Part shown: in pieces, positions 1 to 64,000 of the stretch
Layout: the number at the start of each line of letters is the position of its first letter
Numbering within the stretch: the first letter of the stretch is position 1
Origin: Thermothielavioides terrestris NRRL 8126
Lineage: Eukaryota; Ascomycota; Sordariomycetes; Sordariales; Chaetomiaceae
Direction of reading: 5' to 3'
Length of the DNA stretch: 64,000 nt
Assembly (NCBI RefSeq): GCF_000226115.1
Contig: NC_016458.1
Location: 5,242,001 to 5,306,000, forward strand
Program-made: the position numbers and the translations under genes
The notes under the pieces: model-generated
Databases searched by the model: none
Told to the model about the DNA's origin: nothing
The model's input: only the letters and a program-made list of their open reading frames with translations

Positions 1-776
1 AGCGCGAGATGCTGGACGGCGAGGCCGGCGACGCGCTCCCCACGGGCAGTCTGCAGCCCGGCCGGCTGCTGTGCGTGCAGATCGCCAAGAACAAGGCCAC
101 GAATGAGAGGGATATGCAGGCGGTCATCAGGGACCATGTGTACTGCGTGCAGAGGCTGGCGCCGTACGCGGACGTGCTGGTGGTGAACGTCAGCAGCCCC
201 AACACGCCCGGGCTGAGGGATCTGCAGGCGGCGGAGCCGCTGGCGCGGCTGCTCGGTGCTGTCGTGGACGAGGCAAAGCGGACACACCGGAAGGTCAAGC
301 CGAGAGTCATGGTCAAGGTGTCGCCGGACGAGGATGATGATACCCAGATAGAGGGCGTCGTGCAGGCGGTGTGGATGAGCGGCGTAGATGGGGTGATTGT
401 GGGCAACACGACCAAGCGCCGGACCGGGTTGGTGCCGCAGGGGGTGAAGCTGACGGGCAAGGAGCAGAGGGCGCTGGCCGAGGAGGGAGGTTTCTCCGGG
501 CCGGCCATGTTTGACCGGACGCTGAGCCTGGTTGCGAGGTACCGCAAGATGCTCGACAGCTACTCGCTCAAGGCTGCCGGGGTCGACGGCGCTTTCCCGC
601 CGCAGAAGGTCATCTTTGCGACCGGCGGCATCACCAATGGTGAGCAAGCGTTGAAGGTGCTGAATGCCGGCGCCAGCGTGGCCATGGTCTACACTGGCCT
701 GGTGTACGGGGGCTCCGGCACGATTACGCGGATCAAGAAGGAGATGCAGGAAAAGCTCGCCGTGACGGCTGCATGA
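1..776 (+). CDS. Dihydroorotate dehydrogenase, class 2 (3' part)
   Basis: The frame is open from base 3, so the N-terminus lies outside the window and about 258 codons remain. The enzyme oxidises dihydroorotate to orotate in pyrimidine synthesis; class 2 enzymes sit on the inner mitochondrial membrane and pass electrons to quinone. Visible signatures are VNVSSPNTPGLR, which holds the Ser of the class 2 active-site loop, then VKVSPD, DGVIVGNTT, GGFSGP (usually GGLSGP) and the FMN phosphate loop ATGGITNGEQALKVLNAGA followed by VYTGLVYGG. The mitochondrial targeting sequence and membrane-associating helices would lie upstream and cannot be checked. The call to DHODH is firm; class 2 rests on the Ser-containing loop. 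The ORF ends in GCATGA with no visible frame break. Confidence 0.93.
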   Translation, partial: REMLDGEAGDALPTGSLQPGRLLCVQIAKNKATNERDMQAVIRDHVYCVQRLAPYADVLVVNVSSPNTPGLRDLQAAEPLARLLGAVVDEAKRTHRKVKPRVMVKVSPDEDDDTQIEGVVQAVWMSGVDGVIVGNTTKRRTGLVPQGVKLTGKEQRALAEEGGFSGPAMFDRTLSLVARYRKMLDSYSLKAAGVDGAFPPQKVIFATGGITNGEQALKVLNAGASVAMVYTGLVYGGSGTITRIKKEMQEKLAVTAA

Positions 777-2077
777 GGCGACCGGGCTGCCCTGGTTGGC
801 ACGCTTGTGTACATACCTTTCGAATGCATGCTTCAGGGTCAAACATGAACATCAGTTGGAGGCCCAGGCACTTCGAGGAGCACGAACAAGTTCCAGGCGA
901 AGCAATAACCCGGGCGCCTGGGTTTCGATACACCATCCACCACATGGGAGAACGTCCTAACCCTCAGAATTTGCACTCTTCTCAACAAGCAATTTTCGTC
1001 GATGGCCGACCTGCCATTACGTCCATCTCGAACTTCCACGGCGCTAGGCAGCCGACTACCTATTTCACTCCTCCGCTCCAAACCTTCGACCGTCCATGAA
1101 GTTCCCCTCTTGGCTCCCAGCGAGGCATAGGCGGGATGGAACTCGCCCTTGGCATCTCGGAGGCCGGCGCGCTCCGCAATGGCCAGCGTCACGGTCCGAA
1201 TTTGCAAGATGCTTGCGTTATGGGAAGTAGGTTTAAAATTTCTCGCCTGCAGCCGCTCTTGCATGGTTCCCATGATCAACCTGCAACGATGCAAGTTCAG
1301 TTTGGAGGGCTGAACACGCAATCTTCTTGCGAATATGACCGAACGCCTCGCCTGCTGCAAGACGGAAGCAACTCTGGCCGGCAGCATGCAGGTGTGTGCG
1401 GGGGATTCCCCTGGGTCGCGTGTAAGTGATGTCCGAAAAGGGAAACTCGTCTACTCACCTACTCACCTGCACTACTGCCCACTCAATTGGCTTTCTTAAT
1501 CGCTTTCCTGTCAACAACGCAGAGGTCCATGATGCTCCCGAGCCCATCACGGCGCTAGGACCGCATACCGATGGGGCAATTATTCACGCCAGGTCCTGTG
1601 CCTCGCCGGCCGAGGGGCTAGGCCTCACAACTAGACCAACGCGTCTAGCTCCCGTTCGAACGCGACGGCTCACGACAGCAGGCTCCGCAAGTCTATTGCC
1701 ACTTGCGTGCATCATTACCCGAGATTCGAAAGCGCCAACTTCAAGAGACGGAGAAGGTCGGCGTCCTGCCACTGCGTACGCCCCTGCATATGCTTGCGTC
1801 AACGCGTCTGCACCCAACTCAGCCCTTCTGTTGTTGAACTGCATGATGCCGTCACCGCCAGTATCTGGTGACCAGAAGACTGCATAGAAGAAACTTCTAG
1901 GCAGTCTACTCTGGCGTCGCTCGTTGCGTCTATAAATAACCCCCTCTTCCCCCTTCACATGCTTCCGGCACTCTTCGCATCTCTCGTGCGCAACCAGAAT
2001 CCTCGACGCTGGCTGACAAACGGCTATCTCCAACGGCGCTTCATCAAAATTCAAAACAATTCAAACACTCAATCACA
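777..2077. other. Intergenic region, no gene seen
   Basis: About 1.3 kb between the DHODH stop and the next start. The open frames here overlap one another on both strands, lack family motifs and do not join through plausible splice sites. The last 150 bases look like a promoter and 5' leader: a TATA-like element followed by a C/T-rich stretch before the downstream ATG. Confidence 0.6.
1932..1939 (+). promoter_or_regulatory. TATA-like element upstream of the repeat-module gene
   Basis: TATAAATA lies about 140 bases upstream of the ATG at 2078. It is followed directly by a pyrimidine-rich tract (CCCCTCTTCCCCCTTC), the common arrangement of a fungal core promoter. The distance to the start is plausible if the 5' leader is around 100 bases. 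Confidence 0.5.
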
Positions 2078-3364
2078 ATGTCTCCTTCTACAATCATCAA
2101 CCAGGTCGACCAATTCGCCAGTCTGACCCTGGACGAGCCGGCTCGATATCGAAGTGTCGGCACCCAGACAGATGCGCCCACGCCTGCGTCCACGCCAGCG
2201 TCTCCGTCTGCGCCCAATCCAACACCCGCCCCTCGGCACGCGATTCTCTTCGAGGGAGCTCCAACGATCGTGACTAATCCCGCGTTCGTTCCGGGCGTCA
2301 GCAGAGGCCTTAGCGCGTCGCGCTGGGCCAACCCGCCCGCAACCGCGTCATCGCCAACGCCTGACACCACAACGTCGACCACCGCGATGTCGCCAATCAC
2401 CATTCCATCAGCGTCGCAAGCAACAAGTCCAGCAGCGTCGCGAAAAACAACACCAGCAGCGTCGCCAGCATCAACTCCATCAGCGTCGCCAGCATCGACT
2501 CCAGAAGCGTCGCAAGCAACAACTCCAGCAGCGTCGCAAGCAACAAGTCCAGCAGCGTCGCGAAAAACAACACCAGCAGCGTCGCCAGCATTAACTTCAC
2601 CAGCGTCGCCAGCATCAACTCCAGAAGCGTCGCAAGCAACAACTCCAGCAGCGTCGCCAACATCCATTTCGGCAGCGTCGCCAACATCCACTCAAACAGC
2701 GTCGCAAAAAACAACTCCAACAGCGTCGCAAAAAACAACTACAGAAGCGTCGCCCACATCCACTCGTCAGTCCAAGGATGACGAAAACGACACGAACTCG
2801 GTCCCGGCTCCCCCGCGCACCATTCTCTTCGAGGGAGCCCCAACGATCGTAACGAATCCCGCGTTCGTTCCGGGCATCAGCAGAGGCCTCAGTGCCTCGC
2901 GCTGGGCCAACCCGCCCGCAACCACGACGTCGCCAACGCCAACCACCGCGACGTCGCCAACATCCACTCCAGCAGCGTCGCCAACGTCGTCTGCTTCCGC
3001 GTCTCCGGCTTCCGCGTCATCAACGTCGCCGTCGCCGGCCTCCCGTCCTCAGTCCGAGGACGACAAAAACAACACGACTCCGGTCCCGGCTCCCTCGCGC
3101 CCGATTCTCTTCGAGGGAGCCCCAACAATCGTGACGAATCCCGCCTTCGTTGCGGGCGTCACCAGAGGCCTCGGTGCGTCGCGCTGGGCCACCCAGCCTA
3201 CCGCCACGGGGCCGCCGCCGTCGACGAACCCCCCGCCGCCGACGACGACGAACCCGTCGACCCCGCCGCCGCCGCCAACAACCCCGGAGCGGCCAACCCT
3301 GCCCGCGCCGGAGCCGGGCGCGCCCAAGGCGATCCGGCGAAGGCGGAGAGGTCGTCGGGCATGA
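2078..3364 (+). CDS. Thr/Ala/Pro-rich protein with three FEGAPTIVTNPAF modules
   Basis: A single-exon ORF of 428 codons that I do not recognise by function. A near-identical module, ILFEGAPTIVTNPAF followed by RGLSASRWA, occurs three times, starting near residues 56, 249 and 343. Modules 1 and 2 are separated by an A-S-P/Q-A-T-x-P low-complexity region built from a 24-base DNA repeat. Modules 2 and 3 are separated by a Ser/Ala/Thr-rich linker ending in an acidic, Asn-containing stretch. The C-terminus is Pro/Thr-rich and ends in a basic run, RRRRRGRRA, which could be a nuclear localisation signal. There is no signal peptide or membrane segment. The start follows a TATA-like element and leader, and no upstream in-frame ATG is likely. 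Conservation of the modules against fast-evolving linkers suggests binding motifs in a disordered protein; this is inference. Confidence 0.75.
   Translation: MSPSTIINQVDQFASLTLDEPARYRSVGTQTDAPTPASTPASPSAPNPTPAPRHAILFEGAPTIVTNPAFVPGVSRGLSASRWANPPATASSPTPDTTTSTTAMSPITIPSASQATSPAASRKTTPAASPASTPSASPASTPEASQATTPAASQATSPAASRKTTPAASPALTSPASPASTPEASQATTPAASPTSISAASPTSTQTASQKTTPTASQKTTTEASPTSTRQSKDDENDTNSVPAPPRTILFEGAPTIVTNPAFVPGISRGLSASRWANPPATTTSPTPTTATSPTSTPAASPTSSASASPASASSTSPSPASRPQSEDDKNNTTPVPAPSRPILFEGAPTIVTNPAFVAGVTRGLGASRWATQPTATGPPPSTNPPPPTTTNPSTPPPPPTTPERPTLPAPEPGAPKAIRRRRRGRRA
2409..2760 (+). repeat. Degenerate 24-base coding repeat
   Basis: About 14 imperfect copies of a unit like GCGTCGCAAGCAACAACTCC, plus 3 to 4 bases, encode the A-S-x-A-T-x-P linker between modules 1 and 2. 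The GCGTCGC core is almost invariant while the CA-rich part drifts. The array is likely length-polymorphic. Confidence 0.8.
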
Positions 3365-3390
3365 ACTCGAGGGGGGATCAAGGTTGTTAA

Positions 3391-3499
3391 TTGTGGGGGA
3401 TCAATTGTGGGGGATTGATTGTGGGGGATTGATTGTGGGGGATTGATTGTGGGGGATTGATTGTGGGGGATTGATTGTGGGGGATTGATTGTGGGGGAT
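3391..3499. repeat. 14-base tandem repeat just after the stop codon
   Basis: Around seven copies of GGGGGATTGATTGT run head to tail, most of them perfect; the first copy varies (ATCAATTGT). The array begins about 27 bases after the stop of the repeat-module gene and so probably lies in its 3' UTR. The rest of 3365-3928 holds no recognisable gene. Confidence 0.9.
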
Positions 3500-3928
3500 A
3501 TTGGTCTGGTCAGGGATGGTGGAGGTGCAAGTTCGGATGATATTGAGTTTGTTTTGGACAGGGATTGGTTTGGGAAGGGAAATAGATTGGTTTCGAAGCG
3601 GATCAATTCAATTGAAGGGTTTACAATCAATCTCTGGTTGACTTTGGTGATCAAGTTCTTGTTCGCTCAACGCTTCCAACTTGTCTCATGAGGCCCCTCT
3701 GCTTGTGATGATGGAGCCATCGGTTACCGGCGATGATGAATGACTTGGCTTGCTGCCCTTAACTGCCAATTGTTCTGACTTGTGCAAGGCTTAAAACTTT
3801 GCATGGGCAAGAATCGAATTCCCCCAGGCGGGACCGGCATCTCCCCTCCTGTCCTCACCGCATCCCTTCTCACGCCAACCCCTCCGTTCTCATCTCCTAC
3901 AATCAAGACCTACTCCAATCTTCACTTC

Positions 3929-5149
3929 TCAGCAAGTAAAGACCGCCGGCCCAGGAATCTGGTACGTTTGCGCTACACCCAGGGTTACGTTAGCCACGGG
4001 ATCCCAAATAATAAACCTCATCACCACATTCCCCCATCACCAAGACCTGGGCCAACCAGCCAACCCACCTTTATACGCATCGTACGTAATCCCGGGGTCA
4101 CTGCCCTTGTACGCCCCGGGAAAGGCCACCAGGCCGCTCGACGGTACGGTGGACCCGCCGCCCGTGACGTTGAGCTGGTGGCAGCCCGGGTAGAACTGCG
4201 CGCCGGGGTAGGTGTAGGCGGCGTGCAGCGCGATGATCTCGTGGCGGACCAGGTAGTAGCCCTTCTTCAGGCAGGAGGGGATCGTGTACGTGTACGAGGT
4301 GGGCGCCGTCATCAGCGGGGTCTGTGTTTTCGAGGGGGAAGGAGAGGGGTTAGTGCGTAGGCTCGGGCTATTGAGATGTTTGCTTTGTTGAAGGGGGGGC
4401 TTTGGCTCTCTGGGACGGGGTACACGTACGTCGGCCCAGGTGTTGGAAGTGCCGTCGCGGCCGCCCTCCTTGATCTTGAACCAGACCGCACTGCAGGGGT
4501 AGACAGACATATGGGTCAGTGCGTGTGGCCGGTTGAAATGGATATGGTGCAAGATGGGCTCCTACGAAGTGCCCGGCATCCAGTCCTGGCAGCCCGTGTC
4601 GGGGCAGCGGGCCATGTAGGTGATGACGGGGCCAACGTGCGACTCAGGCCAGAGCGTCCAGCGGAGAATCACGTCCGAGCCGGCAGCGGCAGTGGCGTGG
4701 AGCTTGGCCGGGGTGGAATTGGCGTTGCACTGCAGGTCGATGAGAGTGACGTCCGTGACCGGGCCGTTGCCCGGGATGGATCGAGAGACCCTGTCGGGCT
4801 GAAAGAATGTTAGCACCGCGGGATTCTAGGGAGGTGCAGTTCAGCTCAATATTTGGGACAATAAATACTACGTGCCAAGGTTGCTAAATACGGGTCGACG
4901 TAAGGCTAGGGGATCATGGGCGTGTGAGTGGCTTGCTGAGACGGGACCACATGGTCGGTAGCGAGCACACCTGATAGAACTGCGGGACGGTGGCTTGTTA
5001 ATTTATGACACCTATAGAGTTGTGGCCAGCGGACCTTGGGTGAAGCGGTAGAGTACCTGATAAAACTGGCCGCCAATGGTGGCGTTGTCGACATATCCAT
5101 GGCCGGCGACGAGGCCGGCTGCGGCCAGGAGGGCGGTGAATGTCTTCAT
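3929..5149 (-). CDS. AA9 lytic polysaccharide monooxygenase, secreted
   Basis: Five exons on the minus strand: 5149-5057, 4825-4566, 4490-4430, 4321-4069 and 3972-3929, giving 236 residues; all junctions are GT-AG and in frame. The enzyme is copper-dependent and cleaves cellulose or related glucans oxidatively outside the cell. A signal peptide ([16 protein letters not shown]) precedes the mature N-terminal His of [11 protein letters not shown], the first ligand of the histidine brace. The second His is in [14 protein letters not shown] and the axial Tyr in GAQFYPGC; the conserved RHEIIALH is also present. The protein ends PGPAVFTC with no CBM1 module. The exon 1-2 join reads [22 protein letters not shown] recall a near-identical M. 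thermophila protein, unverified. It is divergent to nothing nearby; the FAD monooxygenase lies 1.5 kb upstream on the same strand. Confidence 0.93.
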
Positions 5150-6608
5150 TGTCGAACCAGGGCAAGGACGTGTTGTGTTCAGGCTAATGCCGGTCTCGTT
5201 TCTGACGCCCAACACCAGGACTGTGAAGATATATTCTATCCATTCTCTTGTTCCCTGACTACTCCTACTTATACCTGCTTCTTCAGTCCACACACGTCTT
5301 GCTCCGCACTCGTGCTTCCCGCGTCCCGAATCTCCGACTCGAACCCCAACTGACGACTCGTGGCAACCGTCACCGGTGACCCTCGGAGGAGGCTTCTTCC
5401 GTCTCGCGACACCAGTTCAGGAGACTTGGCCGCAGCCCTTGTGCGATGAAGGCGACTGTACGCGGAGGCATGACGAGTTTTGGAGCGAGATGAGTGCTTC
5501 TGGCAGGATCAACGGGCTTGGCGATGTCGCAGGATCGCAGGGTGCAGCCACGGAGGTGGACCTACGCGAGGCTGCTTCACTATTTTCGCGCACAATCAAG
5601 GAGGCACGCTAGGTACTACGGAGCATCAGGTTCCGACGCAGCGTGGGAACGCGCAAGCGTTGGGGAGATGGCCCACCAATCGAGGCATGTCACGGGCTAC
5701 CGAGATAACTGGGATTCCGTCCAGTTCTTGAGTCCTGTGACCGCAATCCCAAGATGGCATGGGAAAGGAGCAGGAAGAAGAAAGCGAACACGGGATATTG
5801 GGGTTCTCCGACTAGGTGACGTGTTTGCGAAGGTTGGTTTCCACGCGCTGTTTTTCCTCCTATCACATCATAACCACTGAATTACGAATGTCTTCAGCTA
5901 GAGGTCAGATGCAAAGAAAGGCTAGAATCTGAGGCTGAATTGGTGTAAAACCTCACGTAACCCACCAACCCATCAACGCATGTCAGATAGCCTAATGGGT
6001 GCCCCATTAAATCAGTCTTTCGGCAGACTCGAAAGTTTATGTCAAACGGTGAGGAGGCCAGTCACAGGAGACTGTGCATATGTGGCTCAATGTCGTTTGT
6101 GGAGAACAAGGTGGCCCTCAGCAGTACATGATCAGTAACATCCACCGACGTGGGACGGCGGATCCATCTACGCCACATAGTAAAGATTAAAATTGCCTCG
6201 ACAGGGACAACATGCACCCGAACGAGGTTCACAAATGTGAAGGGTGTAGGAGACAGCTTCATGGTTCCCTTGGCTAGTAGCCTTTTGACTTGTGAGTGAG
6301 CCGAGGGGATGGCGTGCTCGTCCCGTGCCAATGGACTTGAGGTCATCGTGGCGTAGAGGGCACTTAGGGCTGAAGCAGTCCATAGGCCCCCATGCTCCTT
6401 CTCCCTTGGTCCTCAGAGGCCCACTGTTGAAGAGGAAATAAGGGCATCCACGCGGGCAGTTGGAGTCCGGCGAGCGGACCGACGGCCAAGGGGCACCCAG
6501 CTACACCAAGCCTTCGACACTGGGCCATGTGTTCAAGAGTGTGGGCACCAAGGAATCTTGGCTACAGCCTTCCAAATCACCGCGCTGTTCTGTTGCTGTT
6601 GCTATGCT
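5150..6608. other. Intergenic region, no gene seen
   Basis: Upstream region of the AA9 gene and downstream region of the FAD monooxygenase gene. Short overlapping frames on both strands show no domain signature or credible splice pattern. No RNA gene was recognised. Confidence 0.6.
5266..5273 (-). promoter_or_regulatory. TATA-like element of the AA9 gene
   Basis: On the minus strand TATAAGTA lies about 120 bases upstream of the AA9 start codon. Spacing fits a fungal core promoter; no other support. Confidence 0.4.
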
Positions 6609-9600
6609 TTACTCTAGATGCGCCCCTTGTCCGTCACCACTGCTGCGTACCTCTCCCCTGTCGCGTCTCGTTTCCACGGGTGGAATTCCATGCAGTCTGA
6701 CGACGCTCTCCGGGGTCAGCGCCTCTTTGTGCCGCCGTGTAGCCAGGATATGTTCGCGCCACAGCCAGCCCAGCCCCAGCGTCGCCCCGGGCCCAACCGC
6801 CAGCAGGCTCACCAGGCCCATTCCCAACGCCGTCAGCCAGCCCTCAGGCAACATACCCGCCTCCGCCAGATCGCCAAACAGGTACGCCAGCCACACCAGG
6901 TGCGACCCAAACCCAAAGACCTCGTCCCACTTCAGAAACTCGCGCGTGAACTCCGTCAGCGAGCCCAAGTGCCGCGGCACCGCAGCCGGCACAAACACCT
7001 TGCGCACCCCGTACCCGTACGCCTCCCCGCCGCCAAGGCACACCCACCACCACACGCCCGCGGCGCACACACTCGCCGCGCCCACGGACGCCCGGAGGAC
7101 CGGCAGATCCCTCAGCGGCCGGTACACCTTGTCGTCGCGCATCGTGTCCCGGGAGAGCCTGGAGCCGGCCCACAGCGCGAGCGCCAGCCACACCGGGTAG
7201 AGCTGCCAGACGAACAGCCAGCGCTGGCGGGCCAGCAGGCCGCCTCCTCCTCCGCCGCTGCCGCCGCTGATGGGTTGGTCGCCCGCCGGCCAGAAGACGG
7301 TTGCGCAGAAGGGCGCGGCGAACGCGGCCGCCACTGCCGGCAGCACGGCGCGCGACCAGCGCAGGTTGGTCAGGCGCTGGTCGAGCGCGGAGAACTTCTC
7401 GACGGGGGTCAGGACGTAGTGCAGGAAGCAGTAGACCGGGGCGACGACGCCGATGCCGAGGCCCTGGCCGAGGAGGGCGAAGAGGTTGGGCCTGGACGGC
7501 GGCGGCGGGGTTGGTTAGTTGATCGCTGGTTAATGCCGGAGGGAAAAGGGGGGAGGGTGTAAAGGGGGGGTGGGGACAGGGAAAGAGATACGTACAACTG
7601 CATGGGGGTGAACAGGTTCTCGCGGCGGGTGGATTCGAGGAGCCAGATGGTCAGCAGCACGGCGAGGTCGGCCAGGAAGGAGATGGCCTGCCGGCGCGAG
7701 ACCGGGTCCGTGCCGTACACGGCGGGGAAGAAGAAGGTGTTGATCAGCGCGACGAAGTCGTCGAAGCCGCGGATGCCGTAGAAGGAGCGGAGGATGGGGA
7801 CGGAGCCCGAGCCGAGGTCAAACTTGCCGCTGTCGCGGAGAGGATATGCCCAGTCCAGCGCCGGGGTCGCGTTCATGACGAACATGGCGACGAAGCAGAG
7901 CGAAAGCAGGGGCAGCGCGAAAAGCGCGCGCTTGAGCTTGCTCTCCTGGAGTCCCTCGCCCTGGGTCGGGTTGAAGGGCCGGGTGCCGGTCAGCGAGACC
8001 ATGGGCAGCGGCAGAAAGTCGAGCTTGGTGGCGCCGACCAAGGCGTCGCCTGTCAGGTCGGCGATGAACTCGGAAAAATGCGGCAGCGCAAATTTGACGA
8101 ACAGGCGGCTGGTCCAGCCTTGCAAGTTTTGGGCCCGGGTCAGCAGCCCCGAGGAATCAACGCCGGCGGCGGCCCGCACCTCGCGCTGCTTTTGGTACTC
8201 GGCCAGCATGTGCTCGACTTCCTCCTGCGAGGGCCGCCGACCGGTGGCAGCCCAGGTGTCGGCGAGGCGCTTGATCCCGTTGGCCAGGGCTGCGGCGCTC
8301 TCGACGGCCGCGTTCCCGCCGACGCCCAGGTTGGGGGTGCTCTTATGGATGCTGTCGCCCGCACAGACGATGCGGCCCCAGTGCCAGAGCTTGAACTTGG
8401 CCTCCTCGACGGCGACCAGGCGGAAAGACACAGTCTTCTCCCAGAGGTCGGCAAGCGTGAGCCCGTGGGGGCGCGGGATCATGACGAGGTCGCCGTTGCG
8501 GGCAACGAAGGCCCTCGCGTCATCGTCCGTGTATCGCGGGATGTTGCCCAAGCGGTATGTCTGGGGCAGGCGCTCCTGGGCAAACCAATACACCTTGCCC
8601 CCTTCGGCTCCGATGACAAAGATGCACCGGCCGGGATTATGGCCACCCTGCAAATCACCGGGCTGGAGCTGCTCGCAGGCGACGCCCTTGGCAATGCCGA
8701 ACAGGCAGTTGTACTCTGAAATTAAGCCTTCCCGGTGGGGGTGAGTCTCCCAATGGTAAATCTAAGATGGGGAGGGAGGGACTTACAATCTCTCTCTTTT
8801 TTGACTAGGTCGGGGTTCGCCGGCTCGGCCATCTCCCACATCTTGCTGCGCGTTCTGCTGAACACGCCGTCGGCGCCTACCAAGATATCGCCTCGGAATG
8901 ACGAGCCGTCGGCACAAACAGCGGTGACGCCCTCGGCATCGTGTTGGATGTCGACGAGGTCCTTGGCAACGAGGACCTTACTGGGATCCCTGAGGTTTTC
9001 AAACAAGATGCGCAGCAGATTTTGGCGCTCGCCCCAGGCGACGAAATACCCAAATCTACAGAACACAGCTTGTGAGACTCGCCCCGATGCTCATGGACGA
9101 AAACAAGGCAGAGGGCCCACCTTGCATAAGACAGGAGCGGGCTGCGCTCCGGTTTGCAGATGAGGCGGCCCTTGGCGTCGCGTGTGTACATGACCTTGAG
9201 TCCTTCCTGGCCCCGTGTGAGTGGGACTCAGTACGAGCGACAGGGTAAGGAAAAGGAGGAGCGGGAAGGCTCACAGATGCCTCATCAACTTTCTGCCAGA
9301 CTCCGAGCTGGTCGAGGATCTGCATGGCGGGAGAGACGTCAGTGCGGCGTCCGAGAGATGGGCCGTGACGGCACAGGCACTGACGCGAGCGGCGTTGGGG
9401 AACACGCCGATGGAGGCGCCGACCTGGGGCGCGATCTCGCCGCGGCGCTCCAGCAGCACGTAGTCGACGCCGGCTTGCTAGGGGACAGTCAGCGCGCTCT
9501 ACTCTGCATTGATGGTACTTGACATGAGGTTGGAGATTCGGCGTCGGCACATGCACGCACCTCGAGCGCGTTGGCCAGGGTCAGCCCGGCCACACCGCCG

Positions 9601-9677
9601 CCAACGATGATGACGCGGAAACGGTCGGGATCGGGCATTTCTGGAACTGCAGTGCTGGCTTGTCCTATTCCACCCAT
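6609..9677 (-). CDS. FAD-dependent monooxygenase with C-terminal membrane domain
   Basis: Seven exons on the minus strand: 9677-9561, 9477-9385, 9319-9275, 9206-9121, 9055-8787, 8727-7596 and 7491-6609, giving 874 residues. The N-terminal half is a group A flavin monooxygenase: dinucleotide fold [18 protein letters not shown] near residue 22, DG motif [11 protein letters not shown] near 175, and [17 protein letters not shown] near 327. Such enzymes hydroxylate or epoxidise small molecules with NAD(P)H and O2. From about residue 465 there are roughly eight hydrophobic segments, so the second half is membrane-embedded. The last acceptor of exon 6 appears to be AAG; it is the only one that joins the frames (giving SEYNCLFG) and should be checked. 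Met14 is an alternative start. I know this fused layout from other fungal proteins but not its substrate. The transposon island begins 184 bases upstream of its ATG. Confidence 0.88.
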
Positions 9678-9860
9678 TTCACACTCAGATGGTCTCAGAT
9701 AGAACTCCAGGCGGTTGCATAAAGGACTTGGTGACTATGATGAAGAACAGCCCCGAGACCTCGCTTGCTGGCGCTGTCGCTTAATTATTGGTCCGTCTTA
9801 CTGCGATGCGTAAGCGCAGCTGCAGTGATGCAGGGCAGGCTGGCCAATGATTAGTTATTC

Positions 9861-10060
9861 CGTTGTCGTTTGCAAGCACCAGGCGAAAGTGGGTCCAAAT
9901 GGCTGCACCGCACACCCAGTTTGCCGCAGTATACAACGCAGTGCCATTATCGCCATCAGTATTGAAGCTGTAGATATTGCAAAAAAGGGCCCAAATGGCC
10001 ATTTTCTAGTGTTTTTACATACTTATTGAAGCTCTATAGCGTATTCTAGCTTAGTCAGCT
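9861..10060 (+). repeat. Left terminal inverted repeat of the island
   Basis: Begins CGTTGTCGTTTGCAAGCACC and matches the reverse complement of 43161-43359 with only a few, mostly transition, differences and one ~10-base insertion near the inner end. CA and TG dinucleotides are common here, so RIP has spared it. An incidental frame of about 57 codons is open in both copies. Confidence 0.88.
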
Positions 10061-10254
10061 AGCGTTCAATTAGATCTTGGGTACTACGAGCTAGCACTTA
10101 CCCCTGAACCCTAGCTACCGACTTATTCCTAGCCTTTCTATGCAATTTAAAGGCTTACTACTATCTTCTAGGCTTCCTGAAGCTATAGATATATTGCTAG
10201 AACTACCAACGAAGGCGCTACTATAGAATTCCTTGGTGTTATGCCCTCGATGCC

Positions 10255-10504
10255 TGTTATATACAACTGTGACAAGGGCACCTATAACCGTACCGCGGTC
10301 AGGGGTGACGAGCGTTCCCTTAAAAAAGGGGAACCTTACCTAGAACCCCTTCGTAGGAAGATAGACTATATCAATATACTTTTGTAACATATACTAGTGT
10401 TTAGGAGTGCCGCCTCATCAGCTAACGAGGCTAAGAGGCATTGATCTTTCTTACCCTTATACGTTTACTGTCAGATGGTCACCGAGCACTATCTACGTAT
10501 AACA
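10255..10504 (+). repeat. 5' LTR of Gypsy copy 1
   Basis: A 250-base LTR beginning TGTTATATAC and ending GTATAACA. It pairs with 38747-38996; the differences are nearly all C/T or G/A changes, as expected from RIP. Confidence 0.93.
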
Positions 10505-10506
10505 AG

Positions 10507-10530
10507 TGGTGCCTACTAACGATTCGAACC
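10507..10530 (+). promoter_or_regulatory. Primer binding site of Gypsy copy 1
   Basis: Two bases inside the 5' LTR a TGGTGCC... stretch is the exact complement of a tRNA 3' end: its reverse complement starts with the T-arm sequence GGTTCGAATC and ends in CACCA. The 24-base match supports tRNA priming. I cannot name the isoacceptor with confidence. Confidence 0.82.
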
Positions 10531-10599
10531 TATCTACTTTCTATTGAGGGGAGCTAAGTTTAGATCGAGAGATATTATAAGTTATATTCAATAAGTTAT

Positions 10600-13150
10600 A
10601 TAAAGTAGTACCTAAGATAGATAATACTCCTTTATAAAGGAGCAAGCTTTAGAGTATACAATTTATAATAAACCGGTTTATAGCCTAGATATCGTTATTT
10701 TAGTACTAAGTATTTATAAAGAGTTAGAAACTAGATAGATTTAAGCTTTATAAACGCTAACGTCTATAAAGATATATAGTAGATATTTAAGTTTATTAAA
10801 GACTTCGAGGTTACCTACAACGTCTAATAGGTAACCGCTATTAATCCCTAAGAACTCTAATACCTAGAAGCTACAATATTACTTAAAGAGGTATTAGAAG
10901 GAGATATCTACGTCTAATAGTATACTAAAACACTATATATCGTAGAGTATCCTCTCTCTTAGATACTCGACAATTATATTCTTTATACTTATCTTATAAC
11001 CATTAGGTACAAAGTCTAAGTAGCCGTTAGTAAGAACCTTATCCTAGACCTTAGGATCGAAGACGCTACTTTAAAGACTAAGGACTTAACCTAAGAAACG
11101 TTAAAGACCTTAGTATTAGAGAGTTAGGGACTATTAAAGACCCTAAAGCCTTAGAGGACCAACGATTAGCAACTAGGACTAGCTATACCGCTAGAAATAT
11201 TAGTAAGAACTAGATATAATTCAACTAAGAACTAGCTAACAACTCTACTAAGCTTAACTTTTTAAAAGTAACTAGAAACCTAGGATATATCAACTATTCT
11301 TCAATAAAGATATAAAACCTATACTATTAATAGCTATAATCTTAGTAGACGCTACCAAAGACTATAAAGAGGATTGTAGGATCTACCACCTTAGAATCGA
11401 CAACCTAAAGAGGAAGACCTATTATCTCTAATAGCTTAGCTAATTAGCGCTTTTAACTAGGTTCCCTAGCTATTGCTATAGACGCCTAGTCAACTATCCT
11501 AGTATCTATTTAAGCTTTCTAGATTAGATATAGTTATTTAGAACCTTAGAATAGAATATATAGATAGTTTAGTCGATTCTAATATCTCTTTACTATTCTA
11601 AGAGATACTAAGCCTACTATATAGATAAGTAGCTAGACCCTCTAGACAAGGAGCTAGACCCTCTAAACAAATAGCTAGAGCTATAGACATCTAGGCCATT
11701 TTCGCTATATAGGACTTTCTCACCTAGATAGCTAGAATAATAAAGAACCTAAACATTATAATTGAAATAGCGAATAGGGCTATAGGTATAGAAGACCATT
11801 AGCCTAAAACCGAGGATAGAAGCACTATATCTTCGTAGCCGTCTATACCTACGTCGAAATAGAAGATTTAGAATACTAGTCTCTTCTAGCCAAATATAGA
11901 GAACGAGTCTAAGGAACCCTAAGACCTATAGTATAACAAATAGTAGCTATACTATAGGGACGTTAACCTTTAGGTTAAATAGATAAATTAGGTTATTAGA
12001 TACTACCTAGTAAGAGAAGAGACCCTATATATAGAGATATAGACCTTGCTTTAAGGCTTAACACTATAATAGTATAAGTAGTAGCTCTCTACTATAGAAA
12101 AGGTAGTATTGACTATATCTATAAAAATATAGACTAAACGTTTAAAAAAAGAGTTTAGTATCAAAAGATATAAAGTAAAAAAATAGCTAAACGAAAACTA
12201 GTATACTATAAAAGACAACTATAAAGATAAGCTAGTCTAGAAATTTGCTATAGAATACTTTAAATATATATATATTTAGAGAGATACTACTAAAGAGCAA
12301 TATCTAATATACCTATATAACTACCTCTATCTAGAACTTCGTTAGCTATACCCTAAACTGGATATAACTATAGAGATAAGTATATTCCTTAGTATTCTCG
12401 ACATTAAAGTATATATTGTTAGAGACAAGCTCCACTAAGACGCTACTAAAGGCTATATCATTGGCTATAGTCCTATTGCTAACAATATAGATATAGAGTA
12501 CAACGATAAAGGATAAGAAGACGACTAGGAGGACAATGGAGCTTTTTAGATAAGAAGAGGTAGAAAAGGATATTATAATCTTTAGAGAAGAGACAAAGAT
12601 AAACCTTAATGATCTAGAAACAATTAATATAGAGATAGTAACTAAATATAGCTATTCAATAATCGAAACTTCTATAGTGTAACTAGATATAGAAGAGGAT
12701 ATTGACCGTTTAACGATCGTAGAGGAGGACTTAGACTGTTCAACGGCTAGAGAAGAGGCGACAATAGCAACTAGAGAAGACCGCCTCAACTTCGACAACT
12801 CTAACGGATTTAGATATATATATATAAGAAGTAGTTCGAAGATAGCACCTTCTTATACTATAGCGAAATTATAGTAATAGAAGACGACGAAGATACTAAC
12901 CTTTATTGTAAAATACTAGAGAAGACTAGGTATATTCTTGTCGATAAATATGATATTAAAGCTAAGGATAAGGAATTAGAAGACGAGGAAGCCAATAGTT
13001 CTTACTACTTATATTATACCTTTTACTAGCCTAGACTAAGTTGGAATAAACTACTATAACAACTCCTATAGATTTAGCAATGTATCGCCTATAGTAGAGT
13101 CTTCGCAATACGTTGTAAGCTTTTTAAGTATATAGCTAACAATAGCAATG
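10600..13150 (+). pseudogene. gag region of Gypsy copy 1, degraded
   Basis: Discontinuous reading frames with many TAG stops. Near 12640-12870 a frame matches the better-preserved gag frame of copy 2 (36068-35832 region), including FRYIYIRSSSK. Near 13080-13140 a relic C-x2-C...KLFK.I segment corresponds to a C2H2-like finger in copy 2. The start codon cannot be placed. Confidence 0.7.
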
Positions 13151-13299
13151 AAGATAAGTATAGACCTATATAACCTTAAACGGACTATTAGCACGACCTT
13201 AGTAACAACGAAGATGACCTTAATAGTAAAGATATAAACTTTATACTAACTAAAGGATAAATTATAGAAGTATAGCCCTATATATTACTACTAAAGGCG

Positions 13300-16200
13300 T
13301 TAGATAAACAAGCTATATACCTTATAATCAATATTAGTATAAACCTAGGCGAGCTAGATACTAAGGTTTACTTCGATATAGGTAGCAATACTAACCTTAT
13401 CGATAAGAAGTTTATCTCTAAGTAGGCTAAGAACCTACATTGGATTAACGTAAAGCTATACTTTGTCAAAGGCGTTAAAGCCTATACTAAAGTCAAAAAG
13501 TAAGTCGAGTTTAACTTCTATATCTAAGGAATTGTCTATAGTACTAATATAGATAGTTATTTCACTATAATAGCCGACGTTATTGAAGGTTTAAAAGCGA
13601 AACTATTGATTAGAACTAACTTTATACTCTATAATAGAGTAAAGATTAACCTTAATATATCTACCTATTACTTCTAGTCCATTTATAATATAAAGGTAAG
13701 AGTATATATAGAATAGAAAAGAATAATCTAGAAGGTGAAAGCTACGAATACTATAACGATTGTACCTACAATGGAATATCTAATTGAGACTATGTTCAAG
13801 CCTATAGATATTGATAACGACAACCTAGGTAGCTAGAAACATAAGCTCTACTTCGCTTTATACGTCGAAGGTATACTAGACATTATTGTAGATACAAAGA
13901 GCGTATACCAAGCTATTGTAAAGAACAACACTACTTACCCAATCACTATTGTCGAAGGATAATGTATTAGACACCTCCTCTAATATAGCCTAGAGGAGAA
14001 TATCTAAGCAATGGTATAGAACCTTATATACTAGACCTAGGATAACGTTGTAGACAATAAATATATATAGATAACGACGACTATATAATAGGAGCCTAGC
14101 GGTAAGAAACCAATGACGGAGACACTAATAGAGGATAAGTATAAGCTACCTACTAAGTAAGAGTTCTATATACTATCCTATAGCATCGAGAAACTAGACG
14201 ACATCCTATATATTAAGTTAGTAGTAGAGGTGAACGTCTATAGTAGGGATAAACAATATATAGAAGAGATAAAGGCACTATTAGACAAGTATAACGTCTT
14301 CTATAACTATAGTATTGTCCCTATATTAGAGGATCAGAAGATAAGAATTCCACTTATCAACAAATAGTAGAATCAGCTTAAGCCTATTTAGGTTTATCTA
14401 CTAAGTACTAAAGACTAAGCAATTATCGACAAAGAATATAATAAACTATATATATAAGGAAAGATAGACTTTATAAACTAGCTAACCCTTATCGTTTACC
14501 TAGTCTTTATAGTCTATTATATAGTTACTAGAAAAACGAAAGGTAGAGCTATAGTAGACCTTTAGCCTCTAAATACATTAGTAGTACTAGATATATACCT
14601 ATTGCTTAACTAAGACGACATTATAAATATAATAATAGGCAATATAATCTTTATAGTATTCGACGTCTCTAGATTCTTCTTCTAGCTTCTAGTTATAGAA
14701 GAACACTATAACTATATAGTAGTCATTAGTCCTAGAGGTTTAGAACATTCGAACGTTGTACTAATAGGATTTAAAAACTCACTAGCTTTTATATAACGCT
14801 TTATAGACTGTTTATTCTATAAATATAAGTACTTTATATATATCTATATTAATAATATCATTATTACTAATAAGAATATAGAGGAGTACCTCAAGTATAT
14901 CGAGATAGTTCTTAATATCCTCGACAAGGTATACATTTATATTTTAGTAGAAAAATCCTTTGTAGCCTACCTATTAGTAAGACTTCTTAGCTATATAGTC
15001 AATAGCAAAGAAGTAGCTAAGATAGACGATAAGATCATTGTATTTAAGAAATTTAAGTTCCCTAATACCTTTAAGACCTTAGAGCAATACCTTAGTATAG
15101 CTAAATAGCTATATAAGGGTATCCTATAGTATATAGCGAAAGCGTAGCCTCTATAGGACTATAAAACTAAGCTCCTTACCTAAAGGAGAGTAAATAGAGA
15201 CCTTCCTATCGCTAAGTCGAAGAACGCTAAGAAAGTATTTACCTTAAACGTTAAATTTAAGCCTATACTAGTGGAACTAGAGTCCTTTAAGCTACTATAG
15301 GAATATCTATATAAATAATATTTCCTATATTATTACCATCTTAATAAGCTACTGTTTATTAAGCTCAATGTAAATAGCAAGGGATATAGAGCAATCGTCT
15401 TTCAACTCTATAGCGAATAAAATAGTACTAGTATCCCTAACTAAGATATCCTAAATAGCGAGATCTAGCCTATTATATTCCTCTCTCGTCTAACCTCCAA
15501 CGTAGAAAAGAAGTATAGGAGTATAGAAATAGAAGTCGCTACTATCGTATAGGCAGTTAGAAAACTCTAAAAAATAGTATAGTTAAACCAATACCCTATA
15601 AATATCCTAATAGACTATATAGCAACTAGAGGTATTGTAAAGTATATATCTCTTACTACTATAGACCTTATAAAGGCTAACCTAAAGCTTATCAACGCTA
15701 TAAACTAGCTATTCTAGTTCGACCTCAATATTTTCTATATACTAAGAAAGCTCAACGTTGTACTAGACGCCCTATTACACCTACTAACCTTCGAGGAGGA
15801 CGCCCCTAATAAAACCTAAGATACTACCAACGAACTAGAAGATATTTAGTCTACTACCTAGATCGACACTAAGGAATACTACACTATAGACACTAGCACC
15901 TTTAAACTAGTTATTAGTAACGAGTTTAAAGCTAAGCTAACTATAGCTTACCCTAACGACCACTAATATAATAAGATCATTAGAAGTCTCTATAATATAG
16001 AAAAATAAGCTAAGAAGATCGCTAAATAGAGAGAATACAAAAAGTAAGAAGGAGAGCTATAAAGAAAGTAACACTAAAAGCTATAGCTTAGACCCTATAA
16101 ACTAAAGGACGGTCTCCTCTACTACGTCGACTACAAAGGAGTAAAGAAGCTTTATATCCCTAGTAGCTATATCAAGGACATTCTTATCGTTATATATAAC

Positions 16201-17640
16201 AATACTCACTACTTTAATATAGACAATATAATAATGAACCTCTTAGTATTTACGTTTAACTAAAAGCGCTAGATAGTATATAAATATATTTAGCACTGCC
16301 TTATATATAGAGAGAACTAGACCTTAAGAGAACTAAAGCCTAAAGACCTTTAGCCAATTCGAATATCGCTATAGCCTTTCTACACTATCACTATAGATTT
16401 TATCGTTGGTTTACCTACTATACCCTCTAAAGAGACACTATAGTCAATAAAAAAGTACCTAATCCTCAATGCTATATATACTATTATCTACAAGTTTAGT
16501 AAAAAGAAGTTTTTTATAGCTAGAAACAATAAAATGTTAGTAGAGGAATAGGCTATTATAATCCTTAGAGCATTAACGTATATAGATTAGGGACTCCTAA
16601 TGTAAATTATTAGCGACTAAGACACTAAGTTCACCTCTGACCTATAGAAGGAAATCTTTTATATCTTAGGCGTTAACCTCCTTTTCTCGATAGCCTATTA
16701 TCCTTAGATAGACAGTTAATTAGAGAGGATAAACTAGATAGTAGAAATCGCTATCTATATAAAAGCTATAGAAAAACTAAGAATGCTATAGCCTCTACTT
16801 CTCCCTACGTTATAATACAACCTTAATAATATACTTATAGTCACTATTGGAAGATTGCTAAACAAGTTGATATATAGCTTTAAACTATACTCTATTCTAG
16901 ATATACTTTACTATAAGAAGGGTACCATTGCCTCTACTAAAGCCATTAGTATCCTTAGACAATAGTATTAGAAGAAAGTAGTAGAACAGATTAATTATAT
17001 AGATACTATCGCAAAGATATATTATAACGATAAGTATATACCTACTAAGTTCGAAGTAGAAGATATTGTTTACCTACGACTATACGATAGATACTATCTC
17101 CTAGGAAAGCTTAAACGAAAATAGTCGCTATAGTAGATAAGACCGTTCAAAATTGTCTATAAAATCGATAGGAACGTCTATAAACTTGACTTCCTAGCTA
17201 GTTAGAAAGTCTATCCTATAGTTTTAGTTTCCTAGTTATAGAAACTAGATTAGAGGAAAGACCCCTTTGGCTATAATATAGAACCCCCTAGCTCTATAAT
17301 CATTGACAGAGACGAGCATTAAGAAGTCGAGAGAATTGTACAACGATATATTATCTAGAGGAACTAGAGACCTAAGGTTGAGTATCTAGTACAATAGAAA
17401 GGATTTACCGCCAAGGACGACTAGTAGATCCTATATATCTAGCTTATTAACAGTACTAAAGAACTTGTTAAAGAGTATAAAAAGGTGTACCTTATCGACT
17501 AAGAGAAGGAACACTATAACAAAGGTATCGCTACTAAGGAATAGAAGGAAGTAAAGGAGATTCCTCAATCCTAGAACCGAGTTGTCGTCGAGCTATTATA
17601 AAGGAAAGGTAGCGACTACTAATAGCTATACTATTATTGA
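13300..17640 (+). pseudogene. pol region of Gypsy copy 1 (PR-RT-RH-IN-chromodomain), degraded
   Basis: Ignoring stops, the domains read in order. Protease: FDIGSNTNLIDKKFIS near 13375, with a later LLIRTNF flap-type motif. Reverse transcriptase: 14330-15130, containing GRAIVDL, FDVSRFF and YIYINNII in place of YIDD. RNase H: about 15240-15790. Integrase: 16080-17290, with TIDFIVGLP (first Asp), ISD-DTKFTS (second Asp) and LERIN (Glu). A chromodomain follows at about 17320-17490 (VERIVQRYII then EYLVQ-KGFTAKDD), which makes this a chromovirus. Chromodomains of this group bind methylated H3K9, consistent with insertion in heterochromatin. Confidence 0.88.
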
Positions 17641-18420
17641 CTTTTCCTTTCTTTCTTTCCTATTTCCCTCTTTTCCTTTCGTTTGTTTATACTTTCCTTA
17701 TTAAAATATATTCGCTTTAATATATTTATTACCGCTATATCGCTATTAGATATATAAACGCTGTCCTTTATCTTATAGATCTCTTAGTTTTTCTTTTCTT
17801 TACCCTTTACTTAGATATTACTAATACTTTTAATTATAAAACTGTAGTCATTTAGTTCGTTAAGTACTTATCTTAGTTTTCCTATATATAAATTCGCTAC
17901 TGACCTTGATCTACAAATAGTTAAAGAAAGCTATCCTATTGCTATAAAGGTATAGAGGTTTAAGCCTCGAGGGTACAATGTTCTATTCTCTAGCTACTAC
18001 TAGATAGCAATACTATTTATTAGCTATAAGTACTACGCTATTGTTTTTATTTACTTCTAAAATAGCTTAACGTAGGCTATTACAATTTCCTTTCTCTTTA
18101 TATATCAACCTCAATATATCTATCTTCCCTAACAATTTCTTATCGTAGTCATTTACATTCACTATACGATCGATCGTTAGACCTTCTTATCACTAAGCTA
18201 TATATATTTATATAAGCTACCGTTAGTCGGTACACGTTTATACTATATTCGCAACTTAAAACAATCTACTATACGTTCTTATAGTACCTACGTCAACGAT
18301 AGAGGCGACTATATAGTCGATTCTCTTAGCTCGTTAACGTTATCGAGTAGCAAAGCGCTTAAGTATAATTATATCGATATTATAGAGGAAGACACTTAGC
18401 TAGCCTTTATCGCTTATAAG

Positions 18421-20294
18421 ATACCTCCCTATATAAGAAAGATGTCTACTAAAGGCTACGCTACCAACATCTAGAAGAGGGAGAACGCCCAACTTATAGC
18501 TAAATAAGCGGGAGGAGCAAAGGAAATTGATAGTACACCTAACGTTCCTTTATACGCCCTAGGAGCTTCTATATCCTACTAAGCTATTACTACAGACGTC
18601 GCTACTAGAACTACTTACAACAACGAAATAATAGCTACTAAAGAAGCTAATATAGCTAAGGTAATCTAAAACAATTTAGAGACTACCTATAAAGAGCAAT
18701 AGTAAAACGTTACTACAGACCCTATCGTAGTGTCCAACAACGAATAGGAAGTCTATAAGGACTACAACAAAGCGCTAGACAGCGATATTGTATAAGAGCA
18801 CTTAAGAACTCTTTTAACTTATAAGTATATAGAAGGGGAGTAGCCTCTATAACGTATACTAGGGATCAAGTATCTAGAAACTAGCAACGTTACCTCCGCT
18901 AGTATATAACGCTAGGAAGTCTAGCAAGCTCTATATATCGCATTAGAAGACGAGGCTACTACAACTAACGACGACCTAGATGTCTCCAACGACGATAGTA
19001 CCGATTATACTAATGATAAAGAGGATATAGCAACTAAGCTATACTATATCCTAGAGCTTTAGGAAACCTATATATTATATAGATACTCTTAGCGTCTAAC
19101 CAAAGCTATAAACAAATATATTGCTACTATAAGCAAAGCGTTTACTTATATATATATAGATTTTAGTTACAATAACAAGTATATAGCTAAACTAGCAACA
19201 TAATTCACTAGGTTCTACTATATAGTCCTAAAGAAGGATTTTAGTAACAAGCTTGTTAGCTTCGTATACAACCTATACGTTTAGAGGATCAAGGGTACAA
19301 TCAAAAGAGCCCTTAAAGAGTTCTAAGAGACGAATATAGTTATAGCAAGCTATATACTAACTACAATAGAAATCCTTATATTACGTTACGTCTCGCCTAA
19401 AGGCAAGGGCAACCCTTCTATAAACGCGATATTAATAAAGCTTGGACTAGCCTATTACAACAACGCTAAAGCTATAGATATAGCAAGTAGTACTAGCTAT
19501 ATAGTCACTATGAACGATAACGCTATCAAATCTCTATAAATAGATATAAAAGCTATATAAACGTTGACTAAGGATCTACTCTAATTCGCCTAAAAGTACC
19601 GAGTCTACGTTAAAAAAGTCGAAAAAACTATAGTAGAATTAGCAAAGCTTATTAGTATATTAGAAGCAAATAGCAAAGCCGGTAACCTAGATCCTAGTAG
19701 TCTTGCCTTCTAGAGCAACCTTAATAATATATACTATTACTGGATAGCAAAGATCAATAACCTATAGCTAGTATATAATAAGACTATAACGGATCTCTAT
19801 TATAAGAATAATGCCCTTCTAGAGAAAATCGACCTCGCTACTTAAACAATAGTGAACCTATATAATAGTATCTATATAGGACTAGCATAGTGTATATAGG
19901 ACGTTGAGCGTCGCTTTTTAGCTATCGAGTACTAAACTACTATAATAGATTTGTCTATTGCAAAGGTAGACGTTGCAAAGTAGGCCACTATAGCTATCTA
20001 AACTATTAGACGCTAAGAGTCAACGCCTAAGGTTAGCTATATTGTAACTATAACGACTATATACTCTACTAAGACTATATAGCTACCTACTTAGAAAACG
20101 TCTACTAAGATACCTATTGCTAAAGCTATATTACCGGTTATATCGACGACATTAGCTAAAACGCTATAAAGCTAGCGCAATGAAAACACCTATTCAACGT
20201 CGGGAGTTAAAATGGCTAAAGTCACTGCTACTAAGCGCTAACGTAAAGTAACTATTGACGACAAGGTGTAGAAGACGTCGATACGCCCTCCTAA
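18421..20294 (+). pseudogene. Third ORF of Gypsy copy 1, first part
   Basis: A degraded frame after the chromodomain, starting at an ATA that is ATG in copy 2. It reads PPYIRKMSTKGYATNI at the start and is rich in Lys, Thr, Ala and Ser, with no domain I recognise. Gypsy copy 2 interrupts it after IRPP. Joined to 38456-38567 it is 1986 bases long, exactly the length in copy 2. Confidence 0.72.
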
Positions 20295-20543
20295 TGTTAT
20301 ACGCCGATGGTCCTCGGCGACCATCTGACGGTAAACGTGTAAGGGTAAGAAAGATCAATGCCTCTCAGCCTCGTTAGCTGATGAGGCGGTACTCTTGAAC
20401 ACTAGTATATGTTACAAAAGTATATTGATGCAGTCTACCGTTCTACAAAGGGGTTACAAGCGAGGTTCCCTTTTTTAAGGGAACGCTTGTCACCCCTAAC
20501 CGCAGTGCGGTCATAGGTGCCCTTGCTATAGTTGTGTATAACA
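20295..20543 (-). repeat. 3' LTR of Gypsy copy 2
   Basis: 249 bases, TGTTATACGCC to GTGTATAACA on the plus strand. It pairs in the same orientation with 38202-38450 and in inverse orientation with the LTRs of copy 1. Confidence 0.93.
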
Positions 20544-20724
20544 AGTGCCTAGGGATAAGAAGAAAAAGATAGTGTCCTCGCTATTATTATAGAACTCAAT
20601 ATAGGATAAAGGAGCATATAGAAAGGAAGAAAACTAATCTACATTATACCCTATATAGGATTTCTATATCCGTTATTCTAGTCTATAGTAAGGTCCTCTA
20701 TTACGATTTGCCTATTCATTTGTT

Positions 20725-22710
20725 CTACTTGTCTAGGTCGATAGTGCTATCGCTAGCGTATAGGTCGTCCTTAGCTACCTTCGACGTCTTCGTGGCTACT
20801 CTACGTTCAGCGGATACGAGTGTCTTCTTGACTTTCTTAGGAGGACGTATTAGCGTCTTCTATACTTTATCGTCGATTGTTACTTTTCTTTGGCGCTTAC
20901 TACCCGTAACCTCAATAGTTTTAGCTCCCAACGTCGATTAAATATCGTCGTTACACTGACTCTATAGCGTCTTAGCTGGCGTTGCTAGTACGACCGATAG
21001 CGCGGCTTTGGCTATAGGTGTCTTGCTTAGCGTCTTCTATATAGGCAACTATATAGCTTTAACGATATATACTATAGTCGTAGTTGTAGTATAAGCGATC
21101 TTAGGTACCGGTTCATAGTAGCTAGTGGTCTAAATAGGTGTTCTAGCTTGTTTTATAACGGCTACCTTTACAGCGAGTAAGTCTATTGTAGTGGCTTAGG
21201 TCTCGATAGCCGCTAAGCGGCGTTTAACGTCCTATATACGCTATACTAGTCCTATATAAATGCCGTCGTATAAGTTCACTGTTGTTCGAGTAGCGAGGTC
21301 GATCTTCTCTAGAAGAGCGTTATTCTTATAACGGAGATCTATTACAGTCTTATTGTACGTTAGCTATAGGTCGCTAATCTTTACTATCTAGTGATAGTAC
21401 ATATTATTAAGGTTGCCCTAGAAGGCAAGACTACTAGGATCTAGGTTACCGGCTTTGCTATTTATTTCCAACGTACTAATGAACTTTGCTAATTCTACTA
21501 TAGTTTTTTCGATCTCCTTGACATAGACTTAGTACTTCTAGGCGAATTAGAGCAGATCCTTAGTTAGCGCTTATACCGCTTTTATATCCGTTTACAGAGA
21601 TTTGATAGCGTTATCGTTTACGGTGACTGTATAGCTAGCACCGTTCGCTATGTCTATAGCTTAGACGTTGTTATAATGGGCTAGTCCAAGCTCTATTAAT
21701 ATTACGTTTATAGAAGGGTTGCCCTTGCCCTTAGGCGAGACGTAACGTAATATAAGGATTTCTATTGCGGTTAGTATATAGCTTGCTATAACTATACCCG
21801 TCTTTTAGAACTCTTTAAGAGCTCTTTTGATTGTACCTTTGATCCTCCGAATATATAGGTTGTATACAAAGCTAGTAGGCTTGTTACTAAAATCCTTCTT
21901 CGAGACTATATAGTGGAACTTAGCGAATTACATCGCTAACTTAGCTATATATTCGTCATCGTGACTAAAATCTATATACATATAAGCAAGTGCTTCGCTT
22001 ATAGTAGTGATATACTTGTTTGTAGCTCTAGTTAGGCGCCGAGAGTACCTACGTGATATATAGGTTTCCTGAAGCTCTGGGATATAGTACGGCTTAGTCG
22101 CTATATCCTCCTCATCATTAGTGTAATTAGCACTATCGTCGTCGAAGACGTCTAGGTCGTCGTTAGTTGTAGCGGCCTCGTCTTTTAACGCAATATATAG
22201 AGCTTACTAGACTTCCTAGCGCTATACGCTAGCGGAGGAGACGTTGCTAGTTTCTAGATACTTGATCCCTAGTATACGTTATAGGGGCTACTCCCCTTCT
22301 ATGTATTTATAAGTTAAGAGAGTTTCTAAACGCTTTTATATAGCATCGCTATCTAGCGCTTCGTCGTAGTCCTTATAGACTTCCTGTTCGTTGTCGGATA
22401 CTACGATAGGGTCTATGGTAACATTCTACTATCGCTCCTTACGAGCGGTCTCTAAGCTGTTTTAGATTGCTTTAGCTATATCAGCTTCTTTAGTAGCTAT
22501 CATTTCGTTGTTATAAGTAGTTCTAGTAACAACGTCTTTGGTGATAGCCTAGTAGGACGTAGAAGCTCCTAGGGCGCGTAAAGGAACGCTAGGCGTATTG
22601 TCGATTTTCTTTACTCCTCCTATTTATTTAGCTATAAGTCGGGTACTCTCCCTTTTCTAGGTATCGATAGCGTGGCCTTTAGCAGGTATCTTTCTTATAT
22701 AGGGAGGCAT
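20725..22710 (-). pseudogene. Third ORF of Gypsy copy 2
   Basis: Starts with an intact ATG (MPPYIRKIPAKGHAIDT) and ends VDLDK-TAG, 1986 bases or 661 codons, with internal RIP stops. It lies downstream of the chromodomain in the position where envelope-like or other accessory ORFs occur in some LTR elements. I see no signal peptide or membrane segment. The C-terminus is Lys/Thr-rich, suggesting a nucleic-acid or nuclear role. Function unknown. Confidence 0.72.
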
Positions 22711-23499
22711 CTTGTAAGCGACGAAGGCTAGTTGGGTATCTCCCTCTGTAATATCGATATAATTGTATTTAAACGCTTCGCTATTCGATAATATTAGCGA
22801 GCTAAAAGAATCGACTATATAGTCACCTCTGTCGTTGACATAGATATTATAAGAATATATAGCGGATTGTCTCGATTTACAAATATAGCGTAAGCGTATA
22901 CCGACTGACGGTAGTTTGTATAAATGTATATAGCTTAGTAATAAGAAGATCTGACGATCGATCGTATAGTAAATACAAATGACTATAATAAGAAATTGTT
23001 AGGGAAGATAGATATATTGAGGTTGATATATAAAGAGAAAGGAAATTGTAGTGGCCTACGTTGGGCTGTTCTAGAAGTAAATAAAAACAATAGCGCAGTG
23101 CTTACAGCCAATAAACAGTGTTGCTATCTAGTAGCGGCTAGAGAATAGAACATTATACCTTCGAGGCTCGAAGCCCTATGCCTTTATAGCAATAGGATAG
23201 CTTTCCTTGACTATTTGTAGGTCAAGGTCAATAGCAAATCTGTATATAGGAAAACTAGGATAAGCAAAGTACTTGACGAACTAAATAACTACGGTTTTAT
23301 AACTAAAAGCGTTGGTGATATCTAAGTAAAGGGTAAGGAGAGGAAAAACTAGGAGATCTATAAGATAGAGGACAGCGCTTATACGTCTAGTAGTAGTATA
23401 GTAGTAATAGATATACTAAAGCGAACGTATTCTAATAAAGAAAGTGTAAGCGAATAAAAAGAAGAGAGGGAAACGGGAAAGAAGGAAAGAGAAAGAGAA

Positions 23500-26400
23500 A
23501 GTCAATAACAGTATAGCTATCAATAGTCGCTACCCTTCCTCCGTAGTAGCTCGACGACAACTTAGTTCTAAGACTAAGGAATCTCCTTCACTTCCTTCTA
23601 TTCCTTGATAGCGATACCTTTATTACAGTGTTCCTTCTCCTAGTCGATAGGGTACGCCTTTTTGTACTTCTTAACAAGTTCCCTAGCACCGTCAATAAGC
23701 TAGATATATAAGATCTACTAGTCGTCTTTAGCGGTAAATCCTTTCTATTATACTAGATACTCGACTTTAGGTCTCTGGTTCCTCTAAGTAATATACTATT
23801 ATACAATTCTCTCGACTTCCTAGTGCTCGTCTCCGTTAATGATTATAGGGCTAGGGGGCTCCACGTTATAGCTAAAGGGGTCTTTCCCCTAATCCGGTTT
23901 CTATAACTAGGAAACTGAAACTATAGGATAGACTTTCTAACTAGCTAGGAAGTCAAGCTCGTAGGCGTTCCTATCGATTTTATAGACAATCTTAAACGGT
24001 CTTGCCTACTATAGCGACCACTTTCGTTTAGGCTTTTCTAGAAGATAGTATCCGTCGTATAGTTGTAAGTAAATGGTGTCTCCTACTTCGAACTTGGTAG
24101 GTATATACTTGTCGTTGTAACGTATCTTCGCAATAGCGCCTATATAATCGATCTATTTCGCTACTTCCTTCTAATACTGCTATCTAAGGACACTGATAGC
24201 TTCGGCGAAGGCAACGGTACCCTTTTTACAGTAAAGTATATCTAGGATAGAGCGTAGTTTAAAGCTGTATACCAACTCGTTTAGCGATCTTCCGATAGTG
24301 ACTACGAGTATATTGTTGAGATTATACTATAATATAGGGAGAAGTAGAGGCTATAGCGTTCCTAGTTTTTCTATAGCTTCTATATAGATAGCGATTTCTA
24401 CCGTCTAGTTCGTCCTTTCTGATTGACTGTCTATCTAGGGATAATAGGCTATTGAGAAAAGGAGGTTGATACCTAGGATACGAAAGATTTCTTTCTATAA
24501 GTCAGAGGTGAACTTAGTATCTTAGTCGCTAATGATTTACGTTAGAAGTCCCTAATCTATATACGTCAACGCTCTAAGGATTATAACTGCCTATTCCTCT
24601 ACTAACATTTTGTCGTTTCTAGCTATAAGAAGCTTCTTTTTACTAAACTTATAGATAATAGTATATATAGCGTTAAGGATTAGGTACTTTTTCATTGACT
24701 ACGGTGTCCTTTTGGAGGGTATAGCGAGCAAACTAACGATGAAATCTATAGTGATAATGTAGAAAGGCTATAGCGGTGTCCGAATTAGCTGAAGGTCTCT
24801 AGGCTTCGGTTCTCTCAAGGTCTAGTTCTCTCTATATATAGGGCAATGCCGAACGTACTTATATACTATCTAGCGCTTTCGATTAAATGCGAATGCCGAG
24901 AGGTTCGCCATTATATTGTCTATACCAAAGTGGTAAGTGTTGTTGTATATAATAGTAAGAATGTCTTTGATATAGCTGTTGGGGATATAAAGCTTCCTCG
25001 CTCCTTCGTGGTCGATATAGTAGAGGAGACCGTCCTTTAGTTTATAGGGTCCAAGCTATGGCTTTCGGTGCTACTTTCTTCGTAGCTCTCCTTCTTGCTC
25101 TTTGTGTTCTCTCTGCTTAGCGATCTTCTTAGCTCGTTCTTCTATATTGTAGAGACTCCTAATGATCTTATTGTACCAACGGTCGTTGGGGTAAGCTATA
25201 GTCAGCTTAGCTTTGAACTCGTCACTGATAACTAGCTCGAAGGTACTAATGTCTATAGCGTAGTATTCCTCGGTATCGATCTAGATAGTGGACCAAATGT
25301 CCTCTAGTTCGTTGATAGCGTCTTAGGTTTCGTTAGGGGCGTCTTCCTCGAAGGTCGGTAGACGTAATAGGGCGTCTAGTACAACGTTGAGCTTTCCTAG
25401 TATATAGAAGATGTTAAGGTCGAACTAGGATAGCTAGTTTATAGCGTTGGCGAGCTTTAGATTAGCCTTTACAAGGTCTATAATGGCAAGAGACGTATAC
25501 TTTACGATGCCTCTAGTCGCTATATAGTCTATTAAGATATTTATAGGGTATTAGTTTAACTATACTATTTTTTAGAGCTTTTTAACTGCCTATACGATAG
25601 TGGCGACTTCTGTTTTTATACTTCTATACTTCCTTTCTACATTGGAAGTTAGACGAGATAAGAATATAATGGGCTAGATCTTACTACTTGGGATGTCTTG
25701 GCTAGGGATATTAGTGCCGTCCTATTCGCTATAGAGTTGAAAGACGATTACTCTATATCCTTTGCCGCTTACGTCGAGCTTGATAAATAGCGGCTTGTTA
25801 GGACGGTAATAATGTAGGAAGTACTGCTCGTATAGGTGTTCCTATAGTAATCTGAAGGACTTTAGTTCTACTAGTATAGACTCGAATTTAGTGTTCAAGG
25901 TGAATGCCTTCCTAGCGTTCTTCGACTTAGCGATAGGAAGGTCTCCGCTTACTCTCCTTTAGGCAAGGAGTTTAGTTTTATAGTCCTATAAAGGCTACGC
26001 TTTCGCTATGTACTATAGGATGCCCTTACGTAGCTATTTGGCTATACTAAGGTACTGCTCTAAGGTCTTAAGGGTGTTGGGGAACTTGAGTTTCTTAAAT
26101 ACGGCAATCCTATCGTCTATCTTAGCTACTCCTTCGCTATTGACTATATAGCTAAGCAGTCTTATTGACGGGTAGGCTATAAAGGATTTTTCTATTGAAA
26201 TGTGAATATATACCTTGTCGAGGATGTCGAGAACCATCTCAATGTACTTAAGATGCTCCTCTATATTCTTGCTAGCAATGATAATGTTATCGATATAGGC
26301 GTATACAAAGTGCTTATACTTATGGAATAAGCGGTCTATAAAGCGCTATACAAAAGCTAGTGAGTTTTTGAATCCTATTAGTACAACGTTTGAGCGTTCT

Positions 26401-26835
26401 AAACCTCTAGGACTAATGACCACTATACAGTTATAGTATTCTTCTACGACTAGAAGCTGGAAGAAGAATCTAGAGGCGTCGAATGCTATAAAGATCGTAT
26501 TGCTTATTATTATGTTTATAATATCGTCTTAGTCGGGCAACGGGTATATATCTGGTACTACCAATGTATTTAGGGGCTAGAGGTCTACTATAGCTCTGCC
26601 TTTCGTTTTTCCAGCAATTGTATAGTAGACTACGAAGACTGGGCAAACGACAGGGGTTAGCTAGTCTATAAAGTCTATCTTTCTTTACGTATATAGTTTG
26701 TTATATTCTTTGTCGACGATCGCTTAGTCTTTGGCGTTTAATAGGTAAACCTAAATAGGCTTAAGCTAATTCTACTATCCGTCGATAAACGGAATTCTTA
26801 TCTTCTAATCCTTTAGTATAGGGACAATGCTATAG
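23500..26835 (-). pseudogene. RT-RH-IN-chromodomain part of pol, Gypsy copy 2
   Basis: Continues pol on the far side of the Copia element. Reverse transcriptase runs from about 26810 to 26030 and keeps an open stretch (LDILDKVYIHISIEKSF); the catalytic YIDD reads YIDN. RNase H follows to about 25400, integrase to about 23890, and the chromodomain near 23850-23690 (EYLV, KGFTAKDD). Stops are mostly TAG, as expected when TGG or CAG codons lose G or C. Confidence 0.87.
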
Positions 26836-27017
26836 TGAGAAGAGCAGCGAAGTGGGGCCATGCAGGATGCAGAGGCATGTGTATTGAGAGAGGTGCTCCT
26901 CTCAAGCTGGGTGGGAGGAGCGCCGAGGTCTATATACATGTGTGGGCAGAGCTGACATGTGCCCCCTGAGCGCAGGGAGCCTGGCAGATAGAGTCACGTG
27001 TGCACTAGCACGCGACA
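26836..27017 (-). repeat. 3' LTR of the Copia element
   Basis: 182 bases, TGAGAAGAGC to GCACGCGACA on the plus strand, with canonical TG/CA ends. I found no difference from 34213-34394. On the minus strand a GTATATAGACC block about 100 bases into the LTR could be the TATA element of U3. Confidence 0.95.
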
Positions 27018-27030
27018 CACCCCCCAGACA
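27018..27030 (-). other. Polypurine tract of the Copia element
   Basis: Next to the 3' LTR the minus strand reads TCTGGGGGGTG, a short purine run of the kind that primes plus-strand synthesis. Confidence 0.7.
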
Positions 27031-27098
27031 GACTCTCAGGAGGCTGTCTGTGGAACACGCATGCTGGGCACTGACTCTGGAGCTCGCACTGCCAGGCG

Positions 27099-27500
27099 CA
27101 TTGAACTGTGGCCTCCGGTATTGATCCCACCATTGCGCGCAGCCGCCGCCATTGTGCAAGTTGTCCGCGCGCCATTGTGTACGCGTTGTGGCGCGTGCGT
27201 TGGCGAATTGCGTGCTGCGCTGAATGCGGTCAGACCCAGGGGCGCCAAAGTTGACATTCAGGGGCGCTGTCGTTGGCATTGTTGCGAGCGCCATTGATCG
27301 CATTGTGCGCAGTTCCCAATTGCGCAGCGCGTTCCATCCCCATCCTCCATTCAGGCGCGTATCTTGAATCGTGCCGCCTCGATTGTGGGTGCAGGTTGCG
27401 CAATTGAGCATTGCGATCATTCGCATGTGTGCCATTGTGGCCTTTGTTGCCCAACGTCTTGAATGCACGCCCACCATTGCTACCCATTGTTGCATTCGCG
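27099..27500 (+). promoter_or_regulatory. CATTG-rich region upstream of the antisense gene
   Basis: About eleven copies of CATTG, mostly as CCATTG or GCATTG, within 400 bases, all on the plus strand, between the 3' LTR and the antisense gene. About 0.4 would be expected by chance. TATTTAA at 27556-27562 lies about 100 bases before the ATG at 27665, followed by a CAA/AGC-rich leader typical of fungal 5' UTRs; a possible 5' UTR intron (GTGAGT to CTGCAG) spans about 27567-27611. Promoter function is inference. Confidence 0.5.
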
Positions 27501-27664
27501 CCATGCAGACAATACCGCAGTGCCGCAGGCCGGTCGATGGCTGCACTCCTGGAAGTATTTAATCATGGTGAGTGCGCCTCAAACCATCTCCCGAACTCTT
27601 CCTCTGCAGACCGCGAGCAACAGCAGCAGCATCAGCAACAACAACAACATCAACAACAACAACC

Positions 27665-28578
27665 ATGCCGTCCTCTGCTCGCCTCGCCGCTCTCGAGAAG
27701 GCCCGCGCCGCCAAGGCGGCCAAGAACAAGCCTCCCCCGCTCCCGGCCACCCCCACCAAGGCTGGCGCTGGCGCCAGCAAGAAGTGAGCACACCACAATC
27801 TGCCCGACTGGCGCGGCGCGTACATCCGCGTCTCTGACACTTGCAGCAGGACCCCCGCCACGCCGAAGACCCCCTCCAAGCGTGCGGCGCCCCCCTCCTC
27901 CTCCTCCTCCTCTTCGGAGGATGAGGAGGAGGAGGGCGCCCTGAGAGAGCAGCCCTGCCTGGGTTGCCTGAAGTCCGCCATGCGCGGCAAGAGCTCTGGG
28001 GAGTGCCGGGAGGCCCCCGGCAAAGCGGCCCGGTGCGCGCGCTGTGCGCGCGGCAAGAAGTGTCGCTCCATGTAAGTCTGTCAGCACAGTTGCAAGGCGC
28101 ACGGTACTGATGAATCAGCCCCGCGAGTGTGCTCCCCGCCGCCAAGCACTTCCTGGCCCTGATGCAGGGGCGCCAGGAGCCCAAGGCCAATCTCGTGAGT
28201 ACAAATGAAAAGACAAAGGAAAAGAGCTAGTCTGACTGTGTGTGGTAGGACCAGAAGACGCTGCGCGCCACCCTGCGCGCCCTCCTCGCCATGGAGGGCG
28301 AGGACGCCGACGCCGAGGATGACGACGACGATGACGACGAGCGCGCGCCCGCGCCCGCCAAGGGCAAGGGCAAGGGCAAGGCAAAGGCGGCCGCGCCCAC
28401 CAAGAAGTCCAAGAAGGCCAAGAAGGCCAAGAAGGAGGAGAGCGAGGAGGAGGACGAGGATGAGGACGAGAGCGAGGAGGAGGCTGCTCCGGGCTTTGAC
28501 CCGGAGGCGCTGGCGCGTGGTGTGGCGGCGGCGGTGCTGGCCGCCATGACTCCCAAGAAGAAGAAGGGTGGCAAGTAG
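27665..28578 (+). CDS. Cys-cluster protein encoded antisense inside the Copia element
   Basis: Four exons on the plus strand: 27665-27783, 27847-28071, 28119-28194 and 28249-28578, coding 249 residues with all junctions in frame. The first acceptor is a NAGNAG tandem (TTGCAGCAG); both choices keep the frame. The N-terminus is Ala/Lys-rich (MPSSARLAALEKARAAKAAK), followed by an acidic Ser/Glu run. A cysteine cluster comes next, C-x2-C-x12-C-x9-C-x2-C-x5-C, from CLGCLKS to GKKC. Then come a helical segment (FLALMQGRQEPKAN), a poly-Asp stretch, a Lys/Ala tract (KKSKKAKKAKK) and a second acidic block. The six cysteines resemble a Zn2Cys6 binuclear cluster with altered spacing. Alternating acidic and Lys-rich blocks suggest a nuclear, chromatin-associated protein. 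Because its introns are antisense to the retroelement RNA they would survive retrotransposition. I know no name for it. Confidence 0.8.
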
Positions 28579-28665
28579 TTCCGCGTTGTTGTTTGTTGTT
28601 TCGCGGGTGCGGGCACCCCCCAGTCTGTTTTGCGCCGGCGTGCGCTCCTGTGTTTAGTTTGTTTT

Positions 28666-31600
28666 TTACTCAAGCCTTGCGTTCCTGTCCCCCTGATCGT
28701 CTCCCTGCACCATATGACGCACATCCTGCAGGTTGAGGAGCTCCCTGAAGTGCTCGAACTTCTGGCGAGTCAACACCTTCGTAAGCCCATCTGCAGGCAT
28801 CTCAGCAGTTGGCAAGTACGCGACCTCGAAAGATCCCTTCGCGTGTTCCTGACGCAGCCACATGTTGTGGATGTCAACATGACGCAGGCGAGTGCTGATG
28901 CGTTCGTTCTCTCCCACCACGAGCCGGATGGTCTGCGTGTTGTCACAGAACACAGTCCAAGGCACACCCAGCTCAAGTTGCAGGTCGCTGAGGAAACGCT
29001 TGAACGCCATTGTCTCCCGCGCTGCGGTGGACAGAGCGAGGAGCTCCGCCTCCGTAGACGAGGTGGTGACTGTATCTTGGCGCGCAGCCTTCCAATGAAC
29101 GAGCCCACCGAACAGAGAGATGAGATAGCCTTGTGACGACCTGCGCGTATCAGGATCATCCGCATGCGACGCGTCCCCTGCGATGAGCAAGATTTGCGTG
29201 GGAGCAGCATCCTGCGGCACACCCCCGAACTGAATAGCGAGGAAGCGCGTGCCAAACAGGTAGGAGATTGCATGCTTTGCAGCATCAATGTGTGTCCCCG
29301 AGGGGTTCGTCAGGAAGTGCGAGAGCAACGATGCCGGGAACGCGACCTCCGCGCGCAGTACGACCGCGGCGTAGAGTAGCGATCCAACAAGCTCCTGGAA
29401 CAGCCTGATCTGCGCTCGAGTGGCAGTGCCAGTGAACTTGCGGAGTTCCATTACAGGGAGAGGGATGCTTGGAAAGGTGATTTGATCCGCGAGACCGAAG
29501 CGCTTCGCAATCTTCTCGATGTACTGGTCAAGGCAGAGCCAGATCTTGCGTTGCGCGCGGTCGCGGATCACCCTGATGCCCAGGAACCAAGCCACGTCCC
29601 CCTTTTCGTGCACTTCGTACTTCGCTTTCAGAGCGTCGATGATCCTCTGAGCTGTCTCCGCGTGGTCTCTGTGGTAGAAGACTAGGTAGTCGTCCACGTA
29701 GAACAGCACGAGCACGCGCCGTTGGCGATCGAAGAACAAGCATGGCTCCTCAGGCGAAGCTGTGAGGCCGAGCTTCCGAAGTGTGCCGGAGAACTCTCGG
29801 TACCAGAGCAACGGAGACTCTCGCAAGCCGTACAGAGCTCTCTGCAGTTCCACAAGAAATCCAGGCTCTTCGAACCCCTCAGGCATCTCGCAAACAACAC
29901 CCTCAGGCAGGTCCGCATTCAAGAACGCCTGCGCTACGTCGAACTGCTTGACCTCAAGATCAAACTGCGCGGCGATAGCCATCATTGTGCGGAACGAGCG
30001 CGCTGCGAGTGTGGCTGCATAAGTGCTTTGCAGAGTAGTGAGCTCCTGAAGGTCGCCTCGAACGCAGATGCGAGACTTGCACTTCTCGAGGTTGCCATTC
30101 TGATCGAACTTGTAGACGAAAACCCACTTCAGAGGGAGTGGTCTTCCTTTGAAGGTCTCGCGCCGAATCTTGCGCCATGTCTTCCTGTTGACGAGATTGC
30201 GAATCTCTTCCTCAGCCGCTTTGATGAACTCGGGCCCTTGAGGGTGGTTGGCGAGATCCCTCCAGCGCTTAGGAAGCTTGGCGAGGTCGTCAAAATGCAC
30301 CCGGGGCCTGCTTGGCGTTGCCCCAGGACGCGCGTCACGATGTTGGCGGACTGCCGCCGCGAAAACCGCATGCAATGTGCGGTGCTGGATGCTGTCGCCC
30401 TCCTGCAGAGCGATTACAGGGTCATCCAAAAATGTGTGGCTGAACGAATGCCACGCGTGCTGATCTGGTACGTCGATGCTCTCCTCATGGTACATGGGGG
30501 CTGCGAAGCACACCAGACCGCCGCTTCCGCCTGCACCGCCGCCGGGAGACTGTCTACGGATCCGTCTTGAGTAACGAGTTGGTGGTCCGTATACCTTGCG
30601 CACGTACTTGCGCTTCTCCCTCGCTGGCGTGGCTGCGGGTGTTCCAGAATCAGGCTGAGAACCATGGTTTGAGGCGTCTTCCCAGTCGTCTGGAGCCTCT
30701 GGCTGATCGCCAGGGCGGTCGACCTCCTCTTCACTGCTAGGAGTATCGACTGCGGCAGCACTTGCCGTCGTGCTGCCCTGGCTGGCACTCCTAGTTGTGC
30801 CGCCAGCGACGCTGCTACTGGCGTCTCCGATAACTGCATCAGGGGCCTCCGATGATGCAGTTCCCACCGGTCTGCTGTCACTGCTAGCACCGTGATCAGC
30901 AGGGGGGCCGCTCCCTCCAAAACCGTCCGGGCGTTCCTGGCGCGGCTCCGGTGTTGGTTCTGGAGTGTAAAGACCACCAGTGGGCTCCTCACCCGAACTC
31001 TGGCCGCGATGCTCGAGTACTTCCGCACCCCCCAGACAGGATGGAGAGTGGGGAGGAGCCTGCCCTTCCGGTTCCCGTTCAGTCACACCCCCCAGATGTC
31101 CTGGAGAGCCGGGAACCGTCACTGGGTCTTCATGGGCATCTGTAACTCCGAACGGCACTGCCTCGGCGTCCCGAGGCTCTATGGGGAGTTCGATGAGCTC
31201 AACAACCTTTCTGGCGACTGCCACCGATTGAGCATCAAGCTGCTCCTCTCCCTCCCGGTAGAACGTGCGTTCGTCAAAGGTCACGTTGCGCGTTGTGATG
31301 ACCTTCCTGAGTTTCGGTACCCAGATGCGGTAAATGTTGGACGCCCTGTATCCAACAAGATACCCGATGTGCGCTCTGGGCTTGACCTTCCCAGCACGCC
31401 TCTCAATCCCCTTTTCGCGTTCCTTCGTCAGCGGGTACGCTCGGCAGCCGTACGCATAAACGCCGCCCCAGTTAGGGCGCAGGTCGGCAGTCAGGGAATG
31501 CACGAGACCGGGCTGATACCAGCGAAACCAGTGTCTGAACCAAGAGTCGAGCACCTCGTTCGGTGAGCGGTAGTTGCGAGCGCGACTTGGGCTTATGCCG

Positions 31601-34035
31601 TGCAAGTACGCAGCTGCAACCGTCGACTCTGGCCACAGGTTCTGAGGAAGTCCGGCGCCCGTGAGCATTGCAAGGCTCTTTGTGATAAGTTCTTTGCCTG
31701 CGCGTTCTGAACCGCCGTTGGGCTCCTTGGTATCCGAAGGCGTAACCTCCAAGTCGATGCCCTGCTCCTGCGCCCAGAGCTCGTACGCTGTGTATCCCTT
31801 GATGCCAATGACACTGGTGTCGCCATCCTGCCTGATCTTGCAGATGGGCAGCCCGAATTGGCGTTTCACCCAGCGTTCGAAGCGGACGAGCTCATCGTAC
31901 ACACTGTCGTGCGTCTTGCGTATGAGTGGAGTCGCGAAAAGCTTCCCACTGTACTCGTCCTTGATGACCAGCAGCCAGTTCGAGCCGTCAAGTGCCCTCG
32001 GAAAGTCGAACAGGTCCCAAGAGACCCTCCAAAATGGGCGTGGTGACGGCTTCGATGGTGGGCGGCGCGAAATAACCTGTTCCGCGTATGCCTGCGCGCA
32101 TACCTCGCATTCCAGTCTGCGAGGCCCGCGAATCCGCACACCTCTGGCGTTCAAGACGAGATGTTCCAGCGCCTCTGAACTCAGATGACCAGATCTGATG
32201 TGCCAGAGAGCAGCTGGGTCTTCTCTCTCTGGGAGCGGGTCCTTGGAGGGCCTGCTCCTCCCAAAGTTCTTCACAACTGCAGCGCTCAAAGTCACAAGTC
32301 CGGCAAAGCTTCTGGGGAGCACCCGAAGGGCATCAGAGTAGGAGGAAAGAGCATTGTATTGCAAGAAGGTCAGGTTGAACTTCTCGACCAGCTGCCTGAG
32401 TACAATACTCTTCTCCAAAGTTCCCCAACGCAGCGTGCAATCCAGACCGCAGTACCAAGCGCCCTGCGCTCGAAGGCGTCTCTCAGAGACAATGTTGACG
32501 TGAAAGCCCTCGACGACAGCAACGTTGTCTATGACAAGGTCCTCAGTGTTCGGGCCGCGCGCGCCGTTCAAAACGTTCTTGATGATCCATTTGCCGCGGC
32601 CAGAGATTGGGAAGGATGTGGTGCCTGCCTCAACAGTCTCACCGCTCGTCTTGACGAACGTGCCAGGGACAAGGAGAGCCCTGTCATTGACGAGATTGAC
32701 CGCTCCACAGTTGTCAAACAGAATGCACTTGCTGAGCGGGTGTGGGCCAAACTCGAGAGATGCGAACACGCCACGCGCTCCTTCGAGCTCGCTTGCGATC
32801 GCTGGGTCGATGACAGCGTGCACCTGGAGCGCTCCCGGAAATGAAGGACCCGCGCCACTATTGGAACTAGTGGTCTTGGCGTTTGACGATGCGTTCTGGA
32901 TCTTCCAACCGAGCTTCTGGAGCTCCACTCGAAGGTCGTTCCAGCGCTCCTTGGCGAATCGTTGGCGCACTGCATTCACCGCGTCGTTTGGGAGCGTCAC
33001 GCCGTTCAGGGATTCCCCTGTCAGAGCGTACCGAAGTTGCCGACATTCCGAGGGAAACCACCAGTGGCGAAAAGTCTTCGGCTTGCACGGGCAGTCGCGG
33101 TTCTTCTTGCGCTTCTGACTGCCCTTCTGACCGTTCTGCGCTCCTGGAAGCACGGGGTAGGCTCCAGGCTTCGGGTGGACCACCGCTTCAGCCTGGAGGA
33201 TCGCCTCGAGTGAGAGAGCCAAGTCGAGAAGGGTTGGTCCTTTGCCGCCGAGCTTCTCAGTCACACTGATATCCTTCAGCATGCGAGTCGCCCACTCTGG
33301 ATCCAAGCGTCTCTGCACAGTCTTGAGGAATGTGGTGACGGCTGTTGCGTCGGTGACTGCGGCGATGTTGGCCGCCCTTGCGCGGTGGAGGACCGACATG
33401 TACTCGAGAATCCAGGTCCTGGGTTCGACGCCGCTCTGGCTGCCTCTGGCAAGGACAGTTGCGTACTCCTCGGCAAGCGCAGTGAAAGTAGCGCTGTTGG
33501 AGGGTGCGATAATCTTGCGCAGCGTCTGTATAAACCCGCGTGTGCCGGTGACGTTCTCGGCCTCCATGATGTCGTGTGCGGTGTGTGCGTAGCGGTCGCT
33601 GACAGACACGTTGATCATCTCGCGGAGCTTGTTGACGGCACGGAACGCCGCAGTGTCGATGGCGGACTTCGAGAACGCCTCGCACAGCTTGAGGAATTCA
33701 CGGCGGATCTCCTCCTCAGTAGGATTGGTTGACTGAGGTTCCTCGCCACGGGTGGTGGGATCGGCTGCCTTCCAGGCTTGCAGTGCAGTGTGCCACGCCT
33801 GAAGATGGCGGTCCTGGACCGCCTGACGTGCCGCACCCTGGGTGGGCTGCACAGGAAGGCCGAGCATCTCAGCCTCGGTGGCGAGCTCGGTGTCTGGGTC
33901 GATGATGTGCCAGACACGCAGGTTGTTGGCCTCTTGGCGAACAGCAGAGATCCATCTTGGCCAGTCCTTGGGGCTGTCGAGGGTTGGAAGCGCTGCAACA
34001 GCAACGGTGACGGTTTTCTCAGTTTCGAGTGTCAT
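28666..34035 (-). CDS. Copia gag-pol polyprotein, intact
   Basis: One uninterrupted ORF of 1789 codons. The N-terminal ~330 residues are gag-like, with only a degenerate Cys/His segment (CPCKPKTFRHWW...C). The protease core is ILFDNCGAVNLVND near residue 440, where copia enzymes normally show DSGAT. Pre-integrase HHCC: HIRSGHL and CEVC. Integrase Asp/Asp/Glu: SWDLFDF near 673, RQDGDTS, and GGSERAGKE. Reverse transcriptase of the RVT_2 type: KWVFVYKFD, QFDVAQAFLNADLPE and FYVDDYLVF near 1445. RNase H: GDASHADD near 1618, STEAELLAL, and HVDIHNMWLR. The order protease-integrase-RT is diagnostic of Copia (Pseudoviridae-type). The variant protease site could mean an inactive or divergent protease; all other catalytic residues are present. 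It converges on the antisense gene, the two stops being 87 bases apart. Confidence 0.95.
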   Translation of the reverse strand: MTLETEKTVTVAVAALPTLDSPKDWPRWISAVRQEANNLRVWHIIDPDTELATEAEMLGLPVQPTQGAARQAVQDRHLQAWHTALQAWKAADPTTRGEEPQSTNPTEEEIRREFLKLCEAFSKSAIDTAAFRAVNKLREMINVSVSDRYAHTAHDIMEAENVTGTRGFIQTLRKIIAPSNSATFTALAEEYATVLARGSQSGVEPRTWILEYMSVLHRARAANIAAVTDATAVTTFLKTVQRRLDPEWATRMLKDISVTEKLGGKGPTLLDLALSLEAILQAEAVVHPKPGAYPVLPGAQNGQKGSQKRKKNRDCPCKPKTFRHWWFPSECRQLRYALTGESLNGVTLPNDAVNAVRQRFAKERWNDLRVELQKLGWKIQNASSNAKTTSSNSGAGPSFPGALQVHAVIDPAIASELEGARGVFASLEFGPHPLSKCILFDNCGAVNLVNDRALLVPGTFVKTSGETVEAGTTSFPISGRGKWIIKNVLNGARGPNTEDLVIDNVAVVEGFHVNIVSERRLRAQGAWYCGLDCTLRWGTLEKSIVLRQLVEKFNLTFLQYNALSSYSDALRVLPRSFAGLVTLSAAVVKNFGRSRPSKDPLPEREDPAALWHIRSGHLSSEALEHLVLNARGVRIRGPRRLECEVCAQAYAEQVISRRPPSKPSPRPFWRVSWDLFDFPRALDGSNWLLVIKDEYSGKLFATPLIRKTHDSVYDELVRFERWVKRQFGLPICKIRQDGDTSVIGIKGYTAYELWAQEQGIDLEVTPSDTKEPNGGSERAGKELITKSLAMLTGAGLPQNLWPESTVAAAYLHGISPSRARNYRSPNEVLDSWFRHWFRWYQPGLVHSLTADLRPNWGGVYAYGCRAYPLTKEREKGIERRAGKVKPRAHIGYLVGYRASNIYRIWVPKLRKVITTRNVTFDERTFYREGEEQLDAQSVAVARKVVELIELPIEPRDAEAVPFGVTDAHEDPVTVPGSPGHLGGVTEREPEGQAPPHSPSCLGGAEVLEHRGQSSGEEPTGGLYTPEPTPEPRQERPDGFGGSGPPADHGASSDSRPVGTASSEAPDAVIGDASSSVAGGTTRSASQGSTTASAAAVDTPSSEEEVDRPGDQPEAPDDWEDASNHGSQPDSGTPAATPAREKRKYVRKVYGPPTRYSRRIRRQSPGGGAGGSGGLVCFAAPMYHEESIDVPDQHAWHSFSHTFLDDPVIALQEGDSIQHRTLHAVFAAAVRQHRDARPGATPSRPRVHFDDLAKLPKRWRDLANHPQGPEFIKAAEEEIRNLVNRKTWRKIRRETFKGRPLPLKWVFVYKFDQNGNLEKCKSRICVRGDLQELTTLQSTYAATLAARSFRTMMAIAAQFDLEVKQFDVAQAFLNADLPEGVVCEMPEGFEEPGFLVELQRALYGLRESPLLWYREFSGTLRKLGLTASPEEPCLFFDRQRRVLVLFYVDDYLVFYHRDHAETAQRIIDALKAKYEVHEKGDVAWFLGIRVIRDRAQRKIWLCLDQYIEKIAKRFGLADQITFPSIPLPVMELRKFTGTATRAQIRLFQELVGSLLYAAVVLRAEVAFPASLLSHFLTNPSGTHIDAAKHAISYLFGTRFLAIQFGGVPQDAAPTQILLIAGDASHADDPDTRRSSQGYLISLFGGLVHWKAARQDTVTTSSTEAELLALSTAARETMAFKRFLSDLQLELGVPWTVFCDNTQTIRLVVGENERISTRLRHVDIHNMWLRQEHAKGSFEVAYLPTAEMPADGLTKVLTRQKFEHFRELLNLQDVRHMVQGDDQGDRNARLE

Positions 34036-34200
34036 CTTGAAGCAAACTGAGGTGTGCTGCGTTGTTCAGACTGAACGATGGGGGTGATGTGAACTTGTGG
34101 GAGTTGTTGACGATCGAGAAAACTGGAAGTGGTTGTTGGAGAAAAGAAGAAGGATGGCCCCAACTGGGCTACACCGCTGTTATGAGTGTTGTGCGCGAAC

Positions 34201-34212
34201 CGGGCTCATAAC
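34201..34212 (-). promoter_or_regulatory. Primer binding site of the Copia element
   Basis: Immediately inside the 5' LTR the minus strand reads GTTATGAGCCCG, complementary to the anticodon arm of initiator tRNA-Met (GGGCTCATAAC). This is half-tRNA priming, as known for copia of Drosophila and related elements. Confidence 0.75.
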
Positions 34213-34394
34213 TGAGAAGAGCAGCGAAGTGGGGCCATGCAGGATGCAGAGGCATGTGTATTGAGAGAGGTGCTCCTCTCAAGCTGGGTGGGAGGAGCGC
34301 CGAGGTCTATATACATGTGTGGGCAGAGCTGACATGTGCCCCCTGAGCGCAGGGAGCCTGGCAGATAGAGTCACGTGTGCACTAGCACGCGACA
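34213..34394 (-). repeat. 5' LTR of the Copia element
   Basis: Direct copy of 26836-27017, followed on the plus strand by the TATAG duplication and then by Gypsy copy 2 sequence. Confidence 0.95.
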
Positions 34395-34399
34395 TATAG

Positions 34400-35390
34400 T
34401 TATAGAAGACATTATACTTGTCTAGCAGTGCCTTTATCTCTTCTATATACTATTTGTCCTTACTATAGACGTTTACCCCTACTACTGACTTGATATATAG
34501 GATGTCGTCTAGTCTCTTAATGCTATAGGATAGCGTATAGAACTCCTGTTTAGTAGGTAGCTTATATTTATCCTCTGTTAGTGTCTTTGTTATCGGTTCT
34601 TTACCACTAGGCTTCGGTTATATAGTTGTTGTTATCTATATGTATTTGTTGTCTACAACGTTATTCTAGGTCTACTATATAAGGTTCTATACTATTGCCT
34701 AGATGTCCTCCTCTGGGCTATATTGAAGAAGGTGTCTAATGCACTGTCCTTCGACAATGGTAATTGGGCGAGCGGTGTTGTTCCTTACAACGGCCTAGTA
34801 TATACTCTTCACGTCTACGATAGTGTCCAGTATACCCTCGATATATAAAGCGAAGTAGAGCTTACGTTTCTAGCTGCCTAGATTGTCGTTATCGGTGTCT
34901 ATAGGCTTGAACGTAGTCTCGATCAGGTGTTCCGTTATAGGTACGACTATTACGGTGTTCGTAGCTTTTACCTTCTAGATTGTTCTTTTCTATTCTATAC
35001 GTACTCTCACCTTTATATTGTAAATGGACTAGAAGTAATAGGTAGATGTATTGAGGTCAATCTTTACTTCGTTGTAGAGTATAAAGTTAGTTCTAATCAA
35101 TAGTTTCGCTCCTAAGCCTTTAATAACGTTGGCTATTATAGTGAAGTGACTATCTACATTGGTACTATAGACGATTCCTCGGATATAGAAGTCAAACTCG
35201 ACTTGCTTCTTAACTTTGGTATAGGCTCTAACGCCTTTGACAAAGTACGGCTTTACGTCGATCTAGCGTAGGTTCTTAGCCCACTTGGAGATAAACTCCT
35301 TGTCGACGAGGTTAGCGTTGCTGCCTATATCGAAGTAAACCTCGATACCTAGCTCGCCTAGGTTTACGCTAATGTTGATTATAAGGTATA
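34400..35390 (-). pseudogene. Protease end of pol, Gypsy copy 2
   Basis: The minus strand reads FDIGSNANLVDKEFISKWAKN near 35340-35280, the Asp protease active site, then the region leading to reverse transcriptase. The Copia insertion at 34394 cuts pol between protease and reverse transcriptase; sequence either side of one TATAG copy is collinear with copy 1 around 14314. Confidence 0.85.
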
Positions 35391-35399
35391 TAGCTTGTT

Positions 35400-37990
35400 T
35401 ATCCAATGCTTTTAATAGCGATATATATAGCTACGCTTCTACAATTTGTCCTTTAGTCAACGTAAAGTTTATATCCTTACTATTAAGCTCGTCCTCGTTG
35501 TCACTAAGGTTGCGCTAGCGGTTTATCTAAAGTTATATAGGTCTATATTTTTCTTCGTCGCTATCGTTAGCTATATGTTTAAAAAGCTTACGACGTATCG
35601 CAAAGACTCTACTATAGGCAGTGCATTGCTAAATCTATAGGAGCTGTTATAGCAATTTGTTCTAACTTAGTCTAGGCTAGCGAAAGGTGTAATACAAGTA
35701 GTAAGAACTATTGGCTTCCTCGTCTTCCGGCTCCTCGTCCTTGGCTTCGGTGTTATATTTGTCGACAAGAACGTACTTAGTCTTCTCTAGCATCTCGCGA
35801 TAAAGGTTGGCGTCTTCGTCGTCTCTTGTCACTATAATCTCGCTATAGTATAAGAAGGTGCTGTCTTCGAACTGCTTCTTATATATATATATCTAAATCC
35901 GTTGAAGTCGTCGAGGTCGAGGTGGTCTTCCCTAGTTGCCGTTGTCGCCTCTTCTCTAGCCGTTGAACGGTCTAACTCCTTCTTTACGATCGTTGAATAG
36001 TCGATATCCTCTTCTATATCTAGTTGTACTATAGAAGTTTCGGTTACCGAATAGCTATACTCGGTCACTATTTCTACGCCAATTGTTTCTAGGTCGCTAG
36101 GGTTTATCTTTGTCTCTTCTTCAAGGATTGTAGTATCCTCTTCTGCCTCTTCCTATCTAGAAGGCTCCGCTATCTTCCTAGTCGTTTCCTTATCCTTTGT
36201 CGTCGTACTCTGTATCTACGTTGTTGGCAATAGGACTGTGACTAATGATGTAGCCCTTGGCGACGTCCTAGCGAAGTTTGTCTCTAACGATGTATACTTT
36301 AGTATCGAGGATGCTAAGGAATATGTTTGTCTCTATAGTTGTGTCTAGTTTAAGGTATAGCTAGCAAAGCTCTAGATAGAGATAGTTATATAGGCGTATT
36401 AGACATTGCTCTTTAATAGTATCTCCCTAAATATATATATATTTGAAGCATTTTATAGCAAATTTCTAGACTAGCTTATCTTCGTAGTTGTCCTTTGTAG
36501 TATACCGGTTTTCGTTTAGCTATTTCTTTGCTTTATATCTTTTAATACTGAACTCCTTTTTCAAATGCTTGGTCTACGCTTTTATAGACATGGTTAGTAC
36601 TGCCTTTTCTATAGTAGAGAGCTGCTACTTGTACTATTGTAGCGCTGATCCTCAAAGCAAAGTCTATATCTCTATATATAGGGTCTCTTCTCTTATTGGA
36701 TAGTATCTGACGACCTAATCTACCCGCTTAACCCAAAGGTTGACATCCCTATAGTATAGCTGCTATTTGTCGTACTATAGGTCCTAGGGTTCTTTAGCCT
36801 CGTTCTCTATATCTAGCTAGAAGAGACCGATGTCCTAAATCTTCTATTTCGACGTAGATATAGACGGTTGCGAAGACGTAGTACTTCTATCCTCGGTTTT
36901 AGGCTAATGGTCTCCTACGCCTATAGCTCTATTTGCCTTTTCGATTATAATATTTAGGTTCTCTATTATTCTAGCTATCTAGGTGAGAAAGTCCTATATA
37001 GCGAAAGCGGCCTAGATGTCTATAGCTTTGGCTACTTGTCTAAAGGGTCTAGCTCCTTGTCTAGAGAGTCCGGCTACTTATCTATATAGTAGGCTTAGTA
37101 TCTCTTAGAATAGTAAGGAGACACTAGAATCGAGCGAACTGTCTATACGTTCTGTTCTAGGGTTTTAGATAACTGTGTCTAGTCTAGGAAGCTTAGATAG
37201 GTACTAAGATAGTTGGCTAGGCATCTATAGTAGTGGCTAGGGAACCTAGTTGAAAACGTTGATTAGCTAAGCTGTCGAAGATAATAGGTCTTCCTCTTTA
37301 GGTTGTTAGTTCTAAGGTGGCGGATCCTATAATCCTCTTAGTGGTACTTAGTAGCGTCTACCAAGATTATAGCTACTAACAGTGTAGGTGTCGTATCTCT
37401 GTTGAGGAATAGTTGGTATATCTTAGGGCTCTAGTTGCTCCTAGAAGGTTAGGCTTAGTAGAGTTGCTAGCTAGTTCTTAGTTGGATTATATCTAGTTCT
37501 TACCGATGTTTTTAGCGGTATAGCTAGTCCTAATTGCTAATCGTTAGTCCTCTAAGGCTTCGAGGTCTTTAGTAGTCCCCGACTCTCTAGTACTAAAGTC
37601 TCTAACGTTTCTTAGGTCGAGTCCTCAGTCTCTAAGGTAGTGTCTTCGATCCTAGGGTCTAAAATAAGGTTCTTGCTAACGGCTACTTAGACTTTACGTC
37701 TAATAGTTGTAAAGTAGGTGTAAGGAATATAATTGTCGAGTATCTAAGAGGGAGGGTACTCTACGACGTACAGTGTTCCGGTATACCGTTGGGCGTAGGC
37801 GTCTCCTTCTAGTACCTTTTCGAGTGATATAGCGGCTTCTAGGTATTAGAGTTCTTGAGGATTGATAGCGGTTACCTACTGGACGTTGTAGATAACCTCG
37901 AAGTCCTTAATGAACTTGAGTATCTACTATATATCCCTATAGACGTTGGCGTTTATAAGGCTTGAATCCGTCTAGCTTCTAACTCCTTGC
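35400..37990 (-). pseudogene. gag region of Gypsy copy 2, degraded
   Basis: Minus-strand frames with scattered stops. A 78-codon open stretch at 36068-35832 matches the equivalent relic of copy 1. Near 35640-35570 a finger reads QCTAYSRVFAIRRKLFKHI; with the Tyr restored to Cys by reversing a G-to-A change it would be a C-x2-C...H type finger, seen in the gag of some fungal Gypsy elements. Confidence 0.7.
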
Positions 37991-38175
37991 GAATACTTAG
38001 TGCTAGAATAACGGTGGCTAGGTCGTGAACTGGTTCGTTATAGATCGTATACTCCGAAGCTTGCTCCCTTATAAAGGAGTATTATCTGCCTTAGGCGTTA
38101 CTCTATACAACTTGCTAGGCGTAACTCGTGATGTCTCCCGATCCGAACTTAGCTCCCCTCGATAGGAAGCGAATA

Positions 38176-38199
38176 GGTTCGAATCGTTAGTAGGCACCA
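38176..38199 (-). promoter_or_regulatory. Primer binding site of Gypsy copy 2
   Basis: The same 24-base tRNA-complementary site as in copy 1. Here the plus strand itself reads as the tRNA 3' end, with GGTTCGAATC and a terminal CACCA, two bases from the 5' LTR. The site carries no RIP change. Confidence 0.82.
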
Positions 38200-38201
38200 C
38201 T

Positions 38202-38450
38202 TGTTATACGCCGATGGTCCTTGGCGACCATCTGACGGTAAACGTATAAGGGTGAGAAAGATCAATGCCTCTTAGCCTCGTCAGCTGATGAGGCGGCACT
38301 CCTGAACACTAGTATATGTTATAAAAGTATATTGATGTAGTCTGCCGTTCTACGAAGGGGTTGCGGGCGAGGTTCCCTTTTTTAAAGGAACGCTTGTCAC
38401 CCTTGACCGCGGTGCGGTCATGGGTGCCCTTGCCACAGTTGCGTGTGACA
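38202..38450 (-). repeat. 5' LTR of Gypsy copy 2
   Basis: 249 bases, ending GCGTGTGACA and followed by the CCTAA target duplication. It is less decayed than the other three LTRs of the family. Confidence 0.93.
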
Positions 38451-38455
38451 CCTAA

Positions 38456-38567
38456 GAAGCTTAAGAAGACGTCTACTTCCACTAAACGTAAGGCGGTAAC
38501 AAAGGTATCTAAGGTCGGAAAAGACGACCCTTATACTAGTAATAGTATAGTCGATCTCGATAAGTAG
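38456..38567 (+). pseudogene. Third ORF of Gypsy copy 1, last part
   Basis: Continuation of the interrupted ORF after the CCTAA duplication. It encodes a Lys/Thr/Ser-rich tail (KKLKKTSTSTKRKAVTK) ending VDLDK and a TAG stop. The same tail is found at the end of the third ORF in copy 2. Confidence 0.75.
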
Positions 38568-38746
38568 AATAAATGAACGGATATATTGTAATAGAGGACT
38601 TCGCTATAAGACGAGATAATAGATATAAGACCTATATAGGGTATAATATAGATTAGTTTCCTTTCCTTCTATATACTCCTTTATCCTATATTAAGTTCTA
38701 TAATAATAGCGAGGACACTATCTTTTTCTTCTTGTCCCTAGGCACT

Positions 38747-38996
38747 TATTATATACAACAATAACAAAGGTACCTATAACTGTACCGCGGTTAGGGGTGA
38801 CGAGCGTTCCTTTAAAAAAGGGGAACCTCACCTAGAACCCCTTCGTAGGAAGATAGACTATATTAATATACTTTTGTAATATATACTAGTGTTCAGGAGT
38901 GCCGCCTTATTAGTTGACGAGGCTGAGAGGCATTGATCTTTCTCACCCTTATATGTTTACCGTCAGATAGTCACTGAGCACCATCTGTATATAACA
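38747..38996 (+). repeat. 3' LTR of Gypsy copy 1
   Basis: A 250-base direct copy of 10255-10504. The first bases read TATTAT instead of TGTTAT, a G-to-A RIP change of the canonical TG end. Followed by the duplicated target ATGCC. Confidence 0.92.
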
Positions 38997-39001
38997 ATGC
39001 C

Positions 39002-41880
39002 TCTTAGCTAGCCTAGCGTTGCTAAGCCTGTTCTACGACCTTCTACCTCTATTCTTAGGCACCTAGGCGATCTACTGTATATAATCTATCGCGCTTACCC
39101 TCTATATAGCCTAGTACGGTTCTCGATAGCGCCTTCGAAGCGTAGTTACATATCTATATAAGGAAGTAAGGTACTAGATCCTTCTTACTATAGTGCCCGC
39201 CTAGCTCGCGAAGCTCCTAAACCTCCTGAACCCCCTGAAGTCGCTAGGCGGATCAGGATTGTATCGCGCTATGCCGCCGAAGCCGCCGCCGTCGCCGCCC
39301 TGGCCATAGTAACGCCTACCGGCAATAAGCGGATTAGGATTATATTGCGCTATGCCGCCGAAGCCGCTGTCGCCATTGCCGCCAAAGCTCTTACCACTGC
39401 CCTTGCCACCGCCCTAGTCGCCGCCCCCGCCGAACCTTCTACGCTTAAACCACTGATCTAATATCGCTAGACGTATAATATGTCGAAGTCTTATAAAATA
39501 AGTGTACCTACTACTTATTTACGCTCTTAATCGAAGTCTAGCTCTTATTTAAAGCCTCTAGCGCATTCGAAATCGCGTTCTATATCCTAGGGTCGACTAG
39601 ATCGTCAAATATAGTGTTCCTAGCTACCGCTACCTAAACCGATCGAGATAGCTAACTTAGAGGAAGGTTCTAATACTATAGAGCGTACCTAAGGCTATTT
39701 GTAAAAGGAGGATACTAATATCGATATTATAGAGCGCTCCTAAGGTCGTTTATAAGAGGAGGATATTAATATCGATATATTCGCTTTATCGCTATTATTA
39801 GTATATTCTCGATCGCTAGATATATAGCTATCGCTAGTATAATTATAGGCTTGAACTAGAGGCTACTTTCGCTTATCTATATTAGATACTACGCTACTAG
39901 CTTATATTTTATAATCGCCTTGTCGTCGAAGTAATACACTCCCCAATAAACCTGCCTTACCTAGTATCATCGTTGTCAATATCGCTTATATCGTTAAGTT
40001 CTTTTCTACGCCTTTTTATTAGGGTCTTCGAACGCTACTACTACTTCTATAAGAGTAGAACTATCGTTGCGAGGTAGCTATAGAATATACTAAACAAGGT
40101 AAGGTCGACAAAGGGAGGATTGGCGACGATTTAAGGCTAAAGATCTAAGATACTATATATAGTTTGTACAACGAAGTTGTTAGCAATGTTCAACGAAGTA
40201 GAATCGAAATAGAACTTATATATATTACTATTGTAGCTAGCGCTATAGCCTACCTTAGTTCGAGAGCTAACTCGAAGGTTTAGTCGAATTCTAGGAGAGC
40301 GGATCGCCTATTAGCGTACCTAATGTTTATTACTATTGATCGGCTAATAAAGGCGTTGCTAAGCCAACTAGTGAAGGACTATTCTATTAATATCGAGTAC
40401 AAATTCGAACTTATTGAACTATTATAGGCGAGATCTTTAGTAGCTTCTACGCCCTTGCCTCCTACGCCTATACCTATTCGCTAGCTATTCAATTACAATG
40501 CTATAGTGCTAGCCAATACTAGTCGATCTATATACCCTACTATACTAGCTATATCTACTAGCTAGAATAGGAGGTTGATAGTAATATATAAGACGTCTAT
40601 AAATATAATGCTAAACGAGGTATAAGAATATAATGCCTAGGAGCTAGATAAGGCGTATTTCTATTAATTGAGCGAGAAATGGCGCTATAGCCTAGGTATA
40701 CGCTGCTATAACTACTGTAAAGATATAGATATATAGCTCTAGTTTTATTACTAGGCGAATAGCGATAACGCCTACTTTCCTATTACTGTTCGAGAGATAG
40801 GCGAGTAGACGAGCTAGATCGAACAAGGGAAGGCTACTGTTGATAGCCCGCTAGGCGCCCTAATTAAGAAGTGGTTCGGCTCTATATAGGCCAAGGCTAA
40901 TTAGGGCGTTGAGGTGTGTTCCAATAGCGAGATTATATATAAGTGTATATAAGCTATAGGAATCTACTTCTACCTACAGTTCAACATTATAAGCAATGTA
41001 GGCGATTAGAATCGAATAGGGCTATCTCTATAGTACTATAGCCCGCTATAGCTCTATCCTGAACCTTAACAACGGCCTATAGTAGCCTCGAATATAGTAG
41101 CAACGTATAATATAGCTAAGCCAACCTTGCCAACAGTATCTGTTTCCTCGAGGGCGCTTCTATCTACTGTTGGTACCGTTACCCTATAGGAGACCATTAT
41201 ACCAATACGCTCTTCGTCGCTACTACCTGAACTATATAGAAAGGAGCCTTCAGATATTATCAACGACTTCGTTAAAACCTTTACTCGCTAGCACTGCCTA
41301 CTCGGCTAGAAGGATATAATAGCAGCTCTCTACTAAGTCAATAGGTCTCTTTATATAGAAGGTAGAAGGGTTTACGAGATTCATTAGCTCCCTAATATAT
41401 AGTTTTACAACAATAAGTTCCTATAGCATTTAATTCCTACGTTTTATAACGTAGTAAAAGGCTTCCTTAAGGAGGAGGTAGAGCTAGCTAGCTTTGATAA
41501 TAGCCTAGTTCGAAACGCTTAGTAAAGCGCTTAGTAAGGCGCTTAGCAAGGTGCTTAATAGGATAGTATATTCTTCCTACGTTGCTAAGGCACTATAGTT
41601 AACGTTTAATAGTATATTAGCTTCTTCGAGCACCTGGTCTATTTATCTGCTATACGATTCCCTTGTCAACGCCTTAGCCCGTTATATACTTTTATATTGT
41701 CCAACGGATCTAGAAGAGGTAGGACTTAGATATATAGAGGAGGTGATAGAATAATAGGCGGAATATAGCTTGGAAATAGCCTTCTTCGTAGAAGAAGAAA
41801 AGGAGGAAGAAGATAATAAACTATAACTATATATCTATTTATAGAGTATAGTGTTTAACCTACTATACCAGTGTTTTAGA
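39002..41880 (+). pseudogene. Plus-strand relic ORF of the DNA transposon, unknown
   Basis: RIP-degraded region whose best coding signal is on the plus strand between about 40600 and 41560. Ignoring stops, it reads segments such as RCYNYCKDIDI, DSPLGALIKKWFGS, EVCSNSEIIYKCI and an ALSKALSK repeat near 41520. The paired cysteines hint at a zinc-binding or DNA-binding protein. Around 39210-39440 the minus strand is Gly-rich (GGFGGGGD); this GC-rich patch has few CA sites to mutate. I do not recognise the family. Confidence 0.4.
39677..39778. repeat. 51-base tandem duplication
   Basis: Two adjacent 51-base copies (39677-39727 and 39728-39778), both starting TATAGAGCG and ending TAATATCGATAT. 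They differ at a handful of positions, mainly transitions. Located in the plus-strand half of the degraded DNA transposon. Confidence 0.85.
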
Positions 41881-41889
41881 ACTCCTAGA

Positions 41890-42905
41890 ACTACTTAGAA
41901 TACAATATTATATAATCTACTGCCTCACCTTCCTTTTAGAATAGTATTATCGCCTTCCTAAAGTGCCTATATATAGCTATAATATCGTTAGCAATAGTAG
42001 TATAGGTATTACAAAGGAACTCCTTAAAGTCTTTATCTGAATAGTCTAGTACAAGTATCTTCTAGTAATTCCAACGAATATAGGCTTTAGTATTATAGAA
42101 CGTCGCCTCAATTGGGTTAAAGTCTAGTAAATATAGCGGTAAATACTATAGTAGAACGCTAGCCTCTCGATAGGCCTGTTTAACGGCATTAGCTCGGTAC
42201 TATAATACATTATCTATAATAAGAATACTATAGTAGTCTAGGAATAGCTTTATCTTAGGTAGAACGTACTCCTTTAGCTATATAAGGAAGCCTTCCGAGT
42301 TAGAATAACCTTGCTAGACCAATAGATTAAGAACACTATCGACTATAATAGTAGGGAGGATATAATAGCGTTTACCTCTCTTTATAATATCGTCGACGAC
42401 GGGGGTAACGCCTAGTAGCGCCTAGCCAGTATAACGAACGCTATCTCTTCGATCGAGGCCCGATTCGTTGTAGAAGACGAATATCTCTATAGTAAATATA
42501 GCCACCTTTCTAAAGTGATCTAGCTAGAGAATATAGTTCTATTATATAGCCTTTCGTAATACTATCTTCTTCTTCTATTCGATTATACAAAGATAGCGAG
42601 ATATCGTCGAGACTATTATATATATATAGCATTCTTCGAGGAGGAAGGTCTATATTTTATTAAGAAAGAGGTTAGACTTATAGGCAAGGTGATCAAGGAG
42701 TTCCTAGCAGTTATAGTACGTTAGCTAACCACTAGGAAGCATCATTACTATCAACGTATTACAAATAACGAACTTCTATAGCCTAGGGCTATAGTAGATA
42801 GCCGTTCTACAACGTCTTTGGAGTTGTAAAAGGATCGCTAGTAAGGTCGAATAGCCGTTTATATTGGTATACTTAGGAAAGGCTAACCTCTGCCTTATAT
42901 GCAAT
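41890..42905 (-). pseudogene. IS630/Tc1-mariner-type DDE transposase relic
   Basis: Ignoring RIP stops the minus strand reads in order a helix-turn-helix-side segment (VSTISRYLCIIE-KKK), then IFVFYNESGLDRRD, where the catalytic Asp (usually IDESG) has become Asn, then RGKRYYILPTIIVDSVLN, the second Asp in ILIIDNVL, and YLLDFNPIE with the third acidic residue, followed by FYNTKAYIRWN. This is the DDE_3 superfamily endonuclease pattern. The length, about 330 codons, is normal for the family. Stops and the lost catalytic residue make it non-functional. Confidence 0.82.
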
Positions 42906-42987
42906 AACCTTCGGCGGCTCCCTAGCGTACAGTATAATAGCGATTAGCCGCCTTTAGCGATCATTGACGTATCGAACTATAGTGGGC

Positions 42988-43150
42988 ACCACGTTCAATA
43001 GCTACGTTCGATGGCTACGTTCGATAGCTACGTTTGATGGCTACGTTCGATAGCTACGTTCGATGGCTGCGTTCGATAGCTACGTTCGATAGCTGTGTTC
43101 GAGGGTGTGTTCGAGGGCGCATTTAGGGGCGTATTCAGGGGCGTATTCAG
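42988..43150. repeat. 13-base tandem repeats next to the right terminal repeat
   Basis: About eight copies of TACGTTCGATAGC, alternating with TACGTTCGATGGC, run from about 42988 to 43095. They grade into GTGTTCGAGG units and then three copies of a 12-base CGTATTCAGGGG unit just inside the right terminal inverted repeat. The left end has no counterpart. Subterminal repeats of this kind often bind transposase; that role is inference. Confidence 0.82.
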
Positions 43151-43160
43151 GGGCGCGATG

Positions 43161-43359
43161 GCTAGGCTAAGCTGACTAAGCTATAGAGCTTCAATAAGTA
43201 TACAAAAACACTAGAAAATGGCTATTTGGGCCGTTTTTTGCAATATCTACAGCTTCAATACTAATGGCGATGATGGCACTGCGTTGCATACTGCGGCAAA
43301 CTGGGTGTGCGGTGCAGCCATTTGGACCCACTTTCGCCTGGTGCTTGCAAACGACAACG
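43161..43359 (-). repeat. Right terminal inverted repeat of the island
   Basis: Mirror copy of 9861-10060, ending GGTGCTTGCAAACGACAACG. It is followed by host sequence and, 216 bases on, by the stop codon of the carboxylesterase gene. Confidence 0.88.
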
Positions 43360-43574
43360 TACTCCGTACCTCCTGGACCATTCATTGGAGACGGAGACGG
43401 ACATGGGGGTTCTAGAAACAGGGATTACTGATCACCATGAACGATTCCTCGCGCACAAGATACAACATGGTTCGCAAAGCATGCCACGGGGATACAAATA
43501 AGCTACCTGCCCCCCTATCGCCATGATTGCTGCAACAGCAGGAGGCGGAAGCTCTGAATGAGCCTTACACCCCC

Positions 43575-45893
43575 CTACTTCGGCTCCAGCGCATCCAACT
43601 TCACCCCGAGCCCGCCGCAAACCTCGTTATGGCCCTCCCCGAGCGGCACCTGCTTCCCGCCCCACTGCAGCAGTCTCATGGTCGGGTTATCCGCATCGAC
43701 TGCCTCCCAGCGCCCGACCCTCTGCAGCTCGCGCAGCGTGCCGTCGTAGCCGCGCGCGCGCAGCCAGCCCGGCGCCGGGTTCGGGTCCCCCGTGCGCGCA
43801 AACGCCGCCCAGTAGTCCACCACCAGCTGCATGAAGGGGACGTCGAGGCCGTCGCGGTCGGGCGCGCCAGCGCGCGCCTCCGTCGCGAACACCACCATCT
43901 GCTCGCCCGCGTGGCACTTGAAGTACTCGGCGTCCGGGTCGCCGTGCGGGCCCGCCGCCGCCGCCGTCGCCGCCGCCGCGGTGGCCGGGGGGTCGCACCA
44001 CGGCTGCGTGTACCCGCGCGGCGAGTACGTGCGGTTGAACTGGAAGTAGTACGTCGCCGCGAACGCGCGGTGCTTGGCCGCCGAGTAGGCCAGCGCGAGG
44101 TCGTAGCACACGAAGAGCCAGTCGGTCGCGAAGCGGATCGTGGCGTTGAAGATCTCATCCGGCGTCGCCGTGCCGTCGAAGAGCGCCGCCGGCAGGCCCG
44201 GGAACGGCTCCGCCGCCGTGAACTTGTCGAGGCCGAACAGGGAGGACAGGCCGGGCGGCGCGCCGAAGGCTTGCTGCGCCACCGCGTCCAGGTAGCTCGT
44301 GAAGGTGGCGTTGGCCGGCGGCGGGTAGGCGCCCGCGCTGAGGAAGACGCCCACTTCGTCGCGGTTGATGCCGGCCAGCACGGGCACGGCCGTGGCGAGG
44401 CTGGCCGAGGTCGAGTTGACGATGAGTTCGTGGGTAGGCACGTAGACGCCATCCATCACGATGGCGCTGCGAGAGAGAGGGATCAGCGATTTTTACGTTG
44501 GGTATACAGGGGTGCTTGAAGGGAAGTCAGGATCTGTGGAAACATACTTTGCATTGGCAGGCAGGCTGACAAGCTCGAAGCCGCTCAGTTTGCTGAGACA
44601 GGCAATCTGGTCGGCGCTGGTAGTCTCGTTCCCACAGCCGGCTGCGCTCAAGACTTTCGTCGTCGTGGAGTTGTAGTTCTGCTCCGTGCTGGCGTAATAG
44701 GGAGTCGAGGTCAGCTTGCCGTTGCCAGGGTAGCCTTCGGGCGAGGACTGCATCGCGGCGCGGTGGAAAAGGCCCTTGGCCTTGGGGACTGCGAGCAAGA
44801 CGTGGGTGCTTCCGGCGCCGGCTGACTCGCCGAACACCATGACGTTGTCGGGATCGCCGCCGAAGTTCTTGATGTACTTGTTCAACCACTCGAGCGCCGT
44901 GACCATGTCCGAGATGCCGTAGTTGCCATTGTGTACGCCGTCGTTGAAATTCAAGAAGCCGATGGACCCCACGCGGTAGTTGATCGAGACCACCACTGCG
45001 TCGCCGCGAGAGGCCAGGTTGGTGCCGTCCGTGTTGGGGTTCTTGCCCGAGCCGGATGTCCAGCCGCCGCCGTACAGATAGAGCATGACAGGCTTCAGCT
45101 TGGATTTATCGTCGCCAGCGCGCGGAAGATACGGAGTCCAAATGTTGGCGAAGAGGCAATCCTCACTGCTGCCGCTGGTGACCTCTCCGATCGGCTGCGA
45201 GCAGTCCGCTCCGGCGACGGTGGCGTTGACGTCTCCGGGCTCCTCGAAGCTGGCGACTTGCGAGTAGGTGAACCGCGCCGGCGTCTGAGCATACCGGACG
45301 CCCCTGAACTTCCACACATGGTAGTCGCGGTAGCCCGTCAGCACCTTGTTGCCCACAACCTGCTGCACCTGCCAGTGTGCCGAGTTGTTGTCGGAGCTGC
45401 TCGAAGAGAGCGGCGCGCTCTGGGTGCAGAGGGTCGGCAGCTTCTTCGCGCAGTCAACCTGGTGGGTTCGCCCATCCGACCCGATTGCCCGGCACGCAGC
45501 GTCGCACGACTTGGCCTTGGAGATCCAGTAGAGTTGATCCTTCCTCGCGATGCCCAGGTATTCTTGGTACGCCAGCGAGTTGCGTAACGCGGCATTGAAG
45601 TCGGCTGTCTCCGGGCTCCACGGCGCCTCATTGAGAAGCTTGCAGGACGCGTAGCCAGCGTCAAACGCGCCCGGATGGCTGATGAGGATGGCACCAGAGC
45701 CGTTGTTCTCGGCTCCTGATGTTCGAGTTACTTGGCTGTGTCAGTGAGCGCGGAAGCGCCAGGAGGGCGTACCATCGAGATCGTTTCGAGTCAAAATCGA
45801 CAGGCCGCCTCCGACATAAAACCCTTCTGCCACGGCCGAGATAAACACCAAAGCCGCGGCGGCAAGCGCCGGAAGCCGTCTCGAGAGGCGCAT
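43575..45893 (-). CDS. Secreted type-B carboxylesterase/lipase
   Basis: Three exons on the minus strand, 45893-45773, 45715-44548 and 44466-43575, giving 726 residues. The protein hydrolyses carboxylic esters outside the cell. A signal peptide (MRLSRRLPALAAAALVFISA) opens the ORF. Alpha/beta-hydrolase marks of the type-B family are EDCLFANIWTP, the oxyanion-hole loop LYGGGWTSG, nucleophile FGESAGAGST with Ser near residue 336, acidic residue in GINRDEVGVF, and catalytic His in GEGHNEV. An N-terminal extension of about 130 residues with Cys pairs (KSCDAACRAIG, DCAKKLPTLC) precedes the catalytic domain, as in some fungal secreted members. A low-complexity Ala run (TAAAATAAAA) sits near the C-terminus. 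The stop is only 216 bases from the transposon island. Confidence 0.92.
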
Positions 45894-46720
45894 CCTTTCG
45901 TTAGGCGTCGCCGCTCGAGGAAGAGGCCAGTGGCGGGGATGTAGGTCAAACAAGACCGCACACCCAGGACCTTGCACCGTTTATATTTGTGCCGAAGTTT
46001 CTTAGCCCTGGTTCCCGAAGATGCCGACATTGCCAGGCATGGCACGCGAACTGTGTACTAGCGTCTATTCGCCATATTAGCCGGGCTCACTTCCGCGGGA
46101 CCATCCCTGGCGGCGTGCCGTGAGTCTCTGTAGTCGCATCCTACCGAGTTGCTTGTCTACGCGCCATTGTCACCCTGGCACGTTGCAGGGGTCTTTAGCT
46201 CGAGCTTGAGTGCCTGGTATGGGGCAAGATCAAGTTCAGATGACTGCGTCAAGGGAAACGAGTTGGTTCAGCATCGTCTTGCCCGATGAACGCTTCACCT
46301 CGCAACCCTGTCCTTCGCGGGACGCGGGCCCCGTATCCGGGAAGCCAGGTTGAGTTCAAGCACTTAGACCATTTTGAGCATCACGTCCAGAGGGTCCATG
46401 GAGTGAGGCTCCGAGCCTGAGTGCCTTCTATTTATACGTCTACGTTGTAGCATGCGATTGATGAATGACTTCTTCCCGCTCCATTGACAGCAGTACCGTT
46501 AGGCCTTCGAGCGCAAGTCGTCTGTGATGTTCTGGAAGGAGCGAGGGAGCAAGGGCGTGCTTCGTGTTTCAACAAACGACACCGTCTAACTATCGAGCTA
46601 TCGTTCTCAATCCATCAACAATTACATAGACAACAACATCTTTCCAGAGTAAGCAGCCGCCAACCATACACCTAGGACAGACGTTGGATTCGTCCCAAGT
46701 CTTTCGCCTGCCATCTCTCG
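45894..46720. other. Intergenic region, no gene seen
   Basis: Upstream region of the carboxylesterase gene and downstream of the next gene, also on the minus strand. Apart from the TATA-like element I see no gene, repeat or RNA. Confidence 0.55.
45978..45987 (-). promoter_or_regulatory. TATA-like element of the carboxylesterase gene
   Basis: On the minus strand AAATATAAAC lies about 85-95 bases upstream of the start codon. Only sequence and spacing support it. Confidence 0.35.
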
Positions 46721-47343
46721 TTATTCCCACAGCCCCTCAATCATCTTCAATATATCATCGTTTCGATTCCGTTCTTCAATCGAATCATCGGAATCGTAGG
46801 CGTCAACCGGGTCTACCGCCCAGTAATGGCTGCGGGCTGGGCCGTGTGAGTCACACCAATCTTCATCGAAATCGCAGAAACTCACATACCTCCGAAGCGA
46901 TATTGAAAATTCGATGCCTCGCTGGTATCCACAATGCACTCGGATGGAATGCGGTGCAGGAACAGCAACTCGTGGGCGGGATGTGGGTTCTTGATTCCCA
47001 GCTTGGCAATCAGCACCCCCATATCCAGGATGTCGGTACCGATTGGCAACCGTGCCGTGTCGATTTCGTGGATGTAGGCCGGGGGGTCGCGTTGCGCGGC
47101 CCAGTTACGTGCGTGATGCGGGTCGCTGAACACAGACAAGAAACAGCTTGGTTGAGAACACCACCAGTTGACATGTTTTTGGACTGCTTCCTTCAGCTCG
47201 TCCTCGTTGTTGAACACGCGAGACTGGTCTGCTGCGACGAGATCTCCTTGGTGCCATCGAGATTGGGAAAGGCGGTGCGTCACCCTCCAAAGCCTTGCTG
47301 GAAGGTAACGCTTGTATTCGTCAAGGGTGAAAGGCTTCGCCAT
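46721..47343 (-). CDS. Small fungal-specific protein, possibly DUF7587-like
   Basis: Two exons on the minus strand, 47343-46890 and 46836-46721, encode 189 residues. The intron uses GTATGT and GGCCCAG; the nearer CCGCAG acceptor would break the frame, so I chose the one that yields FGARSHYWAVDP. Recognisable segments are LWRVTHRLSQSRW, PSCFLSVFSDPHHARNWA, YIHEIDTARLPIGTDILDMG and HELLFLHRIPSECIV. This series resembles a fungal domain of unknown function that I remember as DUF7587; the label is tentative. The C-terminus is acidic (DAYDSDDSIEE). No signal peptide or membrane segment. Function unknown. Confidence 0.72.
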
Positions 47344-50300
47344 TTGTCCACAGCGTTACAAGTTGAGCCGCTACAGACACCTTTGGGGGAAGCGGAGAAC
47401 TCGAGCATGAAGGCAGAGCTCTGACAATTTAACAACTACGGGGTTGGGCAGCAGTCTGAACAACGACCTGAGACGTGCATTGTTGGGCAGCAAGAGCTTG
47501 CGAGCGTTGCAGCTTGCTGTCGTTGTGTAACCGGGGACCATTCAATCAGAACATCGGAGGCTTACAGGATGTTGGCCAGACTTTGCGTGGGCGCAGCCTT
47601 GCGTATCACTCTGCACAGTCCAAGGCTGTCTCATGAGCGGCAGGCGAACTGCCCTGCTTAAGGTCCGTCCTCCGGCCCTCTACACTACCTAGTCTTAATC
47701 CGCAATCTGCAAGCACTAGTGAGCCAGTGATATACGCATGGCTAATATGTCAAAGGAGCAGTTTCGGCCTAGCGAATAACTGGGCCGCTAAGCGAACTAA
47801 GGACAGTGAGTGATATAGGAAGTGTAGAGGTTGAACGGAAGACATGGGGCTCATGCGAGCTGTCACATGCAGATCAGATTGCAAGCCGCGAACTTTCGAG
47901 TTGATTGGGGGCCGAGCCCACACCGGTGCCGCTGCCCTGCCAAATTCGACGCCCAGAAGGCCAGAAACAGCAACTTCGCCTGGTCTCTCTCTGCCAAGAC
48001 TGCGAACAACTCAAATCTATCCAACTCAACTCAATCAACTTCAACGCAATTCAACGCAATTCGGCCTTGTTGGCAATCAAATATAGCCCTGGATTTGAGT
48101 TGATTGAGTTGTCTATTTGCCAAGACCGTATACCTCGCCAAGATGCCTCCCAGCCATGCATCCAGCCACCACAGCCACTGCCAACCGCCCTGTAATTTCC
48201 CATCTTCTGGGCTTGGCATTGCAAACGGAGCCAGTCATGAAGACGCATCGCATTACGACGAGTTTAACCGAGCCAACCGACTGCCCTAGCAAGTGCCACA
48301 GGCGATCTGGACATGGCGTACGCGGTCCGGGCAGGGCGTAGGCGATTATATCAGCAACTTGCTTAGTCAGAAAGAATTAAAACTAGCCACTCTCGATATC
48401 ATTGCGTTTTTTGAGCGATTTAGCCATTGCGAGTGCCATCGAAAGTCAAAGAGTCAGAGAGCTAGGCAGGGCATACCACAGTAATGCGGGCGGTATACTG
48501 CAGAGTAGAAAAAGGAGGGGAGGTGGGGGGCGGCAGTCAGGGTTAGGGATATATATGGCGATTTGCAATTATTTGCGTCGATTTGACAAATTACAAACCA
48601 ACTCAAATATCACCACTATGCACACAATTCAATCCAAATGGAGCCATATATTTGAGTCGTTTGAGTTGTTCGGAGTCTTGCTCTCTGCTTGCCTTTATTC
48701 CAACCTGGAAGCGGAAGTCGAAAACCCAGAACCTCAGCTGCCGATGGTGAAAGCCCACCACAGAATGCGCATGAATCACAGAACGCACGATTTACAGCGG
48801 TTTGGAAGAGGCTGCCAACCTCCACAGGTTCCAACACGAGGGGGCAAGTTGCACTGCACTCCTTCCATCTCACGTAGTCGATGTCAACCTGAGAGCATGA
48901 AGGGATGCTCTGAGAGCAGGGATGCAGTTGCACAGTTGACGCGCTGCAGGCTGCACGCAGATTCCAGGCGCGTTTCGAAGGCAAAGCGTGACGATAAGTC
49001 GAGGGTCGAATCCTCTTTTGTATGTACCTCTTCCATGGGTTCTTTTCTGGAAGCTGATAGCCCTACGATAGAGCCCCTGGCTCGGTGGCTTGGAGTCGCA
49101 CCGGCGCTAATGAGCTGCTGCCAAGCCGACTTCCCTTGATCCGGGCCTCGGGCGCTAGCAGGGCCCCTGGACGACATGCCGAGATGGCGCGCCAAGGGCT
49201 GAGTTCCAACTTCCACGCCACGTTCTCCTTCCGCCCAGGAGATGCGCAACCACGCGACGCTGACACACGAGCTGCATGGCTTTTTATGTTGATGTCGGCG
49301 AGGCCGGGGATCGTGGATGCAGCCGCCTCGAAGCTCCGGAACGGAAAATTATACTATATCCTTACTTCTCCGTCACCTCTTTGCATGAATGCGACAAACC
49401 GTCTTGCGTCAGAAATTTCGGGGCGGACCGTCGATCCCAGCGGAGATTTCATCATCGCAGGCGGAGCCGCCAAGCCTCCTCTGTCCGTCATCGCGATAAT
49501 CCCAAGACACACCGCATCGCATCTGACTCGCCTGGTGCTCCCGTCGGCCCTTATTATCTGCATATCGGCATGCTGGCACCAACAAACGCTTAGCGAACGG
49601 GCCCACGGGCGGGCGGAGTATTAGCCTAAAGCGATGACTGTTGTTGGCCGTCCTTCTCGCCGCTTTCTCGATGCTGCAAAGCCTTGAACTTGGCGGCGTT
49701 TTTAACTTACATCTCCGTACTCTGTGCGTTATGTAAATGTGATACTCCGAAGTGCTATGATATCGGAGTAGCCTTGTGCAGAATGGACGGTGGACAGTGG
49801 ACACAGAAGTTGTAACCAGCCAAGGAGAGATGGGGTCTTGCTTTCCAGGCCGGCCCACCCCTTCCAGCCGAGCCCTCCCCCTTGTCGCGCAAAAATCACA
49901 CCCTGTGTGGTCTGGGCCTTTTCTTGCTGCCCAGGTTCAAGAACCAATCGACGTCAGGAGCTCTCGGCGAGTGTCCGGCACGTGGCAAGGTTATATCAGC
50001 CTCGATATCCCGAGAGGAAGTCTCCGGATGTACGTAAAGGGAAGCGATGCCCGTCAGCCTTTTCCATATTTTTTGACCCCATCATCCTTTCTCGGCTTCC
50101 GCCCCCAGTACCGCACCCAGCTCAAACCACAAGAACCACGCGCGGCTACAAAGTCCGAGGCACAGCAGACGGCGATTAATGTCTTGTCTCGTTCGCGGTT
50201 GATCATCTAATCTGCCTGTTCCGCGCGAGCCCACTATCTCCTTGGCTACGCTATCAACGTTCATTACTCGCCACCATCATGTCGAGATAGCAGACACGCA

Positions 50301-50393
50301 AGATCACTCCATCGCTCGAAACTCGCGACGCAAGCTACCCACGCGCCAACCTACCTTGACGCCGTAGGTACGGTGACTAGACCCAAAACAACC
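47344..50393. other. Long intergenic region with a diverged inverted repeat
   Basis: About 3 kb without a gene I can support. The open frames overlap on both strands and show no domain motif. Between 47993 and 48681 several AACTCAA/TTGAGTT motifs form inverted repeats, listed separately. The last few hundred bases would contain the promoter of the zinc-ribbon gene. Confidence 0.5.
47993..48681. repeat. Inverted-repeat-bounded segment, possible decayed element
   Basis: GCCAAGACTGCGAACAACTC at 47993-48012 is mirrored with a few changes by GAGTTGTTCGGAGTCTTGC at 48663-48681. Internal copies of the ACTCAA motif form further small palindromes (for example 48017-48045 against 48090-48113). The 690-base spacing would fit a small non-autonomous transposon. 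No target duplication was found. Confidence 0.4.
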
Positions 50394-50895
50394 ATGGGCC
50401 AAAAACAGTCCTCCATGCAGGTTCGCAACCCACCACCCCCCTCGTCCTCTTGCTCCAACCCCCGCTCCTCCCTCCCCCCCCCATCTGCTGCTAACACACG
50501 CCAACCGCCCACCAACAACAACGAAACAGACGACATTCTTCTGCCCCAACACGGGGCAAGAGCTGGCCGACCCGCTGGGCCTGTGCCCGCACTGCCAGGC
50601 GTGCCACGACATCCTGTGGCAGACGGTCCTGGTGTGCCCCAACACGGGCTACCGCATCGATACCGCCGGCAGCGGCGGGGATGGGGTGGTGGCCAAGCAC
50701 CGCGAGTGCCCGTCGTGCTTCCAGCCGCACCAGCCGCACACCAAGCGCGTGTACGTGTGCCCCGTCACGGGCGCGCAGATCGCCCACCCGCGCGAGACGG
50801 GCGGCAAGTGCACCCGCTGCGCGCGCAGCCACGAGGACAACTCGACGCCCGTCGGCAGCAGGGAGGCCGTGCTGGCGAATGGGGGCAGGGATTGA
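50394..50895 (+). CDS. Small zinc-ribbon-like protein with N-terminal MGxxxS
   Basis: Two exons, 50394-50420 and 50530-50895, code 130 residues; the first exon encodes only MGQKQSSMQ. Three successive modules each pair a CP-x-TG turn with a later Cys pair: FFCPNTGQEL with LCPHCQACH, LVCPNTGYRI with ECPSCFQPH, and YVCPVTGAQI with CTRCARSH. Each looks like half or one zinc ribbon, so the protein probably binds two or three zinc ions. The N-terminus fits the N-myristoylation consensus (Gly2, Ser6), which would place it at membranes; this is inference. There is no signal peptide. I do not recognise the family. The start is supported by the ACC-ATG context and the in-frame GT-AG intron of 109 bases. 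Confidence 0.75.
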
Positions 50896-52392
50896 GGGTT
50901 GTTTGGTAGGTCCGGTCCGGTCCGGTCCGGCGGTTGAGGGGAGTCGGTGTAGGAGGGGCACCCGCGGGTTAGATTTGTGGAGGGGAGGTGCGGAGGGTGC
51001 GGAAGAGAGGAGGAGTTCGCATGAGGGAGGGAGGTAAAGGGGGATCGCGTTGGGATACAAGACTTTTGTGCTGGTTGGGAGATAGAGAGGAGGGGTTCGG
51101 ATCGTGCTTCGGCTTGGAGTTCCCGAGATACCCCAGAAGAGTAGGACTGAGGTCGGGAAGTTACCGCGGGTTTGGCCTTGGGGCGAGTGGCTTTTATATT
51201 GCGGTGGACACATCTCATCTCTCTTCTATTTGGGCAAGGGTTTGCGAGCGTTTGATACCACCTGGGATCTAATAGATTAGCGGAGCAAGGACTGGTAATG
51301 GGGACTTGATTTTGATTCCTTTGCTATGTTGCATGGGCACGCTTGGTCGAAGTGAAGGGGAACTGGCTGGGGATCTCAAGCTGCGATGGTGCAGAGCTAC
51401 ATCAGGCTGGCGAACACACTCTTTGGCAACCTCTTCTTGTGAGCCCCCTTCCCCCCTTTCCCTCTTTTTCCTTAGCTCGAGGATTCCTGCCACTTGGATC
51501 TGATCGAGCTGCCAAGCCACAACACTTGTTCAAGCCATTGGACCTGGAGATGCCGGTGCCGCCAAGCCTCTCATGAAGACAGTGAGCTGCCCTTCGCCGC
51601 GGTAACCGTTGAGAAGTCCAACGTGACAGTTGCATCTTTGATGTCACGTTCCACGCAGCTCATCAAGCTACATCGCGCCACAGCGGCGAGCGACACCTCA
51701 TGTTGTTGCAACCTACCTCACAAGGGTGACCCTTCGATGGCAGCGCAGCAGTGGCCTTCATGTATGGCCGACGGTCCAGACCATTGGAATTGGCCCAGAG
51801 TCGGCGGTTATACGACTCCCAATTTAGCCGGTTGACTGTCTTTGCTCACCAAAGCACAGAGCGCGCGGTTGACTTTGCAGGTCCCAGATTGTTTTCCGCG
51901 GGGTTTTTGTTTACCCACAAATTGCTTAAGCCTGGAGACAGCTGGGAAGCTCAATATTTCCTTCTATATTTATTTATCTAGTTCCTTAGCGTACCGGGTT
52001 CCCGTTTTCAGCACGCCGTGCTTGTGGCTCTGGTAACGTGCCAGAGGCCACGGACCTCGTACCAAGGTGAAGCTGACCATTGATAGATTGTCTTCCCGCC
52101 CATGACGGAATCAACACCCTCCATCCCCGGAACTCCAGTGCTTACCCTTGATTGACGTTCCATCGTCCGCTGCGATGTAGTCGGCAGTGAGCGGGCGGTT
52201 GGCGAGATCGCGAGCCGTTCCTGGCATGTACTAAAACCCGGTATCTACCCTCCAAGTTGGATATAGGCCTGCTCTCCGGCTCTGCGCCGCTTCTGGGGCA
52301 GTCACGACGCTGTGATTAGACTGGACACCTCATTTCTCGGCCGACCGCTACTTAACTGCGAGCCCTCGAGCAAGCCGATTCTAACCCTCGCC
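50896..52392. other. Intergenic region, no gene seen
   Basis: Downstream of the zinc-ribbon gene and upstream of the LysM gene. It holds a short GGTCC tandem (around 50910-50930) and otherwise nothing I can support as a gene or RNA. Confidence 0.55.
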
Positions 52393-53782
52393 ATGGTTGC
52401 CTCGTCGTTGGCCGGGAGCGTTCTGCTTCTGGCGCTGGGCTTCTCTCAGCAAGTTGCGGCGGCCTGCACCCGCACTATCACGGCTCGGCCGGGAGACACT
52501 TGCGCGTCTCTGGCTGCTGAGGCCGGGATCACGGTGACAGACTTCCTGAGGTCCAACCCCTCCGTCACCAGCTGCTCACAGCTTGTTGCTGGCGGAACAT
52601 ATTGCGTTCAAGGCACGGCAGACAGCGCACCGACCCCTAGTTCAACCTCCAGTTCCTCCAGTCCCGCATCTTCGCCCACGGGACTGGGGGTCAGCACGGA
52701 TGGTTCCTGCGGCAATGGCATCACCTGCGCCGGGTCGAGCTTTGGCCCCTGCTGCTCGCCTCACGGATATTGCGGCAGCACCGACGACTACTGTGGAACT
52801 GGCTGTCAACCCGAATTTGGCTCCTGTGGCAGCGGAGTGGGCGCCACCACACCGGCGGTAACGGTGACGGTCACAGTGACCGACACCACCATTACAGCTG
52901 TAACTCGCACTTCTCTGGTCTACCAGACGTCTACTCTTACCGACATCATCACGCGGACAAAGACCACCACCGCCGCCACGGCGACCGTCACGCTGACCAC
53001 CATCAAGACATCGACCAGCACGCGCACGGTGGACCTGACATCCTTCTCCATCAACACCATCACCAGTATCGTCACTTCCACTCGCGTGGTCACTTCTAAC
53101 GGATGCGGCACGCCCACAACCCCTATCACAACCACAACCACGCAGGTACAGCCCGGAAACCCGTCTCCTACGCTGCCTGGCACTCCCAGAAACTGTGAGT
53201 AATTTGTTTCCCTCGAGATAGACAACTTGACTCGAGGCCCAAGGGGTTCTACCTAGCACGAGGAGGTGAAAAACGTGCTGGAGCATAGAAAAACGCCCGA
53301 GGGCCAACTAAAGCAGCTGTCGCTCAAATGGGCAGCACCAATATGGCCACTGATTTTCAACTTTCCTCGTCTGTCCCTATTTGCATCTACGTCAGATCGA
53401 CACAGAAGCTAACACTCGGATTGTCCTGCCCGTCAGGCAAGGATTTTGATCTCATCCAGCGCGGTGACACATGCCGGAGCATTGCCATACGCAACGGCCT
53501 CTCTCTCCTGGAATTGTATGCTTCTCCTTTTCCTCCTTCCCGTTTTGCCTGGCCAGATGCCCTCAGTGTCCGGGCAACAAACATTTGCCCCCACGAGGTG
53601 TATGTACCCCTTTGCGGAGTCAAGATGCTGACAAGCGAGACAGCTATTCACTCAACCCGTCGGTGAGCGCAGACACCATCGTCCTGTGCACGGGAGACCT
53701 GCCCGACCTGGTACTAAGTGGCCTGTGCCAGATTTCGTGCGACGCCCTGTGGCCGGGCTACTACGTGTGCGTGGGGAGATGA
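52393..53782 (+). CDS. Secreted LysM-CBM18-LysM chitin-binding protein
   Basis: Three exons, 52393-53194, 53437-53515 and 53644-53782, code 339 residues. The start is MVASSLAGSVLLLALG, a clear signal peptide; an in-frame ATG 27 codons upstream would bury it. LysM domain 1 lies around residues 28-72 (ITARPGDTCASLAAEAGI to GGTYCV). A CBM18 hevein-like domain follows around 100-143 with the Cys pattern CGNGITC, CCSPHGYCG and YCGTGCQ. A Thr/Ser/Val-rich, probably O-glycosylated linker spans 150-265. LysM domain 2 is split over exons 2 and 3 (FDLIQRGDTCRSIAIRNGL to LWPGYYVCVG). LysM and CBM18 bind chitin or N-acetylglucosamine oligomers; secreted fungal proteins of this type protect hyphae from chitinases or mask chitin. 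Which role applies here is unknown. Confidence 0.9.
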
Positions 53783-54519
53783 GGAGGGCGCGTCGGGCCC
53801 GACGTGGAAGGTTGGGGATGGATAATGGAGCGGCCGAGGTATTGAGTTTAGTTCATAGTAGTAATTCGAGTATGATCGATCAGCATCGCACGGGTCCCCA
53901 AAATCCTGGTTGGCACGGGGACCGGAATCTCGGGACACACGAAGTTACTGTTGCCGGGTAGCGGCATCAAGGAGAGCAGGGAAACGAAGGAACTCCATGT
54001 ACCAGATCCCAGCCATGGCGCCAGCCGTGGCGGCAAGCTTGTGTCCACTGCAAAGCTCGTGACAATACCTCCGTACATAGGCCCACTCGAGCACCATGCT
54101 ATGGTCACATCATCTGCCATGTTGTGGCCCAGCGAAGCAAAAGATCTCCTCAGTCGCCCGCCTGCCCACCACTCTGGACAGGATTCCTCCAAAGGAAAGA
54201 GAAAGAAAGATGATGGATGACGGAACAAGGAGAAACGGGGTTGGCTAAAAGGGAGAAATAATCAAAGAGGTGATGCCAAGGTGCTGGATCAACAGATCCA
54301 TGTATACAAGTCAATCGAATATGTACGACCTACTGCTGCACGCCAGGCTATGGAAACCGGTAAACTCCTACCCAGCCATCCTCGCCGACCATTTCGTGCC
54401 ATGTCGTTTCACAACATTTCCTCATTTCTTTGCCAATACCCTCTCCGTCTTCCCGCATGTGCCACCCCAGCAAGGGATGTCAACCATCAACGCTTCCGTC
54501 CTTCAACATGCATTGGTGC
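53783..54519. other. Convergent intergenic region
   Basis: Space between the LysM gene (plus) and the P450 gene (minus), holding both 3' ends. I see no gene. Confidence 0.6.
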
Positions 54520-56249
54520 CTACGCCTTCCTGATGTTCACCTCCAACCCAGACTGAACGACGAAGAAGGACGCGTTGGCCTTGAGCGGGCGACCCGGGTG
54601 CGCGAGCTCGAAGCGGTAGTCGCGCAGCAACCGGGGCACGACCTTGTTGATCTCGAGCAGCGCCAGGTTGCGCCCGATGCACAGGTGGCTGCCGCCGCCG
54701 AACTGGAGAAACAAATCAAGTTAGATTTCTTCCCCAACGCACCACACGGGCGAAGGACGGATCGATATCTAATCAGACTCACCTGGAACATGTAGCGCTC
54801 CATGCGCTTCGCGCGCTCCTCGTCCTCCAGCCAGCGCTCGGGGCGGAAGTCGTCGGCGTCCTGGCCAAAGATCTCCTTGTCGCGGTGCAGCACCCAGCCG
54901 TTGCAGGCGATGGCGGTGCCGCCGGGGAAGAAGTGGCCGTCCAGCTCGGCGCCCTCGGGCGGGACGAGGCGGGTGATGTTGAGGCCGACGGCCGGGCGCA
55001 CGCGCATGGCCTCCTTGAGGCAGGCCTGCAGGTACGGCAGGTTCTGCGCCTGGTTCCACGTCAGGTTGCCCTCGGCGGGGATGGTGCCCGCGCGCACGGC
55101 CTCCTGCAGCTCCCGCACGATGCCCTGGTACGCCCGCGGGCAGTCCAGCACGTGCCAGAAGAAGGACTGCATCGTCGAGGCCGTCGAGTCGGAGCCGGCG
55201 AAGCTGGGGCAGAAGCGTCAGCAAAGAGCCATAATCAGAGTTCATCCCCCTCCCGGGAAGTCAACAACAACAACAACTTACATGGCGCCGTGAGCCACGG
55301 CAAACACGTCGCCCTCCCCGAACTTCTCCGGGTCCTTCAAATGCCCCTGGATCAAGCTGGCCATCAGATCCTGCCGGCCGTCGCCGCTGCGCAGCAGCCC
55401 GCCGTTCTCCTTATCGAACGGCTGGCGGCGGGCCATCTCCTCGAGCGCCATGCGGGTGATGAGCGCGTTCTTGGTGCTCAGCCAGGGCACGAACTGCCAC
55501 AGCGGGTTCCTGCGCAGCAGGTGGTCGAGCTCGGGCACCTGGCCGACGATGCCGTTGTACACCTGCGACTTGTCGATGGTCTTGATGGCGTTGTCCACGT
55601 CGCGGCCCTCGGCGAGGAAGCCGAAGCTGCGGCTGAAGGCGACCTCGCCGAGCACGTCGAAGGCGAAGTAGTGCAGGTAGTCGCCCAGGTCGAAGACGCC
55701 GCGGCGGGCGGCGATGTGCTCGTCGATCTTCTTGATCAGCAACTCGATCGTGTCGTCGATGAAGGGGCTCAGCTGCTGCATGGCGGCCATGCTGTAGGGC
55801 ACGTTGGCGACGCGCTTCTTGATCGCGTGCACGTCCTCGCGCGTCTCGGTGAAGATGTCCGGGTTCTCGGGCGGCGGGAAGACGCCGTAGAAGGGCGTCT
55901 TGAAGAAGCGCTTGCCCGCGCTCAGCAGTGTGCGCGCGGCCTCCGGCGACGACACCGACACCTCGTTCGGCGCGATGCGCACCACCGGCCCGTACTTGCG
56001 GTGCAGCTCGATGTGGTCCAGGTGCGTGCGCCCGGACGCCGTCGACTTGACTTTCCAGAGCCGCGTGAAGGAGGCGAGGAAGGGCCCCGGGTATTTGCGC
56101 AGCGGCGACGCGTAGCGCCTGTACAATGCCCTCAAAAAGAGGGCAGAGAAGAGGGCGACCGCCCAGTGCGCGGCGAGGAAGGCCACCGCGGTCCCGACGA
56201 GGGTCTTCGTCTCCGGGACATCGCTGCCCCTGCTCTTGAGGATTCCCAT
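54520..56249 (-). CDS. Cytochrome P450, pisatin-demethylase-like
   Basis: Three exons on the minus strand, 56249-55282, 55203-54783 and 54702-54520, giving 523 residues. The enzyme is a microsomal haem monooxygenase acting with P450 reductase. An N-terminal hydrophobic anchor (TAVAFLAAHWAVALFSALFL) is followed by the Pro-rich hinge KYPGPFLASF. The I-helix oxygen-activation motif is FAGSDSTAS, the K-helix ExxR is in KEAMR, the PERF-type motif is FRPERW, and the haem-binding loop is FGGGSHLCIGR with Cys471 as the thiolate ligand. The general look (KYPGPFLASFTRLWK, GPVVRIAPNEVS) is that of the fungal group that includes pisatin demethylases, many of which act on aromatic or secondary-metabolite substrates. 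Its substrate cannot be told, and no biosynthetic core gene is nearby. Confidence 0.93.
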
Positions 56250-58107
56250 GTTGGTGGAGGTGTGCTGGTGTTGATGGTGGCCGTGGCTGCCTGGCCGGGC
56301 GGCGGAGAGGGGGGGCCGGGGCGGAAAGGTGATGACGAGGGAATCAGGGGTTGTTGAACCTGAACGTCGACTACTACACTTTAGGTCCGAAGGGGACGGG
56401 GGGCTCAGGACGGCAACTGTTGAAGCTGCCCGCGTCAGGAGATTAATAAGAAGCTTGGTGTTGCGGGCCAGGACGCCGTTAAGCGGCGGCGGCCCTGGGA
56501 GTTATTTAGCCAGTAGTACCCAGCTGGCTTCCCGAGCACACCCCTCCACCTCCGATGGGAGCGCGTGCCGAGCACAGGCCGGGAGGCATCTGCCGACCCA
56601 GTTCCTCGCTTGCAACCACACGAGTGTACACACGTAACGAAACTGGACAGTTATCCGCCAACAAGACCACAAACCAGTTCCGGCCAGCTGTGAGCACACC
56701 CTTGTCGTTCGCCCGCCCGCCCGTCCGGGTCATTGGCTGCATGGGATGGCTCGCAGATCGTAAACCGGCGGGCGGATGCATCAACCGCAGGTCCAATCAG
56801 GGGCTGAGGTATTCGGACATCAAAACTAGACTGCGAGGCCAGGCTGGGCTGGGGGGCATGGCGGGGAGAAACCACAAAGCGTGGCCGAGGTGGAGCCAAC
56901 CTTAAGCTCCACGAACACCAACACCAACACCAGTTAGTTATCCCTTGTGAATCCGAGAGTCATGGCTCCGGTCGACGCCATTCGAGCCACCGTGATTCTC
57001 CTGTCGCAAGACAGGGTAGTACCGTGAGTCGCCATTCCCGCCGTATGTCCGCTTCCGCCCGGCTGCGGAAAAGAGGCAGGACCGTCATTTACGCGGCAAG
57101 GCGCCCCAAATACGGAATACACTATGAGGCGTTACACAGAACCCCCTTCGGGAAGCGATGAGGGAAGTTAACAAGTGGCGCGATGTCGTCCCGTGCGGGG
57201 CCGATCAGTTGATACGCAGACGGCTCTCGGCAGTTGTTTGTGGTCGCAAGCTGGCTGGGGGAACAGCTGCAGCTGGGGGAAAGAGTGGGCCAGCCCAGCT
57301 CGTGACAGCATGCCTGCTGCGCACCCTGCCGCTCCCAGTCGCGCGGACCCGGTCGAGAGGGTCTTCTTACCTCAGCCCCGGGTAAGCAACTTAGGTGGGA
57401 CAATGGCGAGATGCTGGCGTCCACTAACTAGTCTGTCTTTATAATGGCTTGATCATTACACGAGACCATCTGTTCCGAGTGACGAGCAGGCCGCCGGTGA
57501 TGAAGGGGATGAAGGTACCCGATACCCTGGTTCTCCCCACGTGTCGATGTGGGGGGCGGTCCCGCCTCCGCAGAGAAAGTGGACCGCCCGTAGCGCGCCG
57601 GTCCAGGGGGTGAGATTTGTTGTCATCCGTCCTTCGCACACATCGCTATCGCTTGTTGGAACACCTTTCTTCAACACTCGGAAAGGAGACTTCGAGAGTC
57701 CCAGCATGGGGCAGCGAGACTCTCTCCAGCCGTTGTTCGACCCGTCGCTCTGTTTTCCGTGGATGGCTCTCTCTGGGACACGGCGGCGTGTCTCCCTCCA
57801 ACAACCAGCAACCCCAGCCCAGTCTCGGATGTCGTGGCGACGGTTGCCGGCAAGTTTCACAACCATTGGTTGCTGTTCTCGTCACACAGCGTATATCAAT
57901 GAGCCAGAATGGCGAAGCAGGTGTCTGGAAACACCAGTATCAGACGCAAAGTGATACACCCAACAACCCGAGCCAACTTCAAAAACGATCTAGTACCGTA
58001 GCTTCTAGGTCCAAGTTCAAGATGTTTCACAGCTGTAAACCCCGCCGCCTTTTCCTCTCCCGGGACTCCGGAACTCCGAGCACGATGCAAAACCGAGCAA
58101 TTACCGC
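56250..58107. other. Intergenic region, no gene seen
   Basis: Upstream of the P450 gene and downstream of the L1-domain gene. Frames of 80-136 codons occur on both strands but overlap and carry no motif. Nothing supported. Confidence 0.5.
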
Positions 58108-59386
58108 TTAGATATCGGCCACCTTCTTTTTCGCCGCGGCCTTCTGCTTCTTCAGTTTGGCCTTCCGCTCCGCAATCTCCTTGTCCAGTCTGTCATCGTT
58201 GCTCTCCGGGAGCGCCTTCTTGGCCTTCTTCTTGGGCGGCTCCTCCTTGGCAGGTGTCTCCGCGGGCTCCTCGGGCTCGGCGGGAAGCGGCTTGCGCTTC
58301 TTGCCAATGTTGGGCTTCTCCGCCACCTTCGCCTGGTGCTTGCCCGGCAGCGCGCTCGGCGGCTCCTGCCCGTCGGGGACCACCTTGGAGTCGTCAAGCC
58401 AGAGCTCGTCCGTCTGATAGATGGGCAGCGCCGCCGTCTGGGGGCCCTTGATGTAGATGTTGCGCACGTTCTGCCACTTCTGCGGCACAAAGCGCTCCAC
58501 CATTTCGCGCACCACCGTGTCGATGTTCGCCGCCAGCTTCTCCGGTTCCCAGCTCGCGTACCCAACCTTGACCGCCGTGTTGCTCGACGGGCTCAGGTGC
58601 ACCAGCGCCGCGCCGATGGCCCTCTGAACCTCGTTCACGATCTCGGGGATCGGGCGGGCGTTGACGTTCTCCGCCGGGTCACGCTTCGTCTTCTTGCCCT
58701 TCGGGGCTGGTACCCGCTTGCCGTCGACCTTGTCCCGCTGCGCCATCAACACGACGGGAATTGGCCGTTTTGTCGTCGTCTTGTAGAAAGTCTTGCCGAG
58801 CGCCTTGGGCAGCCGGTTGATGATGCGGTCGTCGGCGAGGAAGACGTCGTGTTCACTGAAGAGTTTGCGCTGGGCCTCGAACGCCTTAAACTTAGCCCTG
58901 ATGTGGCTGATGTCGATTACCCTGCCGATCTTGGCCCGCAGGTCCTCGGGGAACCCATCGGCGACCGCATTCTTGTACCAGCGCTGCGGGTCCGCTGTTA
59001 TTAAGCAGACGCTGAGCTCTTCTTTGTCGTTCAGCGAGTGGGGGAGCACGATCTTGCCGGGCTGGAGACCTGAACAGACATCAGCTCGGGCCATCTCTCA
59101 TCACGGTGTCCCGTCGAACATCTTCGGCCGGGCTGCGCCTGTCTACGCCTGGCGACCTACGGTGCGAATCATGGATGTGTTTCTTGGTGGTAAGCGTAAG
59201 CCACACCGGCGTCTCAGCGACCGTCGACTCCTCGTCAGCGAGCAGGTTCTGCTTGCCGTCGTTGCGGGGGGCTGCCGCGCTCTTCTTGATGTGCGCGACG
59301 AGCGCTTTGCAGGCTTTCAGCGTTTGATCGGGGTCGACAGGGACTAGGGAATCAGCCCCTTTTGCAACGACTGCAGACTTCGACAT
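58108..59386 (-). CDS. Ribosomal L1-domain biogenesis factor (Cic1/Utp30/RSL1D1 type)
   Basis: Two exons on the minus strand, 59386-59161 and 59069-58108, encode 395 residues. The join gives HRLQPGKIVLPHSL, the conserved opening of the L1 domain in this family. The L1-like fold spans roughly residues 45-280 (VWLTLTTKKHI, KIGRVIDISHIRAKFKAFE, LPKALGKTFYKTTTKRPIPV, NIYIKGPQTAALPIY). The C-terminal ~110 residues are Lys/Glu/Pro-rich with coiled-coil potential (DRLDKEIAERKAKLKKQK), typical of nucleolar ribosome assembly factors. Yeast Cic1 acts in 60S assembly and Utp30 in the small-subunit processome; the basic tail and length favour the Cic1-like branch, but this is not certain. Start chosen as the first ATG (MSKSAVVAKGADSLV). 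Confidence 0.88.
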
Positions 59387-60299
59387 CGTGGCAGTTGGCA
59401 AGTTCCCGGCAATGTCGTGATGTCGTCGATCGTCGCAAATCAAATCGCCCTCCTGCGGTTTTCCTTCGGATTGATTCGATATCGAAGATCCTCGAGAAAT
59501 TTGGCCTTATCCGGAGGCAGGTTTTTTCCGCCTAGCTACGGATAACATTAGCGCCGACGCCGATAAGCTTACCCCTGCTGCCTACCAAAAGGGGCAAGTG
59601 GGGCCAGTGCACAGTGGGGCATTCTGTTTACTCCTCCGGTCAGGGGCACGTGAGAACTCATCCGTCCGATGTGTCCGTCATCGTCCAGACAGCGTTCTAA
59701 CGCCCCGTTTGTTATTGTGCTCCAGACAATAGATAGGTCACCGTGGCACTCATTCCAGCAACCACAAACAAATACAGAGTGGCCCCAAGCTTGTCCATCT
59801 GCTCCTCCATAACCATAATGTAGTACACCGACATCAAGACCATACAAGATGACAATACTCTCTTGCTTCCCTGCACCCATCCTCCCATCCACATGCAAAC
59901 CTCCATTTTGGTCTCTCCTCTCAGCCCTTCCCAGCAAGACCAAGGACAGTCGCATGCGCGGTATCCCAGCAAATGGTTGTGCAAACGAACAGCCGAAGCA
60001 AGTATACAACCGACAACATTACGCCTTGCGCTATGCAGCTCCTCCCAAAGCAAACGGATAGAGGGGGTACAGGTAGGTGAGGTGTCCAGCAAAATATCAG
60101 ACAGGAAAGGAAAATAACCAGGGGGACAGGGGTTCTCCTGAGCACATGTCGCTAGCAAAGGCCCCCTATCCCGCCACCAAGGGCATGTCGGTGTCCCCAG
60201 GAAGGCAGGAGAGGGCGGCGACGACAACCGAATATAAGGATACAGCGCTGGGCGCGGTTCTCGCAGCAAGAGGCCCAGAGGCGGTGTTGCGTTGTTGAT
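59387..60299. other. Intergenic region, no gene seen
   Basis: Promoter of the L1-domain gene and 3' flank of the FHA gene, both transcribed leftward. Long open frames over 59569-60269 on the minus strand lack motifs and lie where the 3' UTR of the FHA gene is expected. Confidence 0.5.
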
Positions 60300-61978
60300 T
60301 TAAGGGGTGCGGGGCCGCTTCCAGTAGTATTGCTGCAGACAAACGGAAAACAAACCGCCATCAGCCCACACACCCCATCCAAACAGCACAGCATATGAAC
60401 GGGGGAAACACAACGGAGAGAGCGGAAGGCAGAACTCACCTTGTGCTGCTTCCGACAATTCCGCAAGCTCGGCTTGCGCAGCCCGTCCGTCACGGCCAGC
60501 CGCCGGTTCTCGTCCTCGTCCAGCTCCGGCGTGTAGTAGTACTCGCTCTCGAGCGGCTTGCCCGCCGCGTCCTTGCCCTGCCGCCGGATGATGCCCACGC
60601 AGGCCGTCGACTCAATGATGGCGCGCAGCTGCTCCCGGCTCACGCCCTTGCGCTCCTCCGCCGGCAGGTTGTTCATGATGGTCGACAGCGGGGTCGACGA
60701 CAGGCGCGAGAAGGCCAGCTGGTTGACCACGTGGTGGGTGATGGTGGCGATGGCCTCCGCGCTGAGGCCGCTGAGCGGGCCGGACGTGTTGGACGAGGGG
60801 TCGGCGGTCACCTTTGCGTTGGAGTCTGATGGGCCTGGGAGTTTGGACGGAGGGAAGGGGGAAGACTCCAGGACGGAGCGGGGGGGAGTCCGGGCAGGCT
60901 TTCTCGGCGAGAGGGTTGAGGAGGTTGCAAAACGGCTGGAGATGCTGGCTCCGAACGGGCCGAACGAGTGGATGACGGGGTCGTTCTCCTCGTTGGGGTC
61001 GTTCTCTCCGTCCGATTGAGGATCGCTCAAATCGCTCGAGAAGCTCTCACCGACTTGCGTCATGAAACTTGCTTCGGCGTTCCGGGACTTGGTCCGCGAC
61101 GGCGACTCCTTCTCGTCGGCGCTGGGATCTTCATAGATCTCTACCGGCTCGTCGTCCTCCTCGCTGTGGCGCGGCAGCAGGCTGTCCAGGCTTGCATTTG
61201 AGCTCGACACGTTAGCCGGCGTGGGCGACTCCGGACTTCGAATCGGCGCCGCTCTCCTGAGCGGACTGCCATGCAACTCCGAGCCGGCACCGCCACGGGC
61301 AGCCCTGGGGCGCGGAGACTCGTCCCACGAGGAATCACTCAGATGGCCCAACCCGTCTTGGTCCTTATCCTTACGTGGCCATCGCACGAACACCCTCGCG
61401 TCTTGCACGTCAAGCATGATCTCGGCGCCCTCCGTCTCCGACGTGAACGAATCCCCCTTCGCCAACTCCCACGTCTGGCCCTGGCAGTGCAGCTTCAGCC
61501 CGTTCCATCCGTTACAGACGATCTCTATCTTGTTGGGCTCGAGGGGTTGCGTGGCCGCGATATAACGCGCCTTGACGTGGACGCGGCTGATCAGGCGGTT
61601 GGTCGAGAGCTGGTAGTGCGATGAGCTGCTAGACCGACCCATGAGCAGCGTCTCTCCGTTCTCCTTGAGCTCCACCGACGCGACAGCAGTGAGCGGGGCG
61701 CGCTCGGATGAGGTCGACAGCGTCCGCTGCGCCGCGGGCCGCGACCCGAGACGCGGTGGGCTCGACGAGAGGATGCCGGTGCTCGAAGTCGGGGCCGGCG
61801 TGGGGTACTTGAGAAAGGCTTGGGAGTTGGCGTGCCGCTTCGCGGGCCGTGGCAGGCCTGGGGAAGACGACAGCGGTTCGAAGGGCGGAAGCAGAGACGG
61901 GGCAGGCCGCTTCACGCCCGCCACGGTGGGTAGTGTGGGCTCCGGCGCCTTGCTGCTCGTCACCGGGGAGGAATCCAT
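60300..61978 (-). CDS. FHA-domain protein, Tos4-like
   Basis: Two exons on the minus strand, 61978-60440 and 60332-60300, give 523 residues. The second exon encodes only QYYWKRPRTP; reading through the donor would add an unrelated tail. The FHA domain lies around residues 95-205 with LLMGRSSSSSHYQLSTNRLISRVH, the phosphothreonine-binding Arg-Ser-His core. A Ser/Pro-rich acidic middle follows. A conserved C-terminal segment of about 110 residues starts LSAEAIATITHHVVNQLAF and ends in a basic RNCRKQHKQYYWKRPR. In budding yeast the FHA proteins Tos4/Plm2 are G1/S-induced and bind chromatin and histone deacetylases. The orthology is inferred from FHA placement and fungal pattern, supported by MCB-type sites in its promoter. 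Confidence 0.82.
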
Positions 61979-62095
61979 GTCTCGACCGTCGTCACGCCGC
62001 GATCATGACAAATATGGGGGGTGGAAGCTCCAGTGAGGTCGGGAACACGTTGAAAAGTGCGCACCGACAGTTGGGGAGTGACAGTCACGTCAAAA

Positions 62096-62101
62096 ACGCG
62101 T
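62096..62101 (-). promoter_or_regulatory. MCB element (ACGCGT) upstream of the FHA gene
   Basis: Palindromic ACGCGT in the context AAAACGCGTCG, about 120 bases upstream of the FHA start codon. ACGCGT is the binding site of the MBF G1/S transcription factor in fungi. Confidence 0.5.
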
Positions 62102-62140
62102 CGATTGCGGGCCTTTTCCCCAGTCAGACTCGCGCAAGGC

Positions 62141-62146
62141 TCGCGT
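62141..62146 (-). promoter_or_regulatory. Second MCB-like site (ACGCGA)
   Basis: On the minus strand AAAAACGCGAG, 40 bases further upstream of the first MCB site. ACGCGA is a common variant of the same element. Spacing and pairing strengthen the case for cell-cycle control. Confidence 0.4.
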
Positions 62147-63367
62147 TTTTACCTGTAAGTCGAGCAAGCGCAGAATGGAACAGAAGAGAAGCGAGAGCTT
62201 GAACCAAACACAACGCAGAATCGAGAACAAGAACAAAAACGCTGTTCTCCTGGTGGTCCAAATTTGGCAGAGGTGGCCGCGTGCGAGGGAGGCCCGAAGT
62301 GTGCCGGGGGTGGGGATTTTGCTATTTAAGAGTTGCAGGTCGTGGCCGTGTCGGCGGGACCGTGCCGTTGCAGGAACGCGATTTCGTTAAGAGGAGCCCT
62401 GTGCAATCGCGCTTGGCGTGTTCCCGGTCCGCCCAGCCAGAGCGCGTCGTTTCCCCGAGGCAGGGCCCATCAGCGCTGACCCAGGGCTTGTTAGTGGCTC
62501 AACCACTGAAACAGCGCTGTAGTGCAGGCGGTAACAGCCTTCCCCCCTGAATGACGTGCCTTACGCCCGCATTGCAACTCTTCAATCATGTGCCTCGTTC
62601 ACGAGGTTCGAACCCCTTAACGAATAATCACTTGAAAATCAAGTGGTAGTTTCTGAAGAGAGCCGCCAAGTATTGAATTGTGCCAGCCATTGCTACAACA
62701 TTGGCGCTCAAGGGAGACTGGCTCTTATTTTCTCCGTTTTTCCTCCGTCTCCAGCCTCCTGAAAAGGCGGGTTCTCCATCTACACCGAAGACGCGTTTTT
62801 TCGTTCCTTCGCTTAAGCAGCCGCGGCATTGGACCCCACAACCAACTCCGGGGGCGGATGTGCCCGCATATTGTCAGGGCACCACACCATGGCAGTTGGA
62901 GAGAAGAAAGGAGTGAGCAGGTCTGTCGGGAAGATTTTGCCTCACCGGGGAACGTCGCTGCTTCGGCAAGCAAAGAAAACGGGAGAAAAAAAACACCTGT
63001 GTCATGGGTTTTTCGCTCCGTCTCTCCGGAACCCTGCGCGGGACCAGACAGATCCTCCATGCCAACCAGCGGGGCGTGACGGACTGGGAGAAGATTCTCG
63101 AGTGCATTACCTAACGGGAATACGACCTGACCTGTGAACTCCATTGCTCCACGTATGTCTCCCGTCCCACAAAGTTCCCTAACCCAGTTCCCGATTCGCC
63201 TGGTACCCATCACCGCCGAGACGCGGAACAGACAAACATTTCGCGAGTCGCTGTCCTTCCGCCACAACTACCCAGGCACCCGAACTCCTACCCAGAACCC
63301 ATGCGCCCAATGTGATGTGACAGGATATGTGCGGTGAAGGGAAACAGAGGGTGATTGTTACAAACCC

Positions 63368-64000
63368 TCAAAGGTCATCGCCACCCCCCGGCCGCGGGCG
63401 CGACGCCGAGCTACGCTTCAGCGGCCCGTAAAACTCGGCAAAGGCCTCCTTCAACAACTCTTCCGACAGCTTCATGTGCTCGCCGGGTGCCGTGCGGAAC
63501 TTGAGCCCGCCCTTGCGGTCGAGAGCGCGCAGGCCGAGCCAATCCTCCGAGTACAGCTTACGCGCGCGCAGCGGCGTGCTCTCAGTGCCGTTGACCTCGC
63601 CGAACCAGGCCGACTCCTTCGGGATGACAGTCTTATCCTCCTCGAACATGTACATGACGAAGCTCTCGAGCTTTTCAATGTTCTTCTTGTACGCCTCGTT
63701 CTTCGTCGCCCGCTCGTTGTTGATGTCCGCGAGGAAGTTGGAATGCTCCAGGTACTGCTCGTACTCGTCCGGGTTGCGGTAGTACTGCGCGGGCACCAGC
63801 TTGCTCTGCACCGCCTGGCTCCAGACATCGCCCTTCAGCGCGGCCATCGCGATGCGGCAGACCCAGTCGGTCACAGCACATTCACGGAAGGTGGTGATGC
63901 CATTGTGCTGCGAGCCGAAAGTGATGAGGCTGCGGACGGGGGGCTTATTGCATCGCTCGACGTAGGCGCGCAGGAATTGGCCGCCCTGGGAGAAGCCGAG
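63368..64000 (-). CDS. Palmitoyl-protein thioesterase (3' part)
   Basis: The frame is open from the window edge to a TGA at 63368-63370, 211 codons including the stop; the N-terminus lies beyond 64000. The enzyme removes fatty acyl groups from S-acylated cysteines in lysosomes or vacuoles. The first visible residues are LGFSQGGQFLRAYVERC, holding the nucleophilic Ser in G-x-S-x-G. TFGSQHNGI follows, then the PPT1-type AQYYRNPDEYEQYL and SNFLADINNE, VMYMFEEDKTVIPKESAWFG, and the catalytic-His segment APGEHMKLSEE. The Asp of the triad is probably in EDKTVIP. The tail after GPLKR is basic and Gly-rich. No intron is needed in the visible part. Confidence 0.92.
   Translation of the reverse strand, partial: LGFSQGGQFLRAYVERCNKPPVRSLITFGSQHNGITTFRECAVTDWVCRIAMAALKGDVWSQAVQSKLVPAQYYRNPDEYEQYLEHSNFLADINNERATKNEAYKKNIEKLESFVMYMFEEDKTVIPKESAWFGEVNGTESTPLRARKLYSEDWLGLRALDRKGGLKFRTAPGEHMKLSEELLKEAFAEFYGPLKRSSASRPRPGGGDDL

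Follow-up and report, generated by a model that had tools for sequence, protein, structure and literature searches.

A Copia retrotransposon with a probable gene on its opposite strand

The window analysed here, the whole 64,000-nucleotide stretch of the Thermothielavioides terrestris genome, contains a Copia LTR retrotransposon of 7,559 bp at 26836-34394 on the minus strand. Its LTRs (182 bp each, beginning with TG and ending with CA) are 100% identical, and the TSD TATAG is found on both sides. The gag-pol frame (1,789 aa, 28666-34035, minus strand; stop codon at 28666-28668) is uninterrupted. A Pfam search of gag-pol returned RVT_2 (PF07727, E 4e-32, residues 1296-1520) and SH3_retrovirus (residues 854-926); gag_pre-integrs at residues 604-649 stayed under its cut-off (19.3 vs 28.4 bits), and the integrase core and RNase H models gave no match to gag-pol at E 1. 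The PBS is 13 nt long and complementary to the region around the anticodon of tRNA-Met, as encoded by three genes in this genome. Such half-tRNA priming has a precedent in Drosophila copia. The identical LTRs, the TSD, the open gag-pol, and the existence of near-identical sister copies bear out an earlier sequence-only reading of this DNA, which had called the element live-looking. The same reading had placed a four-exon gene on the plus strand, between the pol stop and the 3' LTR. The features of the locus are as follows:

26831-26835, no strand: TSD TATAG, left copy
26836-27017, minus strand: 3' LTR, 182 bp (the element reads on the minus strand)
27018-27029, minus strand: putative polypurine tract GTCTGGGGGGTG on the element sense strand, adjoining the 3' LTR
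27018-27664, plus strand: spacer and presumed promoter and leader of the antisense gene; CATTG occurs 11 times
27665-27783, plus strand: antisense gene, predicted exon 1, ATG at 27665
27784-27846, plus strand: predicted intron 1, 63 nt, GT-AG
27847-28071, plus strand: predicted exon 2, with the six-Cys cluster, residues 77-112 (codon 112 is the sixth Cys)
28072-28118, plus strand: predicted intron 2, 47 nt, GT-AG
28119-28194, plus strand: predicted exon 3
28195-28248, plus strand: predicted intron 3, 54 nt, GT-AG; all 7/7 copies of subfamily B (see below) have an indel here, of +4 or +1
28249-28578, plus strand: predicted exon 4, with acidic and Lys-rich tracts, stop TAG
28666-34035, minus strand: gag-pol, 1,789 aa, Copia-type RVT_2
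34200-34212, minus strand: PBS, 13 nt, tRNA-Met anticodon region
34213-34394, minus strand: 5' LTR, identical to the 3' LTR
34395-34399, no strand: TSD TATAG, right copy

The predicted gene and its product

The gene model was recovered as first described: four exons encoding 249 aa, and three GT-AG introns (63, 47, and 54 nt) that keep the frame. The motifs CTGAC, TACTGAT, and CTGAC lie near the ends of introns 1, 2, and 3, respectively, and we take them to be branch-point-like. The six-Cys cluster of the product (Cys 77, 80, 93, 103, 106, and 112; spacing 2-12-9-2-5) and its acidic and Lys/Ala-rich character (50 Ala, 34 Lys, and 41 Asp+Glu among 249 residues) are likewise as reported. By itself, this exon model proves little because the stretch is GC-rich and poor in stops: when donors are defined loosely, 1,068 different splice chains begin at this ATG, end at this stop, and stay open throughout. 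The gene is also overlapped by minus-strand ORFs of 170, 203, 150, 165, and 89 aa.

No Pfam family matched the 249-aa protein or pieces of it above cut-off. The best hit, Pox_Ag35 (E 0.0059), scored 16.9 bits vs a cut-off of 28.3 and reflects low complexity; an 87-aa piece had no match among PDB sequences up to E 10. Homology thus lends no support to a function, because neither the Pfam nor the PDB sequence search gave a convincing relative. The binuclear cluster of fungal Zn2Cys6 proteins has the spacing C-x2-C-x6-C-x5to12-C-x2-C-x6to8-C. We rejected this identity given the Cys spacing of the product and the lack of any Zn_clus match in Pfam at E 10.

Copies of the element in the genome

We searched the genome (36,912,256 bases in 6 contigs) and scored 40 of the 66 first-look candidates, so that the copy counts are lower bounds. 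There are at least 19 young copies of the gene region, with a rounded identity of 100% over 1,041 bases, plus one fragment and at least 20 older copies. Taken whole, the 18 young copies other than that of the window are all full-length and differ from it by 0 to 3 substitutions, with a 22-bp insertion in four and a 1-bp insertion in one. A TSD was found in 17 of these 18 (18/19 with the window) and an identical LTR pair in 16 (17/19 with the window). Every one of the 19 full-length young copies bears the antisense gene, introns included. Its CDS is identical in 13 of them, window included, and one base off (G28297T) in the other 6. The earlier claim that antisense introns survive transposition, and that the gene moves intact, therefore holds for 19/19 near-identical copies. 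The young copies stem from a very recent burst, in which every move took the gene along, introns included.

The expectation that other Copia copies would carry the same gene was borne out within this genome, by 19/19 young copies and 20 older carriers. Exon 4 was found at 39 loci, 35 of which have an opposite-strand RVT_2 within 3 kb. Three of the remaining four have one at 8.5-9.6 kb, likely the result of nested insertions, and the last has none nearby. Related copies without the gene had been named as evidence against it. They did not appear among the gene loci, given the pairing at 35/39; the point stands less firmly on the side of pol, where 61 of the 96 RVT_2 matches have no antisense gene alongside and are unsorted as to family membership. 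Within the genome, the antisense gene goes with one Copia family.

The young copies show some structure of their own. The substitution G28297T, common to 6/19, falls in exon 4 (codon 157, Gly to Cys by codon) and marks a second young lineage. Four of the 19 (L011, L013, L015, L017) share a 22-bp tandem duplication at 29560-29581 that shortens the pol frame to 1,509 aa. These four have four different TSDs and an unchanged antisense gene; with its pol defective, this subfamily seems to have proliferated, presumably in trans. One copy, L016, lacks a TSD; the 246 bp flanking it on the right are the same as those to the right of L014, a copy on another contig, whereas the two left flanks are unrelated. 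This reflects either recombination between copies or an assembly join. Finally, L027 is internally deleted: one LTR and the start of the antisense gene, to about 27828, are followed directly by the end of the other LTR.

Older copies and the mark of RIP

Nine older copies (L028-L036, hereafter group A) carry 224-266 C-to-T or G-to-A changes each and only 1 to 7 changes of other kinds. The mutated dinucleotides are CpA (949/1,233) and CpG (993/1,755), against 8% for CpC and 10% for CpT. This excess and its bias towards CpA and CpG are the mark of RIP. Seven other RIPped copies, subfamily B (L038-L042, L044, and L046), also have 36-50 transversions and 11-17 reverse transitions each. These non-RIP changes predate RIP, or at any rate were not made by it; they record divergence between two lineages that were once active. 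Two copies (L037 and L043) are intermediate and two (L045 and L047) partial. The intron columns are complete in 18/20 older copies. Carriage of the gene gives no immunity to RIP, because 20 older gene-bearing copies are RIP-mutated, and the idea that it acts as a shield against RIP is not supported. The same process offers a usable method: RIP scrambles old copies, yet the RIP-proof changes record selection before the death of the element.

Selection on the antisense reading frame

We counted, per column, the changes other than C-to-T and G-to-A that were shared by at least 3 of the 7 subfamily-B copies, and judged synonymy against the codon of the window. The expectation was obtained by reassigning the same changes at random to CDS positions that bear the same base. 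Copies outside subfamily B (L028-L037, L043, L045, and L047) are given apart. In the CDS, 18 of 40 shared non-RIP changes are synonymous vs 8.2 expected (sd 2.4), an excess that was reached in 0/5,000 permutations (P 0.0007 in a second run of 3,000). The normalised N/S is 0.31-0.32, in line with the dN/dS below 1 that the sequence-only reading had put forward as support. Third codon positions received 24 of the 40 changes (binomial P 0.0005), distributed over exons 1 to 4 as 2/6, 8/13, 5/9, and 9/12. The result was unchanged when each of the 7 copies was left out in turn (7/7), and N/S stayed at 0.30-0.32 for sharing thresholds of 2 to 6. Transversions alone gave a ratio of 0.37 (13/33 synonymous vs 6.5, P 0.006). 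In the two remaining plus-strand frames of the spliced CDS the ratio was 1.26 and 2.37, and in the six unspliced frames 0.73-1.50. As a positive control, a 1.6-kb piece of pol in 4 copies (L052 and L053, with 2/6 pol pieces each, were excluded) had 34/42 synonymous changes vs 8.8, a ratio of 0.06, which shows that the method detects selection where it must exist.

The intron-exon anatomy left its own trace in subfamily B. The introns evolved more quickly, with changed sites at 16/164 vs 40/738 in the CDS (Fisher P 0.048). The exonic indels measure 3, 6, 9, or 18 nt, where the 9-nt indel of three copies, aligned as adjacent 1+8 at 28338, was taken as one; those of intron 3 measure 4 or 1 nt and those of the LTR-side spacer 1, 3, 8, 11, 22, and 50 nt. 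No shared non-RIP change fell on the GT or AG of any of the three introns in the 7 copies of subfamily B and the 9 of group A. When all 1,068 splice chains were ranked by selection score, the proposed model came 49th (z 4.03; best 4.24, median 2.43). The comparison thus supports the predicted frame and the general splice pattern, rather than each splice site.

The copies given apart are less uniform. The partial copy L045 shows the same excess (8/17 synonymous vs 3.0 expected, P 0.0036). Group A has 4/10 vs 2.1 expected (P 0.12), and L047, which aligns poorly, has a ratio of 0.79 (P 0.14). The pair L037/L043 is contrary, with 1/11 CDS changes synonymous vs 2.1 expected (ratio 2.34). Overall divergence per site is the same in the CDS (0.054) and in the noncoding spacer (0.061, P 0.63), so that the constraint is visible in codon structure and not in overall rate. 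One antisense register of the spliced CDS also retains part of the signal (0.42, P 0.006), and the minus-strand ORFs of 170 and 165 aa have weak ratios (0.55, P 0.12, and 0.44, P 0.085, respectively). Such a residue is to be expected because third positions coincide on the two strands, although a small sense-strand contribution to the signal may be present.

We rejected the idea that the Cys cluster is the most constrained part of the protein: it has 0.116 nonsynonymous changes per codon vs 0.031-0.167 elsewhere. The six Cys codons are free of shared nonsynonymous changes, which is uninformative because it would be expected anyway with 22 nonsynonymous changes in 249 codons.

In summary, the pattern of changes indicates that the antisense gene was under purifying selection as a protein during the history of the family, more weakly than pol.

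Origin of the gene and alternative explanations

The suggestion that the gene was captured from the host found no backing in its own genome. At E 0.1, all matches to the protein come from this element family but one (28% identity, E 0.045), which is not a convincing paralogue. A pol scan of viral_contigs found no relatives. The gene could still be passive cargo, a transduced host gene that serves the host or no one, comparable to isolated captures by retroelements. Its intact introns, its own strand, and a composition unlike that of gag-pol would suit such an origin, all the more as capture in antisense would keep the introns. The single 28% match in the genome argues against it, as does the presence of the gene both in the young family and in the diverged older subfamily, with selection in between, to which cargo would not have been subject. 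We consider this explanation rather improbable, and a source in another species is possible.

One may also suppose that the antisense transcript itself matters, through dsRNA, small RNAs, or self-limitation of copy number, and that the protein is secondary. Antisense RNAs have been proposed to act so in plant LTR elements (PMC7264820). A role for the RNA only predicts no synonymous excess, whereas selection here acted on codons, which makes this reading very improbable.

Could the frame be a product of chance, a GC-rich spacer that is merely open, has plausible introns, and codes for nothing? The 1,068 open splice chains, the low complexity of the protein, the three minus-strand frames open across the same stretch, and the equal divergence of CDS and spacer would all allow it. 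Yet the synonymous and third-position excess is found, among plus-strand frames, in the predicted one only, and the exonic indels are all in triplets, whereas those of intron 3 are not and those of the spacer mostly are not. The codon structure of the RIP-proof changes thus strongly disfavours a chance frame, to which we give very little credence. Least credible is coding on the sense strand, either as an extension of gag-pol or as a small ORF downstream of pol, with the plus-strand signal as its shadow: the overlapping minus-strand ORFs and the antisense register at 0.42 would suit it, but the contiguous ORFs are all non-significant (0.55, P 0.12; 1.17; 1.54; 0.44, P 0.085; 0.86), and the signal needs plus-strand splicing to keep one register over four exons and is stronger on that strand.

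The comparison of copies thus leads us to regard the antisense gene as very probably an accessory gene of the Copia element. We are highly confident that it is a real, element-borne coding gene. That it is, in addition, spliced from an antisense transcript and of service to the element is a joint claim that we consider probable.

Relation to known antisense genes of retroelements

Antisense accessory genes of LTR retrotransposons are already known; new here are the Copia host, the three predicted introns, and the six-Cys protein. The closest parallel is the aORF-3R of plant LTR retrotransposons, of which accounts in PMC7264820 and, for Retand, PMC11963269 list gene23 of maize Grande, rice RIRE2, ORF4 of Silene Retand, and bean PvRetro13. 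According to PMC7264820, an aORF-3R is located between pol and the 3' LTR and runs against gag-pol, is found in most copies of a family, and is conserved like the proteins of the element; Grande gene23 has its own promoter upstream and a nuclear protein. The plant proteins encoded at this place are described as nuclear or as having DNA-binding domains (PMC7264820; PMC11963269). The T. terrestris gene also lies between pol and the 3' LTR on the opposite strand, is present in 19/19 young copies, with RVT_2 within 3 kb at 35/39 gene loci, and is conserved at the protein level (normalised N/S 0.31, against 0.06 for pol). It differs in that the TRP28 (PF04195) and SMC domains of the plant proteins were unmatched in a Pfam search. 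Grande and RIRE2 are plant Ty3/Gypsy elements, whereas the T. terrestris element is a fungal Ty1/Copia. Retand is also a plant Ty3/Gypsy element (PMC11963269), and the word intron is absent from the text of that report, whereas three introns are predicted here.

Among fungi, Boty-like elements of Botrytis cinerea and Sclerotinia carry an extra antisense gene, brtn, between pol and the 3' LTR (Zhao et al. 2011, as presented in PMC7264820, PMC8365987, and PMC4227169). Filamentous ascomycete hosts and an added antisense gene at this place are common to both cases. According to the same accounts, Boty gag-pol has a chromodomain and is grouped as Gypsy, whereas the T. terrestris element has RVT_2 of the Copia type and no chromodomain match. 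The Ty1/Copia elements (Pseudoviridae) of Pezizomycotina have been arranged in 27 FunCo clades (PMC5445492), and that description agrees with our element in LTRs, a gag-pol with RVT_2, and a 5-bp TSD. It differs in that the words 'antisense', 'opposite', 'extra ORF', and 'accessory' are absent from the main text of PMC5445492, which reports no antisense gene. A literature search, mainly of open texts and in part, found no report of such a gene in a fungal Copia element.

HBZ, in turn, is a spliced antisense gene of HTLV. Genes of the HTLV type, which are named in PMC11963269, resemble the present one as retroelement genes on the antisense strand near the 3' LTR; they belong to a retrovirus and not to a Copia element, and no sequence relation is expected.

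Proposed role of the antisense gene

We propose that transcription of the antisense gene would start at a promoter in the spacer next to the 3' LTR and run against gag-pol, and that the transcript would be spliced, as the intron anatomy and evolution suggest. In the genomic RNA of the element the introns are antisense and stay unspliced, hence they are kept through transposition and the gene is copied whole in each round, as the 19 near-identical copies with introns show. If splicing is confirmed, this would show an intron-bearing gene passing through an RNA stage with its introns kept. Selection has maintained the protein, whose Ala/Lys/acidic composition and six Cys fit a nucleic-acid-binding or chromatin protein. 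Together with the plant counterparts, which are nuclear or have DNA-binding domains, this suggests a nuclear role, possibly as a regulator of the transcription or integration of the element. Such an accessory role, binding nucleic acids or chromatin in the nucleus, is a tentative proposal drawn from composition and analogy, about which we are somewhat more doubtful than convinced. A more specific version, which we regard as unlikely, is that a chromatin-reading protein, made early from the spliced antisense message, steers the cDNA to AT-rich heterochromatin made by RIP, where insertions are harmless. If true, this would be a Copia element with its own intron-bearing targeting or de-silencing factor, encoded on the strand where the introns are hidden from transposition. 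For years, antisense accessory genes have been catalogued in LTR retrotransposons with no function assigned to them (PMC7264820). This compact Copia of a fungus, with 19 or more near-identical copies in 36.9 Mb of genome, offers a setting in which function can be tested.

Spacer motifs and insertion sites

The 647-base spacer upstream of the antisense gene contains CATTG 11 times, at 27099-27489, in one orientation and with no CAATG; 500 shuffles gave a mean of 2.6 and a maximum of 9. A conserved binding array was rejected as an explanation, since subfamily B has changes at 2/55 sites inside the motifs vs 31/487 outside, a small difference that carries no significance figure. Both flanks are below 47% GC, a cut chosen after the flanks were seen, for 18/19 young insertions vs 6/40 evenly spaced genome points (Fisher P 3e-9); the lone exception is L025, with flanks of 52-58% GC. 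Loss of insertions in genes by selection explains part or all of this AT-rich bias. The CATTG array and the bias could each link the protein to the life cycle of the element, but neither shows that the protein is responsible.

In the window, the element (around 60% GC) is enclosed by a block of about 30-45% GC. The part of this AT-rich block to the left of the element contains a large inverted repeat (18000-23131), with arms of 2,295 nt that are 82% complementary, and its right edge has a 13-bp tandem repeat, ACGTTCGATRGCT, at 42978-43120.
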